The notes under the pieces are model-generated. The model was given only the letters and a program-made list of their open reading frames with translations. It ran no database searches and was not told the origin of the DNA. The translations under genes were made by a program, and so were the position numbers. From Bacteroidota bacterium (GTDB lineage Bacteria > Bacteroidota > Rhodothermia > Rhodothermales > UBA10348): a DNA stretch of 56,865 bases. Shown here in pieces: positions 1 through 56,865 of this stretch. Position 1 is the stretch's first letter; each line of letters begins with the position of its first letter. The stretch is from assembly GCA_029262855.1 (NCBI GenBank), contig JAJCYP010000039.1:1-56865 (forward strand). Direction: 5' to 3'.

Positions 1-1221
1 CTGTTCAATGGCGACCAGTACAAGGTCCCAACCATCCCTGCCGTGACGGCGCCCGCGCACGACCTCTACGCCGACCAGAACGTCACAGAGCTGAGTCTCT
101 TTGCGCAGGACAAGCTCGAGTTCGACGACTTCATCATCAACCTCGGGCTTCGGTTTGAGCATTTCAATCCGCACGGCCAGTACGTGCCGAACCTGTTGGA
201 TCCGTTTGTCGAGGACTTCGAGAAGGATCTGGCCACGGCCGAGCCCAAGAACCTGTTCCTTCCGCGGCTCGGCGTGAGTTTCCCGATTACGGACACCGGC
301 ATCATCCATTTCTCCTACGGCCACTTCGCGCAGATGCCTTCGCTTCGGTCGATGTACGTGAACCCCGAGTTCGAATTCCCGGTGGGTGGAACGCTCTACG
401 GCAACACCAACCTGAAGCCGGAGCGAACCGTTCAGTACGAAATCGGACTGCAGCAACAGCTGACCAGCACGCTCGCCTTCGACATCACGGGCTTCTTCAA
501 GGACATCCGCGACTATCTGGCCACCCAGACCATTCGCTTTTCGACCATTGCCGGTCAGGACCAGTACAGCATTCAGCTGAACCGGGACTACGCCAACGTC
601 AAGGGCGTCACCTTTGCCCTAACCAAGAGGCGGCCCCGGAGTGGCCACCTGTCAGGGACGCTGGACTACACGTTCCAGGTGGCGGAGGGCAACCGGACGG
701 ACTCTGATGCCTTCTTCTTCAACACCCTCTCCGGGCGCGAGAACGAGCTGGAAATCATTCCCCTCAGCTTCGACGTCAGGCACACGTTCTCCAGCACGGT
801 GACGCTGGCGAGCCCCGGATCGTGGAGTGTGGGGATGATCACCCAGTACACTACCGGCTATCCCTATACGCCCCTTCTGATCGATCAGAAGATTGACCAG
901 CTTCCCAATCAGGAGCGCAAGCCTGGCAACTTCAAGCTCGACCTGACCGCCTCCAAGACGGTCCCCCTTCGCGGCCAGTCGAGGCTCCGGGTCTTCGCCA
1001 AGGTATTCAACCTCCTCGATCACCTGAACGAGCGCTTTGTGTTCAATGACACCGGCCGGGCTACCTACTCACTGGCTGAACAGCGCGGCCAGTACGCGTC
1101 TTGGGAGCAGGCTTTGGCTCTTGGTCTTCCGGGAATTCATTCGCCGGACGAGTACCAGTCGCGCCCCCAGTATTACTCCCGCCCACGCGAGGTCCGCGTC
1201 GGCGCCGCACTCACGTTTTAG
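1..1221 (+). CDS. TonB-dependent receptor, C-terminal part (5' end outside window)
   Basis: The reading frame is open from the first base of the window, so this is the 3' part of a longer gene. The visible 407 codons carry typical outer-membrane beta-barrel text: alternating polar and aromatic strands, a GNTNLKPERTVQYEIGLQQQ segment (the conserved N-L-K-P-E barrel motif of TonB receptors), KVFNLLDHLNERF near the end, and a terminal Phe (VRVGAALTF), the usual BAM recognition end. The plug domain and TonB box are not in the window. The substrate cannot be told. It is the first visible gene of a tightly packed plus-strand run in which the following genes start 1 to 29 nt after the previous stop, so they are probably co-transcribed. 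Confidence 0.9.
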   Translation: MFNGDQYKVPTIPAVTAPAHDLYADQNVTELSLFAQDKLEFDDFIINLGLRFEHFNPHGQYVPNLLDPFVEDFEKDLATAEPKNLFLPRLGVSFPITDTGIIHFSYGHFAQMPSLRSMYVNPEFEFPVGGTLYGNTNLKPERTVQYEIGLQQQLTSTLAFDITGFFKDIRDYLATQTIRFSTIAGQDQYSIQLNRDYANVKGVTFALTKRRPRSGHLSGTLDYTFQVAEGNRTDSDAFFFNTLSGRENELEIIPLSFDVRHTFSSTVTLASPGSWSVGMITQYTTGYPYTPLLIDQKIDQLPNQERKPGNFKLDLTASKTVPLRGQSRLRVFAKVFNLLDHLNERFVFNDTGRATYSLAEQRGQYASWEQALALGLPGIHSPDEYQSRPQYYSRPREVRVGAALTF

Positions 1222-1230
1222 ACGCGCACC

Positions 1231-4200
1231 ATGTCAGGTACTCGAAATATGACGCGCAGCCTCGCTCCGATTGTCCTTCTGCTCATTCTGCAGGCCGGAC
1301 AGGTCCAGGCACAGACGCGCGAGCGTGGAATGGATTACGGCCAGCTCCGGAGCTGGCTCGCCACACAGGGATCACAGTCCAAGGCCGGTGTGGCAGGAGA
1401 CTGTTTCGAGGACATCACGGAACGACGTGATGTGATTCTCAACGGCAACCGGATCACCACTCAGATCCTCAACTTCGGTTCTATCTCGAGCCCGGGAAAC
1501 ACCATCACGGACATTGTCTGGAACGGACTGGGGTACGGGTATGAGTTCGGACCCTTTGTGGCGGCTGAGGTCATCGATGTCGGTCATCAGGATCCCAAGA
1601 GTGTCCAAAAGCGAGACGCGAACGGAAATGTAGTGAGAGACGACAGCGGCAATCCCATCTGGGTAATGCACATCGTCTCCGACGGCATCGTGTCCAACGG
1701 TGGCGAGGTCTCGCCTGACGGGTCGGAGTTCTGGGGATGGCAGCCGACCCCCTGCGCCCAGCCAGTAGGCAATTTTGAGGGCATTCAGGTAGTCAACCCG
1801 CTGTCCGATCGCATACCTACTTCGGACGCTCCGGACAGAGACCTGGACGGCAAGCCCGATTCGTGGCCGGATGACTGGTACAACGAAACGCTGAAGGAAT
1901 ACGTCTGGCCGGGCGCACTCCAGCAGGGTGCTTCAAACGCCGACAAGGAGGCCCTCTACTTCATCAACGACTACAACAACAAGGAATTCGCCTACGAGCC
2001 CTTCCCAAGCGATCCGACCCGGCGTGGCCTCGGACTGGAAACGGAGGTGCGACTCTACCAATGGGCAAACCCGCTTGCCGAGGACGCCATCTTCATGGTC
2101 TACAAGATCACGAACAAGTCCGAGAAGGACCTGGACAAGGTCACCTTTGGCATGTGGGGAGATCCGCATGTTGGAGGCCCTGGTGATTGGTCGGACGACT
2201 TGGCGTTCTTCGATCAGAGCCGCAACATGGTCTTCGCCTGGGACTTCGATGGCCGATCAGACATTCCCGGCCGAACCCCTGGATACTTCGGCTACAAATT
2301 TCTCGAGAGCCCCGGCCTGGGCAATGAGATCATCGACGGCGTGTTTTACGCGGGTGACGGAATCGACAATGACGACGACGGCATGGTGGATGAGTCGTGG
2401 ACTGACGGGATCGACAACGACGGCGACTGGGATGCCGAGCGCGACGATGTCGGCCTCGACGGCATTCCTGGAACGGGCGACGTCGGGGAGAGTGACGGCC
2501 GACCCACCGCCGGAGACCAGTTCGATATCACCAAGCCAGGCGAGCCCAACTTCGAGTTCACCGACATCGATGAGAGTGACATGATCGGTCTCACCTCGTT
2601 CGCCTCGCCCCGTTTCGCAGGCAACAGGGTGTCCGACGACGAGCGAGTCTGGAGCTTCGTCGAGCCCGGTCGCTTTGACAGCGTCCCTTCAGAGGCCGGC
2701 GACTACGTCTTCCTGTACGGATCGGGGCAGTTTCCGCTGCGTGCCGGCGAAACCAAGCGATTTTCGATCGCCCTGCTTGTCGGCGAAAACCTCGCCGACC
2801 TGAGACTGAACGCAGAGACGGTCCAGCAGATTTTCGACGTTGGATACCGCTTCGCCAAGCCGCCAGACAAGCCCATTCTCCGGGCTGTGCCCGGCGACGA
2901 AAAAGTCACCCTCTATTGGGACAATCGCGCGGAAGACAGTGAGGATCCGCTCTCTCGTTCGAAGGACTTCGAAGGCTATGCGATCTATCGATCCACCGAT
3001 CACGAGTTCAGCGACCAGCAGACCATCACCGATATCAACGGCTCGAAATTCCTGTTCCGGCCCCTGCAGTCCCAGCTCGGAGTTGAGGCCCGGTTTGACC
3101 TTATCAACGGACTAGAAGGCCCATCGCCCATCCCCTTCCCCAAGCGCGGTGTCGCGTATAACCTGGGGAGCGACACAGGCCTTTTCCATACGTACGAAGA
3201 CACCAACGGGCTGGTGAATGGCCAGACGTACTACTACTCGGTGGTGGCCTACGACCGCGGATTTTCCGGTGGAAACGAGACCTTCGCAAACGGTATCCCG
3301 CCCAGCGAGACCTCCAAGACGGTTACGTTCAACCCCGTCACAGACGAATACATCTACGACGTAAACACCGTCGCGGTCACGCCGAGACCCGTGGCAGCCG
3401 GATTCGTGGCACCCTCCATCGCCGAGGCTGGCGGACTCATTCGCGAGGCCGGACAGGCAACGGGTACGATTGATCTACGGATTGTGGACGCGATGTCCGT
3501 GCCGAATGGAGGCTCCTACAGCATCGCGTTCGAGGATGCGGCACGCTACTCGGTGACCAATGAGATTCCGCAGGTGGATACGATTCGCGCAGTCGCCGGC
3601 AAGACCAGCTCGCTCGGGGTCAAGAATGTCGTACGGGACGGGTTTATCCTGACCCGCAACGGACAGACACTCACCGAGGGAACGGACTTCGAACTCAACG
3701 AGGCTTTGGGGTCGGTCCTCGTGCTGAATGGTGGCGCTGTCAGCGATGGTGATCAGCTGGTCGCCCGCTTCAAGTATCAACCACTTGCCGGGAGCACGGC
3801 GCTGGACGGTCAGGAGACCAACCTTGTCTTTGACGGCATCCATCTGTTCGTCCAAAACGATGTCCTTTCGATCGACTCTCTCCAGACTGGCTGGTCTCAG
3901 GGAGGTCAAGGCATCGGGTTCGATGCGAGCGTGGCGCGTAGCGGTCCTGGCCGGGTAGGTCAGCCCTACGACTACGAGATCCGCTTCGCAGACGCGCCAA
4001 TCGGGACGGGCTTCTCGAACAATGTCCCGATCCCCTTCGAGGTCATCAATCTGACGCAGGCCAATCTGCCTATCCAGGTCTTCGTACCTGACCTGAACCG
4101 CAATAACGCGTGGGATGCCAACGAGCAGATTGTATTCCTGGAGGACGTCAATGGGACGCTGACAGCCACCTGGCAGGTCGCTCTCCTCGACACCGGAGTC

Positions 4201-4680
4201 CTCCCGGGAAGCGGTGACGTCTTCTTTCTGACTACCACCAAGCCCTTCGGCGACGACGTCTTCACCTTCAACACCATCGGAGCCCGCGACGACGCCGCCC
4301 TCATCACCGAGGAGGTCACGAACTGCAAGAACTTCGACCCCTCGGACCCACGCTACGACGAATTCGGCGAGTGCATCTACGCCGTTCCGAACCCCTACGT
4401 CGCAACCAACGAGATCGAGCCCCGAAACCCGGTCTCCCGTTCCGAGCGTGGTGATCGCCGGATGTACTTCGCCGGTGTGCCCGCCCAGTGCACCATCCGC
4501 ATCTTCACGCTGGCCGGTGAGCTGGTGGACACCATCGAGCGCGACAGCCCGGTGGACGACGGGAAGGCCTTCTGGGACCTGCGCACCAAGGACAACATGA
4601 ACATTGCATACGGCCTGTACCTCTTCCACGTTGAGTGGGAGTCGGGCAACTACGTGGGCAAGTTCGCGGTCATCAAATAG
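1231..4680 (+). CDS. Large secreted protein with calcium-binding-like Asp repeats and T9SS-type C-terminal domain
   Basis: Predicted extracellular or surface protein of 1149 aa. A signal peptide is clear (APIVLLLILQAGQVQAQ). Two starts are possible: ATG at 1231 or ATG at 1249, the latter giving a more standard signal peptide. Around residues 375-430 there is an Asp/Asn/Gly-rich stretch (GIDNDDDGMVDESW, GIDNDGDWDAERDD) like thrombospondin type 3 or dockerin-type calcium loops. A fibronectin III-like region follows near residue 550 (ILRAVPGDEKVTLYWDN). The last 80 residues (RIFTLAGELVDTI ... YGLYLFHVEW ... GKFAVIK) match the FlgD-like/T9SS sorting-domain pattern. It lies between a TonB-dependent receptor and a PorV/PorQ-like protein, with 9-nt gaps on both sides, so a role in a surface assembly with them is inferred. 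I do not recognise a specific function. Confidence 0.8.
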   Translation: MSGTRNMTRSLAPIVLLLILQAGQVQAQTRERGMDYGQLRSWLATQGSQSKAGVAGDCFEDITERRDVILNGNRITTQILNFGSISSPGNTITDIVWNGLGYGYEFGPFVAAEVIDVGHQDPKSVQKRDANGNVVRDDSGNPIWVMHIVSDGIVSNGGEVSPDGSEFWGWQPTPCAQPVGNFEGIQVVNPLSDRIPTSDAPDRDLDGKPDSWPDDWYNETLKEYVWPGALQQGASNADKEALYFINDYNNKEFAYEPFPSDPTRRGLGLETEVRLYQWANPLAEDAIFMVYKITNKSEKDLDKVTFGMWGDPHVGGPGDWSDDLAFFDQSRNMVFAWDFDGRSDIPGRTPGYFGYKFLESPGLGNEIIDGVFYAGDGIDNDDDGMVDESWTDGIDNDGDWDAERDDVGLDGIPGTGDVGESDGRPTAGDQFDITKPGEPNFEFTDIDESDMIGLTSFASPRFAGNRVSDDERVWSFVEPGRFDSVPSEAGDYVFLYGSGQFPLRAGETKRFSIALLVGENLADLRLNAETVQQIFDVGYRFAKPPDKPILRAVPGDEKVTLYWDNRAEDSEDPLSRSKDFEGYAIYRSTDHEFSDQQTITDINGSKFLFRPLQSQLGVEARFDLINGLEGPSPIPFPKRGVAYNLGSDTGLFHTYEDTNGLVNGQTYYYSVVAYDRGFSGGNETFANGIPPSETSKTVTFNPVTDEYIYDVNTVAVTPRPVAAGFVAPSIAEAGGLIREAGQATGTIDLRIVDAMSVPNGGSYSIAFEDAARYSVTNEIPQVDTIRAVAGKTSSLGVKNVVRDGFILTRNGQTLTEGTDFELNEALGSVLVLNGGAVSDGDQLVARFKYQPLAGSTALDGQETNLVFDGIHLFVQNDVLSIDSLQTGWSQGGQGIGFDASVARSGPGRVGQPYDYEIRFADAPIGTGFSNNVPIPFEVINLTQANLPIQVFVPDLNRNNAWDANEQIVFLEDVNGTLTATWQVALLDTGVLPGSGDVFFLTTTKPFGDDVFTFNTIGARDDAALITEEVTNCKNFDPSDPRYDEFGECIYAVPNPYVATNEIEPRNPVSRSERGDRRMYFAGVPAQCTIRIFTLAGELVDTIERDSPVDDGKAFWDLRTKDNMNIAYGLYLFHVEWESGNYVGKFAVIK

Positions 4681-4689
4681 GGCGGCGCC

Positions 4690-5736
4690 ATGAGAACAAC
4701 ACTCCTCTTTCTGGCCGTCGCATTCGTCCTGACGGCACCTGCGGGCGCCCAGACCTTCGGGGATACGGGCGATGGGACACAGACGCTGACCAAGGTCGCC
4801 ACGACCTCGGCGCAGTTCCTCAAGATCGGCGTCGGCGCCCGGGCAATAGGCCTCGGCGGCGCGTTTGTGGCTGAGGCATCAGACCTGTCGGCCATGTACT
4901 GGAATCCCGCCGGACTCGCCCGGATGCCGGGGTCTGGCGTTCAGTTCAACCATACGCAGTACCTGGCGGACGTCTCGTACAGCGTCGCCGCGTTCGGCGT
5001 CAGTCTCGGGGCCATTGGCTCCGTGGGTGCCTCTCTCATCTACCTCGATTCAGGGGACATGGCCGTACGGACCACCTCGCGGCCCGGCGGCACCGGCGAG
5101 CGTTTCAAGGTTCAGGATCTGGCGCTACAACTGACGTACGGCCGCAATCTCACAGACAGGTTCTCGCTGGGTGCCAATCTGAAGTACATCCGCGAGCAGA
5201 TCTGGCACTCGTCCGCGTCTGCGATGGCCTTCGATGTCGGGGTGCTCTTTACCACGCCCTTCAGAGCGCTCCGCCTGGGTGCGAGCATGGCCAACTTCGG
5301 CCCGAAAATGCAGATGACCGGGCGTGACATTCTCTTCAGTACCGACCCCGCCGTAGACGCGTCGGGAAATGTTGAGATCGTCAATGCCGAGTTTCTGACC
5401 GACGAGCATGCGCTGCCTCTGATCTTTCGGGTCGGGCTGGCCTGGGATGCGGTGACACTCGGTGACCATCGTGTCGTCGTCCTTTCCGATGCCGCCCATC
5501 CCAACGACAACAGCGAATACCTGAATGTCGGCAGCGAGTACTCCTTCCGGGACATGATTTTCCTGAGGGGCGGGTTTCGCAACCTGTTCGAGACCGATGG
5601 AGTACAGGGTATCACGCTCGGCGGCGGTCTGAACCTGCGCGTGGATCGTTCGGTGAGGATTCGGGTAGACTATGCGTACGCAGATTTCGGCATTCTCGAT
5701 CAGACCCACTGGTATACGTTCAATCTGATTTTCTGA
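4690..5736 (+). CDS. PorV/PorQ-family outer-membrane protein
   Basis: Protein of 348 aa with a signal peptide (MRTTLLFLAVAFVLTAPAGAQ) followed by the family signature: AQFLKIGVGARAIGLGGAF, then MYWNPAGLARMPG, the N-P-A-G-L motif found in FadL/PorV-type barrels. The remainder alternates as an outer-membrane beta barrel and ends with Phe (YTFNLIF). In Bacteroidota, PorV is the T9SS outer-membrane shuttle that delivers substrates with C-terminal sorting domains to the attachment complex; PorQ-like paralogues are also common. Its position directly between two genes with T9SS-type C-terminal domains agrees with a T9SS link, but similarity alone does not separate PorV from a generic paralogue. Confidence 0.85.
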   Translation: MRTTLLFLAVAFVLTAPAGAQTFGDTGDGTQTLTKVATTSAQFLKIGVGARAIGLGGAFVAEASDLSAMYWNPAGLARMPGSGVQFNHTQYLADVSYSVAAFGVSLGAIGSVGASLIYLDSGDMAVRTTSRPGGTGERFKVQDLALQLTYGRNLTDRFSLGANLKYIREQIWHSSASAMAFDVGVLFTTPFRALRLGASMANFGPKMQMTGRDILFSTDPAVDASGNVEIVNAEFLTDEHALPLIFRVGLAWDAVTLGDHRVVVLSDAAHPNDNSEYLNVGSEYSFRDMIFLRGGFRNLFETDGVQGITLGGGLNLRVDRSVRIRVDYAYADFGILDQTHWYTFNLIF

Positions 5737-5746
5737 GGACCGCTCG

Positions 5747-7393
5747 TTGACAAAGATGCTGAATGGGTTTGTAGGGCTGGTCCTGATGGCCGGCCTGGGC
5801 CATGTTGCGCAGGCTCAGATGCTGGACGACGTCGCGCAGACGCTGACCTCGCTTGAGGCGCAGAGCCTCAATGTGGCCGGCAAGGTGGCCACGCATGTCT
5901 TTGAGTCGGGACCCGTCAACCAGCCGTTCACGGGCGTCATGGTCGAGGCCCAGTCTGCCGACCCGGGGCTTGTCGCCGAGATCCGCTTCCGGCTCAATGG
6001 CGCATGGAATCCGTGGCACCCCATGCGCGTGGTGCGCTCGGCCGTAGGCCCGGGACTGGTAGCCGGATACCGCGGAGAGCGGCTGGCTTCGGCCGTAACC
6101 TTCGAGGTGCGTTTTCTCCTCGATGCCTCATCCGAGTTGGAAGTCCGCTCCGCGGGCCTCTTCGACAACACCCTCGACTCCGATGCCTTCCCGGCACCCG
6201 GCCCCGGCGCGCTGGCCCCTTCGGCAGGCGCGGAGTCCGGCAACATCATCCCTCCTGCCTTGATAACGAGGGCTGACTGGGGAGCCAAGGCATTCATCGG
6301 CAGTCCGTCCGCCCTGGCCCGGCCCACGCACGACTACATGACCTTCCACCACGCGGCGGGCTTCTCGGCCACGACCCGGGCAGAAGGCATCCAGCAGGTG
6401 AAGGCCATCCAGGACCTGCATCAGGACATCCGTGGATGGAGCGACATCGGCTACCAATTTGTCATCGATCGGGGCGGCAGGCTCTACCAGGGGCGTCCGT
6501 TTCTCAACAACGCCACCTCACTGGAAGACCTCCCGGTTTTTGCGCTCGGTGCACACGTTGGAGGCGCAAACACCGGAAACATCGGCGTCAGTATTCTCGG
6601 CTGCTACCATCCTCCGGAAGGCCCGTCCTGCGCGCAGGAGATCACGCCCGAGGCGCTGGACACGTACACCACACTCTTCGCCTTTCTCGGCGAACGCTAC
6701 GGTGTCGCGCCGACGCAAATCAGGGGTCATCGGGATTTTTCCAGCACGGCATGTCCGGGCGACAACAACTACGTGCTCCTCCCCGACTTGCGGACGGCCG
6801 TCGCAGACCTCATTGAGAGCGGCAACGCAGCCATCGCCACGGCATCGATGAGCGCCGACGTTGGTGCGGACGGTGTGGTTAGGGTAGCCTGGGATTTTAC
6901 GAGCGATTTCGGAGTCGCCACGTACCGGCTTGAGCGCTGGATTGGGAGCTCACGGGACGCCGTGCTCGCCACAGGTACGGGCGCCGTCCCGGCTTCCTAT
7001 GCCGACGCCGGGGTGGTCACCGAGCAGACTGTGTCGTATCGACTCTACGTGACCGGGACAGATGGACGAGAACAGCGGGTCGGAACGATTGAGGTTTCGC
7101 TGGACCTGCCCGCAGGGCACGTTCTGGCAGACGTGTTCCCCAATCCGACCGGCGGCGCCGTCCAGTTCCGCTATTTCCTCCCCACCGAGGGCCGCGTCCG
7201 CCTCGAGGTGTTCGACACGATGGGCCGCTCCGTGGCCGTCGTGGTTGATGCCGTGCAGGATGGAGAGAGTTGGTACTCGGTCCCCCTGAATGCCGGGCAA
7301 CTCCGAGGGGGAGTCTATTTCTACCGTGTTTTGGTAGAAGGCTTTGCAGGCGTGATCTTTGACCAGACAAACACGCTGGTCGTCACGCCCTAG
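5747..7393 (+). CDS. Peptidoglycan amidase (PGRP/Amidase_2) with T9SS sorting domain
   Basis: A 548-aa secreted N-acetylmuramoyl-L-alanine amidase candidate. The PGRP/Amidase_2 domain spans about residues 172-355. It shows FHHAA (H201/H202), the central GAHVGGANTGNIGVSILG segment and GHRDFSSTACPG (H328, C336), the Zn-ligand pattern of T7 lysozyme and PGRP amidases. The C-terminal 90 residues (VFPNPTGG ... VFDTMGRSVAVV ... GGVYFYRVLV) form a T9SS type A sorting domain. A TTG start at 5747 fits better than the ATG at 5756, because GAGGA at 5735-5739 is 7 nt from the TTG. A signal peptide follows. A surface-exported amidase could act on other bacteria's walls rather than its own; that is inference. 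Confidence 0.85.
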   Translation: MTKMLNGFVGLVLMAGLGHVAQAQMLDDVAQTLTSLEAQSLNVAGKVATHVFESGPVNQPFTGVMVEAQSADPGLVAEIRFRLNGAWNPWHPMRVVRSAVGPGLVAGYRGERLASAVTFEVRFLLDASSELEVRSAGLFDNTLDSDAFPAPGPGALAPSAGAESGNIIPPALITRADWGAKAFIGSPSALARPTHDYMTFHHAAGFSATTRAEGIQQVKAIQDLHQDIRGWSDIGYQFVIDRGGRLYQGRPFLNNATSLEDLPVFALGAHVGGANTGNIGVSILGCYHPPEGPSCAQEITPEALDTYTTLFAFLGERYGVAPTQIRGHRDFSSTACPGDNNYVLLPDLRTAVADLIESGNAAIATASMSADVGADGVVRVAWDFTSDFGVATYRLERWIGSSRDAVLATGTGAVPASYADAGVVTEQTVSYRLYVTGTDGREQRVGTIEVSLDLPAGHVLADVFPNPTGGAVQFRYFLPTEGRVRLEVFDTMGRSVAVVVDAVQDGESWYSVPLNAGQLRGGVYFYRVLVEGFAGVIFDQTNTLVVTP

Positions 7394-7403
7394 CCTTTTC
7401 CCA

Positions 7404-8204
7404 ATGTCAAGACTGTATCTGCTGTTGGTCGCGGCCCTGCTCACCGTACCCGCTACCGGACAGACCATCGCCACCGACAGACCGGACTTCGGTGCGAGCA
7501 CAGCGGTGCTGCCGGTGCGAACCATTCAACTTGAGACCGGCGTCAAGCGCACCCAAAACGGGTCGGTTGATACCAACCAGATTCTGGAGAGCCTGCTCCG
7601 ATTCGGCCTGGCAGAACCGGTGGAACTGCGACTGGGCTGGGCCGGGTTGAACGGGGTCTTCGATGACAACGTGGCGTTCTCGGGCGCGGGCGACCTTTCC
7701 TTTGGAGTGAAACTGGAGCTTGCGGCTGGCGGAGGGTGGAAACCCGCCGCCAGCATCCTGGGGACGCTTACGATTCCATCCGGAGAGCGCGGGTTCAGTG
7801 CCGGTGAGGAGATCCCGGAACTGCGACTTGCACTTGGCTGGACGCTCACCCCCCGATATGGCCTCACCCTGAATGCAGGGTCCTTCTGGACGACGATCCC
7901 AAGATACGTCGACTCCGGCTTTCTCGTAGAACAAATGATGCTTGGAAGCGGCGAGGACAGCCGGGAGAGCAACGAATTCTGGTCGGCAACAATCGGCGTA
8001 AGCGGCGAAGACGGACACTCGTTCTACCTTGAGGTGTTCGGAATCATGCCCGCAGAGGGAAGCGAACGGCAAAATCTCGGCGTGGGGTATCTCTATTTGA
8101 TCAGCCCGCGAATGCAACTTGATCTGTATGCGGGCACCGGACTGAACAATTCGGCCCCAGATGTCTATGTCGGTGCCGGTTTCTCCGTGCGCCTGCCTGA
8201 TTGA
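7404..8204 (+). CDS. Outer-membrane transporter-like protein (Phenol_MetA_deg type)
   Basis: Protein of 266 aa starting at the ATG at 7404, which gives a signal peptide (MSRLYLLLVAALLTVPATGQ). A longer frame from 7359 would lack one and overlap the upstream gene. The mature start, ATDRPDFGAS, followed by IQLETGVKRTQNG, is the characteristic opening of the Phenol_MetA_deg / transporter family of small outer-membrane barrels. Beta-strand alternation continues to FSVRLPD. Cargo is unknown; the family name comes from aromatic catabolism clusters, but nothing here points to that. It starts 10 nt after the amidase stop, so it belongs to the same transcription unit. Confidence 0.7.
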   Translation: MSRLYLLLVAALLTVPATGQTIATDRPDFGASTAVLPVRTIQLETGVKRTQNGSVDTNQILESLLRFGLAEPVELRLGWAGLNGVFDDNVAFSGAGDLSFGVKLELAAGGGWKPAASILGTLTIPSGERGFSAGEEIPELRLALGWTLTPRYGLTLNAGSFWTTIPRYVDSGFLVEQMMLGSGEDSRESNEFWSATIGVSGEDGHSFYLEVFGIMPAEGSERQNLGVGYLYLISPRMQLDLYAGTGLNNSAPDVYVGAGFSVRLPD

Positions 8205-8233
8205 TTTTCCCTTATTGACAGTCTTTCGAAGCA

Positions 8234-8827
8234 ATGAAACGAAATACCCTGGTGCTTACGGCCGCGCTCATCGCCCTGATGGCCGCCTCGGGCTGTCAGA
8301 CACTTCAGCAAATTTCGGCCCTCAAGTCTGTCGACTTTGCCATCGATCGTGTGAATCAGGTTAGTCTCGCCGGCGTGGACCTCGACAATGTCAGGACCTA
8401 CGACGACCTCAACATCATGGATGCCGCGCGGCTCATCGCGGCCGTTTCGCGAGGCGATCTGCCCCTGAGTCTGACGGTCAACCTGGCGGCAACGAACCCG
8501 GCCGACAATCCGGTCACGGCCAGAATGGTGGGCATGGACTGGAGGCTGTTTCTGGACGAGAACGAGACCGTCGCCGGCACCTTCAACGACCCGAAGGACC
8601 TGCCACCGGGCATTCCAATCGGGATTCCCATCCAGGTCGAGTTGAATCTTGTCGAGTTTTTCGAGCGAAGCGCGCAGGACCTGTTTGAATTGGTACTGGC
8701 AGTCTCAGGATCAGGTGGTGCTCCAAAGCGGATCTCGCTGCGAGCCCGGCCCACCATCTCCACCCCGATTGGTCCAATTCGTTACCCCAACGAAATAACC
8801 ATTGTCAGTCACGAGGTCGGAGGCTGA
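8234..8827 (+). CDS. LEA14-like lipoprotein
   Basis: Protein of 197 aa with a lipoprotein signal peptide and lipobox AASGC (lipidated Cys near residue 21), so it is predicted to be membrane anchored. The mature region follows the late-embryogenesis-abundant LEA_2/LEA14 pattern of a single immunoglobulin-like beta sandwich: SVDFAIDRVNQVSLAGVDLD, then a segment on natural partners (NPVTARMVGMDWRLFLDE), then IPIGIPIQVELNL. These proteins in Bacteroidota are uncharacterised, mostly small periplasmic stress-type proteins. Gap to the upstream gene is 29 nt; its stop lies 1 nt before the next start. Confidence 0.7.
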   Translation: MKRNTLVLTAALIALMAASGCQTLQQISALKSVDFAIDRVNQVSLAGVDLDNVRTYDDLNIMDAARLIAAVSRGDLPLSLTVNLAATNPADNPVTARMVGMDWRLFLDENETVAGTFNDPKDLPPGIPIGIPIQVELNLVEFFERSAQDLFELVLAVSGSGGAPKRISLRARPTISTPIGPIRYPNEITIVSHEVGG

Positions 8828-8828
8828 G

Positions 8829-10226
8829 ATGAGGCTCACTTTCTGTGGCGCCGCCCGGACGGTCACCGGCTCAAAGCACCTTCTGGAACTCGAGTCGGGT
8901 CAAAAAATCCTGATGGACTGCGGACTCTTTCAGGGCCGTCGATCGGAATCGGACCAGATGAACCGCCAGTTCCTTTTCAACCCGGCGGAAATCGACGTTG
9001 TCCTGCTGTCCCACGCGCACATAGACCACGCGGGACTGCTTCCCAAACTGTGGAAGGAGGGTTTCCGGGGGCGGGTCTGGTGCACACACGCCACATACAG
9101 CCTCTCGACTCTGCTCCTGCTGGATAGTGCCCACATCCAGGAGAAGGACATCCGCTTCGTCAACAAGCTCAACAGGCGCCGAAAGCACGCTCCAGTAGAG
9201 CCGCTCTACGAACGGGAGCATGCCGAGGGCATCCTGAAGCACTTTGTCGGTGTGGGCTACGGTCAGACCTTCTCCCCGGTCCCGGGCGTCTCGGTAGAAT
9301 ACCGGGACGCCGGGCACATCCTGGGTTCGGCCTCCATGGTGCTCTCCATCACAGAGCGTGGCAAGACTCGGCGTCTTGGCTTCACGGGTGACGTCGGGAA
9401 TCCCGGCAGACCGATTCTCCGTGATCCGCAGGCGATGCAGGATTGCGACTGGCTGATTTGCGAATCCACCTACGGCGGCAAGGAGCACGAGCCCGCGGAT
9501 CATGCCAAGGAGCGTCTCGGAGCGGTTATCGAGCGAACGGCCAAGCGGGGTGGGCGGGTAATCATCCCCGCGTTTTCGGTTGGTCGCACTCAGGAAATTG
9601 TCTACGCACTCGATCAACTCTGGAATGGGGGGCATTTGCGCAGCGTCCCGGTTTATGTCGACAGCCCCCTGGCCGTCAACGCGACCGCAGTCTTCCAGTC
9701 CCACCCTGAGTGCTTCGATCCCGAGTTGCACGAGTACATGCTGACCGACGATGACCCCTGGGGATTCGACCGACTCACCTACATCCGCGATGTCGAGAAG
9801 TCGAAGGCATTGAACGGGAATCGTATGCCCATGGTCATCATATCGGCCTCAGGCATGTGTGAGGCGGGACGAATCCTGCATCATTTACGCAACAACATCG
9901 GTGACAACAGAAACACGGTCATGATGGTGGGCTACTGCGCCGAACACACGCTCGGCAAGCGGATCATCGAGAAGCGTCCAGAGGTCCGGATATTTGGGCA
10001 GATGCACAAGTTGCGTGCGGAGGTAGAGGTGATGAACAGCTTCTCAGCCCATGCGGACGAAGCGGGAATCCTCGACTTTGTGGGCAAGATGGACCGGGAT
10101 CGGCTGAAGCGACTCTTTCTGGTGCATGGCGCACCGAAGCGCCAGGACCTGATGGCCGGGGCCTTCAAGCGCGCAGGCTACGATCAGGTGGTGGTGCCGG
10201 AGTTTGGGGAGAGCGCAGAGCTCTGA
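8829..10226 (+). CDS. MBL-fold beta-CASP metallo-hydrolase (RNA-processing type)
   Basis: Protein of 465 aa. Start chosen at ATG 8829, because the N-terminus MRLTFCGAARTVTGSKHLL is the exact family opening. Motifs in order: SHAHIDHAG (HxHxDH Zn site, residues 62-67), GHILGSASM, a GDVG/STYGG segment, SFSVGRTQE, SGMCEAGRILHHL and NSFSAHADE (beta-CASP and RMMBL C-terminal histidines). The order MBL-beta-CASP-RMMBL is that of CPSF73/YsH1-like nucleases, so a predicted cytoplasmic RNA endo/exonuclease. The last 43 nt overlap convergently with the GGDEF/EAL gene on the other strand (both stops lie within 10184-10226). Confidence 0.9.
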   Translation: MRLTFCGAARTVTGSKHLLELESGQKILMDCGLFQGRRSESDQMNRQFLFNPAEIDVVLLSHAHIDHAGLLPKLWKEGFRGRVWCTHATYSLSTLLLLDSAHIQEKDIRFVNKLNRRRKHAPVEPLYEREHAEGILKHFVGVGYGQTFSPVPGVSVEYRDAGHILGSASMVLSITERGKTRRLGFTGDVGNPGRPILRDPQAMQDCDWLICESTYGGKEHEPADHAKERLGAVIERTAKRGGRVIIPAFSVGRTQEIVYALDQLWNGGHLRSVPVYVDSPLAVNATAVFQSHPECFDPELHEYMLTDDDPWGFDRLTYIRDVEKSKALNGNRMPMVIISASGMCEAGRILHHLRNNIGDNRNTVMMVGYCAEHTLGKRIIEKRPEVRIFGQMHKLRAEVEVMNSFSAHADEAGILDFVGKMDRDRLKRLFLVHGAPKRQDLMAGAFKRAGYDQVVVPEFGESAEL

Positions 10227-13200
10227 GGCTGGGCCGTCTCGGCGCCCGGTGAATCTGCTGTCCGCCTGGGCGCTGCGGGTCGATCCGCGGCCTGCTGCTG
10301 CGCTGACGGCCTGCCTGCCTCCCAGTAGCCCAGCCAGCCCGGGGTCCTCAGAAGGCGCTCGGCCAGCCCTACGGGCCGCGGCTTCGAGAAGAAGAGCCCT
10401 TGACCATAGGTGAAGCCCAGGTCCCGGAGGCGCTGCATCTGTTCCTGCGTTTCGATGCCTTCGGCCACCAACCCGAGCCCGAGCGCATCGGTCAGCGTGG
10501 CGATGGTGGCGAGAATGTGGTTGCCCCTCGCCTCGAGCATCGACGAAGTCAGCAGGGAGCGGTCTGTCTTCACCGTGTCGATTGGCAGGGCATGCAGCAG
10601 GTTCAGCGACGAGTACCCGGTACCGAAGTCATCTACACTCAACCGAACTCCGAGGCGCTTCAGCGACGAGAGCCTCTTGGCCGCGGCCTCGGTGTCGGCC
10701 AGCAGGATGTGCTCTGTGATCTCGATTTCCAGGGCGCTCTCCGGAAGACCGAACTCCTCAATGGCCTGTTTGACAGCACTCCGATATTCGGGCGTGAGGA
10801 CGGTCTCTCGCGAACTATTCACGTGCATGATCAGATTCGCGTGTCTCGCGTGTGCAGCCAGCCAGCAGGATAGCTGCGCCGAGGCCTCGCGAAGGACCCA
10901 GGTATCGATATCGCCCAGAAGACCGCGCTCGGCCGCCATGGGGAGAAACTCGTCCGGCATCAGCGTCCCCATCTCTGGGTGATTCCATCGCACCAGCGCC
11001 TCGAAGCCCGCAAGGCGACCATCCTTCAGGTCGACGATGGGTTGGTAGTACAACTCCAACTCGTGATTTGGCGCAGCGTAGGCCAGGTCGGTCTCAAGAC
11101 GGAATCGGCGCTTCACGTCGTCGTGCATGGCTTCCGAAAAGACCACGGCTGTGCCTCGGGCCGTGCGTTTGGCCTCGTGCATGGCGGTGTCTGCGTCGCG
11201 GAGCAGGTCGGCCGACTCGCGATATCTGACGTCGCCCATCACGAGTCCGAGAGATGCGGAGCACGGAAGCGCCCTGCCGGAAACCTGAAATGGTCTTGAG
11301 AGGACCTCAGACAGTTTGTTGGCCTGCTCCAGGGCGTCGTGCGGCGACCGAACGCCGTGCAGCAGAATGGCGAACTCGTCACCACCGATCCGCGCGACGA
11401 GATCGTTTTCGTCTATTTCTGCCGTTATTCGACCAGCCACCTGCTGAAGCAGGGCATCGCCCACCGCGTGCCCCAGCGAGTCATTGATCAGCTTGAACCG
11501 GTCGATGTCAATGAACACCAGGGCGAAATTCGACCCGCTGCGGTCCCGCTGCTGGATGGCGTTCGCAATGCGCTCGTCCAACACTTTTCGATTGGGCAGC
11601 CGGGTCAGGGAGTCCGAACGTGCCTGAAGACGAAGCTGGCCTTCCAGTTGAACCGTGGGCGTTATGTCGCGCGCCACGACCAGCATCCCGGACGCCTCGC
11701 CCGCGCCGTCACGCATGAGGCTCACCACCGCCTCAACATAGACATCCGTCCTGCCATTCAGATCGAGTTTCACCCGCCCCTTCCAGGTCCCGGCGTTTAC
11801 CAGCCCTTCGATCGCCTCGGCTTCCTGTTCCGGAGCCAGCCAGGAGAACGGGATCAACTCCGACAGCAGCCGGCCCTGCGCCTCCGACTCCGCCAATCCG
11901 GCGAGTTTCGTTGCCCCGGAATTCCAGTAGGTGACATGTAGATCCGCGTCGAGAACCACGACTGCGTCCTTGACATGAGCCAGAATATTGGCCTGCATTC
12001 CCAACCGCTCGCGGTTTGCGTTCCGCTCACTCACGTCCCGGACCAGCGCCAGCCATCCCAGGGTCTTCCCATCCGGTGCGGGGACACGAACGCGAACCGT
12101 TTCGGCGGCGAATCGGGTACCATCGCGACGGATATAGGTAACCTCGGCCAGATACGGCCGCCCTTCGGGAGAAACGAACGGCGCCTCACCGAACAAGAAC
12201 TCTGCATCCAGTTCCAGGGCTTCCTTGACCGAGTATCCGAAGATCGAAACGAAGGCCGGATTAACGGCAACGATTCCGCGGTCCGCGTTCGCGAACACGG
12301 CGGCGTGCGGAATCGAGGCATAGATGGCCTCAAACTCGGCTCTTCGCCTGTCCAACTCGGCAGCTTGACGGTGCTCGGTTGTCACGTCCTCAGCCACGTA
12401 CGAGAATCGGGCGGCCTCGGCAGAATTGTCGTTGATCAGATTCACCGTGACGTTGAGCCAACGTCCCTTCGACTGCAGTTCAAACCGCACAGGCCTGCGT
12501 TCGGAGAGGCACCGGCGACAGGCCCGTTCCCAGTCGGTAATCGAGGGAAGCGCCGCGAACGACTCGCCATCGTTGTCCAGCGACGGAGGCGTCAGAAGCC
12601 CCAGAAAATCGATGGCGGCTGCGTTTGCCGAATGATGAATCAGGTGATTCTCCCGGAGTGACAGGATGCCCATCAAGAAAGGAGTACCGTCATAGAACGC
12701 GCGGAGGGCGGCGTCCCGTCGTTTCAGCTTGGTGGCATGCCTGTTCTGCTCGGTCACATCGCGGAACATGCCCGCGAGCACTCCTCTACCGTCGTGACCG
12801 ACACGGGTCACCCTCAGGTCGACCTCAATTTGTTTGCCGTCCGGTCGGGTCAATCTGGTTTGCGCCGCGCCGCCATGCCCCTCAGCGCTTAGAAACTCGG
12901 GCAGGAATAATCGAATGTCCTGGCCGACGGGCTCAGTTCCCAGGCCCAGCATGCTGCAGGCCGCCTTGTTCATGGAGAGAATCTTGCCCTCCGGGCTGCA
13001 CGTGGTGACACCGTCCGCGGCCGCCTCAACGATGTGACGCAGTTGGCCCTCGGCCGCCTGGATTCGCCTCAGGGCAATGGACTGCTCCAGCACTGATCCC
13101 GCCCACTGCGCGAGGAGAGCCACAAAGTCGGCGTCAGTTCCCGAGAAGCCGCCGTGTCGGACCTCGGAGTCAGAGAGACTCAACGTACCGACCAGACGCC

Positions 13201-13948
13201 CCCCCACGTGGATGGGAGCGCCGATGTAGGTCTGGAGGCCGAACGCCTCAAAACAGGGATGACCGGCGTGGGGAGATTTGCCCATGTGCTCGATGGCAAC
13301 CACCGACTCCTGTCGCGCTGTCAGATCGCAATAGGTTTCTTTGAGCGAGAACACCTGGCCTTGGTAGAGTCCGGAATCGGCGGGCCAATGTTGGACTACC
13401 TCGTAGCGGTCGTCCGTGATCCGACTGACAACGCCCGTCGCCAGCCCGAGGAGATTGCAGGCCTCCTCAAGACCCTTCTGAAGTCTATCACCATCTGACC
13501 CCCGGAGGGCAGCGAGACGACTCAATAAACCCATCCGCGCGTCCCGACCTTCCAGATCGCGCTCCGCCTGCTGGAGCCTCGAAATGTCTCTGGCGACTCC
13601 GTGGAAACCGCGCACCTGGCCATGGTCCAGGAGGAGCTGAACGTGCTGTTGCATCCAGACCCTTCGCCCGTCGCGGGCCTGCGCAGGAAACTCCTTGCAG
13701 GTCTGCCCGGTCTCCTTGCGAGATTGCTCGGCGTAGAACCGGAATATCTCTGCCCTCACCTCGGGCTGCACCAGCACCAGGTAGTGCGAGCCGATCAGGC
13801 TCTCGGGCGAATACCCCAGGACATCCCGCACCCGTTCGTTGACGTATGTGATGCGGCCCTGGACATCCGTCTGGTAGACGACATCGCCGGACAGGTCGAC
13901 GAACTGCTCGAACTGCTCCGGCGCGAGATGTATGAGCGATTGGCTCAT
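10184..13948 (-). CDS. PAS/GAF sensor diguanylate cyclase-phosphodiesterase (GGDEF-EAL)
   Basis: Cyclic-di-GMP regulator of 1254 aa with no transmembrane segment visible, so likely cytosolic sensing. Approximate domains: PAS 10-125, GAF 150-295, four further PAS 305-410, 415-535, 540-660 and 665-785, GGDEF 790-955, EAL 970-1215. The GGDEF active site is intact (ARIGGDEFAI). The RxxD inhibitory site normally just upstream reads DEND, so product inhibition may be absent. The EAL domain keeps EALVRW, EITEH, DDFGTGYSSLN, VKTD, VAEGIET and GQGLFFSKP, so phosphodiesterase activity is likely. The last 40 residues are a disordered Ala/Pro/Gln tail. It is the last gene of a minus-strand run behind the DUF937 gene (68-nt gap). 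Confidence 0.93.
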   Translation of the reverse strand: MSQSLIHLAPEQFEQFVDLSGDVVYQTDVQGRITYVNERVRDVLGYSPESLIGSHYLVLVQPEVRAEIFRFYAEQSRKETGQTCKEFPAQARDGRRVWMQQHVQLLLDHGQVRGFHGVARDISRLQQAERDLEGRDARMGLLSRLAALRGSDGDRLQKGLEEACNLLGLATGVVSRITDDRYEVVQHWPADSGLYQGQVFSLKETYCDLTARQESVVAIEHMGKSPHAGHPCFEAFGLQTYIGAPIHVGGRLVGTLSLSDSEVRHGGFSGTDADFVALLAQWAGSVLEQSIALRRIQAAEGQLRHIVEAAADGVTTCSPEGKILSMNKAACSMLGLGTEPVGQDIRLFLPEFLSAEGHGGAAQTRLTRPDGKQIEVDLRVTRVGHDGRGVLAGMFRDVTEQNRHATKLKRRDAALRAFYDGTPFLMGILSLRENHLIHHSANAAAIDFLGLLTPPSLDNDGESFAALPSITDWERACRRCLSERRPVRFELQSKGRWLNVTVNLINDNSAEAARFSYVAEDVTTEHRQAAELDRRRAEFEAIYASIPHAAVFANADRGIVAVNPAFVSIFGYSVKEALELDAEFLFGEAPFVSPEGRPYLAEVTYIRRDGTRFAAETVRVRVPAPDGKTLGWLALVRDVSERNANRERLGMQANILAHVKDAVVVLDADLHVTYWNSGATKLAGLAESEAQGRLLSELIPFSWLAPEQEAEAIEGLVNAGTWKGRVKLDLNGRTDVYVEAVVSLMRDGAGEASGMLVVARDITPTVQLEGQLRLQARSDSLTRLPNRKVLDERIANAIQQRDRSGSNFALVFIDIDRFKLINDSLGHAVGDALLQQVAGRITAEIDENDLVARIGGDEFAILLHGVRSPHDALEQANKLSEVLSRPFQVSGRALPCSASLGLVMGDVRYRESADLLRDADTAMHEAKRTARGTAVVFSEAMHDDVKRRFRLETDLAYAAPNHELELYYQPIVDLKDGRLAGFEALVRWNHPEMGTLMPDEFLPMAAERGLLGDIDTWVLREASAQLSCWLAAHARHANLIMHVNSSRETVLTPEYRSAVKQAIEEFGLPESALEIEITEHILLADTEAAAKRLSSLKRLGVRLSVDDFGTGYSSLNLLHALPIDTVKTDRSLLTSSMLEARGNHILATIATLTDALGLGLVAEGIETQEQMQRLRDLGFTYGQGLFFSKPRPVGLAERLLRTPGWLGYWEAGRPSAQQQAADRPAAPRRTADSPGAETAQPQSSALSPNSGTTT

Positions 13949-14016
13949 GCTGGGGGCACGACGTGCCTTTTTGGCGGTTTTGACTCCTTACGGAATCGAC
14001 CCCCAGCGCCAAATCT

Positions 14017-14697
14017 TTACCTGGAGAAGAAGTTCTTCAGCAAGCCGGCTCCGAGCCTGGCCACGTCGTCCTTTACATCACCATCACCATCGGCGTCCAG
14101 CATTCCCATCAGTCCATCGAGCCCCTTGGTGTTGGCAGCAACCTGCTCTTTCTCACCGGCGAGCATGTCGGCAAGGCTTCCAGCATCCAGGCCTTGGGCC
14201 TTCTTGGTCTTGCCGATTGCCGCCATGACGAGAGGAGCCACCATGGCCAGGAGCTTGAGTGCCTGACCCAGGTCGAGGCCCGAAGCCTCAGCGACCGCAC
14301 CGGCAACAACGCTCTCCTTGCTTCCGAACACGTGCTTCACGATTCCCGCGCCGTTGGCCGCCTTGGAGGCGCCACCGCCGCCGCCACCAAGCATGCCGGC
14401 CGCGGCGCCCAGGAGGCCTCCCATGCCGCTCTTGCTGCCTTCCCCACCACCGAACATCGCGATGAGTGAGCCGACGTTGTCGAGCATAGACCCATCGTGA
14501 TCACTGTCCAGCGCCGAGGCCAGCGAGGCCGCCCCTGAAGGAGTAGCCGCATTGCGGGCGAGTCCGCCGAGAAGGGCCGGGATGGCGGCCTGAACCGCGC
14601 GCTGAGTTGCACTTGAATCGGCGCCGATGGCACCGGCGATGCCGTCAAGTTGACTGCCCCCCAACTGGGAGAGCAGCATATCTGTGATCATGGACAT
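14017..14697 (-). CDS. DUF937 domain protein
   Basis: Protein of 226 aa. The N-terminal half (ITDMLLSQLGGSQLDGIAGA, then AIPALLGGLARNAATPSG) matches the DUF937 helical repeat opening. The middle is very Gly/Ala rich (MLGGGGGGASKAANGAG). The C-terminus carries an EF-hand-like loop (DADGDGDVKDD), and a second Asp-rich loop (DSDHDGSMLDN) occurs near residue 64. No signal peptide. Function of the family is unknown. The gene starts 31 nt after the HerA-like ATPase gene and is probably co-transcribed with it. The Asp loops could bind calcium, but that is untested. Confidence 0.8.
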   Translation of the reverse strand: MSMITDMLLSQLGGSQLDGIAGAIGADSSATQRAVQAAIPALLGGLARNAATPSGAASLASALDSDHDGSMLDNVGSLIAMFGGGEGSKSGMGGLLGAAAGMLGGGGGGASKAANGAGIVKHVFGSKESVVAGAVAEASGLDLGQALKLLAMVAPLVMAAIGKTKKAQGLDAGSLADMLAGEKEQVAANTKGLDGLMGMLDADGDGDVKDDVARLGAGLLKNFFSR

Positions 14698-14728
14698 TGT
14701 ATTGGGAGTGTGTGCACCGACAGGTCGG

Positions 14729-17188
14729 TCAGACCGGTTGCCAGGCCAGGGCGATTTGTTCGATTACTATGTCTGACTTCCGTGGGGGCAGTTCAAGGGT
14801 CTCCAGATCCAGGAGATCCACCTCGTACGCGTCCCTCAATTCGTTCAGTTCCTCCTCGAGGCGGGCCTCGAGCTCTGAAAGGTCCTCCGTCAGGACCTGT
14901 AATTTTCCTTTGGCGAAGGCTATGTCGTCCTTCTCCTTGCCCGCTCGACTGAACCGGCGCGCGGCGCGAGATACCCCCGAGATGGTACCGCGACTGATGC
15001 GCTTTCTGCCAAACAGGGAGCCCAATAGAGTACTCCCCACGTCGAGGACGCTGGCCATGCGCTGCTCTTCGTACTGGGACTCCTCGCGCGATACCCGCTC
15101 TTCGGCGGTGGCGATCCGCTTTTCGATCTGACCCATCTTCGTATCGTACCGGTACCGAAGCTTCTCCATGGCCGCATCCCTGATTTCACGGGCCTTGTGG
15201 CGAAGTCTCATGCGGAACTCGGCCTCGGTTTCTCCCGGAGTCGAGGTTTCCTTGAGCGGCTTGCATCGCAGCAGCGTAATCGTGGCCTTCCTGTATAAAT
15301 GGGCCTTGGCCGCCACGCTCCAGGACTTGTAGGAGGCCGCCCGGAGCGCCGCTGCAGGTACGGGTGCGAACTCCACCGCATCGCCGGGATCCGGTATCAG
15401 TCTGGCCCGCTCGATCTGGTCAGCCGATTCCCAGGGATTATTCTCCTCCGGGTCCGCGATGAGGGTCACCTCTTTCCAGGCATCCACTTTCCAGCTGGCA
15501 CGGACATAGTGCAGGCGCGCCTTCAGCAGAAGCCGTGGGGAGACGGCATCCACCGGCACGCCCGGCTCTCCTTCGAGAAAGACCTCCTGGATTTCCCTGG
15601 GGACGAACGGCCGCTCCTTGCCGGGCGGGGAGCGCTGCGAGGAGCGCGGGGTGCGCCGCGGGGAGCGCTGAGGTGTGACCGGCGCCGCGACCGAAGACAA
15701 CGCGGCGGCCCTCTTCCCCGATTTCCCGGACGAATACCCGGCCGATGGCTCCGGCGCGGCAGCGTCGGCGCCCTGGGTGAGCCGGGCCAATTCGCAGGCC
15801 TTGTCCAGCGTCAGTGGACCCGCCAAGTAGGAAAGCACCCAGCGGGTGTGGAAGAGAACCGGACCATCCTCGTGCACATTGTGGAGCATGAAGCGCCGCT
15901 TCCCGAGACCCGAAAGAATGGCGTCCACCTGCTGTCGGTCAAATCCGCCACCGCCGGAGGCGCCTTCAAGCCCGTCCAGAACGCGCATCTTGTCGCGCTC
16001 GGTTTGAAGCCGGCCGAGCATCCAGGTGCCTGTGTTCGAGAGCGCCTTGTAGTCCAGATCTACAGGATTCTGGGTCGCCAGAAGGACGCCGACACCGTAT
16101 GCCCGGGCCTGCTTGAGTAGCGTCAGCAGTGGCAGCTTCGAGGGCGGGTTGGCCGTGGGCGGCAGATACCCGAAGACCTCGTCCATGTAGAGCAGGGCGC
16201 GGAGGCTACCCGTGCCGGACTGTGTCCTCATCCAGGCAACGACCTCGTTCAGGAGTCGTGTCACGAAGAACATCCGCTCGACATCCGACAGGTGCGCCAG
16301 ATACAGTACCGAATGCCTGGGCTTCCCCTCCGGGCTGTAGAGCAGGTCCGCCACGGAAAGAGGTACCCCCTCGCGCCAACTCTGAAAGCTGGGGCTTGCC
16401 AGGAGGTTGTTGAGGGCCATCGCCAGGCCTGCGCGCTCCCGCGAGGGAAAGAAAGACTCCAGATCAATGACACCCACCGAATCGAACGGAGGCTGTTGCA
16501 CCGTGCGGATGAGGTCCGACAGCGAGAGCTCACGTCCCTCTCCCCACGCCCACGAAAGGATGTTGGAGAGGAAAATGTGCTCCCGAGACTGGATGGGGTC
16601 AGGATCAATCCCGAGCAGCGTCAACAGGCTCGAAACCGTCCCCAGGATCTGGGTCCGCTCGGTGTCCGGATCCGAGGCGCCGACGCCAGGGCGTCCCAGA
16701 GATCCCAAGAGCGAGATCGGCACTCCCTTGCTGGCGCCGGGCGTGTAGAGCTTGAACTCCACCGCCTCCTTCATCCGGCGAATCCGCTCTCCGTCCTGCC
16801 CCCAGGAGGCGATCCCATTCTTCCACAGATCGGCGGTTGAGGCGGCGAATTCGTCCGGAGTCTGCCCCTTTCTGGCTGCCGCACCTTCATCAATCCAAGG
16901 ACGAAAGTCCTCGGGCCGCATCTCGGGAAACGTCAGCTGCAGGTTGGTCAGGTCTCCCTTCACATCGATAGCGATGGAAGGGATTCCGTCAATCGCAGCC
17001 TCCTCCAGCATCCCGACCGCGAGTCCGGTCTTGCCGCTCCCGGTCATCCCTACGATCACGCCATGCGTGGTCAGGTCCTTGGAGTCATACAAGACCGGAG
17101 TCTCGGAGGGATCGCCCGCCGGGCCATCAATCTCCCGCCCCAGGTAGAACGCTCCGAGTTTCTCGAAGCCCGTTCCGCCTTCAGCCAT
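14729..17188 (-). CDS. HerA-like ATPase (DUF87/DUF853 family)
   Basis: Protein of 819 aa. It has a Walker A (GMTGSGKT, residues 47-54) after the LGREID...VLYDSKDLTTHGVIV lead-in typical of HerA/VirB4-like helicase families. Other features are an IDVKGDLTNLQ motif, a Walker B near residue 335 (ALLYMDEVFGYLP) and a LLATQNPVDLDYKAL sensor segment. The region after about residue 490 is family-specific: a basic Pro/Arg/Ser linker (RSPRRTPRSSQRSPP), a globular domain, and a predicted coiled coil in the last 130 residues. HerA ATPases pump DNA with NurA nuclease, but there is no NurA here; this branch is common with unknown function. The Kbp-like gene ends 9 nt upstream. Confidence 0.85.
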   Translation of the reverse strand: MAEGGTGFEKLGAFYLGREIDGPAGDPSETPVLYDSKDLTTHGVIVGMTGSGKTGLAVGMLEEAAIDGIPSIAIDVKGDLTNLQLTFPEMRPEDFRPWIDEGAAARKGQTPDEFAASTADLWKNGIASWGQDGERIRRMKEAVEFKLYTPGASKGVPISLLGSLGRPGVGASDPDTERTQILGTVSSLLTLLGIDPDPIQSREHIFLSNILSWAWGEGRELSLSDLIRTVQQPPFDSVGVIDLESFFPSRERAGLAMALNNLLASPSFQSWREGVPLSVADLLYSPEGKPRHSVLYLAHLSDVERMFFVTRLLNEVVAWMRTQSGTGSLRALLYMDEVFGYLPPTANPPSKLPLLTLLKQARAYGVGVLLATQNPVDLDYKALSNTGTWMLGRLQTERDKMRVLDGLEGASGGGGFDRQQVDAILSGLGKRRFMLHNVHEDGPVLFHTRWVLSYLAGPLTLDKACELARLTQGADAAAPEPSAGYSSGKSGKRAAALSSVAAPVTPQRSPRRTPRSSQRSPPGKERPFVPREIQEVFLEGEPGVPVDAVSPRLLLKARLHYVRASWKVDAWKEVTLIADPEENNPWESADQIERARLIPDPGDAVEFAPVPAAALRAASYKSWSVAAKAHLYRKATITLLRCKPLKETSTPGETEAEFRMRLRHKAREIRDAAMEKLRYRYDTKMGQIEKRIATAEERVSREESQYEEQRMASVLDVGSTLLGSLFGRKRISRGTISGVSRAARRFSRAGKEKDDIAFAKGKLQVLTEDLSELEARLEEELNELRDAYEVDLLDLETLELPPRKSDIVIEQIALAWQPV

Positions 17189-17197
17189 TTGTCCTTC

Positions 17198-17629
17198 CTA
17201 GTCGAGCGCCGGGATGCGGATTACCTGACCGGGGTAGATGAGGTCTGGATTCTTGATGACCTCGCGGTTCGCCTCGAAGAGTTCCTTGTACTTCATGGCA
17301 TCGCCGTACTCGGCCTTCGCAATCTTGGAGAGCGAATCGCCCTTCTGAATGGTGTAGTAGTTGACTGCAACCGGAGCCGGGAAGTTCAGGGCAGAGTCGT
17401 CCACACGCTCGATTCCCTTGACGTTGCCGGCAATCAGCGCGGCTTTCTCCTTGCTGGCCTGCGAATCGGCTTCGCCGGAAAGCGTCACGACGCCGTCATC
17501 CTCGGTCACTTCAATGCTGATGAGCTGCGCGCCCAACGATTTCTGGAGCAGTTCCTTGATCTCCTCAGACTTGTCGCCGCCCTTGAAAATGTCGGCGCCT
17601 ACGTTCTTAAGAAAACTGATGAGTCCCAT
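17198..17629 (-). CDS. kbp: BON-LysM protein, Kbp/YgaU-like
   Basis: Protein of 143 aa that aligns by eye along its whole length with E. coli Kbp (YgaU, 149 aa). The opening is MGLISFLKNVGADIF, followed by a BON domain (about residues 27-92: IEVTEDDGVVTLSGEADSQA) and a C-terminal LysM domain (YTIQKGDSLSKIAKAEYGDA ... NPDLIYPGQVIRIP). E. coli Kbp is a cytoplasmic K+-binding protein. There is no signal peptide here, which agrees. It is the first gene of the minus-strand Kbp/HerA/DUF937/GGDEF-EAL run. An AGAAAG ribosome-binding site lies just before the ATG. The function in this organism is inferred from similarity only. Confidence 0.85.
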   Translation of the reverse strand: MGLISFLKNVGADIFKGGDKSEEIKELLQKSLGAQLISIEVTEDDGVVTLSGEADSQASKEKAALIAGNVKGIERVDDSALNFPAPVAVNYYTIQKGDSLSKIAKAEYGDAMKYKELFEANREVIKNPDLIYPGQVIRIPALD

Positions 17630-17663
17630 TTCTTTCTTGTATTTATTGGATGCAGATCACAGC

Positions 17664-17692
17664 AATATAGACGGACAGTTCAATCATCAAAA
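17664..17692 (-). promoter_or_regulatory. Possible promoter of the Kbp-HerA run
   Basis: The AT-rich stretch upstream of the Kbp-like gene reads, on the minus strand, TTTTG then 18 nt then TATATTG. This is close to the Bacteroidota housekeeping pattern TTTG-N17-23-TAnnTTTG. It ends about 35 nt before the ATG. It is only a pattern match; the true -7 element would need TTTG where TTGC stands. Confidence 0.35.
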
Positions 17693-17774
17693 CCGGGGGT
17701 TTCCCTTGATCCTGTCCCCGACTGGCCTTGACTTGAGAGACGAGGGCCGGATTAGTCACAAAGCTACAAACAAA

Positions 17775-17802
17775 GCAGGCCGGACATTGCTGTCCGACCT
17801 GC
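17775..17802 (-). terminator. Intrinsic terminator of the propeller protein gene
   Basis: An interrupted hairpin of 5 + 6 pairs with one mismatch and a 4-nt loop (arms GCAGG-C-CGGACA and TGTCCG-A-CCTGC). On the minus strand it is followed by TTTGTTTGT. It lies 80 nt after the stop at 17882. The rest of 17630-17881 shows no gene. Confidence 0.7.
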
Positions 17803-17881
17803 AGGTCCGGGAACGGGCGGTGGGTGTTTCGAGCGTCCTACGCTTCGACGCCGGCTCCAGAGACTACCTCCTCCAAGAGGC

Positions 17882-19363
17882 TCATTTGACCAGAGACATG
17901 GTCCGTGCGATGCGCTGGCCTCCCGCATCAAGGCGGTAGATGTAGAGGCCGCTCGGCAGACGCGACGCATCGAAGGTCACGGAATGACTCCCTGCCGGGA
18001 ATGCGCCGCTGGCAAGCTGCGCTACCTGGCGACCGAGCACGTCGAACACCGCAAGGTGAACGTCGGACTGTGCCGGTAGGTCAAAGGAGATGGATGTGCT
18101 AGGGTTGAACGGGTTGGGGTAGTTCTGACCCAGCGTGTAGGTTTCGGGTGTCTCGCCTTCCGGCGTGGTGTCCGTCGTGGATGCCGAGACCACCTCATAC
18201 AGGCCGCCGTTCGCTCCGGCATAGACGGCTCCTGTGGGGCTGACGGCCACCACGGAGACTTCTGCGCCGCGGAGGGCCAGCCCGGCAATGCCCGTGGAGG
18301 CCGTAACGCTACCCGCAAACTCGGTGGTAGTCAGGACTCCGAAGCCCCAGGTGGCCATGTACAGGGTAGTACCGGCTGCGTCAAAGGCGATGGAGCGAAC
18401 CTCAGGGTGAGCCTTCACGACAGTGACCGCGTCATCCAGTACGAACGACGAGTCCGAGGCTGCCACGCGTGTCCACGTACCAGTCGTACTGGTGACGTCG
18501 TTGAAACGCCACACGCCCTTCGAGGTGGCTGCGTACATCTGGTTAGACGAATTGGGATTCACTTCCAAATCGAACACATAGTTGCCGCCGCCCGTGCCCG
18601 TCCAGGGATCGGTGGAAGACCAGGTGGGCACCAACGTGGAGTTGTCGGTAAACTCCAACCATTGTCCGCCGTGATCCTGGCTGTAGTAGACCCCGTAGCC
18701 AAACGTCCCGGCGTAGATGGTACCGGCAATCGTCGGGTGCGCCAGTAGAGACCATGGGGTCTGGCTGGATCCACCCGGAAGACGCCCGTTGAAAATCCAG
18801 CTGTCGCCGCCGTCCGTGGAGATGAAGATGTTGCCATCGTCTGCCGAAAGGAAGACCACGTTGTCCGCCGGAGACTGCGTGATGGCCTGAACCGTGTGCA
18901 CGGCCAGCGAATCGAAATCAGACTTGACGTACGGTGTCCAGGTGACGCCCTTGTCATCGCTGTAAAACAGGCCTGTCGCCTCGGTATCCGTCTGCTGACC
19001 TCCCGACCCGGAAGCTCCCAGGAGCAGGCGGCTGCCGGCGGCAGGCGCGCCGAACGCTGCGGTGTTGATTTCGACGATGTCATTCACCGTAATCGGATCG
19101 GACAATCCTGCTGGATCGGTCCATTTGTTCTTTCCAATCGCGCCGGGGACACTGCGATAGAGGCCGTAGCTGTGCGTACCCACGAGTTGAACTTCGGCAC
19201 CGCCGTCGTCAACCAGGACGATGGAACGCGCATGTGCGAAGTCGGGGAACGCGATGTTGCTCGTGACCTGCGCGTCCGCCGATGATGCCGTGAGGGTCAC
19301 CAGCAGGGCGGTCAGGCAGGCTGGGCGCACGAGGCGACCGATGACATTGTAGAAACTGAACAT
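17882..19363 (-). CDS. T9SS-exported beta-propeller (sialidase/VPS10-like) surface protein
   Basis: Protein of 493 aa with a signal peptide ending near residue 31 (TASSADAQ). Repeats of the sortilin/exo-alpha-sialidase type follow (GVTWTPY, GGDSWIFNGRLPGG, HGGQWLEF), suggesting a beta propeller over about residues 35-400. The C-terminus (LGQNYPNPFNPSTSISFDLP ... VFDVLGRQVAQL ... SGLYIYRLDAGG) is a textbook T9SS type A sorting domain. A GGAGGA ribosome-binding site sits 9 nt before the ATG. The propeller is clearly paralogous to the C-terminal part of the 1516-aa gene just upstream (shared LYRSxPGxIG, GRLPGG, PTIAG, AGTFG). Ligand unknown. There is a terminator hairpin on either side, so the gene appears to be transcribed alone. 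Confidence 0.85.
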   Translation of the reverse strand: MFSFYNVIGRLVRPACLTALLVTLTASSADAQVTSNIAFPDFAHARSIVLVDDGGAEVQLVGTHSYGLYRSVPGAIGKNKWTDPAGLSDPITVNDIVEINTAAFGAPAAGSRLLLGASGSGGQQTDTEATGLFYSDDKGVTWTPYVKSDFDSLAVHTVQAITQSPADNVVFLSADDGNIFISTDGGDSWIFNGRLPGGSSQTPWSLLAHPTIAGTIYAGTFGYGVYYSQDHGGQWLEFTDNSTLVPTWSSTDPWTGTGGGNYVFDLEVNPNSSNQMYAATSKGVWRFNDVTSTTGTWTRVAASDSSFVLDDAVTVVKAHPEVRSIAFDAAGTTLYMATWGFGVLTTTEFAGSVTASTGIAGLALRGAEVSVVAVSPTGAVYAGANGGLYEVVSASTTDTTPEGETPETYTLGQNYPNPFNPSTSISFDLPAQSDVHLAVFDVLGRQVAQLASGAFPAGSHSVTFDASRLPSGLYIYRLDAGGQRIARTMSLVK

Positions 19364-19735
19364 GTTGGGTGCTCCTCCGGCGACGAATCCTTGATGATCT
19401 GGGTTGTCGCTTGTAATTGGTCTTGGTCAGCAGTTTCTCTGCCTGTCTCCAGGCAGGGATGATCCGGATGACGCCTTTCACTGGAATCCCGGCTGCGGGC
19501 GTCGTTTGTACATCGGTGACGTTCCCGTCGTCGATGGCGCGGCCTGAGGGGGCTGCTCTTCCGAGACGTGGCGACCGGTGGGGCAACCTCGTCAAGGAAT
19601 GTCACTGCTTGGGTACGGGCGGATTCAGAAAATTCGCGACATGGGAAAACTGCAATCGGTCGGGCGTTGCCACTAATCGGACGCGGCGACCCGTAGGCAC
19701 CGACAGCAAAACGTCGATTCTGGCGCGTTTTGGGC
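19364..19735. other. Intergenic region, no gene seen
   Basis: About 370 nt between the propeller gene start and the terminator of the next minus-strand gene. I find no convincing coding frame with a ribosome-binding site and no RNA gene. It presumably holds the promoter of the propeller gene, but no consensus element could be assigned. Confidence 0.4.
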
Positions 19736-19774
19736 GAAAATGAAAACGGCCAGACTCCGAATTGGAATCTGGCC
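19736..19774 (-). terminator. Intrinsic terminator of the 1516-aa surface protein gene
   Basis: Hairpin of 11 pairs, one of them G-U, with a 5-nt loop (arms 19748-19758 and 19764-19774). On the minus strand it is followed by GTTTTCATTTT. It is about 80 nt after the stop at 19857. This is one of the clearest terminators in the window. Confidence 0.8.
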
Positions 19775-19856
19775 ATTTCATGTCCGATTTATTGCCTTGA
19801 GCGCGAGTCAGCGGTTCGAACTCTGCCGCCGCATGCGGTTCGAGACCGGGACGAGG

Positions 19857-22800
19857 CTACTTCATCAGCACCATAACACGCTCAGCCCGTCCGCGATCCG
19901 TTGTAATCCGGTACAGATAGGCACCGCTCGGCAGGTTTGCCGCATCAAAGCTCACTTCATGTTTACCAGCCGGGAATACCCCGCTGGCCAACGTCGCGAC
20001 CTGCCGGCCAAGAAGGTCATGGACCGTTACGCTGACCTTGCCGCTCTCAGGCAATCCGAAACCGATGGTCGTCCGCGGATTGAATGGGTTCGGGTAGTTC
20101 TGCGACAGTTCCACGGTTGACGGCACCTCTGAGTCGATCGGCTCGACGGCGGTAGCGACACCCGAAAGCGCTATGGCGACCGTTCCACCGGTTGCCGGTG
20201 CGGCCCAGAGTTTCGTGCCATCCGGGCTGACCGCCACGATACCAACCTGCTGGTGGCGCAGGGTGACGTCAATCCACGAAGGGAACGTCGAGCGATCGCT
20301 CGGCAGCTCGAAAACGCCCCCGCCCCAGGTTGCCACGTACATCGAACCCGTAGCGATGGGAGAGGGATCGACCGGCCCGAAGGCAATCGAGCGAACCTCC
20401 TTGAACTTGCCCAGACCAGCGGAGCCGTCGACCCATGTCACGCCCCCGTCCTGAGAGTAGAAAATGCCGAGAGGTGTTCCGGCCCAAAGCGTAGTGGGGC
20501 TCAGTTCTGGATCGAACTCCAGATCGAAGATGTGGATCGAACCACCGTGCGGCAGCGCTCCACCGGAGACCTTGATCCAGGATTCTCCATAGTCGTCGCT
20601 GCGCCAGACGCCGTCACCAAACGTACCAGCAAAGACCCGGCCGGCGATCGTTGGGTCCGCCGCTAAGGCCCACGGAGTGTGCGATGCACCGCCAGGCAGC
20701 CGCCCGGCGAAGTCCCAGAAACCGCCCGCGTTCCGCCAGACCTGGCCATCGTCGGCCGATATGTAAATGGTCCCATCGACGGGCGACACATCCATGGCAT
20801 GCACGATCGAGAGCGTCGGCCCCCCAAAATCGACCGGGAGCCAGCTGCGACCGCCATCCAGACTCTGCTGCAGGCCACCGTATGCGTAGACAGCCATGTA
20901 GGCTGTTCCGCTGGCCGTCACAAGCAGGTCATTCACCACCAGATTGGCGGGCAGCGAGCCGAGTACAGGCGCCCAGCGGTTTCCGATCACACCGGGAATA
21001 CTCCGGTAGAGGCCCTGGTTGAACGTGCCGGCCAGCGTCTCGGTCTGCCCGAGCGAATTGACGTAGAACGCTACCGCCTGCACAACCGCTCCGGCCGGGA
21101 ATCTGATCGGATTCTTGAAGGTCAGCGTCACGGAGGACGAGTTGTTGGCCAGGTTCGGATCGGCTGGGCTCTGTGCAGTGATTGAGGCCGTGTTCGACGT
21201 CGTCCCAGACCCCGAGCCGGGCACCGAGGCGCTGTAGGAAAGGGTGGCCGTTTCCCCCGGAGCCAGCCCGATGCCGCTCCAGGTGATGGTCGCGCCCGCC
21301 CCGCCGGTGCTGCTGAATGCACCTTCGGACAGCAACTCGGCACACACGCACACCAGCGCAGCCGGGAGCACATCGGTCACCTCGATTCCCGAGGCCGTGG
21401 CGGCACCGTTGTTTGTGAGCGTCAGCGTGAAGACGACCACGTCGCCCGGGAAGAGATTGGTCGTGCCGGTGGTTTTGGTAAGCGACACGTCGGCCACCGT
21501 CGGATCATCAATCTGGGTCTCGATCCCGGCAAAGGTGATATCCTGCCGATTCGTGAAGGACCACGTTCCGTTGCCTCCGACATTCAGCAGGGAAGCGCCC
21601 GTTGTCCCAGCCAGTTCGATGTCAAGCACATCACCTGGCGCCACGGTTGGGATGCCTCCCACGATCACAATCGCGTAAACAGGCGAAGGGGTGAGGTTGA
21701 ACCGGTCACTTCCACTTCCCCCGTTAATCAGCGGGGTCACATTGAGCGATGAGTCCAACGTGGTCATCGTGAAGGTGTCGTCTCCGGCCCCCAGATTCAC
21801 GACAAGCGTGGATGTGGGATTCCTGAACGTCACCGACTCGGCAAGGTCGGCATCGATGAAGGAGTAATCATTGCCCGCAACGCCATCATCACTCAGAATG
21901 ACGGTCTCCGTCCCCGCCGTGAACGTAAAGATGCGGTTGGCCGCGAGGAGGTGGTCGGTGATCGGGTCGAGTCCCGTGTAGGTAGCAATCAACGTGCCGT
22001 CCACCTCTACGGTACCGTCGGTGGCACTGAAGAAGGTGTGCTCGACGGTGGTCAGGCCCGTACCCCCGGATAGGGTCATGGAGTCAAAACCCAGGCCGCC
22101 GTTGAAGGTGATCCCGCCCGCAGGCATGACGGAAAACAGGTTCAGGTCAACCTCCAGGGTATCGTTTCCGGACGTCCCATCTACGACAATGGCCGCGACC
22201 AGACTCGGACTACCCCGGTATATCTCGACGCCGTTCTGGGTAATCACCAGTTGGGCCCCGTCGAGGAAGACTCGCGTCGCCGTGGCCGTGCCTGCGCCGC
22301 TGAGGTTGCCACGAAGATGTATGGTCGCCGCCGTGGTTGAGTTGCCAAAGGCAGTCTGGGCACTGGCGAAATAGGCTACTGAGCCCGACGGCGCGCTCAG
22401 CGCTCCGAGGGCCGGGCTCGTGCTCAGTGCATACGGAAGAAGCAGGGCTTCGTCGATGTTGGCCCGCGAGGCCACATTCAGAACAAAGACCGTCACGCCG
22501 GTATAGCTGGCGTGCAGTTCAGTCACCCAACTCATGGCCGCATCCACCGCAACCCCGACTGACATGCCGGAGAACGTGTTGGAGGAGATATCGGCGCCCG
22601 AGTCGACGGTCGCCGACTCATCGTCCTGCAGTACGGCAATTCCCACGCCCGTTTGCAGTCCGTAGACATTGTGGAAGCCGTCGGGGAGATCCCACAGCCG
22701 GTTGCCCGCGACGACTACCCCGTCGCCCGCATTGACGCCTGTCGTGCTCATCACGAACACACCTGCGCCACCTGAAGTGCCGTTGAAGACGCCAAAGCCG

Positions 22801-24407
22801 CCCAAATCGTAGATGTCGTTCGAGAGGATCTGCAGGTTGGTGATGTCTCCGCGGTTACCAGGCGTCCCGCCTCCCATCGCCCAGACTCCGTAGCTGAACG
22901 AGAAAGAGACCGAGTTGGGATTGGAGCCGCCCATCCCGTGGATAATGTTGTTCTGGACCGTTACACCATCTGATGACCCGAACATGCGGACTCCGGACCA
23001 TGTCTGGACATTACCCAGGATTTCGAAACCGTTGATGGTCACGCCACTGGAGGCCACGTCGAAGGCTATCGGAAGACCCGAGGCGTCAAGGATGGTCTCC
23101 CCTGCGCCTCCAGCCGTCCGAAGGGCGGGCGAGATCCCGCTCTGTGCTCCGTTGAGGGTAACGTCCTTTTCCACCCTCACGGACTCAGCGAAAGTACCAG
23201 CGCCGACTTCGATGACATCACCGTCAAAGGAGCGGTCCACGGCCCACTGAATGGTCCGGCAGCGATTCGCGGCGTCGGTACAGAGGTTCAGGGCGTCGGA
23301 GCCCGTCGTTGAGACGTACCGCGTCTGATTGACCGGGAAGTAGCCCTTACTGGTGATTCCCACGGCGGGGAAAACCAGGAGGTGCTCATCGTCGCGCGTA
23401 TTGAATGGCGCCAGAACTCCCTCGTCCACCGTTCCAAGGCCATCCAGCTGCTTTACAAATACGTCCACGCCCGTAAAGACTGCGTTGGCCTCCTCCACCT
23501 CGCTGTCCGCAGTCTGCATGACCGCACCGAGCGTCACATTGGTGTAGAAGTTGCCCGCCACGCGGGCTCCGGAATCGATTCGACTGCCGTCGTCGTCTTG
23601 CAGAACCGCCACACCGAGTCCCGGCTGAGGCCAGAGCGTGTGGTTGCCATCGGCCAGGTTCTCAAATCTGTTCTGGCTGATGAGCGCGCCCGTCCCGGTG
23701 GCGTTCCCGTTCAGACTCATCACGAACACGCCGGCGCCACCCGAAACATTCCCGCTGACCAAAGCGGCCCCACCCAGGTCATAGATATGGTTCCCGATGA
23801 TCGATAGATTCTCAATCGTCCCCCGACTCGCGGAGCTTCCGTCGCCCAGGGCCCACACACCGTAGGCGTACGAAAACGAGGCCGAATTCGGATTCTCGGC
23901 GGCCATTCCGTGGATGAAATTGTTCCGCACATCCACGTTGTCCCGCGTCCCAAACATGCGGACACCTGCCCAGGTGTCACTGTCGCCGAGGATATCGAAC
24001 CCATCGATCGAAACATCGTCGGCCTGCACGTCGAAGCCAAACGCCAACCCACGCACATCCAGAATCGACTCGGAGCCGTCGCCGGCCGTCCGGGAGGTCG
24101 TCGCCAGGCCGGCCCCGGCTCCGTTGATGGTCACCGCTCGGTCCACGACCACGGACTCGGCATAGGTGCCCGCAGCCACGGATATCGTATTCCCGGCAGC
24201 AGCCTTGGCCACGCCACCGGAAATTGTCTGGCACGGGGCGAGGGCTGTGGTGCAGGAGGCCGCGTCAGACCCGGACGTACTGACGTAGATATCCTGGCCC
24301 GATGCGGGGGTGGCAACGGCGGACAGATACACTACTCCGAGGAGCAGTGCTGCCCGGATGACGAAGACGCTGGCGGGCGCCTCCGTCGGAACGGTTCTGG
24401 CAAGCAT
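19857..24407 (-). CDS. Giant T9SS surface protein: duplicated beta-helix, DUF11, propeller
   Basis: Protein of 1516 aa. A long signal peptide (about 38 residues, ending ATPASGQ) is followed by two tandem copies of a right-handed beta-helix module (DUF1565-like, about residues 40-345 and 363-665). Both copies keep YVSTxGSDA, a CxTI motif, GTxAESVxV, SYxYGVWAxGxG, YDLGG and VAVLQDDE. Residues 690-975 hold Asp/Gly repeats of the hemolysin-like kind (GTSGNDTLEVDL, NLGAGDDTF, GGSGSDRF). A DUF11 domain spans about 1000-1125 (VSLTKTTGTTNLFPGD), a propeller paralogous to the neighbour about 1130-1430, and a T9SS type A sorting domain the end (ELSQNYPNPFNPRTTIGFGL). Likely a secreted surface adhesin or glycan-binding protein; no catalytic site recognised. 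Confidence 0.85.
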   Translation of the reverse strand: MLARTVPTEAPASVFVIRAALLLGVVYLSAVATPASGQDIYVSTSGSDAASCTTALAPCQTISGGVAKAAAGNTISVAAGTYAESVVVDRAVTINGAGAGLATTSRTAGDGSESILDVRGLAFGFDVQADDVSIDGFDILGDSDTWAGVRMFGTRDNVDVRNNFIHGMAAENPNSASFSYAYGVWALGDGSSASRGTIENLSIIGNHIYDLGGAALVSGNVSGGAGVFVMSLNGNATGTGALISQNRFENLADGNHTLWPQPGLGVAVLQDDDGSRIDSGARVAGNFYTNVTLGAVMQTADSEVEEANAVFTGVDVFVKQLDGLGTVDEGVLAPFNTRDDEHLLVFPAVGITSKGYFPVNQTRYVSTTGSDALNLCTDAANRCRTIQWAVDRSFDGDVIEVGAGTFAESVRVEKDVTLNGAQSGISPALRTAGGAGETILDASGLPIAFDVASSGVTINGFEILGNVQTWSGVRMFGSSDGVTVQNNIIHGMGGSNPNSVSFSFSYGVWAMGGGTPGNRGDITNLQILSNDIYDLGGFGVFNGTSGGAGVFVMSTTGVNAGDGVVVAGNRLWDLPDGFHNVYGLQTGVGIAVLQDDESATVDSGADISSNTFSGMSVGVAVDAAMSWVTELHASYTGVTVFVLNVASRANIDEALLLPYALSTSPALGALSAPSGSVAYFASAQTAFGNSTTAATIHLRGNLSGAGTATATRVFLDGAQLVITQNGVEIYRGSPSLVAAIVVDGTSGNDTLEVDLNLFSVMPAGGITFNGGLGFDSMTLSGGTGLTTVEHTFFSATDGTVEVDGTLIATYTGLDPITDHLLAANRIFTFTAGTETVILSDDGVAGNDYSFIDADLAESVTFRNPTSTLVVNLGAGDDTFTMTTLDSSLNVTPLINGGSGSDRFNLTPSPVYAIVIVGGIPTVAPGDVLDIELAGTTGASLLNVGGNGTWSFTNRQDITFAGIETQIDDPTVADVSLTKTTGTTNLFPGDVVVFTLTLTNNGAATASGIEVTDVLPAALVCVCAELLSEGAFSSTGGAGATITWSGIGLAPGETATLSYSASVPGSGSGTTSNTASITAQSPADPNLANNSSSVTLTFKNPIRFPAGAVVQAVAFYVNSLGQTETLAGTFNQGLYRSIPGVIGNRWAPVLGSLPANLVVNDLLVTASGTAYMAVYAYGGLQQSLDGGRSWLPVDFGGPTLSIVHAMDVSPVDGTIYISADDGQVWRNAGGFWDFAGRLPGGASHTPWALAADPTIAGRVFAGTFGDGVWRSDDYGESWIKVSGGALPHGGSIHIFDLEFDPELSPTTLWAGTPLGIFYSQDGGVTWVDGSAGLGKFKEVRSIAFGPVDPSPIATGSMYVATWGGGVFELPSDRSTFPSWIDVTLRHQQVGIVAVSPDGTKLWAAPATGGTVAIALSGVATAVEPIDSEVPSTVELSQNYPNPFNPRTTIGFGLPESGKVSVTVHDLLGRQVATLASGVFPAGKHEVSFDAANLPSGAYLYRITTDRGRAERVMVLMK
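22413..24290 (-). repeat. Internal tandem duplication (about 305-residue module, two copies)
   Basis: The coding sequence for residues 40-345 and 363-665 of the giant surface protein encodes two homologous beta-helix modules in the same order of motifs. They are diverged at DNA level, so the duplication is not recent. Confidence 0.75.
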
Positions 24408-24686
24408 ATGAGTCGCTCACGGCTGCCCTGAGGGGATCTGCTCTCCCTGGCGGGGAAGGCAGCTCAGGCTGTCCGTGAATCTAGTGTGGGTGGTAGACGG
24501 ATGAGTTTTTCAAATCATGGAACGCAAAAACATCCGTTGTATCTGTCTACGTCTAGAACGCTGCGATTTGCGCGGGATCGCAAAATATTTTTGCGCCTTT
24601 CTCGGTGACTATTTTTAACCCGTTGCGGCGCAACGGGATACGCGCGTATTTATTTTCGCCCAAAGCTGCCATTTTCCACACGCGGA
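24408..24686. other. Intergenic region with four stacked palindromes
   Basis: Between the PPK2 gene end and the giant surface gene start (both minus strand) there is no gene. At 24562-24649 four inverted repeats follow each other: TGCGAT/ATCGCA (24562-24567 with 24577-24582), CGCAAAA/TTTTGCG (24579-24595, 3-nt loop), CCCGTTGC/GCAACGGG (24619-24637, 3-nt loop) and the 12-bp palindrome ATACGCGCGTAT (24638-24649). They could terminate the PPK2 transcript or bind regulators of the surface protein gene. None has a clean U tract on the minus strand. Confidence 0.5.
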
Positions 24687-25511
24687 CTACACCAGCGACT
24701 CCGGCGGGTACTCGGCCAAGTCGAAATCGGGCGCCGGGAAAGACGGATTCATGTCCTCCAGCGTGTCGACAATGGTCTGGGCGATGAGCAGGTTGCGATA
24801 CCAACGGTTTTCAGCCGGTACCACGTACCAGGGAGCCGCCGCCGTACTGGTCCTCTGCAGCGCGACCTCGTAGGCCTCCTGGTAGTCATACCACAGAGCG
24901 CGTTCCTCCAGGTCGCCCGGATTGAACTTCCAGTGCTTGTCCGGCCTCTCAAGGCGCCGGCGCAGCCTGGACAACTGGTAGTCTTTGGATATGTGGAGCA
25001 TGAACTTCACGATCCTGGTCCCCGTGCTGGTCAGGAGTCGCTCGAAGTCATTGATCTGGTCGTAACGGGCCTCAATTACTTCGGGGGACGCCCATCCGTG
25101 AACACGTACGATGAGGACGTCCTCGTAATGGGATCGATTGAAGATTCCGATGTACCCTTTCGGCGGGACTTCCTGATGAACCCGCCAGAGGTAGTCACGA
25201 GCCAATTCCCTCGAACTCGGTGCCTTGAAGTTGCGGACCCACGTCCCCTGCGGATTGATCCCTTTTGTAACCGCGCGGATTGTGCTGTCTTTTCCGCCCG
25301 TGTCCATGGCCTGGAGAACCACCAGCAACGACTGCTTGGATTCGGCATACAGTCGTTCCTGAAGCTCAGCAATTCGCTGCCTGAGCGCCTTCAGACGGTT
25401 TCGGACCTCCTTCTTGTTACGCGTGATTCCCTGCGTGTCCGACGGGTCACGGGCGTTCAAACGAAAGGCCTTTCCAGGATCAATGCGGTGTTTTTGTGGC
25501 GAAATTTCCAT
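24687..25511 (-). CDS. PPK2-family polyphosphate:nucleotide phosphotransferase
   Basis: Protein of 274 aa, the usual length for one-domain PPK2. Walker A-like MDTGGKDSTI (residues 69-78), the family lid segment GTWVRNFKAPSSRELARDYL, Walker B RSHYEDVL (126-133) and the WKFNPGDLEER and ENRWYRNLL motifs are all present. PPK2 enzymes use inorganic polyphosphate to phosphorylate nucleoside mono- or diphosphates. The sequence looks like the TIGR03709 group, which includes enzymes that act on AMP and ADP (class III). Class assignment is by impression only. No ppk1 or ppx lies nearby. The gene is alone on its strand between two intergenic gaps. Confidence 0.9.
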   Translation of the reverse strand: MEISPQKHRIDPGKAFRLNARDPSDTQGITRNKKEVRNRLKALRQRIAELQERLYAESKQSLLVVLQAMDTGGKDSTIRAVTKGINPQGTWVRNFKAPSSRELARDYLWRVHQEVPPKGYIGIFNRSHYEDVLIVRVHGWASPEVIEARYDQINDFERLLTSTGTRIVKFMLHISKDYQLSRLRRRLERPDKHWKFNPGDLEERALWYDYQEAYEVALQRTSTAAAPWYVVPAENRWYRNLLIAQTIVDTLEDMNPSFPAPDFDLAEYPPESLV

Positions 25512-25709
25512 GGGATACGTGCTGGTTACCGGAGGCTTACGGGGGCATCCGAGGCCGATACCTGAACTGAATGTACTCCTGTGCCCCTCGAGGCGTCCGA
25601 CCCCAACCCGAAGCTAATCCTCCGCAAGGTTCCGATTCAAAGCCTTTCAAGGTGCCCGCTGGTCCGCATGTGACGCTTGGCTGTCACAGCCTCTCCTTAT
25701 CCTTGGGGT
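25512..25709. other. Divergent intergenic region
   Basis: About 200 nt between the divergent PPK2 and exonuclease genes, which must hold both promoters. I see no consensus element. A short inverted repeat, TGTGACGCTTGGCTGTCACA, lies at 25669-25688 (TGTGAC/GTCACA); it could be an operator but has no further support. Confidence 0.35.
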
Positions 25710-26591
25710 ATGGAAAAGAAAGTGACGATCGCCGCGTTTGACGTAGAGACCACCGGGAGGAATCCGCTCGAGGACCAGGTGATCGAGATCTCCGTGGTCT
25801 GCAGCAGTGGCACCGATTTTTGGGGAGCATTGGAGGCTGGCAGATCGGCTGAGAGCTATTGCAAACGCGTCCGGCCGGGTGTCGACGTCTCGCCCGGGGC
25901 GCAGGCTGTCCATGGCATTTCACAGGCGGACCTGGAGCAGGAGCTTCCTTTTTCGGATTTCGGCGAGGAGATCCATGAGCTCATCATGTCGGCGGACGTC
26001 CTGATGGGATACAATGTCTCGTTTGACATCCGATTCCTTGAGCAGGAATTCAAGCGGCTGGGGCTCGAGCTCGACCTGTCGAAGAAGCTCATTGTGGACC
26101 CCCTCCGGATCTGGCATTCGATGGAACCGCGCAAGTTGGAAAACGCCTACGAACGATTCGTTGGTGGGGAGTTGGGCGGAGCCCATGCGGCTGATGCCGA
26201 TACCAAAGCGGTCATGGAAGTGCTCGCCGGCATGAAGAGCGGTTTCAAGTTGGAGTCAGCCACTCCGGAAGAACTGGCAGAGCTGACATCTCCCGACCGC
26301 GCTTCGTGGATTGGTTCATCCCGCCACATCCGGTGGGAAGGAGGCCTGATAGTGATCGGCTTTGGCAAATACGAGGGCCGGCCGCTCTACCACGTCGCTC
26401 AGGAGGATGCCGACTACATTCGCTGGATCCGCGATTCCGAATTCCCAAAGCACGTCCACAGCCTCTGCAAGGGCGCCGTTTCCGGGATCAGCGAGGAGGA
26501 ATTCATCGCCAAGATTACCCGCTTCTCGCCGCCACCGCGACCCGATTCTGCCGTTGCCGTCAGTGCTGGAGCCGAGAGCCAACTCGCCTGA
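25710..26591 (+). CDS. DEDDh 3'-5' exonuclease with C-terminal DUF3820-like domain
   Basis: Protein of 293 aa from ATG 25710. The exonuclease domain (about residues 5-170) has ExoI FDVETTG (D11, E13), ExoII GYNVSFDIRFLEQEF (D106) and ExoIII HAADADT (H159, D164), the DEDDh pattern of DnaQ-like/RNase T enzymes. After residue 205 a second small domain follows (IGFGKYEGRPLYHVA ... ADYIRWI), which matches the DUF3820/QSregVF motif often fused to such exonucleases. Substrate could be DNA or RNA; the fusion suggests a housekeeping exonuclease of unknown target. A weak ribosome-binding site precedes the start. Confidence 0.88.
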   Translation: MEKKVTIAAFDVETTGRNPLEDQVIEISVVCSSGTDFWGALEAGRSAESYCKRVRPGVDVSPGAQAVHGISQADLEQELPFSDFGEEIHELIMSADVLMGYNVSFDIRFLEQEFKRLGLELDLSKKLIVDPLRIWHSMEPRKLENAYERFVGGELGGAHAADADTKAVMEVLAGMKSGFKLESATPEELAELTSPDRASWIGSSRHIRWEGGLIVIGFGKYEGRPLYHVAQEDADYIRWIRDSEFPKHVHSLCKGAVSGISEEEFIAKITRFSPPPRPDSAVAVSAGAESQLA

Positions 26592-26647
26592 CCGAGGTTA
26601 AGCGGAAGCGCAGAATCCGCGGCCAGCTTGCTGCGTTGTTCTGCGGA

Positions 26648-29600
26648 ATGTCTCGCTCGATTACAAAGCACCTCGCCCTGACAACCGCCCTTCTGTCGGG
26701 AGCCGTTCAGGTCTCGGCCCAGGATACCGGCTCGGTGCATGATGACCTCTTGCGCAACCTCAAGGCCAAGACAGTGCTTGAGGTCGAGAGGGTGAGCCAA
26801 TTCGTGGCATCCCATGACGTCCCAACCTCCGGAACGGCGTCAGGCGCCCGTTTTGAACTCATGCGGGTCGCCCGTGGGCACCCCGTCTATCGGGTCACCC
26901 ACAATCTTGCAGCTTCCCTGGGAGCCGGCGTCTCAGGGGTCCGCCTGGGCGGTTGGGTTGGTACCAACCTGGAAGGGGCCGGCTTGGTAGTTGGGGTCTG
27001 GGATGCTGAAACGGCCCTTCCAGGACACCTTGAATTTGGGTCGCGGATTCGAGTCATCGACACCGCGTCCTCCCCGGCCTCCCACGCAACACACGTCACG
27101 GGTACCGTGGGCGCCTCTGGTGTCCGTGAGGAGGCGATGGGGATGGCGCCCGCCGTCCTGATTGACGCCTATGATTGGCAGAACGATCGCGTGGAAATGG
27201 CGGCCGCCGGAGCAGACGGCCTCCTGGTCTCGAATCATTCCTACGGGACTTTCGGGGGTTGGGTGCAAGACTTCCGGGGAACTGGACGGTGGACCTGGCT
27301 GGGTGACACCGGTGTCAGTCAGACCGAAGACTACCGGTATGGCTTCTACGGTGAGGAAGCTGCCGCCTGGGATGCGATTGCATTCGCTTCTCCAAACCAC
27401 GTGATCGTCAAGTCGGCCGGCAACGAGCGCGCGGATCGTGGACCGACTCCCGGGACACCCCACGATATCTTCACCGAGACCGGCTGGGCAACCTCTACCG
27501 CCCATCGCCCCACCGACGGCGGGCCGGATGGATATGATTCAATCCTGGATGCCGGGCTGGGCAAGAATGTGCTGACTGTCGGGGCGGTGGAGGATCTGAC
27601 CGGGTTCTTTCCGGAGCCTGAGGATGTCCGAATGACGACTTTCTCAGGTTGGGGCCCGGCCGACGACGGGCGTGTCAAGCCAGACATCGTTGCGAACGGC
27701 ACCAGTGTCTGGTCCTCGGTAGCTGCGGGTCCGGACGCCTACGCTTACTCCTCCGGGACGTCCATGGCGGCGCCGATTGTGGCCGGCGCCGTGGCCCTGA
27801 TTCAGGAGGCCTACATGGACCTGTACGGGGTTCCGCCGTCGGCGGCCACGGTTCGAGCGCTGATCATCCACTCGGCGCGAGAGGCGGGACCCGACGTTGG
27901 CCCGGATTACCAGTTTGGCTGGGGGCTGATCGATGTGGCGGCTGCCGTCGCTTTCCTCAGGGAGGCCGAGCGGCTGGGGACCCTGATCACTGGCACGCTG
28001 GCACCCGGTCAGTCGGTCAGCTATGGGACAGAACTCCTCCCTCAGACAGAACTCAGCGTCACGCTGGTGTGGACTGACCCTCCGGCTCAAGAGCGGCCGA
28101 TGGCCCTCAACGCGCGAGTCCCGATACTCGTCAATGACCTCGATGTCCGCGTGACAGGCCCGGACGGCATTTTCCTACCGTTCCGACTGGATCCAGACAA
28201 CCCGCGCGCTGCCGCCACCCGGGGACGCAACGATGTCGACACTGTCGAGCGGGTGAACGAACGACCGCTCCAGGGAGGCTCCTACGACATCCACGTAAGC
28301 CTGGCTGCGAGTGCCCTGGGCTCCCAGCGCTTCACGCTCCTTATCGGACCGGCATCCTCTGGCGGGACAGCTGGATCGACCGTGAGCGGACGACTGATGC
28401 TCGCCGGGCATCCCGCCGGAGGCGTGAAGGTCGTGGCCGCAGGCAAAGAGGCCATTTCTGCGGCCGATGGGACGTTCCACCTGCCCAGCCTTCCGTCGGG
28501 TTCAGTCAGCGTCGTCCCTGAGCCAGGATTCGGATTCCAGCCGGAATCGATCACCCTCGAGTTGCCGACCACCGAGTGGGTGGAGTTCACAGCATCCTCC
28601 CTTCTGCGCGCCGACGGCGTCCAACTGTTCTCGAGTCCGAATCTCCTGCGAGAGGGTGAGTGGGAATCTCGTCAGGAGGTGACTTCCACGGCGGCCGGCG
28701 GCGTCTATGGGCTCGAGGTTTTCCTGGCCTCCGAGATTGATCTGAACGGCGCCACGGTCAGTCTTGATTATGAGTTCGGCTCCCTTGCACAATCCTACGT
28801 GGGCAGTCAGGCCAGCCGATTCCTGGCGCTCCACTCGGGCTGGCGTGCCACACCGGTTTCCGCTGGTCGATTCGTGAAACGGGTCCCGCTGTTCTGGCAG
28901 TCACCGGACGCGGCTCCGCAGGCCATCGATGTCCCCTTCCTCGTGTACGACGCGGGAGACCGGCTGGTGGGGGCCGACACCTTGAGGTGGCAGTTGACTC
29001 GGGAGGATGACATGGCTCCGATCATCTATACCCGCATCGATGTTGCGGGGAGGGGTCTCGCGCTACCGGGACGGGAAATCATTATCCGGGCGGATGTACT
29101 CGATGGGAGTTCGCTTGCCGCCGTGGGCGCCAGAATGATTGACCGGGATTCGGGTAATTTCCTTGCGTACGCCACACTCCATGACGACGGAGTCTGGGCC
29201 CGACACGGCGATGCGCTTGCCGGCGATCGGCTCTACAGCACCGTATTCAGCACCGCCCTTGAAGCAGACCTGCGCGTTGATCTGGAGGCCGAGGATGTGC
29301 GCGGCAACAAAGTCGTCCAGCCCGGTGCGTGGCACATATCATCGCGGCCATTCGTGCCGGTGCACCGCTATCTGCTTCTGACGTGGTCGCAGACGGATGT
29401 GGACACCGATGCCCATCGACGTGCCCTCCAGGAGGCGGGAATCGAGCACGACTATTGGGAGTTCGACGTACGGGGGCAACTTCCGGATTCGCTGCTGTCT
29501 CACTACGACGGCATTCTGTGGTCCTGGCACAATCGACTGCTTGATCGTCCTCCGGACCGCAGCCTGTTTGCGGAGGCCCTCAACAGGAAAGTCCCGATGG

Positions 29601-30226
29601 CCCTCCTTGGGATCAGGATTGATCCGGACAACTGGCTGGCCCCCCTGGTCGGAATCACGCGAACGGGATCAGTCTGGGTAGACCGGGCTGAGGGTGCGCC
29701 GGATGACTCGGTCTTTTTCGGGACGGCAACGAGCATCCAGCCTGGGCTTGTCCCAACGTGGCAGGGCGGCTCTCCCGCGTTGCTGTTCGACGGCCACGTA
29801 ATTGGAGCCCGCAGCGGGTCCACTCTGATATCGGGCCTCTCTCCTCTGCTGTTGCCAGAGGAAAGTCGGCCGGAGTTCCTGCGAAAGACGCTGTACGCAA
29901 TAACGGGAGACCAGAGCCTTTCGACGCCTTCAACATCCATCGAGCCAAGCGCACCTCCGGCCACCTTCGGATTGAGGATCCCGTACCCCAATCCCGCCAG
30001 CACCGCGGCCCTTCTGGGATTCAATCTGGCCTTGCCCGGCCCGGTACGGCTCGACGCCTATGATGTCCTTGGCCGCAAGGTGGCCAGCATCTGGGACGGC
30101 TATCTGGATGTGGGCGCGCACGAGCACACGTGGGACCTGGAGCACCTGCCTGCCGGCGTGTATTTCGTGGTACTGTCTGCAGGCGGCCAAACAGAAACGA
30201 CCCACCTTGTCGTGACGCGGGAGTAG
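26648..30226 (+). CDS. Large secreted subtilase (S8) with T9SS sorting domain
   Basis: Protein of 1192 aa starting at ATG 26648, which gives a signal peptide (ALTTALLSGAVQVSAQ). The upstream in-frame extension from 26306 overlaps the exonuclease gene and has no signal. The subtilase catalytic triad is visible: D119 (VGVWDAETA), H146 (ASHATHVTGTV) and S372 (SSGTSMAAPIVAGA). A P-type beta-sandwich region follows, then a carboxypeptidase-regulatory-like segment near residue 570 (VSGRLMLAGHPAGGVKV). The terminal 80 residues (RIPYPNPASTAALLGFNL ... AYDVLGRKVASIW ... AGVYFVVLSA) are a T9SS type A sorting domain. Predicted cell-surface or released protease. Confidence 0.9.
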   Translation: MSRSITKHLALTTALLSGAVQVSAQDTGSVHDDLLRNLKAKTVLEVERVSQFVASHDVPTSGTASGARFELMRVARGHPVYRVTHNLAASLGAGVSGVRLGGWVGTNLEGAGLVVGVWDAETALPGHLEFGSRIRVIDTASSPASHATHVTGTVGASGVREEAMGMAPAVLIDAYDWQNDRVEMAAAGADGLLVSNHSYGTFGGWVQDFRGTGRWTWLGDTGVSQTEDYRYGFYGEEAAAWDAIAFASPNHVIVKSAGNERADRGPTPGTPHDIFTETGWATSTAHRPTDGGPDGYDSILDAGLGKNVLTVGAVEDLTGFFPEPEDVRMTTFSGWGPADDGRVKPDIVANGTSVWSSVAAGPDAYAYSSGTSMAAPIVAGAVALIQEAYMDLYGVPPSAATVRALIIHSAREAGPDVGPDYQFGWGLIDVAAAVAFLREAERLGTLITGTLAPGQSVSYGTELLPQTELSVTLVWTDPPAQERPMALNARVPILVNDLDVRVTGPDGIFLPFRLDPDNPRAAATRGRNDVDTVERVNERPLQGGSYDIHVSLAASALGSQRFTLLIGPASSGGTAGSTVSGRLMLAGHPAGGVKVVAAGKEAISAADGTFHLPSLPSGSVSVVPEPGFGFQPESITLELPTTEWVEFTASSLLRADGVQLFSSPNLLREGEWESRQEVTSTAAGGVYGLEVFLASEIDLNGATVSLDYEFGSLAQSYVGSQASRFLALHSGWRATPVSAGRFVKRVPLFWQSPDAAPQAIDVPFLVYDAGDRLVGADTLRWQLTREDDMAPIIYTRIDVAGRGLALPGREIIIRADVLDGSSLAAVGARMIDRDSGNFLAYATLHDDGVWARHGDALAGDRLYSTVFSTALEADLRVDLEAEDVRGNKVVQPGAWHISSRPFVPVHRYLLLTWSQTDVDTDAHRRALQEAGIEHDYWEFDVRGQLPDSLLSHYDGILWSWHNRLLDRPPDRSLFAEALNRKVPMALLGIRIDPDNWLAPLVGITRTGSVWVDRAEGAPDDSVFFGTATSIQPGLVPTWQGGSPALLFDGHVIGARSGSTLISGLSPLLLPEESRPEFLRKTLYAITGDQSLSTPSTSIEPSAPPATFGLRIPYPNPASTAALLGFNLALPGPVRLDAYDVLGRKVASIWDGYLDVGAHEHTWDLEHLPAGVYFVVLSAGGQTETTHLVVTRE

Positions 30227-30379
30227 AGCTTCCCCAAGAATCCTGACCAAAGATGGACCGAACGCGCTGCTGTACGCTACAGAATCGACACACTCTTGTA
30301 GCGACTCCGACTAACCTGTGGCGCGCGCGCTGGGTATACTTCTCCAAACAAAGCCGGTCCTCGCGGACTACAGCAGCAC
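30227..30379. other. Intergenic, possible promoter
   Basis: A TATACT box at 30335-30340 lies 40 nt before the small periplasmic protein gene, but no matching -35 is present. An imperfect hairpin (CGCTACA 30275-30281 with TGTAGCG 30297-30303) lacks a U tract, so terminator function for the subtilase is uncertain. Confidence 0.3.
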
Positions 30380-30811
30380 ATGAAACGGTTTACAGCTTCC
30401 CTGATGATCGCCCTGTTCCTGGGCACGCTCACGGCGGGGTCTGCACTGGCGCAGCGGCAGCGTCGGATGAGTCCTGAGCAGATGAAGGAGCGGATGACGG
30501 CTCAGATTGATGAGACCATAGCGGGTCTTGCGCTGACCGGTGACCGCGCCGAGACCGTCAAACTCCTCCTCACGAATCAGGCCGAGAAACGCATCGCTCT
30601 TCAGACCGGGGCCAGGCCCCGCGGTGGCCAGGCCGGCAACGAAGATCGTCGGGCTGCTATGACCGCCATGCGCGAGCAGATGGGAGCACTCGATGAAGAA
30701 ACCCTTGCTCTCCTCGGGGACGTTCTCTCGGAAGAGGAGCTGGTCAAGTACGCGGAAATCGTACAGGCCCAGCGACCGGGTCGCCGCCGCGGCAACCCAA
30801 ATACGCAATAG
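30380..30811 (+). CDS. Small periplasmic protein, Spy/LTXXQ-like
   Basis: Protein of 143 aa with a signal peptide (MIALFLGTLTAGSALA). The mature part is a charged, all-helical protein rich in Gln, Arg, Met and Glu (MSPEQMKERMTAQIDETIAG, RRAAMTAMREQMGALDEETL), the style of Spy/CpxP-like metal or folding-stress chaperones. The LTxxQ motif is not exact. It is convergent with the cytochrome gene. Function by composition only. Confidence 0.6.
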   Translation: MKRFTASLMIALFLGTLTAGSALAQRQRRMSPEQMKERMTAQIDETIAGLALTGDRAETVKLLLTNQAEKRIALQTGARPRGGQAGNEDRRAAMTAMREQMGALDEETLALLGDVLSEEELVKYAEIVQAQRPGRRRGNPNTQ

Positions 30812-30832
30812 CACCGACCTTCAGGAGCTAAG

Positions 30833-30867
30833 CCGTAGCCGTCACCGCGATACGCTGACGGCTACGG
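30833..30867. terminator. Convergent hairpin, likely bidirectional terminator
   Basis: Perfect 12-bp stem (arms 30833-30844 and 30856-30867) with an 11-nt loop between two convergent genes; it covers the stop codon of the cytochrome gene. No U tract on either side, so the terminator role is inferred from position and stem strength. Confidence 0.55.
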
Positions 30868-32794
30868 AGGCCCCCGGAGCGCCTGTCGATTCGTCCACGA
30901 CGAAGTAGAGGCCGGGAGCGACGGGTTGGCCGGACCCCGTCCGGAGGTCCCAGTACTTCGCCGTCAGAGTTCGAATGCGGCGGCCCAGTATGTCGTAGAC
31001 GCCAAGGCTCAGGACAGCTGGTTCCGCATCCCTGGCCCCGGAAGTCTGGACGAACGAAACTCCAGCCGCCGTCGGATTGGGATAGGCCGTCAAGGTGTTT
31101 CGGTTTGGCCGGCGCGCCTCTGTCTCGATGGCGACGGATGCGCCGATCTCCAGAACAGTCTCAGCCATCACCTCGGGGGCGTTTGGCACCGCTGCGTACA
31201 TGGCACGAAATCGATCGACTTCGTCGGTCTGATTGGACAGGAGGTCTTCTGCATACCGCGGACTGACGCTCTGGTACAGGAGCCTGACCTCAAGAAGATG
31301 AGCCTGGTCCGTGGCGCCGATGCGGTAGGTCACTCGGTCAGCGCCCGTCCCCTCAATTCCTCCCTGTCGATTGAAGTCAGGATCCGCGCCGGCCGCTCCG
31401 ATCACGGGAGTATCACCCGCCCGCGGACCCGACGAGACCCAACCCTGAGGAGGAATGCGGTTGTCCTTGAGATAGCGTGACGCCCGGAGCAGTCCGTGCG
31501 TTGGATCGCCCTCTGGTGTGCCCAGAATGGACTGGTACACCTGTGCGTCGGCGCCTGATCTGATGACCTCCAGATGGGGCGAGAACGAGGCCGGCCGGGC
31601 ATCCAACTGACCCGTCTCGGGACTCCACGCTCCGGAGTGAAATACGGTACTTCCGGAGACATCGGTGAGCTTCACCTCCAGCCACATACGCCTCGATGGA
31701 TATCCGGTGGGCAGCTTGTGTCCGGACCAATTCTGAACGCTGACTCCTACCGTAAGGGTGTCGCCATCCCAGAGAGGCGTGGCCTCGACAGTCGCCGCCG
31801 AGGCAAGCACCCTCCTGGTGCGCGCAATGGTCGAATCGAAGTGGACGGCCTCGGCCGCAACGCCGAGGGCCTCGGCGTTGTCTCTGAGCATGGTCAGCAT
31901 GTACGCGTTCCCACCCACAAACTCGTGCCGATAGAACGGTTCACGGGCGTCCAGTCCCCGCGGCGTGTTCGCGATGGGTACCGGGACCGGTTCCACGGGC
32001 ATGTGGCAGGTCTGACACTGGATGTCTGCGGCCGGGAATATGGAATTGAGCCACTCCAGATAGGGAGTCTGCTCGGGAAGCCTTCCGGTCACCGCGCCGG
32101 TTTCGTCAACCGAATTGGTAAACAAGGTGTGGCAGGTGGCACAGAGGGCGGAGCTGTTGATGTGCTCCCCGTACACGGGCTCGTAGCCGCTCATCGCGAG
32201 CATGGGCCAGCCAATGGGGTCGGTATAGGGACCGTATATGGTCTGGTCGTGACTGACCTCGAAGCCGCCGGAGAAGCTCACTTCCTGTCCGAGGTTGTCA
32301 GGCTTGATCTGGTGGCAGACCGTGCAGCTGACACCATCGAGCGCCAGTGGATCCGATCGCATGTCATCCATGGAATACCAGGTGCCTCCGGCCTCGCGCG
32401 CTTCGAGGCGGCCCATGGGGGCGTGGCACGTGGTGCACTTGTCTTCGATGGCCTCTGCCAGACCAGGGTTGGCCGCGACCTCAGCGCTTACCTTGGCTTG
32501 CCACAGCGGATCCTTGGCCGCGTTCGCCATCATGGTGCTTCTCCAGAATGTAGGCGGCGACACGTCGCCGCGGTTCTGCCCTCTGAGGGCGGCCGGGTCC
32601 GCGGGATCGGGCGTGTGGCAGGCCGCACAGTTTCCAGAGCCTGAGAACAGGTGCCCCTGATTCCGCGGCAGCTCCGCGGAGCGGTGACCGACTGCCAGGA
32701 CCGCCCCGACAACGAGCGGCAAGAGGAGAAGTCTGAGCGGGCTGTTCAACTCGTGTGAGATGGCCGTGGGACGTACTCCGATGGTATCGACCAC
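30842..32794 (-). CDS. Five-heme c-type cytochrome with T9SS sorting domain
   Basis: Protein of 650 aa. Five CxxCH motifs are present at residues 56-60 (CAACH), 120-124 (CTTCH), 157-161 (CTVCH), 218-222 (CATCH) and 260-264 (CQTCH). The arrangement resembles the cytochrome c554-type multiheme domain. The N-terminal hydrophobic segment (RLLLLPLVVGAVLAVG) should direct export. The C-terminus (LTAYPNPTAAGVSFV ... GVYDILGRRIRTL ... PGLYFVVD) is a T9SS type A sorting domain. A multiheme protein delivered to the surface suggests extracellular electron transfer or a surface redox role; that is inference. The GTG start at 32794 is uncertain (no strong ribosome-binding site). It lies 23 nt after the rmuC stop, possibly in one operon. 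Confidence 0.85.
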   Translation of the reverse strand: MVDTIGVRPTAISHELNSPLRLLLLPLVVGAVLAVGHRSAELPRNQGHLFSGSGNCAACHTPDPADPAALRGQNRGDVSPPTFWRSTMMANAAKDPLWQAKVSAEVAANPGLAEAIEDKCTTCHAPMGRLEAREAGGTWYSMDDMRSDPLALDGVSCTVCHQIKPDNLGQEVSFSGGFEVSHDQTIYGPYTDPIGWPMLAMSGYEPVYGEHINSSALCATCHTLFTNSVDETGAVTGRLPEQTPYLEWLNSIFPAADIQCQTCHMPVEPVPVPIANTPRGLDAREPFYRHEFVGGNAYMLTMLRDNAEALGVAAEAVHFDSTIARTRRVLASAATVEATPLWDGDTLTVGVSVQNWSGHKLPTGYPSRRMWLEVKLTDVSGSTVFHSGAWSPETGQLDARPASFSPHLEVIRSGADAQVYQSILGTPEGDPTHGLLRASRYLKDNRIPPQGWVSSGPRAGDTPVIGAAGADPDFNRQGGIEGTGADRVTYRIGATDQAHLLEVRLLYQSVSPRYAEDLLSNQTDEVDRFRAMYAAVPNAPEVMAETVLEIGASVAIETEARRPNRNTLTAYPNPTAAGVSFVQTSGARDAEPAVLSLGVYDILGRRIRTLTAKYWDLRTGSGQPVAPGLYFVVDESTGAPGASVAVSVSR

Positions 32795-32817
32795 CCGGCA
32801 CCCGACAAAAGGCCAAC

Positions 32818-34260
32818 CTACCTGGACGGACCGGGAGGTTCCGCGGGCTCGTCCTGGTGCCCGCCGTCCCCACCGTCACCGCCGTGCCCACCGTCACCGC
32901 CAAATGGCAACTGCGGCACGGGAACGATGTCGATCGCGGACATCTTCCGGGGCAGGGCATCGACTGGCTCGACAGCGGGCACCTCCTTGGTCGATCCGCT
33001 CCCCAACTCCTTGAACCGGCGTGCGGACACCAGGACGCGGGACTCCAGCGTGCCGACGGCCTTGTTGTAGTTGCCGATGGCCGTATTCAGACCCGTTCCC
33101 ACCCTGGAGAAGTGCTCGGCGAGGTGGCAGATGCGGTCATAGAGCTCCTGGCCCAGGCTGCTGATCTGGCGCGCATTCTCCGCAATCTGCTCCTGTCGCC
33201 AGCCGTAAGCCACCGCCCGCAGCAGCGCGATCAGCGTCATCGGCGTGGCAACGATCACGTTGCTGTCGATCCCGTACTCAAAGAGCCCCGGGTCCGTCTG
33301 CAGCGCGGCGTAGTAGAACGACTCGCCCGGGAGAAAGAGCACCACCATGTCCGGGGTGGTATCGAACTGGTCGTGGTAGGCCTTCGCCCCAAGCTTTCGG
33401 ATGTGCTCCTTCAGCTGGGAGACGTGCCTCAAGGCCTCGCGGCGCCGGGTCTCTTCATCTTCGGCCTCGATGGTCTTGAGATATGCCTCCAGCGGCACCT
33501 TCGCATCGACGACAATGATCCGGTCGCCGGGGAGTTTGACCACGAGGTCGGGACGCAGCCGCCCCTCGGAGGTCCGCACCGTGGGTTGCTCCTGGAAATC
33601 GCAGTAGGACACCATCCCGGCCATCTCAACCACGCGGCGTAGCTGGACCTCACCCCATCTCCCCCGCACGTCGGGGCGTCTCAGGGCGGTGACGAGGTTG
33701 GCCGCCTCTTTCTGCAGCTTCGCCTGGGACTCCGAGAGGGACTTGACCTGCTCGCGCAGCGCAGAGTAGGAGTCCGTGCGGTCCTTTTCCACGGCCGCCA
33801 ACTGCTGTTGGACTGCTTCGAGCGACTTCCCGAGGGGGTCCACGAGTTGTTGAATCTTGAGCCGACCATGCTCACCGCGTTCGTCCGCCTTGGACACCAG
33901 CTTGTCGAACTGGCTGCGAGCCAGTTCCATGAACGTCTTGTTGTTCTCGTCCAGTGCCTTGCGGGAAAGCGCGTCGATCTGCATGATCCACTGTTCCTGT
34001 GCCTGGGTCAACGCATTGATTTTCTCCTCGTCCACTCTCCTTTCCACATTGCGAGCGGTGCGCTCAGCAGACAACAGGCGTTCGGATTCGCTGTGGGCGC
34101 CGCGGAGATTTTCCAACTCAACGCGGAGGTATTCCAACTGAGACGAGCGCTCCCCGAGGCTGGCGGACAGGGCGTGTACCCTTGTCCTGACAATGAGCCA
34201 TGACATCACCGCGCCTACTGCGATGCCGATAGCTCCGATTAGAAGTGTGCCGGTTTCCAA
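32818..34260 (-). CDS. rmuC: DNA recombination protein RmuC
   Basis: Protein of 480 aa with the full RmuC layout: a short N-terminal membrane anchor (LLIGAIGIAVGAVMSWLIV), a long coiled coil (about residues 30-190) and the RmuC catalytic-like core (PDVRGRWGEVQLRRVVEMAG, LRPDLVVKLPGDRIIVVDAK, DMVVLFLPGESFYYAAL). RmuC limits DNA inversion and is thought to be a nuclease-fold protein of the PD-(D/E)xK type. The last 20 residues are an unusual Gly/Asp/His tail (FGGDGGHGGDGGDGGHQDE). The visible start is a TTG at 34260; no better in-frame start precedes the membrane segment. Confidence 0.92.
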   Translation of the reverse strand: METGTLLIGAIGIAVGAVMSWLIVRTRVHALSASLGERSSQLEYLRVELENLRGAHSESERLLSAERTARNVERRVDEEKINALTQAQEQWIMQIDALSRKALDENNKTFMELARSQFDKLVSKADERGEHGRLKIQQLVDPLGKSLEAVQQQLAAVEKDRTDSYSALREQVKSLSESQAKLQKEAANLVTALRRPDVRGRWGEVQLRRVVEMAGMVSYCDFQEQPTVRTSEGRLRPDLVVKLPGDRIIVVDAKVPLEAYLKTIEAEDEETRRREALRHVSQLKEHIRKLGAKAYHDQFDTTPDMVVLFLPGESFYYAALQTDPGLFEYGIDSNVIVATPMTLIALLRAVAYGWRQEQIAENARQISSLGQELYDRICHLAEHFSRVGTGLNTAIGNYNKAVGTLESRVLVSARRFKELGSGSTKEVPAVEPVDALPRKMSAIDIVPVPQLPFGGDGGHGGDGGDGGHQDEPAEPPGPSR

Positions 34261-34373
34261 GACTCAACTTGCCCGATTACGTGCCCGTACCGATAGGGTA
34301 ACGACCGGGAGTGTCACCTAATTGTCATACCCACTGGGATTAAAACATCCAGGCAGCCCTGGGCACGCTGAGA

Positions 34374-35513
34374 CTACCGGCCGTAGAGGAACAGGAGCAT
34401 GTCCGGGAACCGCGCCGACCACGCCAATTCATGGTGACCAGCCCCCTCAGCGATCTCCAGATGCACCTCGGTGTCATCGGACCGACTCTCGATCTCCCGA
34501 GCCAGCGATCGGGCACCAGACACCATCCCGGCACCCTCCTCGTTACCGACGTCCACCCAGACCCGGGAGGATATCCCGGTGGATTCCCGGACCAGGGCGA
34601 GGATTGACTCCCCATCCCACCACACCGAGGGCGATGCGGCCAGAACGGCCTCGAAAACGTCTGGCCGGACAAGCCCGGCATAGATCGATATCAATCCACC
34701 GAGCGACGAGCCGCCCACTGCGGAGCGAGACGGGACGGTGCGGTACTCGGCATCGATGAACGGCTTGAGTTCCTCCACCAGAAAGCGGACGTAGTCTCGA
34801 CCCCTTCCGCCCGGGGTCTCGGCTCCAGAGACGGACCTCGCCGTGGGGGTGTATTCACTGATCCGGGCCGGCGTGGCCTCAATCCCAACAATGATGATCG
34901 GCTCAATCGCACGCTTGGCAATGAGGGCTTCGGCGGTCTCATCGGCACCCCATTCAAACCCGCTGGCCCGGCTGTCGAAGATGGCCTGCCCATCCTGCAG
35001 ATACAGGACGGGATAACGATCCCCCGAATCAGCATAGTTCGGCGGCAGATATACCCACACGTCCCGAGCGTGGTCCAGGAAGGCGGATTCGATTCCCGAA
35101 TGTGCCTTCACGGTCCCGGTGAGTCGGATTGTGGCGTCTGGGGGCGGCTCGTTGAAGGCCCGTCTAACCCTCTCACCAGCCACCGTTCGAGCGACGAGGC
35201 GATCTCTTCCGACCTCCCAGCCATCTGAAGGCACGGCCCGCTCCACCTTGAACTTGTAGCGAGCCGGCTCGCGGCTCACGGGAAGGGCTACCCTCGCGGT
35301 GAAGACCGAATCGCCGTCCGGATCCTCGGCGATCAAGGTCGCGCTCCAACTCAGGGGTGAAACTGATCCGCGAACCCCAACGGTGTCGGAGTCGGGCGTG
35401 AATCGCCCCGCAGCGATCTCCTGCGACATATCGACTTCAAACGTGGTCAAACCCCCATCGTCGGAGGTAGAACAGGCCGAAGCCAAGAACAGGAAAAAGA
35501 GGGGGTGTCGCAT
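34374..35513 (-). CDS. Esterase-family lipoprotein (enterochelin esterase-like alpha/beta hydrolase)
   Basis: Protein of 379 aa from the ATG at 35513; a TTG at 35522 is the alternative. Lipoprotein signal with lipobox ASAC (C14). An E-set/CBM48-like N-terminal segment (FTPDSDTVGVRGSVSPLSW) precedes the esterase D/Fes-type hydrolase domain (DVWVYLPPNY near residue 151, nucleophile GGSSLGG with S270, GAGHHELAW near residue 361). This order, E-set then hydrolase, is typical of Fes/feruloyl-esterase-like surface enzymes. Substrate unknown. Upstream lie two hairpins and an array of TGTCTC words (see those entries), so it may share regulation with the nearby sigma-54 system. Confidence 0.85.
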   Translation of the reverse strand: MRHPLFFLFLASACSTSDDGGLTTFEVDMSQEIAAGRFTPDSDTVGVRGSVSPLSWSATLIAEDPDGDSVFTARVALPVSREPARYKFKVERAVPSDGWEVGRDRLVARTVAGERVRRAFNEPPPDATIRLTGTVKAHSGIESAFLDHARDVWVYLPPNYADSGDRYPVLYLQDGQAIFDSRASGFEWGADETAEALIAKRAIEPIIIVGIEATPARISEYTPTARSVSGAETPGGRGRDYVRFLVEELKPFIDAEYRTVPSRSAVGGSSLGGLISIYAGLVRPDVFEAVLAASPSVWWDGESILALVRESTGISSRVWVDVGNEEGAGMVSGARSLAREIESRSDDTEVHLEIAEGAGHHELAWSARFPDMLLFLYGR

Positions 35514-35548
35514 CAGGAACAACTGGCGCTGAGTCAGCCCCGAAATTA

Positions 35549-35587
35549 GAGAATGCCGCCCAGCAAAAAGTGCTGGGCGGCATTCTC
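35549..35587. terminator. Strong hairpin between subtilase lipoprotein and esterase genes
   Basis: Perfect 17-bp stem with a 5-nt loop (arms 35549-35565 and 35571-35587). It is downstream of the minus-strand subtilase lipoprotein gene and just upstream of the esterase start, so it probably ends the former transcript. The following minus-strand bases (TCTAATTTCG) are only weakly U-rich. Confidence 0.65.
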
Positions 35588-35606
35588 AAGGTCAAGTGAC
35601 AAACCA

Positions 35607-35631
35607 GGCATCGGACCCCTCTTCCGATGCC
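35607..35631. terminator. Second hairpin, tandem with the previous one
   Basis: Perfect 9-bp stem (GGCATCGGA/TCCGATGCC) with a 7-nt loop. On the minus strand it is followed by TGGTTTGTCACTT. Lies 90 nt after the subtilase lipoprotein stop and could act as the primary terminator. Confidence 0.5.
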
Positions 35632-35654
35632 CGGCGCGACACTCATCCTGAGTT

Positions 35655-35708
35655 GTGAGACAGTTCCGGTGTCTCAGCGGTGTCTCGCGAGTGTCTCAAA
35701 TGAGACAC
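35655..35708. promoter_or_regulatory. Array of TGTCTC/GAGACA words (operator cluster candidate)
   Basis: Five copies of a TGTCTC-type word in 54 bp, in alternating orientation: TGAGACA at 35656-35662, TGTCTCA at 35670-35676, TGTCTCG at 35681-35687, GTGTCTCA at 35691-35698 and TGAGACAC at 35701-35708. The last two form a perfect palindrome, GTGTCTCA-AA-TGAGACAC. The same word recurs at 42100-42126 upstream of a sigma-54-type promoter. Confidence 0.55.
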
Positions 35709-35720
35709 CCCTTCTGACAC

Positions 35721-37049
35721 CTACTTGAGTGCAACACACGTAGAAGTCGTGTTACCCGGAGCATTCGTGACGCAGTCTGATGAGGATATGCGCTTCAATA
35801 CCTCTTCGTATCCAAGCCCAGGCTCCCTGGCCAGAACCGCGGCGGCTGCCCCAGTTACATGGGGGACTGCAAAGGATGTACCCGAACCCAGCAGGAGGAC
35901 GATTTTCTTTTTATAAATCTTCCCCAATGAGAGAATATCTTCGCCTGGAGCCAGGATATCGACCTTCGGACCACGATTGGAGAAGGACGAATGCTCGTTG
36001 TCAGGTCCGTGAGATCCGACGGTGATGACCCCCCTGGCGTGTGCCGGAGTCACCTTGTTGGCGTTCAATCCATCATTTCCGGCAGAGACAACAACGATGA
36101 CCCCAGCGTCGCTGGCCTCCGTCAGGGCCTCGTCCAGGGCGGTTTCCCAGGTCACTCCGATGTAGGCACCGAAGCTCAGCGACATGATGACCGGCGTGGC
36201 CGGATCGGCCTCCTTGCGCTCAATAATGGTGTTTATGGCATCGATTGCCACAGACATCGAAGTCATGCCGAACTTGTTGAGGACGACCATATTGTGGACC
36301 GAGACACCGGGCGCGACGCCGAGTACGCCGGTATCGTTGTCCAGCGCGGCAGCCGTGCCCGCGATGTGGTAGCCGTGGGTAAAGACATCGGAGCCTGTCT
36401 TCTTGATGAACTCGATTTCCTCCACCAGATTGACGTCGTCCTCGTTGACACGGGTGTCGAGTATGTACAGGTGCACACCAGAGAGTTGAGCCTCCGAAAG
36501 ATCGGCCAGTGGCGCTCCGATGTGAGGGACACCCCAAGGGATCGTTTGATTGCCCCCTGCCGGAGACATGCTTACGCTCTCCGCCTGAACCCTCAAATCT
36601 GGCTCAATTTGGAAGATTTCGGGCTGCGAGAGCAGCTGGCTCAAGGCGGGCATGATGATGTCCTGCCCGGGAAGAAGCCCGAATGTGCTCTGGATTTCCG
36701 CCTTGTCCAACTGGACCGCAGCGGCAAGCTCGGTGACGTCACCGGAGAGGCTGTGGCGACGCAGAAAACCGTGTCTGCGCAGGAAACCGTGGCGTCTCAG
36801 GAAGCCATCGGCATCGCCCTTCGGCTCCAGAAACTTGATGATTATCCGGATCTCGTCTGGATCGTCTTTCCCGGCTGGCGTTGTCAGCGCGGTCTGCGTC
36901 AGGAGGTGGCCGTTTATCAGCTTGGCGTCGCCGAGAACCTGCTCTTCAAGCTCCATCGGTACAAACTCCGGTGCCGAGATCGGCTCCAGACATCCGGATA
37001 ATGGGATCAAAGAACCAATCAGCACGCAAGTGGAAGCAATGCGGTTCAT
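35721..37049 (-). CDS. Subtilase-family lipoprotein with FLRRHG repeats
   Basis: Protein of 442 aa starting at ATG 37049. This start gives a lipoprotein signal (LIGSLIPLSGC, C20); an in-frame extension to 37115 does not. The catalytic triad is D198 (YILDTRVNED), H225 (THGYHIAGTAA) and S392 (GSGTSFAVPHVTG), with oxyanion N325 (SAGND). The canonical HGTH reads HGYH and GTSMA reads GTSFA, so it is atypical but complete. In the propeptide-like region residues 83-100 are three tandem FLRRHG units. A sigma-54-like promoter lies 46-60 nt upstream of the start. It is divergent from the propeller sensor kinase gene. Confidence 0.88.
   Translation of the reverse strand: MNRIASTCVLIGSLIPLSGCLEPISAPEFVPMELEEQVLGDAKLINGHLLTQTALTTPAGKDDPDEIRIIIKFLEPKGDADGFLRRHGFLRRHGFLRRHSLSGDVTELAAAVQLDKAEIQSTFGLLPGQDIIMPALSQLLSQPEIFQIEPDLRVQAESVSMSPAGGNQTIPWGVPHIGAPLADLSEAQLSGVHLYILDTRVNEDDVNLVEEIEFIKKTGSDVFTHGYHIAGTAAALDNDTGVLGVAPGVSVHNMVVLNKFGMTSMSVAIDAINTIIERKEADPATPVIMSLSFGAYIGVTWETALDEALTEASDAGVIVVVSAGNDGLNANKVTPAHARGVITVGSHGPDNEHSSFSNRGPKVDILAPGEDILSLGKIYKKKIVLLLGSGTSFAVPHVTGAAAAVLAREPGLGYEEVLKRISSSDCVTNAPGNTTSTCVALK
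36753..36806 (-). repeat. Three tandem 18-bp repeats (FLRRHG)
   Basis: Units at 36753-36770, 36771-36788 and 36789-36806 encode FLRRH(G/S) three times in the subtilase lipoprotein. The units differ mostly at synonymous positions, which suggests the peptide is being kept. Confidence 0.8.
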
Positions 37050-37092
37050 ACCAGGGTGGGGTCTGGTTGGGGGTTGTGGGGGGCCACATCGT

Positions 37093-37110
37093 CTACAAAT
37101 GCGGTGCCAA
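37093..37110 (-). promoter_or_regulatory. Sigma-54-like promoter of subtilase lipoprotein
   Basis: Minus strand TTGGCACCGCATTTGTAG: a perfect -24 block (TTGGCAC) and a -12 block TTGT where the consensus is TTGC, with the correct GG-N10-G spacing. Predicted transcript start near 37083 leaves a leader of about 34 nt before ATG 37049. A TGTCT half-site lies upstream at 37222-37226. Confidence 0.5.
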
Positions 37111-37296
37111 ATCAAGATACCCGTTTTTTACGAGTCAAGCCCGTCCTTTCAGTGCAGGTGTCGCTTTTTCAGTAACTTAGATCCCGTTACCTCCGATGAA
37201 CAGGTCTTTTTTATTGCTCACAGACAGATTTTTATACGTATCCATGTTTATCGGTAAGGTTTTTGAGTCCCGTGTGCGCACCCACCGCGCTCCCCC
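37111..37296. other. AT-rich divergent intergenic region
   Basis: Between the subtilase lipoprotein promoter and the sensor kinase start. The stretch 37150-37260 is distinctly more AT-rich than its surroundings (TCTTTTTTATTGCTC, TTTTTATACGTATCC) and must hold the kinase promoter. I could not settle on a -10/-35 pair. Confidence 0.4.
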
Positions 37297-40200
37297 ATGC
37301 TTGCAATTCTTCTAGTCGCCGGCCTCATAGCCGCGGCTCCCTTCGCTGAGCCCTCTTCTATTGACCCTGGCAAAACCATGAGCCAGCGGGTCGTGGACCA
37401 CTGGACCGTTGAGGACGGCCTGCCTCAAAACACGATTACCTCCATCGTGCAAACCGGTGACGGTTACCTGTGGTTGGGGACCGAGCAGGGGCTGGTCCGC
37501 TACAACGGCCTCCAATTCGTTGTGATTGATCTGGAGCCGGTGTCATCGTCAATTGAGGTGATTTCGCTCGCGCAGGACGCCGACGGACGCTTGTGGGTCG
37601 GCACTCTGGCTGGAGTCGTGATTGTAAATGGCGGCACTCGGGCTGCCTTGCCGCACCTGCCACCTTCTGCTCGGGTGGAAGCCCTGGCGAGGGACGGCTC
37701 CGGTGGTATGCTTGTGGGTACATGGGCTACCGGTCTTTTTCGCTGCACGGTGGACGCCTGCAGCCGCATGGACGACTCGCGCGCGGGATCGCTTGGCCGA
37801 ATTCAGAGCATCGTACGTGTTGCTTCCGCAACATGGGTGGGCACGGACACCGGGCTCTTTTCGCTGGTCGGCGATGAGGTCCTCCCCCGAGTCCCGGACC
37901 TGTCCGTCTCCTCCATGGTTTCCCCGGATGGCGAGACCATCGTGGTCGGTTTCCGAAATGGAAAGGTGGGCGTACTCGGGGCGGACCACGAGTTTGAACT
38001 TGTATCCGAGCCCGGACTCTGGCCGAATGAGAGGATCTGGAGCATGATGGCCGACAAACACGGATCCATCTGGTTTGGCATGGAGAATCAGCGCCTCTTT
38101 CGTCAGACCCCCAGCGGGCTGGATGTTTTTGGCGAGGCAGCGGGCCTGGAGGGTACTCGCGTCCTGTCGATCTATGAGGACCGGGAAGCAAGCGTCTGGG
38201 TCGGGACAGAGGGAGGCGGCCTTCTCCGATTCAGGACTGGCGCCATCACGACCTTGGACGAGGCGGCGGGACTATCCAATGGTTATGTCACCACGGTACT
38301 CGAACTCCGGGACAAGTCCGTCCTCGCCGGTACGTTCGGCGGCGGCGTTCACCGGGTGGATCCGCATGCACTGACGGCCGAGTCCATCTTTCCGTCACTC
38401 CCCAGCAAGAACGTAACGGGCCTCCTTGAAGATGATGAAGGTCGGGTCTGGGTTGCGACCATCGATGAGGGCCTGTTCAGCATGGCCGGGACCCGAGCTC
38501 TCCCGACGGCCGGACTTCCATCCAGCGCGGTCTACGCGCTCAGGCCCGGTGCAGGAAACAGCATTTGGGTCGGTACCGATGCCGGACTGGCCGAAATAAC
38601 GCCATCCGGCGTCCAGGTCTACACCACGGCGGATGGTCTGGGTTCGGACTCTATCGTGGACGTGGAGGCCAGCCAACCTGGCATCGTCTGGGTGGCCACC
38701 TACGGCGGTGGCCTTACCCGACTTAGCCGGAACAGGCCGCCCGTAACGTACACCACAGAAGACGGCCTGGGCAGTGATCTGGTCAGCGCACTCCATCTGG
38801 ACGCCGACGGCACGCTCTGGATCGGCACCCTTGGCGGAGGTCTCTCCTTCCTCCGGGACGATGTCATTTCGACGGTTTCCGTTCGCGATGGGCTCTTCGA
38901 CCGCACCATCTTCCAGATTCTTGAGGATGGCCTCGGAAACCTGTGGATGGGTTCCAATCGCGGAATCAGCCGAGTTTCGAAGCAGGATGTGCTGACCTAT
39001 GAGGCCGGCACGAGCGCACCCATTCCCTTTGCCTCTTTTGGCACCGACGATGGACTCAAGTCGCCGGAAATCAATGGGGGTGCTCAACCCGCGGGCTGGA
39101 AAAGCTCCGACGGCCGCCTCTGGTTTCCAACCATTTCCGGAGTCGCAGTTCTGGATCCGGCGGACCTGCGCCGAAATACCGTGCCACCGCCCGTCGTGAT
39201 CGAGCAGATCGAAGCCGATGGGGTCCCGATTCCCGTGGCAATCGAGCAGGTAGAAGCGAACGGCATCCCGATGCGCTTCGCGGAGGATGTCGAGTTTCCC
39301 GCGGGGACCCGGCGAATCGAGTTCAAGTTCGCCGCTCTCAGCCTGATTGACGCGTCGGCGATCACCTATCGATATCGTCTAAGAGGTGCGGAGACGGCCT
39401 GGTCCTCTCCCATCGGAGGCAACACGGCCTCCTATACGTTCATCGAGCCTGGTGAGTACACGTTCCAGGTGATCGCCGCCAACAACGATGGCGTCTGGAA
39501 CGAAGAGGGCATCTCGCTGGCGTTCAACCTCAAGCCCTATTTCTACCAGACCTCGTGGTTCTGGATGCTGCTGGCCTCGACCTTCTTCCTGGCGGGAGCC
39601 TGGGCACTGCGGGTCCGGACGCGCCAGCTGCAGCATCAGCGGGAGCAGCTCGAGAGGATGGTGGATGCCCGAACTCGTGATGTGATGGCTGCCAAGGACC
39701 AGATCCAGGCCCAGTCGGACGCGTTGCGTGCCTCTCTCCGGGAAAAGGACGTGTTGCTGCGCGAGGTGCATCACCGGGTCAAGAACAATCTCCAGATGAT
39801 CTCGAGCCTGCTCCAGCTTCAGTCTCGCCAAGTTGAATCCCCCGCGACCAAGTTGCTTTTTGATGAGTGCAGAAACAGGATATACTCCTTCTCCATGGTT
39901 CACGAAAGGCTCTATCGGGCGAAGGACATCGCGCATTTTGATTTCGTGGACTACCTGACCGGACTTTCTGAACAACTGGTCCGCTCGGCCGGTGATGATG
40001 GAGCGGACATTCGGCTCACGGTCAGCGTCGAGCCCGGCGCAATGGACGTCGACCGTGCGATTTCGTGCGGACTGATCGTGACCGAGTTCGTCACGAATGC
40101 CCTTCGCCACGCCTTCCACTCGAAGCCCGATGGCACCATTTCGGTCACCTTCTCGCGCAAAGACGAGATGGGAGTTCTTACGGTTCTGGATGACGGCTGC

Positions 40201-40395
40201 GGAATACCGGATCTCGGTGCGCGGGCCAACCGCGATGGCCTGGGCCTTCGGCTGGTCGATGCACTCGTGTCGCGATTGCGGGGAGACCTAGTTGCCACAC
40301 AGCGGCCGAAGGGCGGCACCAGGTGCCAGGTCTTATTCCCCTTGGGCTCCGAATTACACAAGCTAACAACGCCCCAACGGGTAGCCGCTCTATGA
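37297..40395 (+). CDS. Two-component sensor kinase with propeller, Y_Y_Y and HisKA_2 domains
   Basis: Membrane sensor kinase of 1032 aa. Signal peptide ([19 protein letters not shown]), then about 600 residues of two-component propeller repeats ([36 protein letters not shown]), a Y_Y_Y domain at about 680-745 ([12 protein letters not shown]), one transmembrane segment ([18 protein letters not shown], near 755-775), a coiled coil, a HisKA_2 dimerisation domain ([19 protein letters not shown]825/H826) and HATPase ([32 protein letters not shown]). The propeller faces the periplasm and probably senses a glycan or peptide. The stop overlaps the next gene's ATG (ATGA), so the two are translationally coupled. 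A 14-codon tandem micro-duplication lies at 39193-39276. Confidence 0.92.
39193..39276 (+). repeat. 14-codon tandem duplication in the sensor kinase
   Basis: Two adjacent 42-nt units encode [14 protein letters not shown] and [14 protein letters not shown], between the propeller and the Y_Y_Y domain. It is diverged, so not a very recent event. Confidence 0.7.
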
Positions 40396-42080
40396 GCATG
40401 CGCAATCGTGTGATGATTGCTGAGGACGAGGTCTTCACGGCCCTCGAACTCCAATTTCACCTCGAACAATTGGGTTACGAGGTGGTGGATCTGGTTTCCT
40501 CCGGTGAGCAGGCTGTCAAGCGGGCCATCGCCTTGAAGCCGGACTTGCTCATGATGGACGTCCGTCTCGAAGGCGAGGTGGATGGCATCGATGCCTTCAG
40601 GGCGATCCGGAAAGAGCATGACGTCCCGGTCATTTTCCTGACAGCCTTTGGCGACGAAGAAACCATCAGTCGTGCCAAGGAGTCTGGCGCCTTCGGCTAT
40701 ATCCTGAAGCCCTTCAAGGAGCGTGAGCTGCGGGCCATGATCGAAGTGTCGCTCAATCGACACGAACGCCTTCACGACCTGCAGAAGAGTCACGATGACC
40801 TGCAGGAAATCCTGGACGGCCTGCGTCTCGGCACCGCCATGACGGACGGCTCGGGGCGGATCACCTTTATCAGTCGCGTTGCCTGTCGCCTGCTGGGGAT
40901 GTCGGAGGAGACCGCTCAAGGCGGGATGTGGTACCACATCTTCCCGTTCAATGAAGCGACCCTGAACTCGCTGCGGTCGATCGCCGCCGAACCGGACACC
41001 GCCCCTGCGGAGAAGATCACAACCACGGTCACGCACCGCAACGGAAGATCCTACTACATGGAGATCGAGGTCCAGCCGGACCCGAGAAACAGCCTCCGAC
41101 GAATCTTTGTCTTCTACGATGTCACGGAAGTACATGACCTTCGCCGGCAGCTGAATCAGGATTCGCATTATCACGACCTGATTGGCGAAAGCGCCAGCAT
41201 GAGGACCGTCTTCTCGCAGATCCAGGCTGTGGCCGTGCTGGACACGACTGTTCTGATTGAGGGCGAAACCGGAACCGGAAAAGAACTGGTCGCGCGAGCC
41301 ATTCACCGGGCCAGCCACCGGTCCTCGGAGCCATTCGTCGCGGTCAACTGCGCGGCTCTCACCGAGTCGCTCGCCGCGAGTCAGCTTTTTGGTCACAAGA
41401 AGGGCTCCTTCACTGGAGCTGTCAGCGATGAGCGCGGGTTTTTCGGAGCCGCGAACGGTGGCACCCTGTTTCTGGACGAGATCGGCGACATTCCTCTGGA
41501 CGTGCAGGTGAACCTGCTTCGTGTTCTTGAAGAAAGGACCGTAACCCGGGTAGGTGAGACGCACCCACGAAAGGTGGACGTCAGAATCGTTGCCGCATCG
41601 CACCGAAGCCTTCCCGAAGAGGTTGAGGCCGGGCGATTCCGGGCCGACCTTCTTTACCGCATTCGCGTGGCACGTGTAGACCTGCCGACTCTCCGGGAGC
41701 GGACCGGAGACATCCCTATTCTGGTTCAGAGCTTCCTCTCGAAGTTCTGCACGCGGATCGGCAAGGACGTGAGCGACATCAGCTCATCGGCCATGCGCGC
41801 GATGATCGACTATCCGTGGCCCGGAAACGTTCGAGAACTCCGCAACACGGTGGAGTACGCCGTGATACGCTGCAACGGCTCGGTGATCCAGCCCGCGGAC
41901 CTCCCTCCGGAGGTTCGTAATGCGGCCACGGTCACTCCCGTGGTCATCGGCTCCTCCCGAAAGGAGCGCCTCGTTGCTGCCTTGAACCACACCAACGGCA
42001 ACCGAAAAGCGGCCGCCGAACTCCTCGGAATCAGCCGCGCCACCTTGTATCGCCGACTGGCCGAAACCGGCATCGAGTGA
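40392..42080 (+). CDS. Sigma-54-dependent response regulator (receiver-PAS-AAA+-Fis HTH)
   Basis: Transcription activator of 562 aa from ATG 40392, which overlaps the kinase stop as ATGA; an upstream GTG at 40323 would lie inside the kinase gene. Receiver domain about residues 6-120 (VMIAEDEV, phospho-acceptor D56 in LLMMDVRL, K in YILKPF), PAS about 140-255, sigma-54 AAA+ domain about 270-500 with Walker A GETGTGKE (291-298), the sigma-54 contact loop GSFTGA (338-343, canonical GAFTGA) and Walker [12 protein letters not shown], then a Fis-type HTH ([20 protein letters not shown]). All parts needed to activate sigma-54 holoenzyme are present. The paired kinase is HisKA_2, while classic NtrC-type partners use HisKA. 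Confidence 0.95.
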
Positions 42081-42099
42081 TTGGCCGCGCCGCGGGGTC

Positions 42100-42126
42100 G
42101 TGTCTTATGAACAGACACATGAGACA
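42100..42126. promoter_or_regulatory. Upstream activator site candidate (TGTCT/AGACA palindrome)
   Basis: TGTCTTATGAACAGACA at 42101-42117 is a 5-7-5 inverted repeat, directly followed by a further TGAGACA half-site at 42120-42126. It lies 77-103 bp upstream of the -24 element of the sigma-54-type promoter at 42201, the usual distance of enhancer sites. Confidence 0.55.
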
Positions 42127-42200
42127 CCATTGAAACACTTCACCGGGTCGAGGGAACGTGGTCCGGCATCAGCCGGTCCATTTCAGGTGTTTCGGATTGA

Positions 42201-42218
42201 TTGGCATGGTATTCGCGG
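42201..42218 (+). promoter_or_regulatory. Sigma-54-type promoter
   Basis: TTGGCATGGTATTCGCGG: the -24 GG (42203-42204) and -12 GC (42215-42216) are separated by exactly 10 nt. The -24 block TTGGCA is perfect; -12 reads TCGC against consensus TTGC. Predicted start near 42228 leaves a leader of about 36 nt before ATG 42264. Confidence 0.6.
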
Positions 42219-42263
42219 AGCCTCTCGGCGTTACCCCGTGTCTTTCCACTACACCCCCCCATC

Positions 42264-43133
42264 ATGTTCAACGCGGTCCCCCACCCCGCGGATGAAGGTT
42301 TTGTGGCTGTTCAGGAGACGTACTCTCGAACATTCATTTGCAGTACCGGATTCCCGGCGCCCAAGCACCCTCGCAAGCGCAACAACAAGTCCCGTGTCAC
42401 CGTGTCTGGCAGGGATCGACAGCCGGAGCCAAATCGGGCATTGATGCACACCGATGACGCCCGAACGAGTTCCTCTACCGGCAGCTGCGACCTGCCTCCA
42501 ATCGTCGCCGTCGTAGGAGCGAACGCGACGAGTCGCGAGCACTCCCTTACCACCCGGATCGCGGACTGCATTGCCAACCAGGGTCTGCGCGTGGCCGTCT
42601 CCCGACTGACCGGCGGCCGGAGGACCGTTTTCCGGGAATCCTGCAACTGGATTTCCGCGCGTGACCTCTCCGACTATGGTTACGTGACCACCCAGTCCTG
42701 CGACCCGCGAGAACTGTCACGCCTTTTTGCAGTCCAGATGGACGACATCTCTACCTACGCGCCGGACGTCGTGGTGGTCGAACTCTGCGGCACCCTCTGG
42801 AGACAGGACGTTCGCTCCATGGTTTCGCTCATTGGCCAGAGCAGCGCGCCCAGCACTTCCATTCTCTCGGCCACAGATCCAGGAGCGGCCGCTCTCGGCA
42901 TTGAGATGGTCACCAACACGGGGCTCCGGGTCGGTGCCGTCTGGACTCCACGCGCGGACCCGTCTGTGCTTCGGAGGGATCGGCGCATCAAGGCGGCAGG
43001 AGTCCCTGTGTGCGGGCGGGGGGACATGGCCTGTGCCACGCGTGCTCTCATGGCCCAGTTGAAGACCCGCTGGGTACCGCTGGACAATGGACTCTTTGAT
43101 CGCCCCTACTCAGAAATCCCCTTCGCCGCCTGA
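42264..43133 (+). CDS. P-loop-NTPase-like protein with degenerate Walker A, unknown function
   Basis: Protein of 289 aa from ATG 42264, which fits the promoter before it; ATG 42444 is the alternative and would remove 60 poorly structured residues. The core (IVAVVGANATSREHSLTTRI, then GLRVAVSRLTGG, DLSDYGYVTTQSC, APDVVVVELCGTLWRQDV, LGIEMVTNTGLRVGAVW) has the strand-loop-helix order of DUF1611/MobB-like P-loop proteins that sense a cargo. The phosphate-binding lysine is not in place (REHSLTT where a GKTT would be expected). No signal peptide or membrane segment. It is the immediate downstream gene of the sigma-54 regulator and its likely target. Family assignment is tentative. Confidence 0.65.
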   Translation: MFNAVPHPADEGFVAVQETYSRTFICSTGFPAPKHPRKRNNKSRVTVSGRDRQPEPNRALMHTDDARTSSSTGSCDLPPIVAVVGANATSREHSLTTRIADCIANQGLRVAVSRLTGGRRTVFRESCNWISARDLSDYGYVTTQSCDPRELSRLFAVQMDDISTYAPDVVVVELCGTLWRQDVRSMVSLIGQSSAPSTSILSATDPGAAALGIEMVTNTGLRVGAVWTPRADPSVLRRDRRIKAAGVPVCGRGDMACATRALMAQLKTRWVPLDNGLFDRPYSEIPFAA

Positions 43134-43174
43134 CGACTGATACTGTTTTGGCGACCGATTCCGTTTTACAAGAC

Positions 43175-43209
43175 TGCGTCCCGCATTCACCTCCTTCCGA
43201 CGGGACGCA
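43175..43209. terminator. Hairpin between convergent genes
   Basis: TGCGTCCCG (43175-43183) pairs with CGGGACGCA (43201-43209), 9 bp with a 17-nt loop, between the P-loop-like gene and the M1 peptidase gene. A smaller hairpin, GGACA/TGTCC at 43300-43315 followed on the minus strand by GTTATTG, lies 11 nt after the peptidase stop. The rest of 43134-43326 shows no gene. Confidence 0.5.
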
Positions 43210-43326
43210 TCCGGGTGGCTAGTGGGTGGCCGATCCGGACTACACCAGAGCTCGATTGCAACAGCAGTCGGGCTCTGCTTGTACCTACCTTGCAATAACG
43301 GACATTCAACTGTCCTGCCAGATCCG

Positions 43327-45882
43327 TCAACTCCCTGAAATCCTCGCCGCCCGAGTCAGGCCGTCCGCCGATTGCAGGATCTTCCCTTTCAACCGATCCG
43401 GATAGGTCGGAGGAAGCTGGCCAAGAAAGGCCTCGACAGCATCGGCCGCCGATTGGGTCTGGTGGCCACCCAGGACGGCATCCAGCCATCGCTTGGGAAA
43501 AAAGATGTCGCCCGTCTCCTGAATCTCGAGTACGAGATTCAGCGAAGGCCGAATAAGCGGCTCCGCTTGTTGAGCGCGCAGCGGGTGATTCAAGTAGCGG
43601 ACTCCTTCCAGAACCCATGATTCCTGCGCCCGATTCTCGAGGTCCCGGAGGTTCTGAAACCACGTGTTCCGCCGCTCCGCATCGGACGACAGCGGATCCA
43701 GGAGTGCCTCGAACCGAGCGTGGCGATCGGGATCCTCTATTCGATCCCATTGGGCGGCGAGAATCGAATCCGCGTTCGCCACCCCTCGGACAGCCAGTTC
43801 CAGCGCCATCTCCGCTTCATCCCATTCAGACAGGTTGACGCCGGCGTCCTCTCTGCCACTCCAGAATCGCTCCAACTGGCGAACACCCTCCGGAGTCTGA
43901 ACCACGTCCAGCCAGGCCTTGAAGAAGCCGTAGCGCTCCCGAGCGCCCGCTGCGCCGTCCATGGCGGCCAGATACAGACTCTCCAGCTGGGCCGCGCGCA
44001 GCAACCGATCAGCCGGCGTCAGAAACCTCCAGTACGCCGACCGCAGGTAGCCGGAAACCCGATCCCTGATGAGCTCGATCGACTCGGTCGAAACGGCGAA
44101 TTGGGCCTCCTGCATGAATGCAGCGACTTCGACCTCCTGGTTGAGCAGGGCTTCCCACAGCGTGATCCACGCCGCGCCACGATCCACCGGGTCCGGAATC
44201 CGGTTCACCGATTCCAGAAGGCCGTGCAGGTGAGGCTCGGGGACGTGATACGCCGCGTAGCCTTCGCCGGCCCGGTTCGGCAGGATGAATCGGGCCTCTG
44301 GCGGGATCGCCCCTCCCGGCTCCACGTCGGTCAATGCCAGGGCGTGTCCCTCTTCGGGCCGGGTGTCGTGGACCAGGGAAGCATCATCCCCCGAAGGCCC
44401 CCCATAGCTGATGCGGTGGGCCTGTGGCCAGGTTAGCCCGCGGCCCCTGGTATCCCGCTCCTCCATCCCGAGGCGACCGTCGGCGACGGAAAGCCGCACG
44501 TCCGGCATGCCGGCCTCCTCGACCCACGACCGACTCCAGGCGACGAGATCGCGCTCTGAGCGGGCATCGAGGATCGCGATCAGGTCGGGCCACGTGGCAT
44601 TGTCGAACGCAAACCGGCGTATGTACTCGCGCATCCCTTCGCGGAACTGGTCCTTCCCGACAAGTGCCTCCAGCTTTCGCATCACGATGGGGGCCTTCTG
44701 ATAGATGATGGCCCCATAGAGGGAGCCCGCGTCATTCAGGTTGTCCAGTCCCTGTCGGATGGAGTTGGCACCAGGAGTTCGGTCCACCGCGTACGCCGAG
44801 GGATAATGGGAATTCAGGAACCGCAGTTCGTGATTGACCTCAGGAAACGAAGGCTCCACGATTCGGGCCGCCATGAAGTTGGCGAATACCTCCTTGGTCC
44901 ACACATCGTTGAACCAGTCCATGGTCACCAGGTCACCAAACCACATATGCGCAGTTTCGTGCGCGATGAGGCTGGCCCGGCCCAAGAGTCGGCTCTGGGG
45001 CACCTCGTCGTCCAGCATGAGACTGCTGGCGCGATAGTGAATGGCGCCCGGATGCTCCATGCCACCAAACTGAAACGACGGGATCAGGACGAAGTCGAAT
45101 TTGCCGAACGGATACGGGTGCGCGGTATAGTCCTCGAGCCATCCCAAAGCGGTCGCGTGGAGATCGAAGACTTCGGGGGCGTTCCGCGCCACCTTCCCGG
45201 GATCCGATTCGCGATGGTACATCGTCATCGTCCGACCACCCCGCTCGGCACGGATGCTCTCGAAAACCCCGGCCACAAACGTGAAGAGATACGTTGGGAT
45301 GGGCTCGGTCTGGGCAAACTCGTACCGCGTTCCCGCACCCGACGCCTCGACCCGGGTCGCTTCCCCATTTGACAGGACAACCCACTCTGCCGGCACCTGA
45401 AGGGTCAGCGACCAACGCGCCTTGAGGTTGGGCTGATCAAACACCGGAATTGCCTGCCTCGCTCGATCGGGCACAAAAAGGGCATACAGGTAGTCAGGAT
45501 TCCGATTGAGCGAAGCATCGCCGGCTGAAAAGTCCACAGAGAGGACATTCCCCGTCTCGACCAGTCCGCGGCCCGCTGTGATGAGATGCTCATTCTCGTG
45601 ACGGAACGCCACCGTCTCGCCATTTAACGCGACCCGAGTCGCGGTGTCCGGAACGAAATCAATGACGATTGGCCCCGAGCCCCGATGATCGAATCCGATC
45701 GCCATCGTGCCCGTGAGGGGCTCATTCCGGTCCTCAGGGACCACGAGCTGGAGATCGTAGGTGACCTCGTGAATCGCAGCCTTGCGATCTTCCGCGAGGG
45801 ACAACGGGACTCCGCGATCGGGGACGGGCATGGAGCAGCCCACAACCAGAGCAAGGAAGAGGACGGCTTGACCTCGAATCAC
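43327..45882 (-). CDS. M1-family metallopeptidase lipoprotein (aminopeptidase)
   Basis: Protein of 851 aa with a lipoprotein signal (FLALVVGC, C16). M1 hallmarks: exopeptidase motif GGMEHPG (residues 273-279, a variant of GAMEN), zinc site HETAH (308-312) with E331 in WTKEVFANF, and the C-terminal helical ERAP1-like domain. Likely a periplasmic or surface aminopeptidase digesting peptides. A GTG start at 45882 overlaps the upstream gene's stop by 4 nt (GTGA), so the two are translationally coupled. Confidence 0.92.
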   Translation of the reverse strand: MIRGQAVLFLALVVGCSMPVPDRGVPLSLAEDRKAAIHEVTYDLQLVVPEDRNEPLTGTMAIGFDHRGSGPIVIDFVPDTATRVALNGETVAFRHENEHLITAGRGLVETGNVLSVDFSAGDASLNRNPDYLYALFVPDRARQAIPVFDQPNLKARWSLTLQVPAEWVVLSNGEATRVEASGAGTRYEFAQTEPIPTYLFTFVAGVFESIRAERGGRTMTMYHRESDPGKVARNAPEVFDLHATALGWLEDYTAHPYPFGKFDFVLIPSFQFGGMEHPGAIHYRASSLMLDDEVPQSRLLGRASLIAHETAHMWFGDLVTMDWFNDVWTKEVFANFMAARIVEPSFPEVNHELRFLNSHYPSAYAVDRTPGANSIRQGLDNLNDAGSLYGAIIYQKAPIVMRKLEALVGKDQFREGMREYIRRFAFDNATWPDLIAILDARSERDLVAWSRSWVEEAGMPDVRLSVADGRLGMEERDTRGRGLTWPQAHRISYGGPSGDDASLVHDTRPEEGHALALTDVEPGGAIPPEARFILPNRAGEGYAAYHVPEPHLHGLLESVNRIPDPVDRGAAWITLWEALLNQEVEVAAFMQEAQFAVSTESIELIRDRVSGYLRSAYWRFLTPADRLLRAAQLESLYLAAMDGAAGARERYGFFKAWLDVVQTPEGVRQLERFWSGREDAGVNLSEWDEAEMALELAVRGVANADSILAAQWDRIEDPDRHARFEALLDPLSSDAERRNTWFQNLRDLENRAQESWVLEGVRYLNHPLRAQQAEPLIRPSLNLVLEIQETGDIFFPKRWLDAVLGGHQTQSAADAVEAFLGQLPPTYPDRLKGKILQSADGLTRAARISGS

Positions 45883-46916
45883 GAAGGGTCGGCCGACTCG
45901 GACTTCACTGGGGCGGCGGGAGTCGACGTGAGGAGCACCGACCCGCCAGGACGACGTTCGCTCTGCATCTGCGCCGCCTCATCGAAGAAGGGCTGAGAGG
46001 TGTAAAGGGTTTCCGGCTCCCAGCCGGGCTTCGGCTCGGGGGCCGGCGGTGGAACCGGGTAGCCGGCGGTCGGAGCGGGGTAGCCGGAAGTCGGAGCCCG
46101 GTAGCCGGCAGCCGAAGTGGGATAGCCGGCGGTCGGAGTGGGGTAGCTGGCAGCCGTCGCTGGAGGCACGCGAACTGGGGCCGAGGGCATGGTTCCCAGC
46201 GACGCCAGTCTCACCGCCTGTGGCTGAGGCTGAAGCTGGGGTTGCTGCCCGGCCTGAACCCATCGCGGATCGGTGGGCCCGTAGGTACCCGTCGCCGCGG
46301 CCGGCCTCGCGCGTTCCGGCGGCTGAAATATCTGAGCCTCCTGAGGATCCTGCAGGTGCACAATGGCCTGTCCCGGACGCATCCAACCGGGCGTCACCGG
46401 AGTATCTGGACGGTCCTCAGGAAGCGTGCCCATGCTGGGCGATTCGACCGCCGATGCCGCGATCCCGCCACCAAAACTCCCGAACAGGGAGGTGCTGACT
46501 ACGAGAATGATGTAGCGGGCAATGCGCCCCGGCCACTCCAGACCGTCCGGACCCTCGTCCCGCGAGACCAGATCCAGCAGGCCATCCCAAATTCCGTAGA
46601 TCGCCGCGTAAATATACTTGGGAATCGGATCCAGCACATCGATGCCGGCGCGGGCTCCCTGACCGAAGTCCACGTATTCGAAGAGCAGATCAACCAGAAT
46701 GATAATCAGGGCTGCGGTAAAGCCGACCCTGGCGCCAAGCTTCAGGCCTCGCGTGGATTCCAACGTGTTGTCGTTCGCCTTGGCTTGAACCATCCCCGCG
46801 ACGAAACCACCCAGGATAACGCCAAGGCACAAGAAGCCGTTGACTGACCGAATGGGGATCGGCCAGGCAACTGAAAACAGCAGCACTACAACAACGCCCG
46901 TGACTAGCGGTCCCAC
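45879..46916 (-). CDS. Membrane protein with proline-rich heptad-repeat tail, unknown function
   Basis: Protein of 345 aa. Start chosen at a GTG at 46916, because GAGGA lies 5 nt upstream and the protein then begins at the first membrane segment (VGPLVTGVVVVLLFSVAWPI); a longer frame from a TTG at 47009 has no ribosome-binding site. Four hydrophobic segments lie in the first 170 residues. The second half is soluble, low-complexity and Pro/Gln-rich, with five 7-residue units of the GYPxPTA type (46060-46164). No family recognised. Its stop overlaps the M1 peptidase start, so it may help to anchor or export that enzyme; this is inferred from coupling only. Confidence 0.7.
   Translation of the reverse strand: MGPLVTGVVVVLLFSVAWPIPIRSVNGFLCLGVILGGFVAGMVQAKANDNTLESTRGLKLGARVGFTAALIIILVDLLFEYVDFGQGARAGIDVLDPIPKYIYAAIYGIWDGLLDLVSRDEGPDGLEWPGRIARYIILVVSTSLFGSFGGGIAASAVESPSMGTLPEDRPDTPVTPGWMRPGQAIVHLQDPQEAQIFQPPERARPAAATGTYGPTDPRWVQAGQQPQLQPQPQAVRLASLGTMPSAPVRVPPATAASYPTPTAGYPTSAAGYRAPTSGYPAPTAGYPVPPPAPEPKPGWEPETLYTSQPFFDEAAQMQSERRPGGSVLLTSTPAAPVKSESADPS
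46060..46164 (-). repeat. Five tandem 21-bp repeats
   Basis: Units start at 46060, 46081, 46102, 46123 and 46144 and encode GYPxPTA/GYPTSAA-like heptapeptides in the tail of the membrane protein. Sequence is well conserved between units (TAGCCGGCGGTCGGAG core on the plus strand), so copy number may vary between strains. Confidence 0.85.
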
Positions 46917-47030
46917 GGCGTTCCTCGAATATGGTGGGAGACGGTTCTGGCGTGCCTCCCACGCGGGTGTACATCGGGTCGGCCTGGCGTCAAGGGGCGC
47001 GAAGACCAACCAGTCCTAAATAAACAGGGA

Positions 47031-47429
47031 TTGTGCGGCCAAAACAAGTGTTTTCTTGACAAAGGGCACTATTCTCGCCCTGAATCGACACCCGACGGGA
47101 CCGACTTGCCCCGGTGCTATCACCTTTACGTCATCGAGCTTGTGCCTGCCGTACTCGGCAGGCACAATTTCAAGAGCAAGAACCCGGGATATCGTCCCGG
47201 GAGCCCCTGCGTGTATGTCGGGAGTTCGTTCAAGTCACCCGACGAACGATTTGACCAGCACAAGGAAGGCTACCGTTCGAACCGGTTTGCCCGCGAGTTT
47301 GGCTCGCGCCTGCTGCCCGAAGTGTTTGAGCAGTACAATCCGATTCCGAGTCGGGCAGAGGCCGAGGAACTGGAGGCCTACCTCGCCGGCCGATTGAGGA
47401 AGAAAGGCTGGGGGGTCTGGCAGGGATAG
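47031..47429 (+). CDS. Small GIY-YIG-like nuclease-fold protein
   Basis: Up to 132 aa. The core (YHLYVIEL, then CVYVGSSFKSPDERFDQHK, then AEAEELEAYLAGRL) follows the GIY-YIG pattern: first strand with Y-x-x-Y-V-I, second with Y-V-G, an Arg in DERFDQH and a Glu in ELEA. The protein ends soon after the domain, so it is a stand-alone version, usually of unknown role. Start is uncertain: TTG at 47031 gives the full frame; a TTG at 47106 just before the domain is also possible; no ATG is in frame. A TTGACA lies at 47056-47061, which would favour the later start, but no -10 is clear. Confidence 0.65.
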   Translation: MCGQNKCFLDKGHYSRPESTPDGTDLPRCYHLYVIELVPAVLGRHNFKSKNPGYRPGSPCVYVGSSFKSPDERFDQHKEGYRSNRFAREFGSRLLPEVFEQYNPIPSRAEAEELEAYLAGRLRKKGWGVWQG

Positions 47430-47475
47430 CAGCGGCCCGACATCGGGCTCGAGTGCCTCCCGCCCAGGCGAACGC

Positions 47476-48864
47476 TCAGGCGTGTCCCGGCGGCTGAATG
47501 GGCTCCACCTCTCCGGTCGCCAGCTTCGCCTGGTACTCGCCCCAGTTCATGCTCGGAAGCCCCGAGTCGGCTTCCTGCATGCTGATGCATCCGGATACCG
47601 GACAGACCAAGGAACACAGATTGCAGCCCACACAGCTGTCCTTCTTGATCTCGTAGCGGTTCACGTAGCCAGCCCCGGCACCAGCCACCACAGTCAGTCT
47701 CCCCGACTCCAGGACGGCCGTATTTCCCATCGGTTCGGCCATGAAATCGGCCAGTGGAATCTCAGTCCGCGCTATGGACTGATGGGCACCATCTTCGCAG
47801 GCGATGTAGCAGAGCCCGCAATGAATGCAGGCGTCCTGTTCGATGTCCGCGACCACCTTGTAGGACAGGTCGAGCTCATTCCACGTACCGACTCGTCCGA
47901 CGCTTGCGCCCACGAAATCACTGAGGCAGGAGAAGCCCCGTTCCCGCATCCAGTTCACCAGTCCGGACTCGAGCTGCTCCACGATCCTGAACCCGTAATG
48001 CATGGCGGCCGTGCAGACCTGGACCGATCCGGCTCCGAGGAGCATGAACTCGACCGCGTCCTGCCAGGTCTGAATGCCGCCGATGCCGGAGACCGGGAGA
48101 CCTATCTCGGGGTCCGAGGCAATCTGTTGCACCATGTTCAAGGCGATGGGCTTCACCGCGGGTCCGCAGTATCCGCCGTGCGAACCCCGTCCTGCTACCT
48201 GAGGCCTGGGGGCCAGCGTCTGCAGGTCCACCCCCATGATGGAGTTGATCGTGTTGATGAGCGAGATGGCGTCGGCGTTGGCTCGCCTGGCGGCACGTCC
48301 CGGCATCCGGACGTCTGTGACGTTCGGGGTCAGTTTTACGAAGACCGGAGTCTGCGCCACTTCCTTGGCCCACTCGGTGACCATGCACGTGTACTCGGGT
48401 ACCTGCCCGACGGCCGAGCCCATGCCACGTTCACTCATCCCGTGAGGGCAACCGAAGTTCAATTCCAGGCCATCGGCTCCCGTATCCTCGACGCGCTTCA
48501 CGATGTCGTGCCAGGCCTCGCGGGTGGATTCGACCATGAGACTGACCAGGACCGCGTGATTCGGAAACTCACGCTTGATCTGCCGGATTTCCGCCAGGTT
48601 GTCCTCCAGAGACCGGTCCGTGATGAGTTCTATGTTGTTGAACCCCATCATCTTCCGGCCGTCGTAGTCAACCGCTCCATATCGCGAACTGACGTTCACG
48701 GCGGCAGGGTCGTGCCCGAGGGTCTTCCAGACCACACCGCCCCAGCCCGCCTCGAAGGCGCGACGCACCTGGTAGGCCGAGTTCGTCGGCGGCGCGGAGG
48801 CCAGCCAGAACGGGTTGGGGCTTCTGATGCCCGCGATGGATGCCGTGATGTCCGGTCTGCTCAT
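47476..48864 (-). CDS. preA: Dihydropyrimidine dehydrogenase subunit PreA
   Basis: Protein of 462 aa, the size of E. coli PreA and cytoplasmic. FMN-binding TIM barrel about residues 1-310 (GWGGVVWKTLG, the NFGCPHGMSERGMGSAVGQ active-site loop matching dihydropyrimidine dehydrogenase) and two [4Fe-4S] binding motifs near the C-terminus (CIHCGLCYIAC and CVGCNLCSLVCP). With PreT it reduces uracil or thymine to the dihydro form using NAD(P)H. It is the last gene of the pyrimidine operon, starting 24 nt after the preT stop. Confidence 0.95.
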   Translation of the reverse strand: MSRPDITASIAGIRSPNPFWLASAPPTNSAYQVRRAFEAGWGGVVWKTLGHDPAAVNVSSRYGAVDYDGRKMMGFNNIELITDRSLEDNLAEIRQIKREFPNHAVLVSLMVESTREAWHDIVKRVEDTGADGLELNFGCPHGMSERGMGSAVGQVPEYTCMVTEWAKEVAQTPVFVKLTPNVTDVRMPGRAARRANADAISLINTINSIMGVDLQTLAPRPQVAGRGSHGGYCGPAVKPIALNMVQQIASDPEIGLPVSGIGGIQTWQDAVEFMLLGAGSVQVCTAAMHYGFRIVEQLESGLVNWMRERGFSCLSDFVGASVGRVGTWNELDLSYKVVADIEQDACIHCGLCYIACEDGAHQSIARTEIPLADFMAEPMGNTAVLESGRLTVVAGAGAGYVNRYEIKKDSCVGCNLCSLVCPVSGCISMQEADSGLPSMNWGEYQAKLATGEVEPIQPPGHA

Positions 48865-48888
48865 GGATTCGTCAAGGTTGCGCTCGTG

Positions 48889-50145
48889 CTATCGGCCTGA
48901 GCCCTTCAGGTAGTCATCGATCTCGGTCGCGGCCACCTTGCCATCCTGCACGGCGTCGACAATCTCGGCCCCGCCACTGATGCAGTCGCCCCCGGAAAAC
49001 ACGCCCTCGCCGAGCGGACCCAGCCTATCCACAATCGGGGTCTGGCCCAGCGCCATGATCGCCTGATCGCAGGGAATTATCCGGGTTGCCCCTGCATCCG
49101 ACAGGTCGTCGGGGTGCACCGGTTGAACCCGTACCCCCTCGACCGTCGAGGTGCCGACAAACGCCGCAGGACGGACGTACCATTCAAACGCGACGCCATC
49201 CTGCCTGGCCAGCTCGTACTCGTAGGCAAAGGCTGAAATGTCTTCAGGGCCCCGGCGATAGGCAATGGTTACAGAGCTGGCTCCCAACCGAACGGCCTGC
49301 GTGGCCACATCGATGGCCGTGTTGCCGGCACCGATGACCACCACGCGGTCGCCCACCCTGCAATCAACCAGCGGACCCAGGTGGGCCGGGAAAATGAAAT
49401 CCAGGGCCTCGTCGACGCCCGGAAGATCGGCTCCCGGGAGAGGCAGTGATTTGGTGGGACCCAGACCCACGGCCACAAACACGGCATCATGGGACTGGCG
49501 GAGCGCGCCGAGCCGGTCGGCGTCCACGGTCTCGCCCAGGCGTATCTCGACGCCCATGTCGCGAATGGGCTCGATCTCGGTCAGAGCGAACTCGGTGGAA
49601 ACCTTGTAGGGCGAGAGCCCGATCGTATTGAGTCCTCCTGCCACATCCCGGGCCTCGAAGACAATGACTGCATGACCCAGGCGGCGCAGGTGGAAGGCGC
49701 AACTCAGGCCCGCGGGTCCGCCTCCGACAATGGCCACCTGCTTCCCCGTGTCGGGTCCAGCCTCAAAGAAGCGAATGTTCTTCTCGGCTGCAGCATCAGT
49801 GGCGAACCGCTGGAGGCGACCGATCCGCACCGGATCAGTCAAGAGCGTCCGGTCCACGCACGCTCCCTCACACAATACCTCCGTCGGACAGGCTCGGGCG
49901 CAGGATCCCCCGAAGATGTTCTCATCCAGAATGGTCTCCGCGGCTCCGAGCGGATTGTCATGCAGAATCTGCTGGATGAAGCCCGGCACGTCGATGCCGG
50001 TCGGACAGGACCGCGTGCACGGCGCGTCGTAGCAGTACAGACACCTGGCCGCCTCGGCAAGCGCTTCATCTCGGGAAAAGGCCGGGTGAAGGTCGGCGAA
50101 GTTGACTGCGAGTTCCTCGGCGCTGAGTCTGGTCTTTGGAATCAT
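48889..50145 (-). CDS. preT: Dihydropyrimidine dehydrogenase subunit PreT
   Basis: Protein of 418 aa. N-terminal Cys-rich Fe-S region (CLYCYDAPCTRSCPTGIDV and CARACPTEVLCEGAC) as in glutamate synthase small subunits and the N-terminal part of mammalian DPD. It is followed by an FAD site (AIVGGGPAGLSCAFHLRRLG) and an NAD(P) site (VVIGAGNTAIDVA). It passes electrons from NAD(P)H to PreA. The start at ATG 50145 is 6 nt from the semialdehyde dehydrogenase stop. Confidence 0.93.
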   Translation of the reverse strand: MIPKTRLSAEELAVNFADLHPAFSRDEALAEAARCLYCYDAPCTRSCPTGIDVPGFIQQILHDNPLGAAETILDENIFGGSCARACPTEVLCEGACVDRTLLTDPVRIGRLQRFATDAAAEKNIRFFEAGPDTGKQVAIVGGGPAGLSCAFHLRRLGHAVIVFEARDVAGGLNTIGLSPYKVSTEFALTEIEPIRDMGVEIRLGETVDADRLGALRQSHDAVFVAVGLGPTKSLPLPGADLPGVDEALDFIFPAHLGPLVDCRVGDRVVVIGAGNTAIDVATQAVRLGASSVTIAYRRGPEDISAFAYEYELARQDGVAFEWYVRPAAFVGTSTVEGVRVQPVHPDDLSDAGATRIIPCDQAIMALGQTPIVDRLGPLGEGVFSGGDCISGGAEIVDAVQDGKVAATEIDDYLKGSGR

Positions 50146-50151
50146 GGGCGC

Positions 50152-51624
50152 TCAGGACATCCAATTGGCGGTTCCGGACGGATTCCACTTGGTGGTCACC
50201 TTCTTCATCCGGGTCCAGAAGTCGATGGCCGTCGGGCCGGTGATGTCCCCGCCCCCAAAGGCCGAGTCGTTCCAGCCACCGAATGCGAAGGGCTCACGCG
50301 GGACCGGCACGCCAATATTGATTCCGATCATTCCGGCGCTGGCATGATCTGCGAAGCGCTGCGCGGTGCCTCCTGAGGAGGTGTAGATCGCGGCCGCGTT
50401 TCCGTAGGGATTGGCGTTCTCGATGGCGATGGCCTCGTCCAGTGTCCTGCAACGAATGATGGTCAGGGTCGGCCCGAAGATCTCCGTGCAGGAGGCTTCG
50501 TGGTCCGGCTGGGCGTGGTCGATGATCGATGCCCCCAGATACCGTCCACCCGTCGGCGCGTCCCCGGAGACGCGGTTGCGGCCGTCCAGAATCAACTGAG
50601 CGCCCCCGGACTCCGCCCGTTCGAGGTAGCCCGTGATGCGATCGTACGCCACCTCCGAAATGATGGCCCCGATGTCTCGACCGCCCTCGAGAGCGGCCAT
50701 ATGGTCCTTGATGCGGTCAATGATGTGCTGACAGTCGCCCACAGCAACCAGGACGCTGGCCGCCATACATCGCTGGCCGGCGCATCCTGTAACCGAGGCG
50801 GTCACGTTCGATGCCGTCATCTCCGGATCCGCGTCTGGCACCACGATCAGGTGGTTCTTCGCCCCTCCCATGGCCCTCACCCGCTTGCCATGAGCAGCGC
50901 CCCGCTCGTACACCAACCTGGCAACCCGGGTCGACCCGACGAAGCCGATGGCTCCGATTCCGGGATGGTCACACATGCCCTCGACGATTTCACGATCTCC
51001 ATGGACCACGGAGAAGATGCCGTCCGGGAGCCCCGCCTCCTCCAGAAGGCGGGCAATTTCCATCGCACTGAGCGGCGTCTGCTCCGACGGCTTGAGGACG
51101 AATGCGTTGCCGAGGGCGATGGCCATCGGGACCATCCATAGCGGCACCATGAATGGGAAATTGAATGGAGTGATACCGGCCACGACGCCGAGCGGCAAAC
51201 GGCTCGTGCGGCACTGCACGCCCTGACTCACCTCCATCACCAGCCCCGGCGCAATTTGCGGAAGGCTGGCAGCGAACTCGACGCACTCAATGGCTCGGAG
51301 CACACTCCCCCGCGATTCGGAGATGGTCTTCCCATTCTCCAGGGTGACCACCTCACAGAGCCGGTCCTCATCCCGCTCGATGAGCGCCTTGAATCGGTAC
51401 AGCACCTGCACCCGGTCCTTCATCGGCATGGCCGCCCACTCTTTCTGGGCAGCGGCGGCTGACTCGACCGCGGCATCCAGATCCGCGCGGGTGGACATCG
51501 GAACCTCAGTGATGATCTCTCCAGTCCCCGGCGCAGTCACCGGCAGGAGCCGAGTCGATACACTCTCATGGGTCCGACCACCGATGTAGTTGGGAAGGAC
51601 GGATTGTTCGACCAGCGTACTCAT
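50152..51624 (-). CDS. mmsA: CoA-acylating (methyl)malonate-semialdehyde dehydrogenase
   Basis: Protein of 490 aa, aldehyde dehydrogenase family. Family-specific features: the NFPFMVPLWMVPMAIALGNA segment, GGAKNHLIVVPDAD (MMSDH-type, replacing the usual catalytic Glu) and nucleophile C286 in TGCAGQRCMAAS. It converts methylmalonate semialdehyde (from thymine) to propionyl-CoA and malonate semialdehyde (from uracil) to acetyl-CoA, both with loss of CO2. This finishes the reductive pyrimidine route. It overlaps the dihydropyrimidinase stop by 4 nt (ATGA). Confidence 0.93.
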   Translation of the reverse strand: MSTLVEQSVLPNYIGGRTHESVSTRLLPVTAPGTGEIITEVPMSTRADLDAAVESAAAAQKEWAAMPMKDRVQVLYRFKALIERDEDRLCEVVTLENGKTISESRGSVLRAIECVEFAASLPQIAPGLVMEVSQGVQCRTSRLPLGVVAGITPFNFPFMVPLWMVPMAIALGNAFVLKPSEQTPLSAMEIARLLEEAGLPDGIFSVVHGDREIVEGMCDHPGIGAIGFVGSTRVARLVYERGAAHGKRVRAMGGAKNHLIVVPDADPEMTASNVTASVTGCAGQRCMAASVLVAVGDCQHIIDRIKDHMAALEGGRDIGAIISEVAYDRITGYLERAESGGAQLILDGRNRVSGDAPTGGRYLGASIIDHAQPDHEASCTEIFGPTLTIIRCRTLDEAIAIENANPYGNAAAIYTSSGGTAQRFADHASAGMIGINIGVPVPREPFAFGGWNDSAFGGGDITGPTAIDFWTRMKKVTTKWNPSGTANWMS

Positions 51625-53027
51625 GCTTCAACCTCTGTGCGTTTCCTTGACTGCAGCCCCGCGTAGGTACGGGGCAGCCATTGTCCGCGACCGGCTCGGC
51701 CGACCACTTTGTAGTTGTCCACGATTGTCTCTCCACGGGAGAGCGTCGTCCGGGCAAATCCGGCCATCTCCCATCCCTCGAAGGGACTCCAATCCGCGTT
51801 GGTCTCCATCGTGGCGGGATCCACCGTCAGCTTGTTCTCGGGGTGTATGATTGCGATGTCGGCATCTGACCCCACCTGCAGGGCACCCTTTCTGGGATAG
51901 AGTCCCATGATGCGAGCCGGATCCGTGGAGAGCTTCCGGCACATGGTCTCGATGTCGATGCGGCCTTCCAGGACCCCGTGCGTGTACACCACCGGCATCA
52001 GGGTTTCCAGACCAGGCATCCCCATCGGGATCTTCGTCCAATCGCCCTCCCACATGGCCTTCTGCTCCCGCGTGAAGGTGCAGGTGTCCGTGGAGACCAC
52101 AGATACTTCGCCGTTCTGCAGGCCTTCCCAGAGCCTCTGAACATCGGCCGGCTTCTTGAGCTGCGGACAGCAGGCAAAGAGATGCCCGTCCTCGCGGTCG
52201 AACACGCTGTCATCCAGTACCAGATACTGCGCGCAGGTCTCCGCCAGCACCGGAACGCCTCGAACCTGGGCATCCCTGACAATATCACTGCCCTCGGCCG
52301 TCGACATGTGGACGATGTAGAGCTGCCCTCCGGTCACTTCGCACCACTTCACCGCCCGCTGGATGGCTTCGGACTCGATGTAGTTTGGCCGGGTCATGCG
52401 ATGCAGCCGGGCTCCGTACCGCTCCATCAATTCAGGCGTGTGGTGACGCTCGATCAACTCGTCAAGCACACGGGATGACTCGGCGTGGACCAGAAGCATC
52501 GCGCCGAGGTCGCGCATCTTTTCGAGGGTGCCGAACATGGCCCGATCGTCGGACTGCCAACCTTCGGACTCATAGATCATGAACTCCTTGAAGGTGGTAA
52601 AGCCGCGATCCACCATGCCCTCAATCTGATCCTTGTGCTCGTCCCATCTGGTGATGCAGACGTGGAACGTGTAGTCGATCAGCGCCTTGCCCTCGGCCTT
52701 CTTCAGCCACTTGTCGGCCGCGTCGCCCAGCGAATCGCCCTCGTAGGGGATGGCGAAGTCAATGAGGGTGGTCACACCGCCACGGGCGCCGGCCCGCGTT
52801 CCGGTGTAGTAGTCATCCGACGAGGTGGTTCCGCAGAAGGGAAGCGCCAGATGCACGTGGACATCCAGGACCCCGGGAAGGACGTAGTGCCCGGCCGCGT
52901 CGACGACGTTTGCGCCGGACAGGTCCGAACCGATGGCCGCTATTTTTTCTCCTTCGATGGCCAGGTCGGCCTCAATCACGCCACCCGGCGTCACGAGTCG
53001 CCCGCCTTTGATTACCGTGTCGTACAT
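51621..53027 (-). CDS. hydA: Dihydropyrimidinase
   Basis: Protein of 468 aa, amidohydrolase fold. Binuclear zinc ligands read: HVH in DVHVHLALPF (H57, H59), the carboxylated Lys in TFKEFMIY (K147), LLVHAESS (H181), YIVHMSTAEG and the Asp of STDTCTF. Hydrolyses dihydrouracil or dihydrothymine to N-carbamoyl-beta-alanine or N-carbamoyl-beta-aminoisobutyrate. Cytoplasmic. ATG at 53027 is 2 nt from the aminotransferase stop. Confidence 0.94.
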   Translation of the reverse strand: MYDTVIKGGRLVTPGGVIEADLAIEGEKIAAIGSDLSGANVVDAAGHYVLPGVLDVHVHLALPFCGTTSSDDYYTGTRAGARGGVTTLIDFAIPYEGDSLGDAADKWLKKAEGKALIDYTFHVCITRWDEHKDQIEGMVDRGFTTFKEFMIYESEGWQSDDRAMFGTLEKMRDLGAMLLVHAESSRVLDELIERHHTPELMERYGARLHRMTRPNYIESEAIQRAVKWCEVTGGQLYIVHMSTAEGSDIVRDAQVRGVPVLAETCAQYLVLDDSVFDREDGHLFACCPQLKKPADVQRLWEGLQNGEVSVVSTDTCTFTREQKAMWEGDWTKIPMGMPGLETLMPVVYTHGVLEGRIDIETMCRKLSTDPARIMGLYPRKGALQVGSDADIAIIHPENKLTVDPATMETNADWSPFEGWEMAGFARTTLSRGETIVDNYKVVGRAGRGQWLPRTYAGLQSRKRTEVEA

Positions 53028-53029
53028 GT

Positions 53030-54385
53030 CTATTTCCGGGCTACTTCGAGGGCGGCGTCGAGAACGTCGATGGCGAAATCAGCATCCTCTTCCGTGATGC
53101 ACATGGGGGGCTTGATGCGGAGCACATTGCCGTAGAGACCGCCTTTGCCAATCAGCATCCCGTGCTCCCGGCACTCCTCGAGCACCGCAGCCGTCTCGGC
53201 CTTGGCCGGCTCCTTGGTGCCCCGATCGGTCACCAGTTCCACACCGAGCATGAGCCCCATTCCCCGGACGTCACCGATCAGCTCGTGCCGGTCCATGAGT
53301 GCGGTCAGGCCCGCCTTGAGCCGACCTCCGACCACGCGGCAGTTTTCCTGCAGGCCCTCCTCTTCGATCACATCCATGACCGCCAGCCCGGCGGCCATGC
53401 TGACGGGATTCCCGCCATAGGTATTGAAGTGGAGTCGGCTCGTGAAGGCATCGGCGATCTCGCGCGTTGTCGTGACGGCCGCGAGCGGTACGCCATTTCC
53501 GATACCCTTGGCCATCACGACCATGTCGGGCTTGACGTCGGAGTGTTGGAAGCCCCAATAATGGTCACCGGTGCGCCCGAATCCGGTCTGGACCTCATCC
53601 GAAATGCAGAGGCCACCGTGATCGCGGATGATGTCGTACGCTTCGGTCAGATAGGACGCGGCCCCATGAGAGACACCACCCACGCCCTGGATAGGCTCGG
53701 CGATGAAGGCCGCCACCTGGCCCGGGGTCGAGAACCTGAGCAGTTCCCTGAGTTGCTCCGCGCTCTGGGTCGCGACCTCCTCGGGCGTCCCCGAAAACGC
53801 GTTTCGATACGGATCCGGGTTCATGGTGTGGTGAATCCGGTACCCCTGCGGGATGTTGGGTTTCCAGGTGTGGTGACTGGTCAGGCCCATCGATGTCGAG
53901 GACATGCCGTGGTAGGCGTTCCGCAGGGCGACCACGTCCACGTTCCCCGTGAATGCCCGCGCCATGTTGACGGCCAACTCATTGGCTTCCGACCCCGAGT
54001 TGACGAAATACGTGACATCCAGCCCCTCGGGCATCTTGGACGCCACCTTCTCGGCCAGCAGCGGCAGGTTCGGGTGCAGATAGATGGTGGTGGCATGCTG
54101 GAGGTGCCTCAGCTGCTCCGCAATGGCCTCACTGACCTTCGGGTGACGGTGGCCGCAGCTGACCGTCACGATGCCCGCGATCATGTCGAGGTAGCGACTC
54201 CCCTTCTCGTCGAAGAGCCACTGCATGTAACCGTCCACCAGCATGATCGGCTCCTGATAGAGCGCGAAGAGCGAGGGGTGGACATACTGCTTCCGTAGTG
54301 CCTGCACCCGTTCCCGCGTCGGCCCGTCGTAGGCCGGTGGCTGGTAGTCGCAGGGAGGCATCGCAAGTTCCGTGGACACGTTCAT
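53030..54385 (-). CDS. Class III aminotransferase, AGXT2-like (beta-alanine / beta-aminoisobutyrate)
   Basis: Protein of 451 aa starting at ATG 54385; a longer frame to 54769 is antisense to nothing but would overlap the permease gene and adds unrelated sequence. PLP-binding Lys is K293 in VMAKGIGNGVPLAAV; SDEVQTGFGRTG and VNSGSEANELAVNMAR are class III hallmarks. The opening (CDYQPPAYDGPTRERVQALRK is typical) resembles alanine-glyoxylate aminotransferase 2, which also acts as (R)-3-amino-2-methylpropionate-pyruvate transaminase. In this operon it would convert beta-alanine or beta-aminoisobutyrate to the semialdehyde used by the next enzyme. Confidence 0.9.
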   Translation of the reverse strand: MNVSTELAMPPCDYQPPAYDGPTRERVQALRKQYVHPSLFALYQEPIMLVDGYMQWLFDEKGSRYLDMIAGIVTVSCGHRHPKVSEAIAEQLRHLQHATTIYLHPNLPLLAEKVASKMPEGLDVTYFVNSGSEANELAVNMARAFTGNVDVVALRNAYHGMSSTSMGLTSHHTWKPNIPQGYRIHHTMNPDPYRNAFSGTPEEVATQSAEQLRELLRFSTPGQVAAFIAEPIQGVGGVSHGAASYLTEAYDIIRDHGGLCISDEVQTGFGRTGDHYWGFQHSDVKPDMVVMAKGIGNGVPLAAVTTTREIADAFTSRLHFNTYGGNPVSMAAGLAVMDVIEEEGLQENCRVVGGRLKAGLTALMDRHELIGDVRGMGLMLGVELVTDRGTKEPAKAETAAVLEECREHGMLIGKGGLYGNVLRIKPPMCITEEDADFAIDVLDAALEVARK

Positions 54386-54399
54386 GACGCTCGGTCGAA

Positions 54400-55953
54400 T
54401 CAAGTTTGAGATAGTGCGGGACTCGGGTCCGAGCCTTCGGGCGGCGGATAGGCGCGAGTCAGAAGCAGGTAGGCCAGTGCCGAAATCGCAAGGCTGACGA
54501 ACCAGGCATAGGTGTACAGGGTGCTGAAGAAGGCGGGGACGCTGAGGGCCCCGCCGGTGGCCTGCGCAAGAAACCCGGGAACGTTCGGGATGATGCCGAT
54601 GGCCAGCGCGGCCAGCGCCCGCCAGTTGAATCCACTTCCCCCGTATGAGTATCTGCCGTCCGTCCGGTAGAGCGAGTCCACCGAGAGCCGGGCCCGCCGG
54701 ATGATGTAGTAGTCTACCAGCATCACCCCGCCGATGGCACCCAGCAGCGAACTGTAGCCGATCAGCCACGTGAAGATGTAGTTCCCCAGGTCTGAGTAGA
54801 GCTTCCAGGGGAAGATCAGGATGCCGATGATTCCAGTGATCAGGCCTCCGCGACGGAAGGTGATTTTCGATGGGGCCAGATTTGCGAAGTCATTGGCTGG
54901 CGAGACCACATTCGCCGCAATGTTGGTAGACAGGGTGGCGATGGTCAGCGCGAAAAGGGCGAACCCGACAATGATAGGACTCTCAAACCGTCCCAGGAGC
55001 AAGACGGGGTCCCAGATGGCCTCGCCAAATACAATGACGGTGGCGCTGGTCACCGCGATCCCGATAAACGAGAAGAGTGTCATCGTGAATGGCAGCCCGA
55101 TCAGCTGTCCCGCCACCTGATCCTTCTGGGAATACGCATAGCGGGTAAAGTCCGGGATGTTCAGGGACAACGTAGCCCAGAAGCCAACCATCGCCGTCAG
55201 GTTGGGCCAGAAGGCCGCCCAGAAGCTGAAGGTGTCGGCCGAGGTCCCCCGGACGCTGGCCACCGTCTCGGCCGACAGAATCTGTCCGAGCCCGCCACCG
55301 GCCGTGATGCCCCAGGCAAGCAGGCCGAGTCCAATCGCGATGAGGAACGGGGCGGCCAGGGTCTCCAGCCACTTGATGGTGTCGATCCCGGCGAGAATCA
55401 CCGCGATGTTGATGGCCCAAAACACAAGGAAACTGGCGAACTGACCGGCCGAAAGACCGATAATCGGCATCATGTCCGCCGGGCCCGCCGGCTCAAACCC
55501 GAAGATCACCGAGTGCAGCGTGTAGATGGCCGAGCCGCCAATCCAGGTCTGGATACCAAACCAGCCACAGGCCACCATGGCCCGCATCAGAGCGGGGACA
55601 TTGGCCCCCATCGTTCCGAATGATGCTCTGAGGAGCACGGGGAACGGGATGCCGTAACGCGTGCCGGCATGGGCGTTCAAAATCATCGGCACCAGCACGA
55701 TGAGGTTGCCCAGCATGATGGTGATGAGGGCCTGCGTCCACGTCATGCCCTGGCTGATAAGGCCCGCCGCGAGCGTGTACGTGGGGATGCAGACGGCCAT
55801 CCCGACCCACAGGGCCGCAATATTCCACGTGCCCCACGACCTGTTGTGCGCCAACACGGGCGCCAGATCAGCATTGTAGAGCGAGGCCGATGGCCCGGAC
55901 GGCGCCACGGCCTCAATGTCAGCACGATTCGGAATGCGGGAGCTACTAGACAT
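54400..55953 (-). CDS. NCS1-family nucleobase permease
   Basis: Protein of 517 aa, about 12 transmembrane segments. NCS1 signatures: YNADLAPV near the N-terminus, the NRSWGTWNIAALWVGMAVCI entry helix and GTRYGIPFPVLLRASFG. Family members import uracil, thymine, cytosine, allantoin or hydantoins with Na+ or H+. Position in a pyrimidine degradation operon points to uracil/thymine, but the protein alone would not decide it. Ribosome-binding site AGGGGC before ATG 55953. Confidence 0.92.
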   Translation of the reverse strand: MSSSSRIPNRADIEAVAPSGPSASLYNADLAPVLAHNRSWGTWNIAALWVGMAVCIPTYTLAAGLISQGMTWTQALITIMLGNLIVLVPMILNAHAGTRYGIPFPVLLRASFGTMGANVPALMRAMVACGWFGIQTWIGGSAIYTLHSVIFGFEPAGPADMMPIIGLSAGQFASFLVFWAINIAVILAGIDTIKWLETLAAPFLIAIGLGLLAWGITAGGGLGQILSAETVASVRGTSADTFSFWAAFWPNLTAMVGFWATLSLNIPDFTRYAYSQKDQVAGQLIGLPFTMTLFSFIGIAVTSATVIVFGEAIWDPVLLLGRFESPIIVGFALFALTIATLSTNIAANVVSPANDFANLAPSKITFRRGGLITGIIGILIFPWKLYSDLGNYIFTWLIGYSSLLGAIGGVMLVDYYIIRRARLSVDSLYRTDGRYSYGGSGFNWRALAALAIGIIPNVPGFLAQATGGALSVPAFFSTLYTYAWFVSLAISALAYLLLTRAYPPPEGSDPSPALSQT

Positions 55954-55962
55954 AGCGTGCCC

Positions 55963-56832
55963 CTACCTGCGGGAGGTTGCTTCGTACGTCTCAGGACGAC
56001 GGTCCCGGTAGAACTGCCAGACGTTTCTGACGTCCCGAATCACGTCCAGGTCCAGATCCGCCGTGATGATAGCCGTCTCGCTGCGCGGCCCTTCCGAGAT
56101 TATCTGACCCCGTGGGTCGGCGAAATATGAGTTGCCGTAGAACTCGCCGAAATTCCAGGGTGCCTCGGTGCCGGGCCGGTTGATCGCCCCGACATAGTAC
56201 ATGTTGGCGCAGGCAGCGGCCGGTTGCTCAAGCTTCCACAGATACTCGGACAGGCCCGCGACGGTGGCGGAGGGGTTGAACACGATTTCGGCTCCGTTCA
56301 GTCCAAGCTCGCGCCACCCTTCCGGGAAATGCCGGTCGTAGCAGATGTAGACCCCCACCTTGCCGACCGCTGTGTCGAAGATCGGATAGCCCAGATTCCC
56401 GGGACGGAAGTAGAACTTCTCCCAGAACCCGGGATGGCAGTGCGGGATGTGGATCTTGCGAAACTTGCCCAGATAGCTGCCGTCGGCATCAATGACAGCG
56501 GCCGTGTTGTAGTAGACGCCGGTGAGGTCTTCCTCGTACATCGGGACGACGATCACCATGCTGTGCTTCTTGGCCAGCGCCTGCATCAGTTTCGTGGTCG
56601 GGCCGTCGGGAATCCGTTCCGTCATGTCGTACCACTTGATCTCCTGCTCGCAGCAGAAGTAGGGTCCGTAGAAGAGCTCCTGCATGCAGAGCACTTGCAC
56701 CCCCTGGGCGGCGGCCTCCTCGATGAGCGCGACATGCTTGTCGATCATCGACTGTTTGATTTTCGAGACCGCCTTGGTGGGGTCTTCTGAGAGCGTGGCC
56801 TGGATCAGGCCGGCACGGACAGGTCGAGCCAA
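55963..56832 (-). CDS. pydC: Beta-ureidopropionase (N-carbamoyl-beta-alanine amidohydrolase)
   Basis: Protein of 289 aa in the nitrilase superfamily. Triad E52 (CMQELFYGPYF), K126 (KFRKIHIPH) and C164 (YICYDRHFPEG) is intact. The surrounding sequence (GFWEKFYFRPGNLGYPIF) matches the beta-ureidopropionase branch. It releases beta-alanine, NH3 and CO2. Starts with TTG at 56832, supported by GGAGA 6 nt upstream. It is the first visible gene of the seven-gene pyrimidine operon; the region before 56832 is cut by the window end. Confidence 0.92.
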   Translation of the reverse strand: MARPVRAGLIQATLSEDPTKAVSKIKQSMIDKHVALIEEAAAQGVQVLCMQELFYGPYFCCEQEIKWYDMTERIPDGPTTKLMQALAKKHSMVIVVPMYEEDLTGVYYNTAAVIDADGSYLGKFRKIHIPHCHPGFWEKFYFRPGNLGYPIFDTAVGKVGVYICYDRHFPEGWRELGLNGAEIVFNPSATVAGLSEYLWKLEQPAAACANMYYVGAINRPGTEAPWNFGEFYGNSYFADPRGQIISEGPRSETAIITADLDLDVIRDVRNVWQFYRDRRPETYEATSRR

Positions 56833-56865
56833 AACGATTCTCCGGTATGTGCAGGTGACGGCAAA

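Follow-up and report, generated by a model that had tools for sequence, protein, structure and literature searches.

A TGTYTCA word array behind a subtilase lipoprotein gene as a candidate downstream enhancer for a two-component sigma-54 response regulator

Bacterial regulators that bind repeated or palindromic DNA words follow a few well-described patterns. Textbook sites of NtrC-type regulators are palindromes, PhoB/OmpR-type regulators are more typically associated with direct repeats recurring every 11 bp, and the parS site of ParB is the single palindrome TGTTTCACGTGAAACA. RocR of Bacillus subtilis is not known to be a two-component response regulator. To our knowledge, natural downstream enhancers have rarely been described in bacteria. 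One of them is found at rocG of B. subtilis, where the RocR site is located 1.5 kb downstream of the sigma-54 promoter, in the intergenic stretch that follows the gene; the site is reported to act on the next operon as well, and that operon, rocABC, carries its own -12/-24 motif (PMC4941409).

The locus described here lies in a window of 56,865 nucleotides (the whole stretch of DNA analyzed) and combines features of several of these systems. An array of short words is located between a putative esterase gene and a subtilase lipoprotein gene, next to an operon spanning positions 37297 to 42080 that encodes a histidine kinase and a sigma-54 response regulator, P0003 (Table 1). The arrangement of the words, their distribution among related genomes, and the promoters beside them suggest that the array is probably bound by P0003, and we lean toward the reading that it serves as a P0003 enhancer acting on the subtilase gene from downstream.

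Table 1. Features of the window around the word array
Feature	Position	Strand	Details
Putative esterase gene P0002	34374-35513	-	PF00756
Hairpin between array and esterase	35549-35587	-	17 bp, perfect
Five-word array	35656-35707		Plus strand TGAGACA N7 TGTCTCA N4 TGTCTCG N4 TGTCTCA N2 TGAGACA
TGTCTC/GAGACA word 1	35657-35662	-	
TGTCTC/GAGACA word 2	35670-35675	+	
TGTCTC/GAGACA word 3	35681-35686	+	
TGTCTC/GAGACA word 4	35692-35697	+	
TGTCTC/GAGACA word 5	35702-35707	-	
Perfect 8-2-8 palindrome	35691-35708		GTGTCTCA-AA-TGAGACAC; fourth and fifth words
Subtilase lipoprotein gene P0001	35721-37049	-	PF00082; proposed target
Sigma-54-type -24/-12 promoter of subtilase	37094-37109	-	TGGCACCGCATTTGTA; p = 0.003; 60 bp before ATG
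Propeller sensor kinase gene	37297-40395	+	Pfam domains Reg_prop, Y_Y_Y, HisKA_2, HATPase_c
Sigma-54 response regulator gene P0003	40323-42080	+	Response_reg, PAS, Sigma54_activat, HTH_8; proposed binder; start codon provisional
Second, smaller word cluster	42120-42194		TGAGACA N4 TGAAACA (42120-42137), TGTTTCG (42188-42194); behind regulator
Sigma-54-type promoter of post-regulator gene	42202-42217	+	TGGCATGGTATTCGCG; p = 0.003
Conserved gene, 289 aa	42264-43133	+	No Pfam match; second proposed target

The five-word array and its conservation

The 54-bp stretch at 35655 to 35708 holds five TGTCTC/GAGACA words, all within 35657 to 35707, in agreement with the count of an earlier sequence-only reading, and the perfect 8-2-8 palindrome that it had pointed out is present. 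The same reading described the words as alternating; both orientations do occur, but the actual order is - + + + -. Three copies run head to tail with a period of 11 bp, a repeat that it had missed along with the second cluster behind the response regulator gene and the heptamer TGTYTCA, which describes the word better than TGTCTC does. The array lies outside genes, as had been stated, between the subtilase stop codon (35721 to 35723) and the esterase ATG (from 35513 on the minus strand). The single word TGTCTC is not enriched across the whole window (26 observed versus 34.7 expected); its clustering is far denser than chance allows, as had also been claimed, since 200 dinucleotide shuffles of the window gave a maximum of 2 words per 54 bp versus the 5 observed, and chance clustering was therefore rejected. 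A repeat dispersed through the genome was likewise rejected, as the palindrome has a sole perfect copy in the 4.74-Mb genome.

A scan of the area detected neither a sigma-70-type promoter nor a T-run terminator. The hairpin between the array and the esterase gene, matched by a hairpin at this position in the same-genus genome G001, is the probable end of the subtilase transcript, although the terminator scan, needing a T run, gave no call. The intergenic region also contains an imperfect 21-bp inverted repeat (35595 to 35643) with a core, TCGGACCCCTCTTCCGA, that G001 shares without change; this 17-bp core occurs exactly only in G001 and the window's own genome, G000, and with one mismatch in five further genomes among the 114 of the order.

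Conservation of the words in close relatives had been proposed as a check, and the words are kept in G001, the sole close relative able to answer. The G001 subtilase protein is 72% identical to P0001, and the array (L045, 3730 to 3781) lies between the same esterase and subtilase genes. In the alignment of the window with G001, the words are identical at 34 of 35 positions, the spacers at 13 of 17, and the esterase-side flank at 74 of 141. The other genome of the genus, G002, is uninformative on the array; its best subtilase has 36% identity, and its operon contig begins just before the kinase gene. The downstream position of the array is known from only two genomes, G000 and G001. One scan of named genomes found no relative of the subtilase, and another, for the exact triple repeat, recovered 46 stretches. 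In a phylum-wide search for the three-word pattern, 11 of 395 genomes matched, with perfect matches only in G000 and G001, and four of the other nine carried the parS core.

The palindrome might be read as a degenerate parS bound by ParB, as it has the same kind of half-word and the same 2-bp spacing, and the G001 palindrome, TGTCTCACGTGAGACA, is only two changes from parS and has the CG center. The window copy, TGTCTCAAATGAGACA, lacks that center, however, and a parS would leave unexplained both the three 11-bp direct repeats and the link to the kinase/regulator operon described below. The wider pattern matches 73 of the 114 genomes of the order, and among the matches listed most are plain parS located elsewhere in the genome; in G093, some 1.8 Mb separate the operon from the parS match. 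A parS origin of the array appears extremely improbable.

Word clusters and the kinase/regulator operon

The pattern GTGTCTC-N4-GTGTCTC was present in 6 of the 114 genomes of the order, versus 2 of 114 for a reversed-pattern control. It stood directly before a window-like kinase gene in G081 and G102 (by tblastn) and in G082 (by eye), and the gene after the kinase in G081 and G102 encoded a sigma-54 response regulator. Relatives of P0003 were found at E ≤ 1e-100 in 17 of the 114 genomes (best 12 candidates per genome scored), with a kinase domain just before the regulator in all 15 loci read besides the window and G001. Word clusters accompanied 13 of these 17 regulator loci, comprising ten loci of another family, designated f13, the window, G002, and G001, the last counted for the array behind its subtilase gene. 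In f13, 10 of the 13 regulator loci have at least two TGTYTCR words between the kinase gene and a divergent lipoprotein gene; these loci cannot be treated as independent, since six of the ten come from one genus. Behind the regulator gene, G002 has three words with an 11-bp period at the position of the smaller cluster of the window, and in G001 a single exact word is accompanied, at a distance of 11 bp, by a partner with one mismatch.

Of 18 genomes with the operon, 11 contain the relaxed pattern TGTYTCA-N4-TGTYTCA, versus 8 of 96 without it (p = 2e-6); when the discovery genus is omitted, the counts are 8 of 15 versus 8 of 96 (p = 1e-4). The reversed form of the pattern occurred in 2 of 114 genomes. 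The 18 genomes are the 17 above plus G082, whose contig shows the array and the kinase gene and then ends, and leaving G082 out gives p = 1.5e-5. As a counterpoint, in the genus g22 (G090, G093, and G036) the N4 match is located at a second lipoprotein locus and not at the operon. The association between array and operon would also fit any other regulator of the same distribution.

By the rule used, four regulator loci have no word cluster. Repeated words of other kinds are present in two of these (G009 and G079); in the other two, G086 and G087, no repeated words were found, and the kinase gene appears by eye to follow closely on another gene. In G079 (L144, about 1130 to 1185, with the regulator turned to the plus strand), TGTGTCA-like words with a 10-bp period precede the kinase gene and the recognition helix of the regulator reads SRST rather than the usual SRAT, which may possibly reflect a joint change of site and protein. 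In G009 (L133, about 5000 to 5190, turned likewise), the region behind the regulator contains repeated GTGTCCGTTTGACAC-type palindromes within a tandem duplication, with just one of the usual words. In the three g22 genomes, word pairs precede another acidic lipoprotein gene (L152, L153, and L154, near 1501 to 1518), the one in L154 having a weak DUF4382 match. The regulator matches of the same genomes G090, G093, and G036 (L078, L079, and L080) each contain one in-frame stop, perhaps the junction between kinase and regulator.

The spacing of the words is strongly patterned. For words on the same strand, with one mismatch allowed, 16 stretches, among them loci selected for their arrays, gave 19 pairs at 11 bp and 8 at 22 bp, with no other distance exceeding 4. 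In ten loci chosen by their regulator alone, 11 bp accounted for 8 pairs and 22 and 13 bp for 3 each, with single pairs at eight further distances. For the word, spacing, and promoter counts, the limits of the intergenic stretches were set by eye with the words already in view. The layout in G080 nearly repeats that of the window, with spacings between its five words of 2, 4, 4, and 6 compared with 2, 4, 4, and 7. Because 11 bp is about one helical turn, the words would face one side of the DNA.

Similar words were seen at other genes of the genus. Arrays in which all words point one way are located upstream of a second subtilase gene in G000 (contig C54; L044, 4490 to 4541) and in G002 (contig C50; L057, 143 to 203), and the C54 array also precedes, by eye, a gene for an ECF-like sigma factor. 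A pair, TGTTTCG-N4-TGTCTCA, lies about 20 bp before the possible start codon of a secreted-protein gene (L219 and L220, near 1501 to 1518) and is conserved between G000 and G002.

Heptamers arranged head to tail with an 11-bp period (the 19 pairs at 11 bp and 8 at 22 bp) could be direct-repeat sites of a PhoB/OmpR-type regulator encoded elsewhere, activating or repressing nearby genes, and the uniform orientation of the words in C54 and G002 C50 is in keeping with such a binder. The words nevertheless track the kinase/sigma-54 regulator operon and adjoin sigma-54-type promoters, which require an enhancer-binding protein, and no gene for a PhoB/OmpR-type regulator was noted beside the arrays when the flanks were read by eye. 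A regulator of this type is thus an unlikely binder.

The array could also act as RNA, its words forming 3'-end hairpins that stabilize or terminate the subtilase transcript. The minus strand of 35540 to 35723 folds better than its shuffles (z = -9.6; -8.3 in G001), the array part alone does so as well (z = -4.0 in the window and -6.2 in G001), and in both genomes the final two words of the transcript pair with each other. The first word, however, pairs with the second in the window and with the third in G001, so the words are better kept than their pairing. In the comparison folds counted (C54, G002 C50, and G102, with L134 left out), the one-way arrays gave z of about 0 and G102 gave -0.4, no better than chance, and the f13 arrays lie upstream of genes. 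We consider a function as RNA very unlikely. A known RNA family was rejected, the one Rfam match scoring 19.7 bits versus a gathering score of 53.1.

Sigma-54-type promoters and the proposed target

RpoN is encoded in 107 of the 114 genomes, including G000 (PF04552, E = 7.9e-60). Promoters were scored by sequence match with a textbook-style -24/-12 matrix. In f13, the arrays sit upstream of sigma-54-type promoters of the divergent lipoprotein gene, and a site resembling TGGNRCG-N4-TTG lies between array and gene in most loci. The product resembles an acidic lipoprotein by eye; of two such proteins searched against Pfam, one had, besides DUF5666, a weak sub-threshold match to DUF4382 and the other had no match. 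Across the proposed target regions, 10 of 15 scored p < 0.05 on the expected strand versus 1 of 15 on the other strand (lipoprotein, 5/10; subtilase, 2/2; post-regulator, 3/3), the loci being related rather than independent. The other five lipoprotein regions miss p < 0.05 with this matrix, and that of G081 has no good sigma-54-type site. With all regions counted, 11 of 19 reached p < 0.05; the four additional regions were the two esterase regions (neither reaching it), C54 (p = 0.48, no), and the second subtilase gene of G002 (p = 0.04, yes). The -12 box reads TTGT, TTGA, or TCGY, not TTGC. An alternative matrix gave p < 0.03 in 14 of 15 regions, but it was tuned after the sites had been seen and is not relied on.

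The subtilase promoter is conserved in G001 (TGGCACCTGCTTTGTA; p = 0.023), where it lies 59 bp before the ATG, and its distance to the array is 1,414 bp in the window and 1,416 bp in G001. The G002 contig breaks inside what is possibly the same -24 element (TTGGCAC). The promoter of the post-regulator gene scored p = 0.010 in G001 and p = 0.013 in G002, and both this promoter and the 289-aa gene are kept in the two genomes.

The sequence-only reading looked for a target only on the esterase side, where it found no good sigma-54 promoter, and the scoring agrees with it there: the best site between array and esterase had p = 0.84 in the window and p = 0.52 in G001. P0003 could still bind the array with the esterase gene as its target, through an unrecognized promoter, or the array could serve the regulator as a spare site or a decoy. 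Some 140 bp separate the array from the esterase ATG, a spacing usual for enhancers, and the esterase-array-subtilase neighborhood is preserved in G001. Against an esterase target, no sigma-54-type site separates array and esterase in either genome, the flank on that side is only 74/141 identical, and the hairpin resembling a transcript end stands between the two. This arrangement appears rather unlikely.

The conserved promoter, which the earlier reading had not considered, is instead on the subtilase side, at 37109 on the minus strand. Like the lipoprotein gene of f13, the subtilase gene is divergent from the kinase gene and has a sigma-54-type promoter. No word was found between the subtilase and kinase genes in G000 or G001; in both genomes the array is behind the subtilase stop codon and none is before the promoter. 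Since the subtilase gene takes the place of the f13 lipoprotein gene, with no word upstream and an array 1,414 bp downstream, the array can be read as a downstream enhancer, with the subtilase gene as the presumed target. Two further features of the window are in keeping with this reading: a gene for an enhancer-binding protein (P0003, with Response_reg, Sigma54_activat, and HTH_8 domains) is linked to the sites, and a -24/-12 promoter, recognized by sequence match and with a -12 box departing from TTGC, lies within looping distance of the array. The earlier reading suggested three roles (a silencer, an enhancer acting over distance, or the binding site of another regulator), of which the distant enhancer is the best fit.

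In the mechanism we propose, phosphorylated P0003, encoded 4.6 kb from the array and acting as the partner of the adjacent kinase, would bind the TGTYTCA words. Several words, repeated every 11 bp on one face of the helix and closed by an opposed word, would allow P0003 to assemble its ATPase ring on the array, and looping of the DNA would then open the subtilase promoter, with the array working 1.4 kb downstream of that promoter and past the stop codon of the gene. We infer that P0003 is most likely the binder, the subtilase gene the target, and activation rather than repression the effect; we rate an RNA hairpin, a parS, or a PhoB-type site as less likely. A previously uncharacterized kinase/regulator pair would thereby gain a predicted binding word and predicted promoters, with a secreted subtilase, acidic lipoproteins, and the 289-aa protein as proposed targets.

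Comparison with known systems

No paper on such a word or such arrays was found in the open-licence literature of PubMed Central, and a survey of sigma-54 regulons (PMC12316311) contains, by term search, no mention of a downstream enhancer or of Salinibacter, Rhodothermus, or Rhodothermota. Both sigma-54 enhancers and enhancers acting from downstream belong to known kinds of element; what would set this locus apart as a variant is the lattice of direct repeats together with the switch of side from one family to the other. The locus might tentatively be taken as an undescribed two-component/sigma-54 circuit, in which heptamers form a head-to-tail lattice of 11 bp with an opposed end word and the enhancer has been relocated downstream. 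It is conceivable, though we hold it with reserve, that the genus of the window has kept the regulator while placing the enhancer behind its target instead of in front. As the array is apparently upstream in one family and downstream in another, with the same regulator, such a relocation is open to testing.

The parS site of ParB resembles the array in its half-site word and 2-bp center, but the arrays are not single palindromes, the window copy has no CG center, and their location is tied to an operon. The array is like a Pho box of the PhoB/OmpR type in repeating a 7-bp word every 11 bp, and unlike it in having a linked regulator and promoters of the sigma-54 type and opposed words at its ends. 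NtrC-type enhancers are matched by multiple sites distant from -24/-12 promoters and by a sigma-54 AAA+ response regulator with a Fis-type helix-turn-helix; the sites themselves differ, being for the most part heptamers in head-to-tail order at 11-bp intervals, closed by an opposed word, rather than separate palindromes. The subtilase locus shares with rocG a sigma-54 promoter with an activator site behind the gene, predicted here from sequence, and differs from rocG/rocABC in that the esterase gene following the array shows no -12/-24 motif. Unlike RocR, the proposed binder, P0003, is a two-component response regulator.
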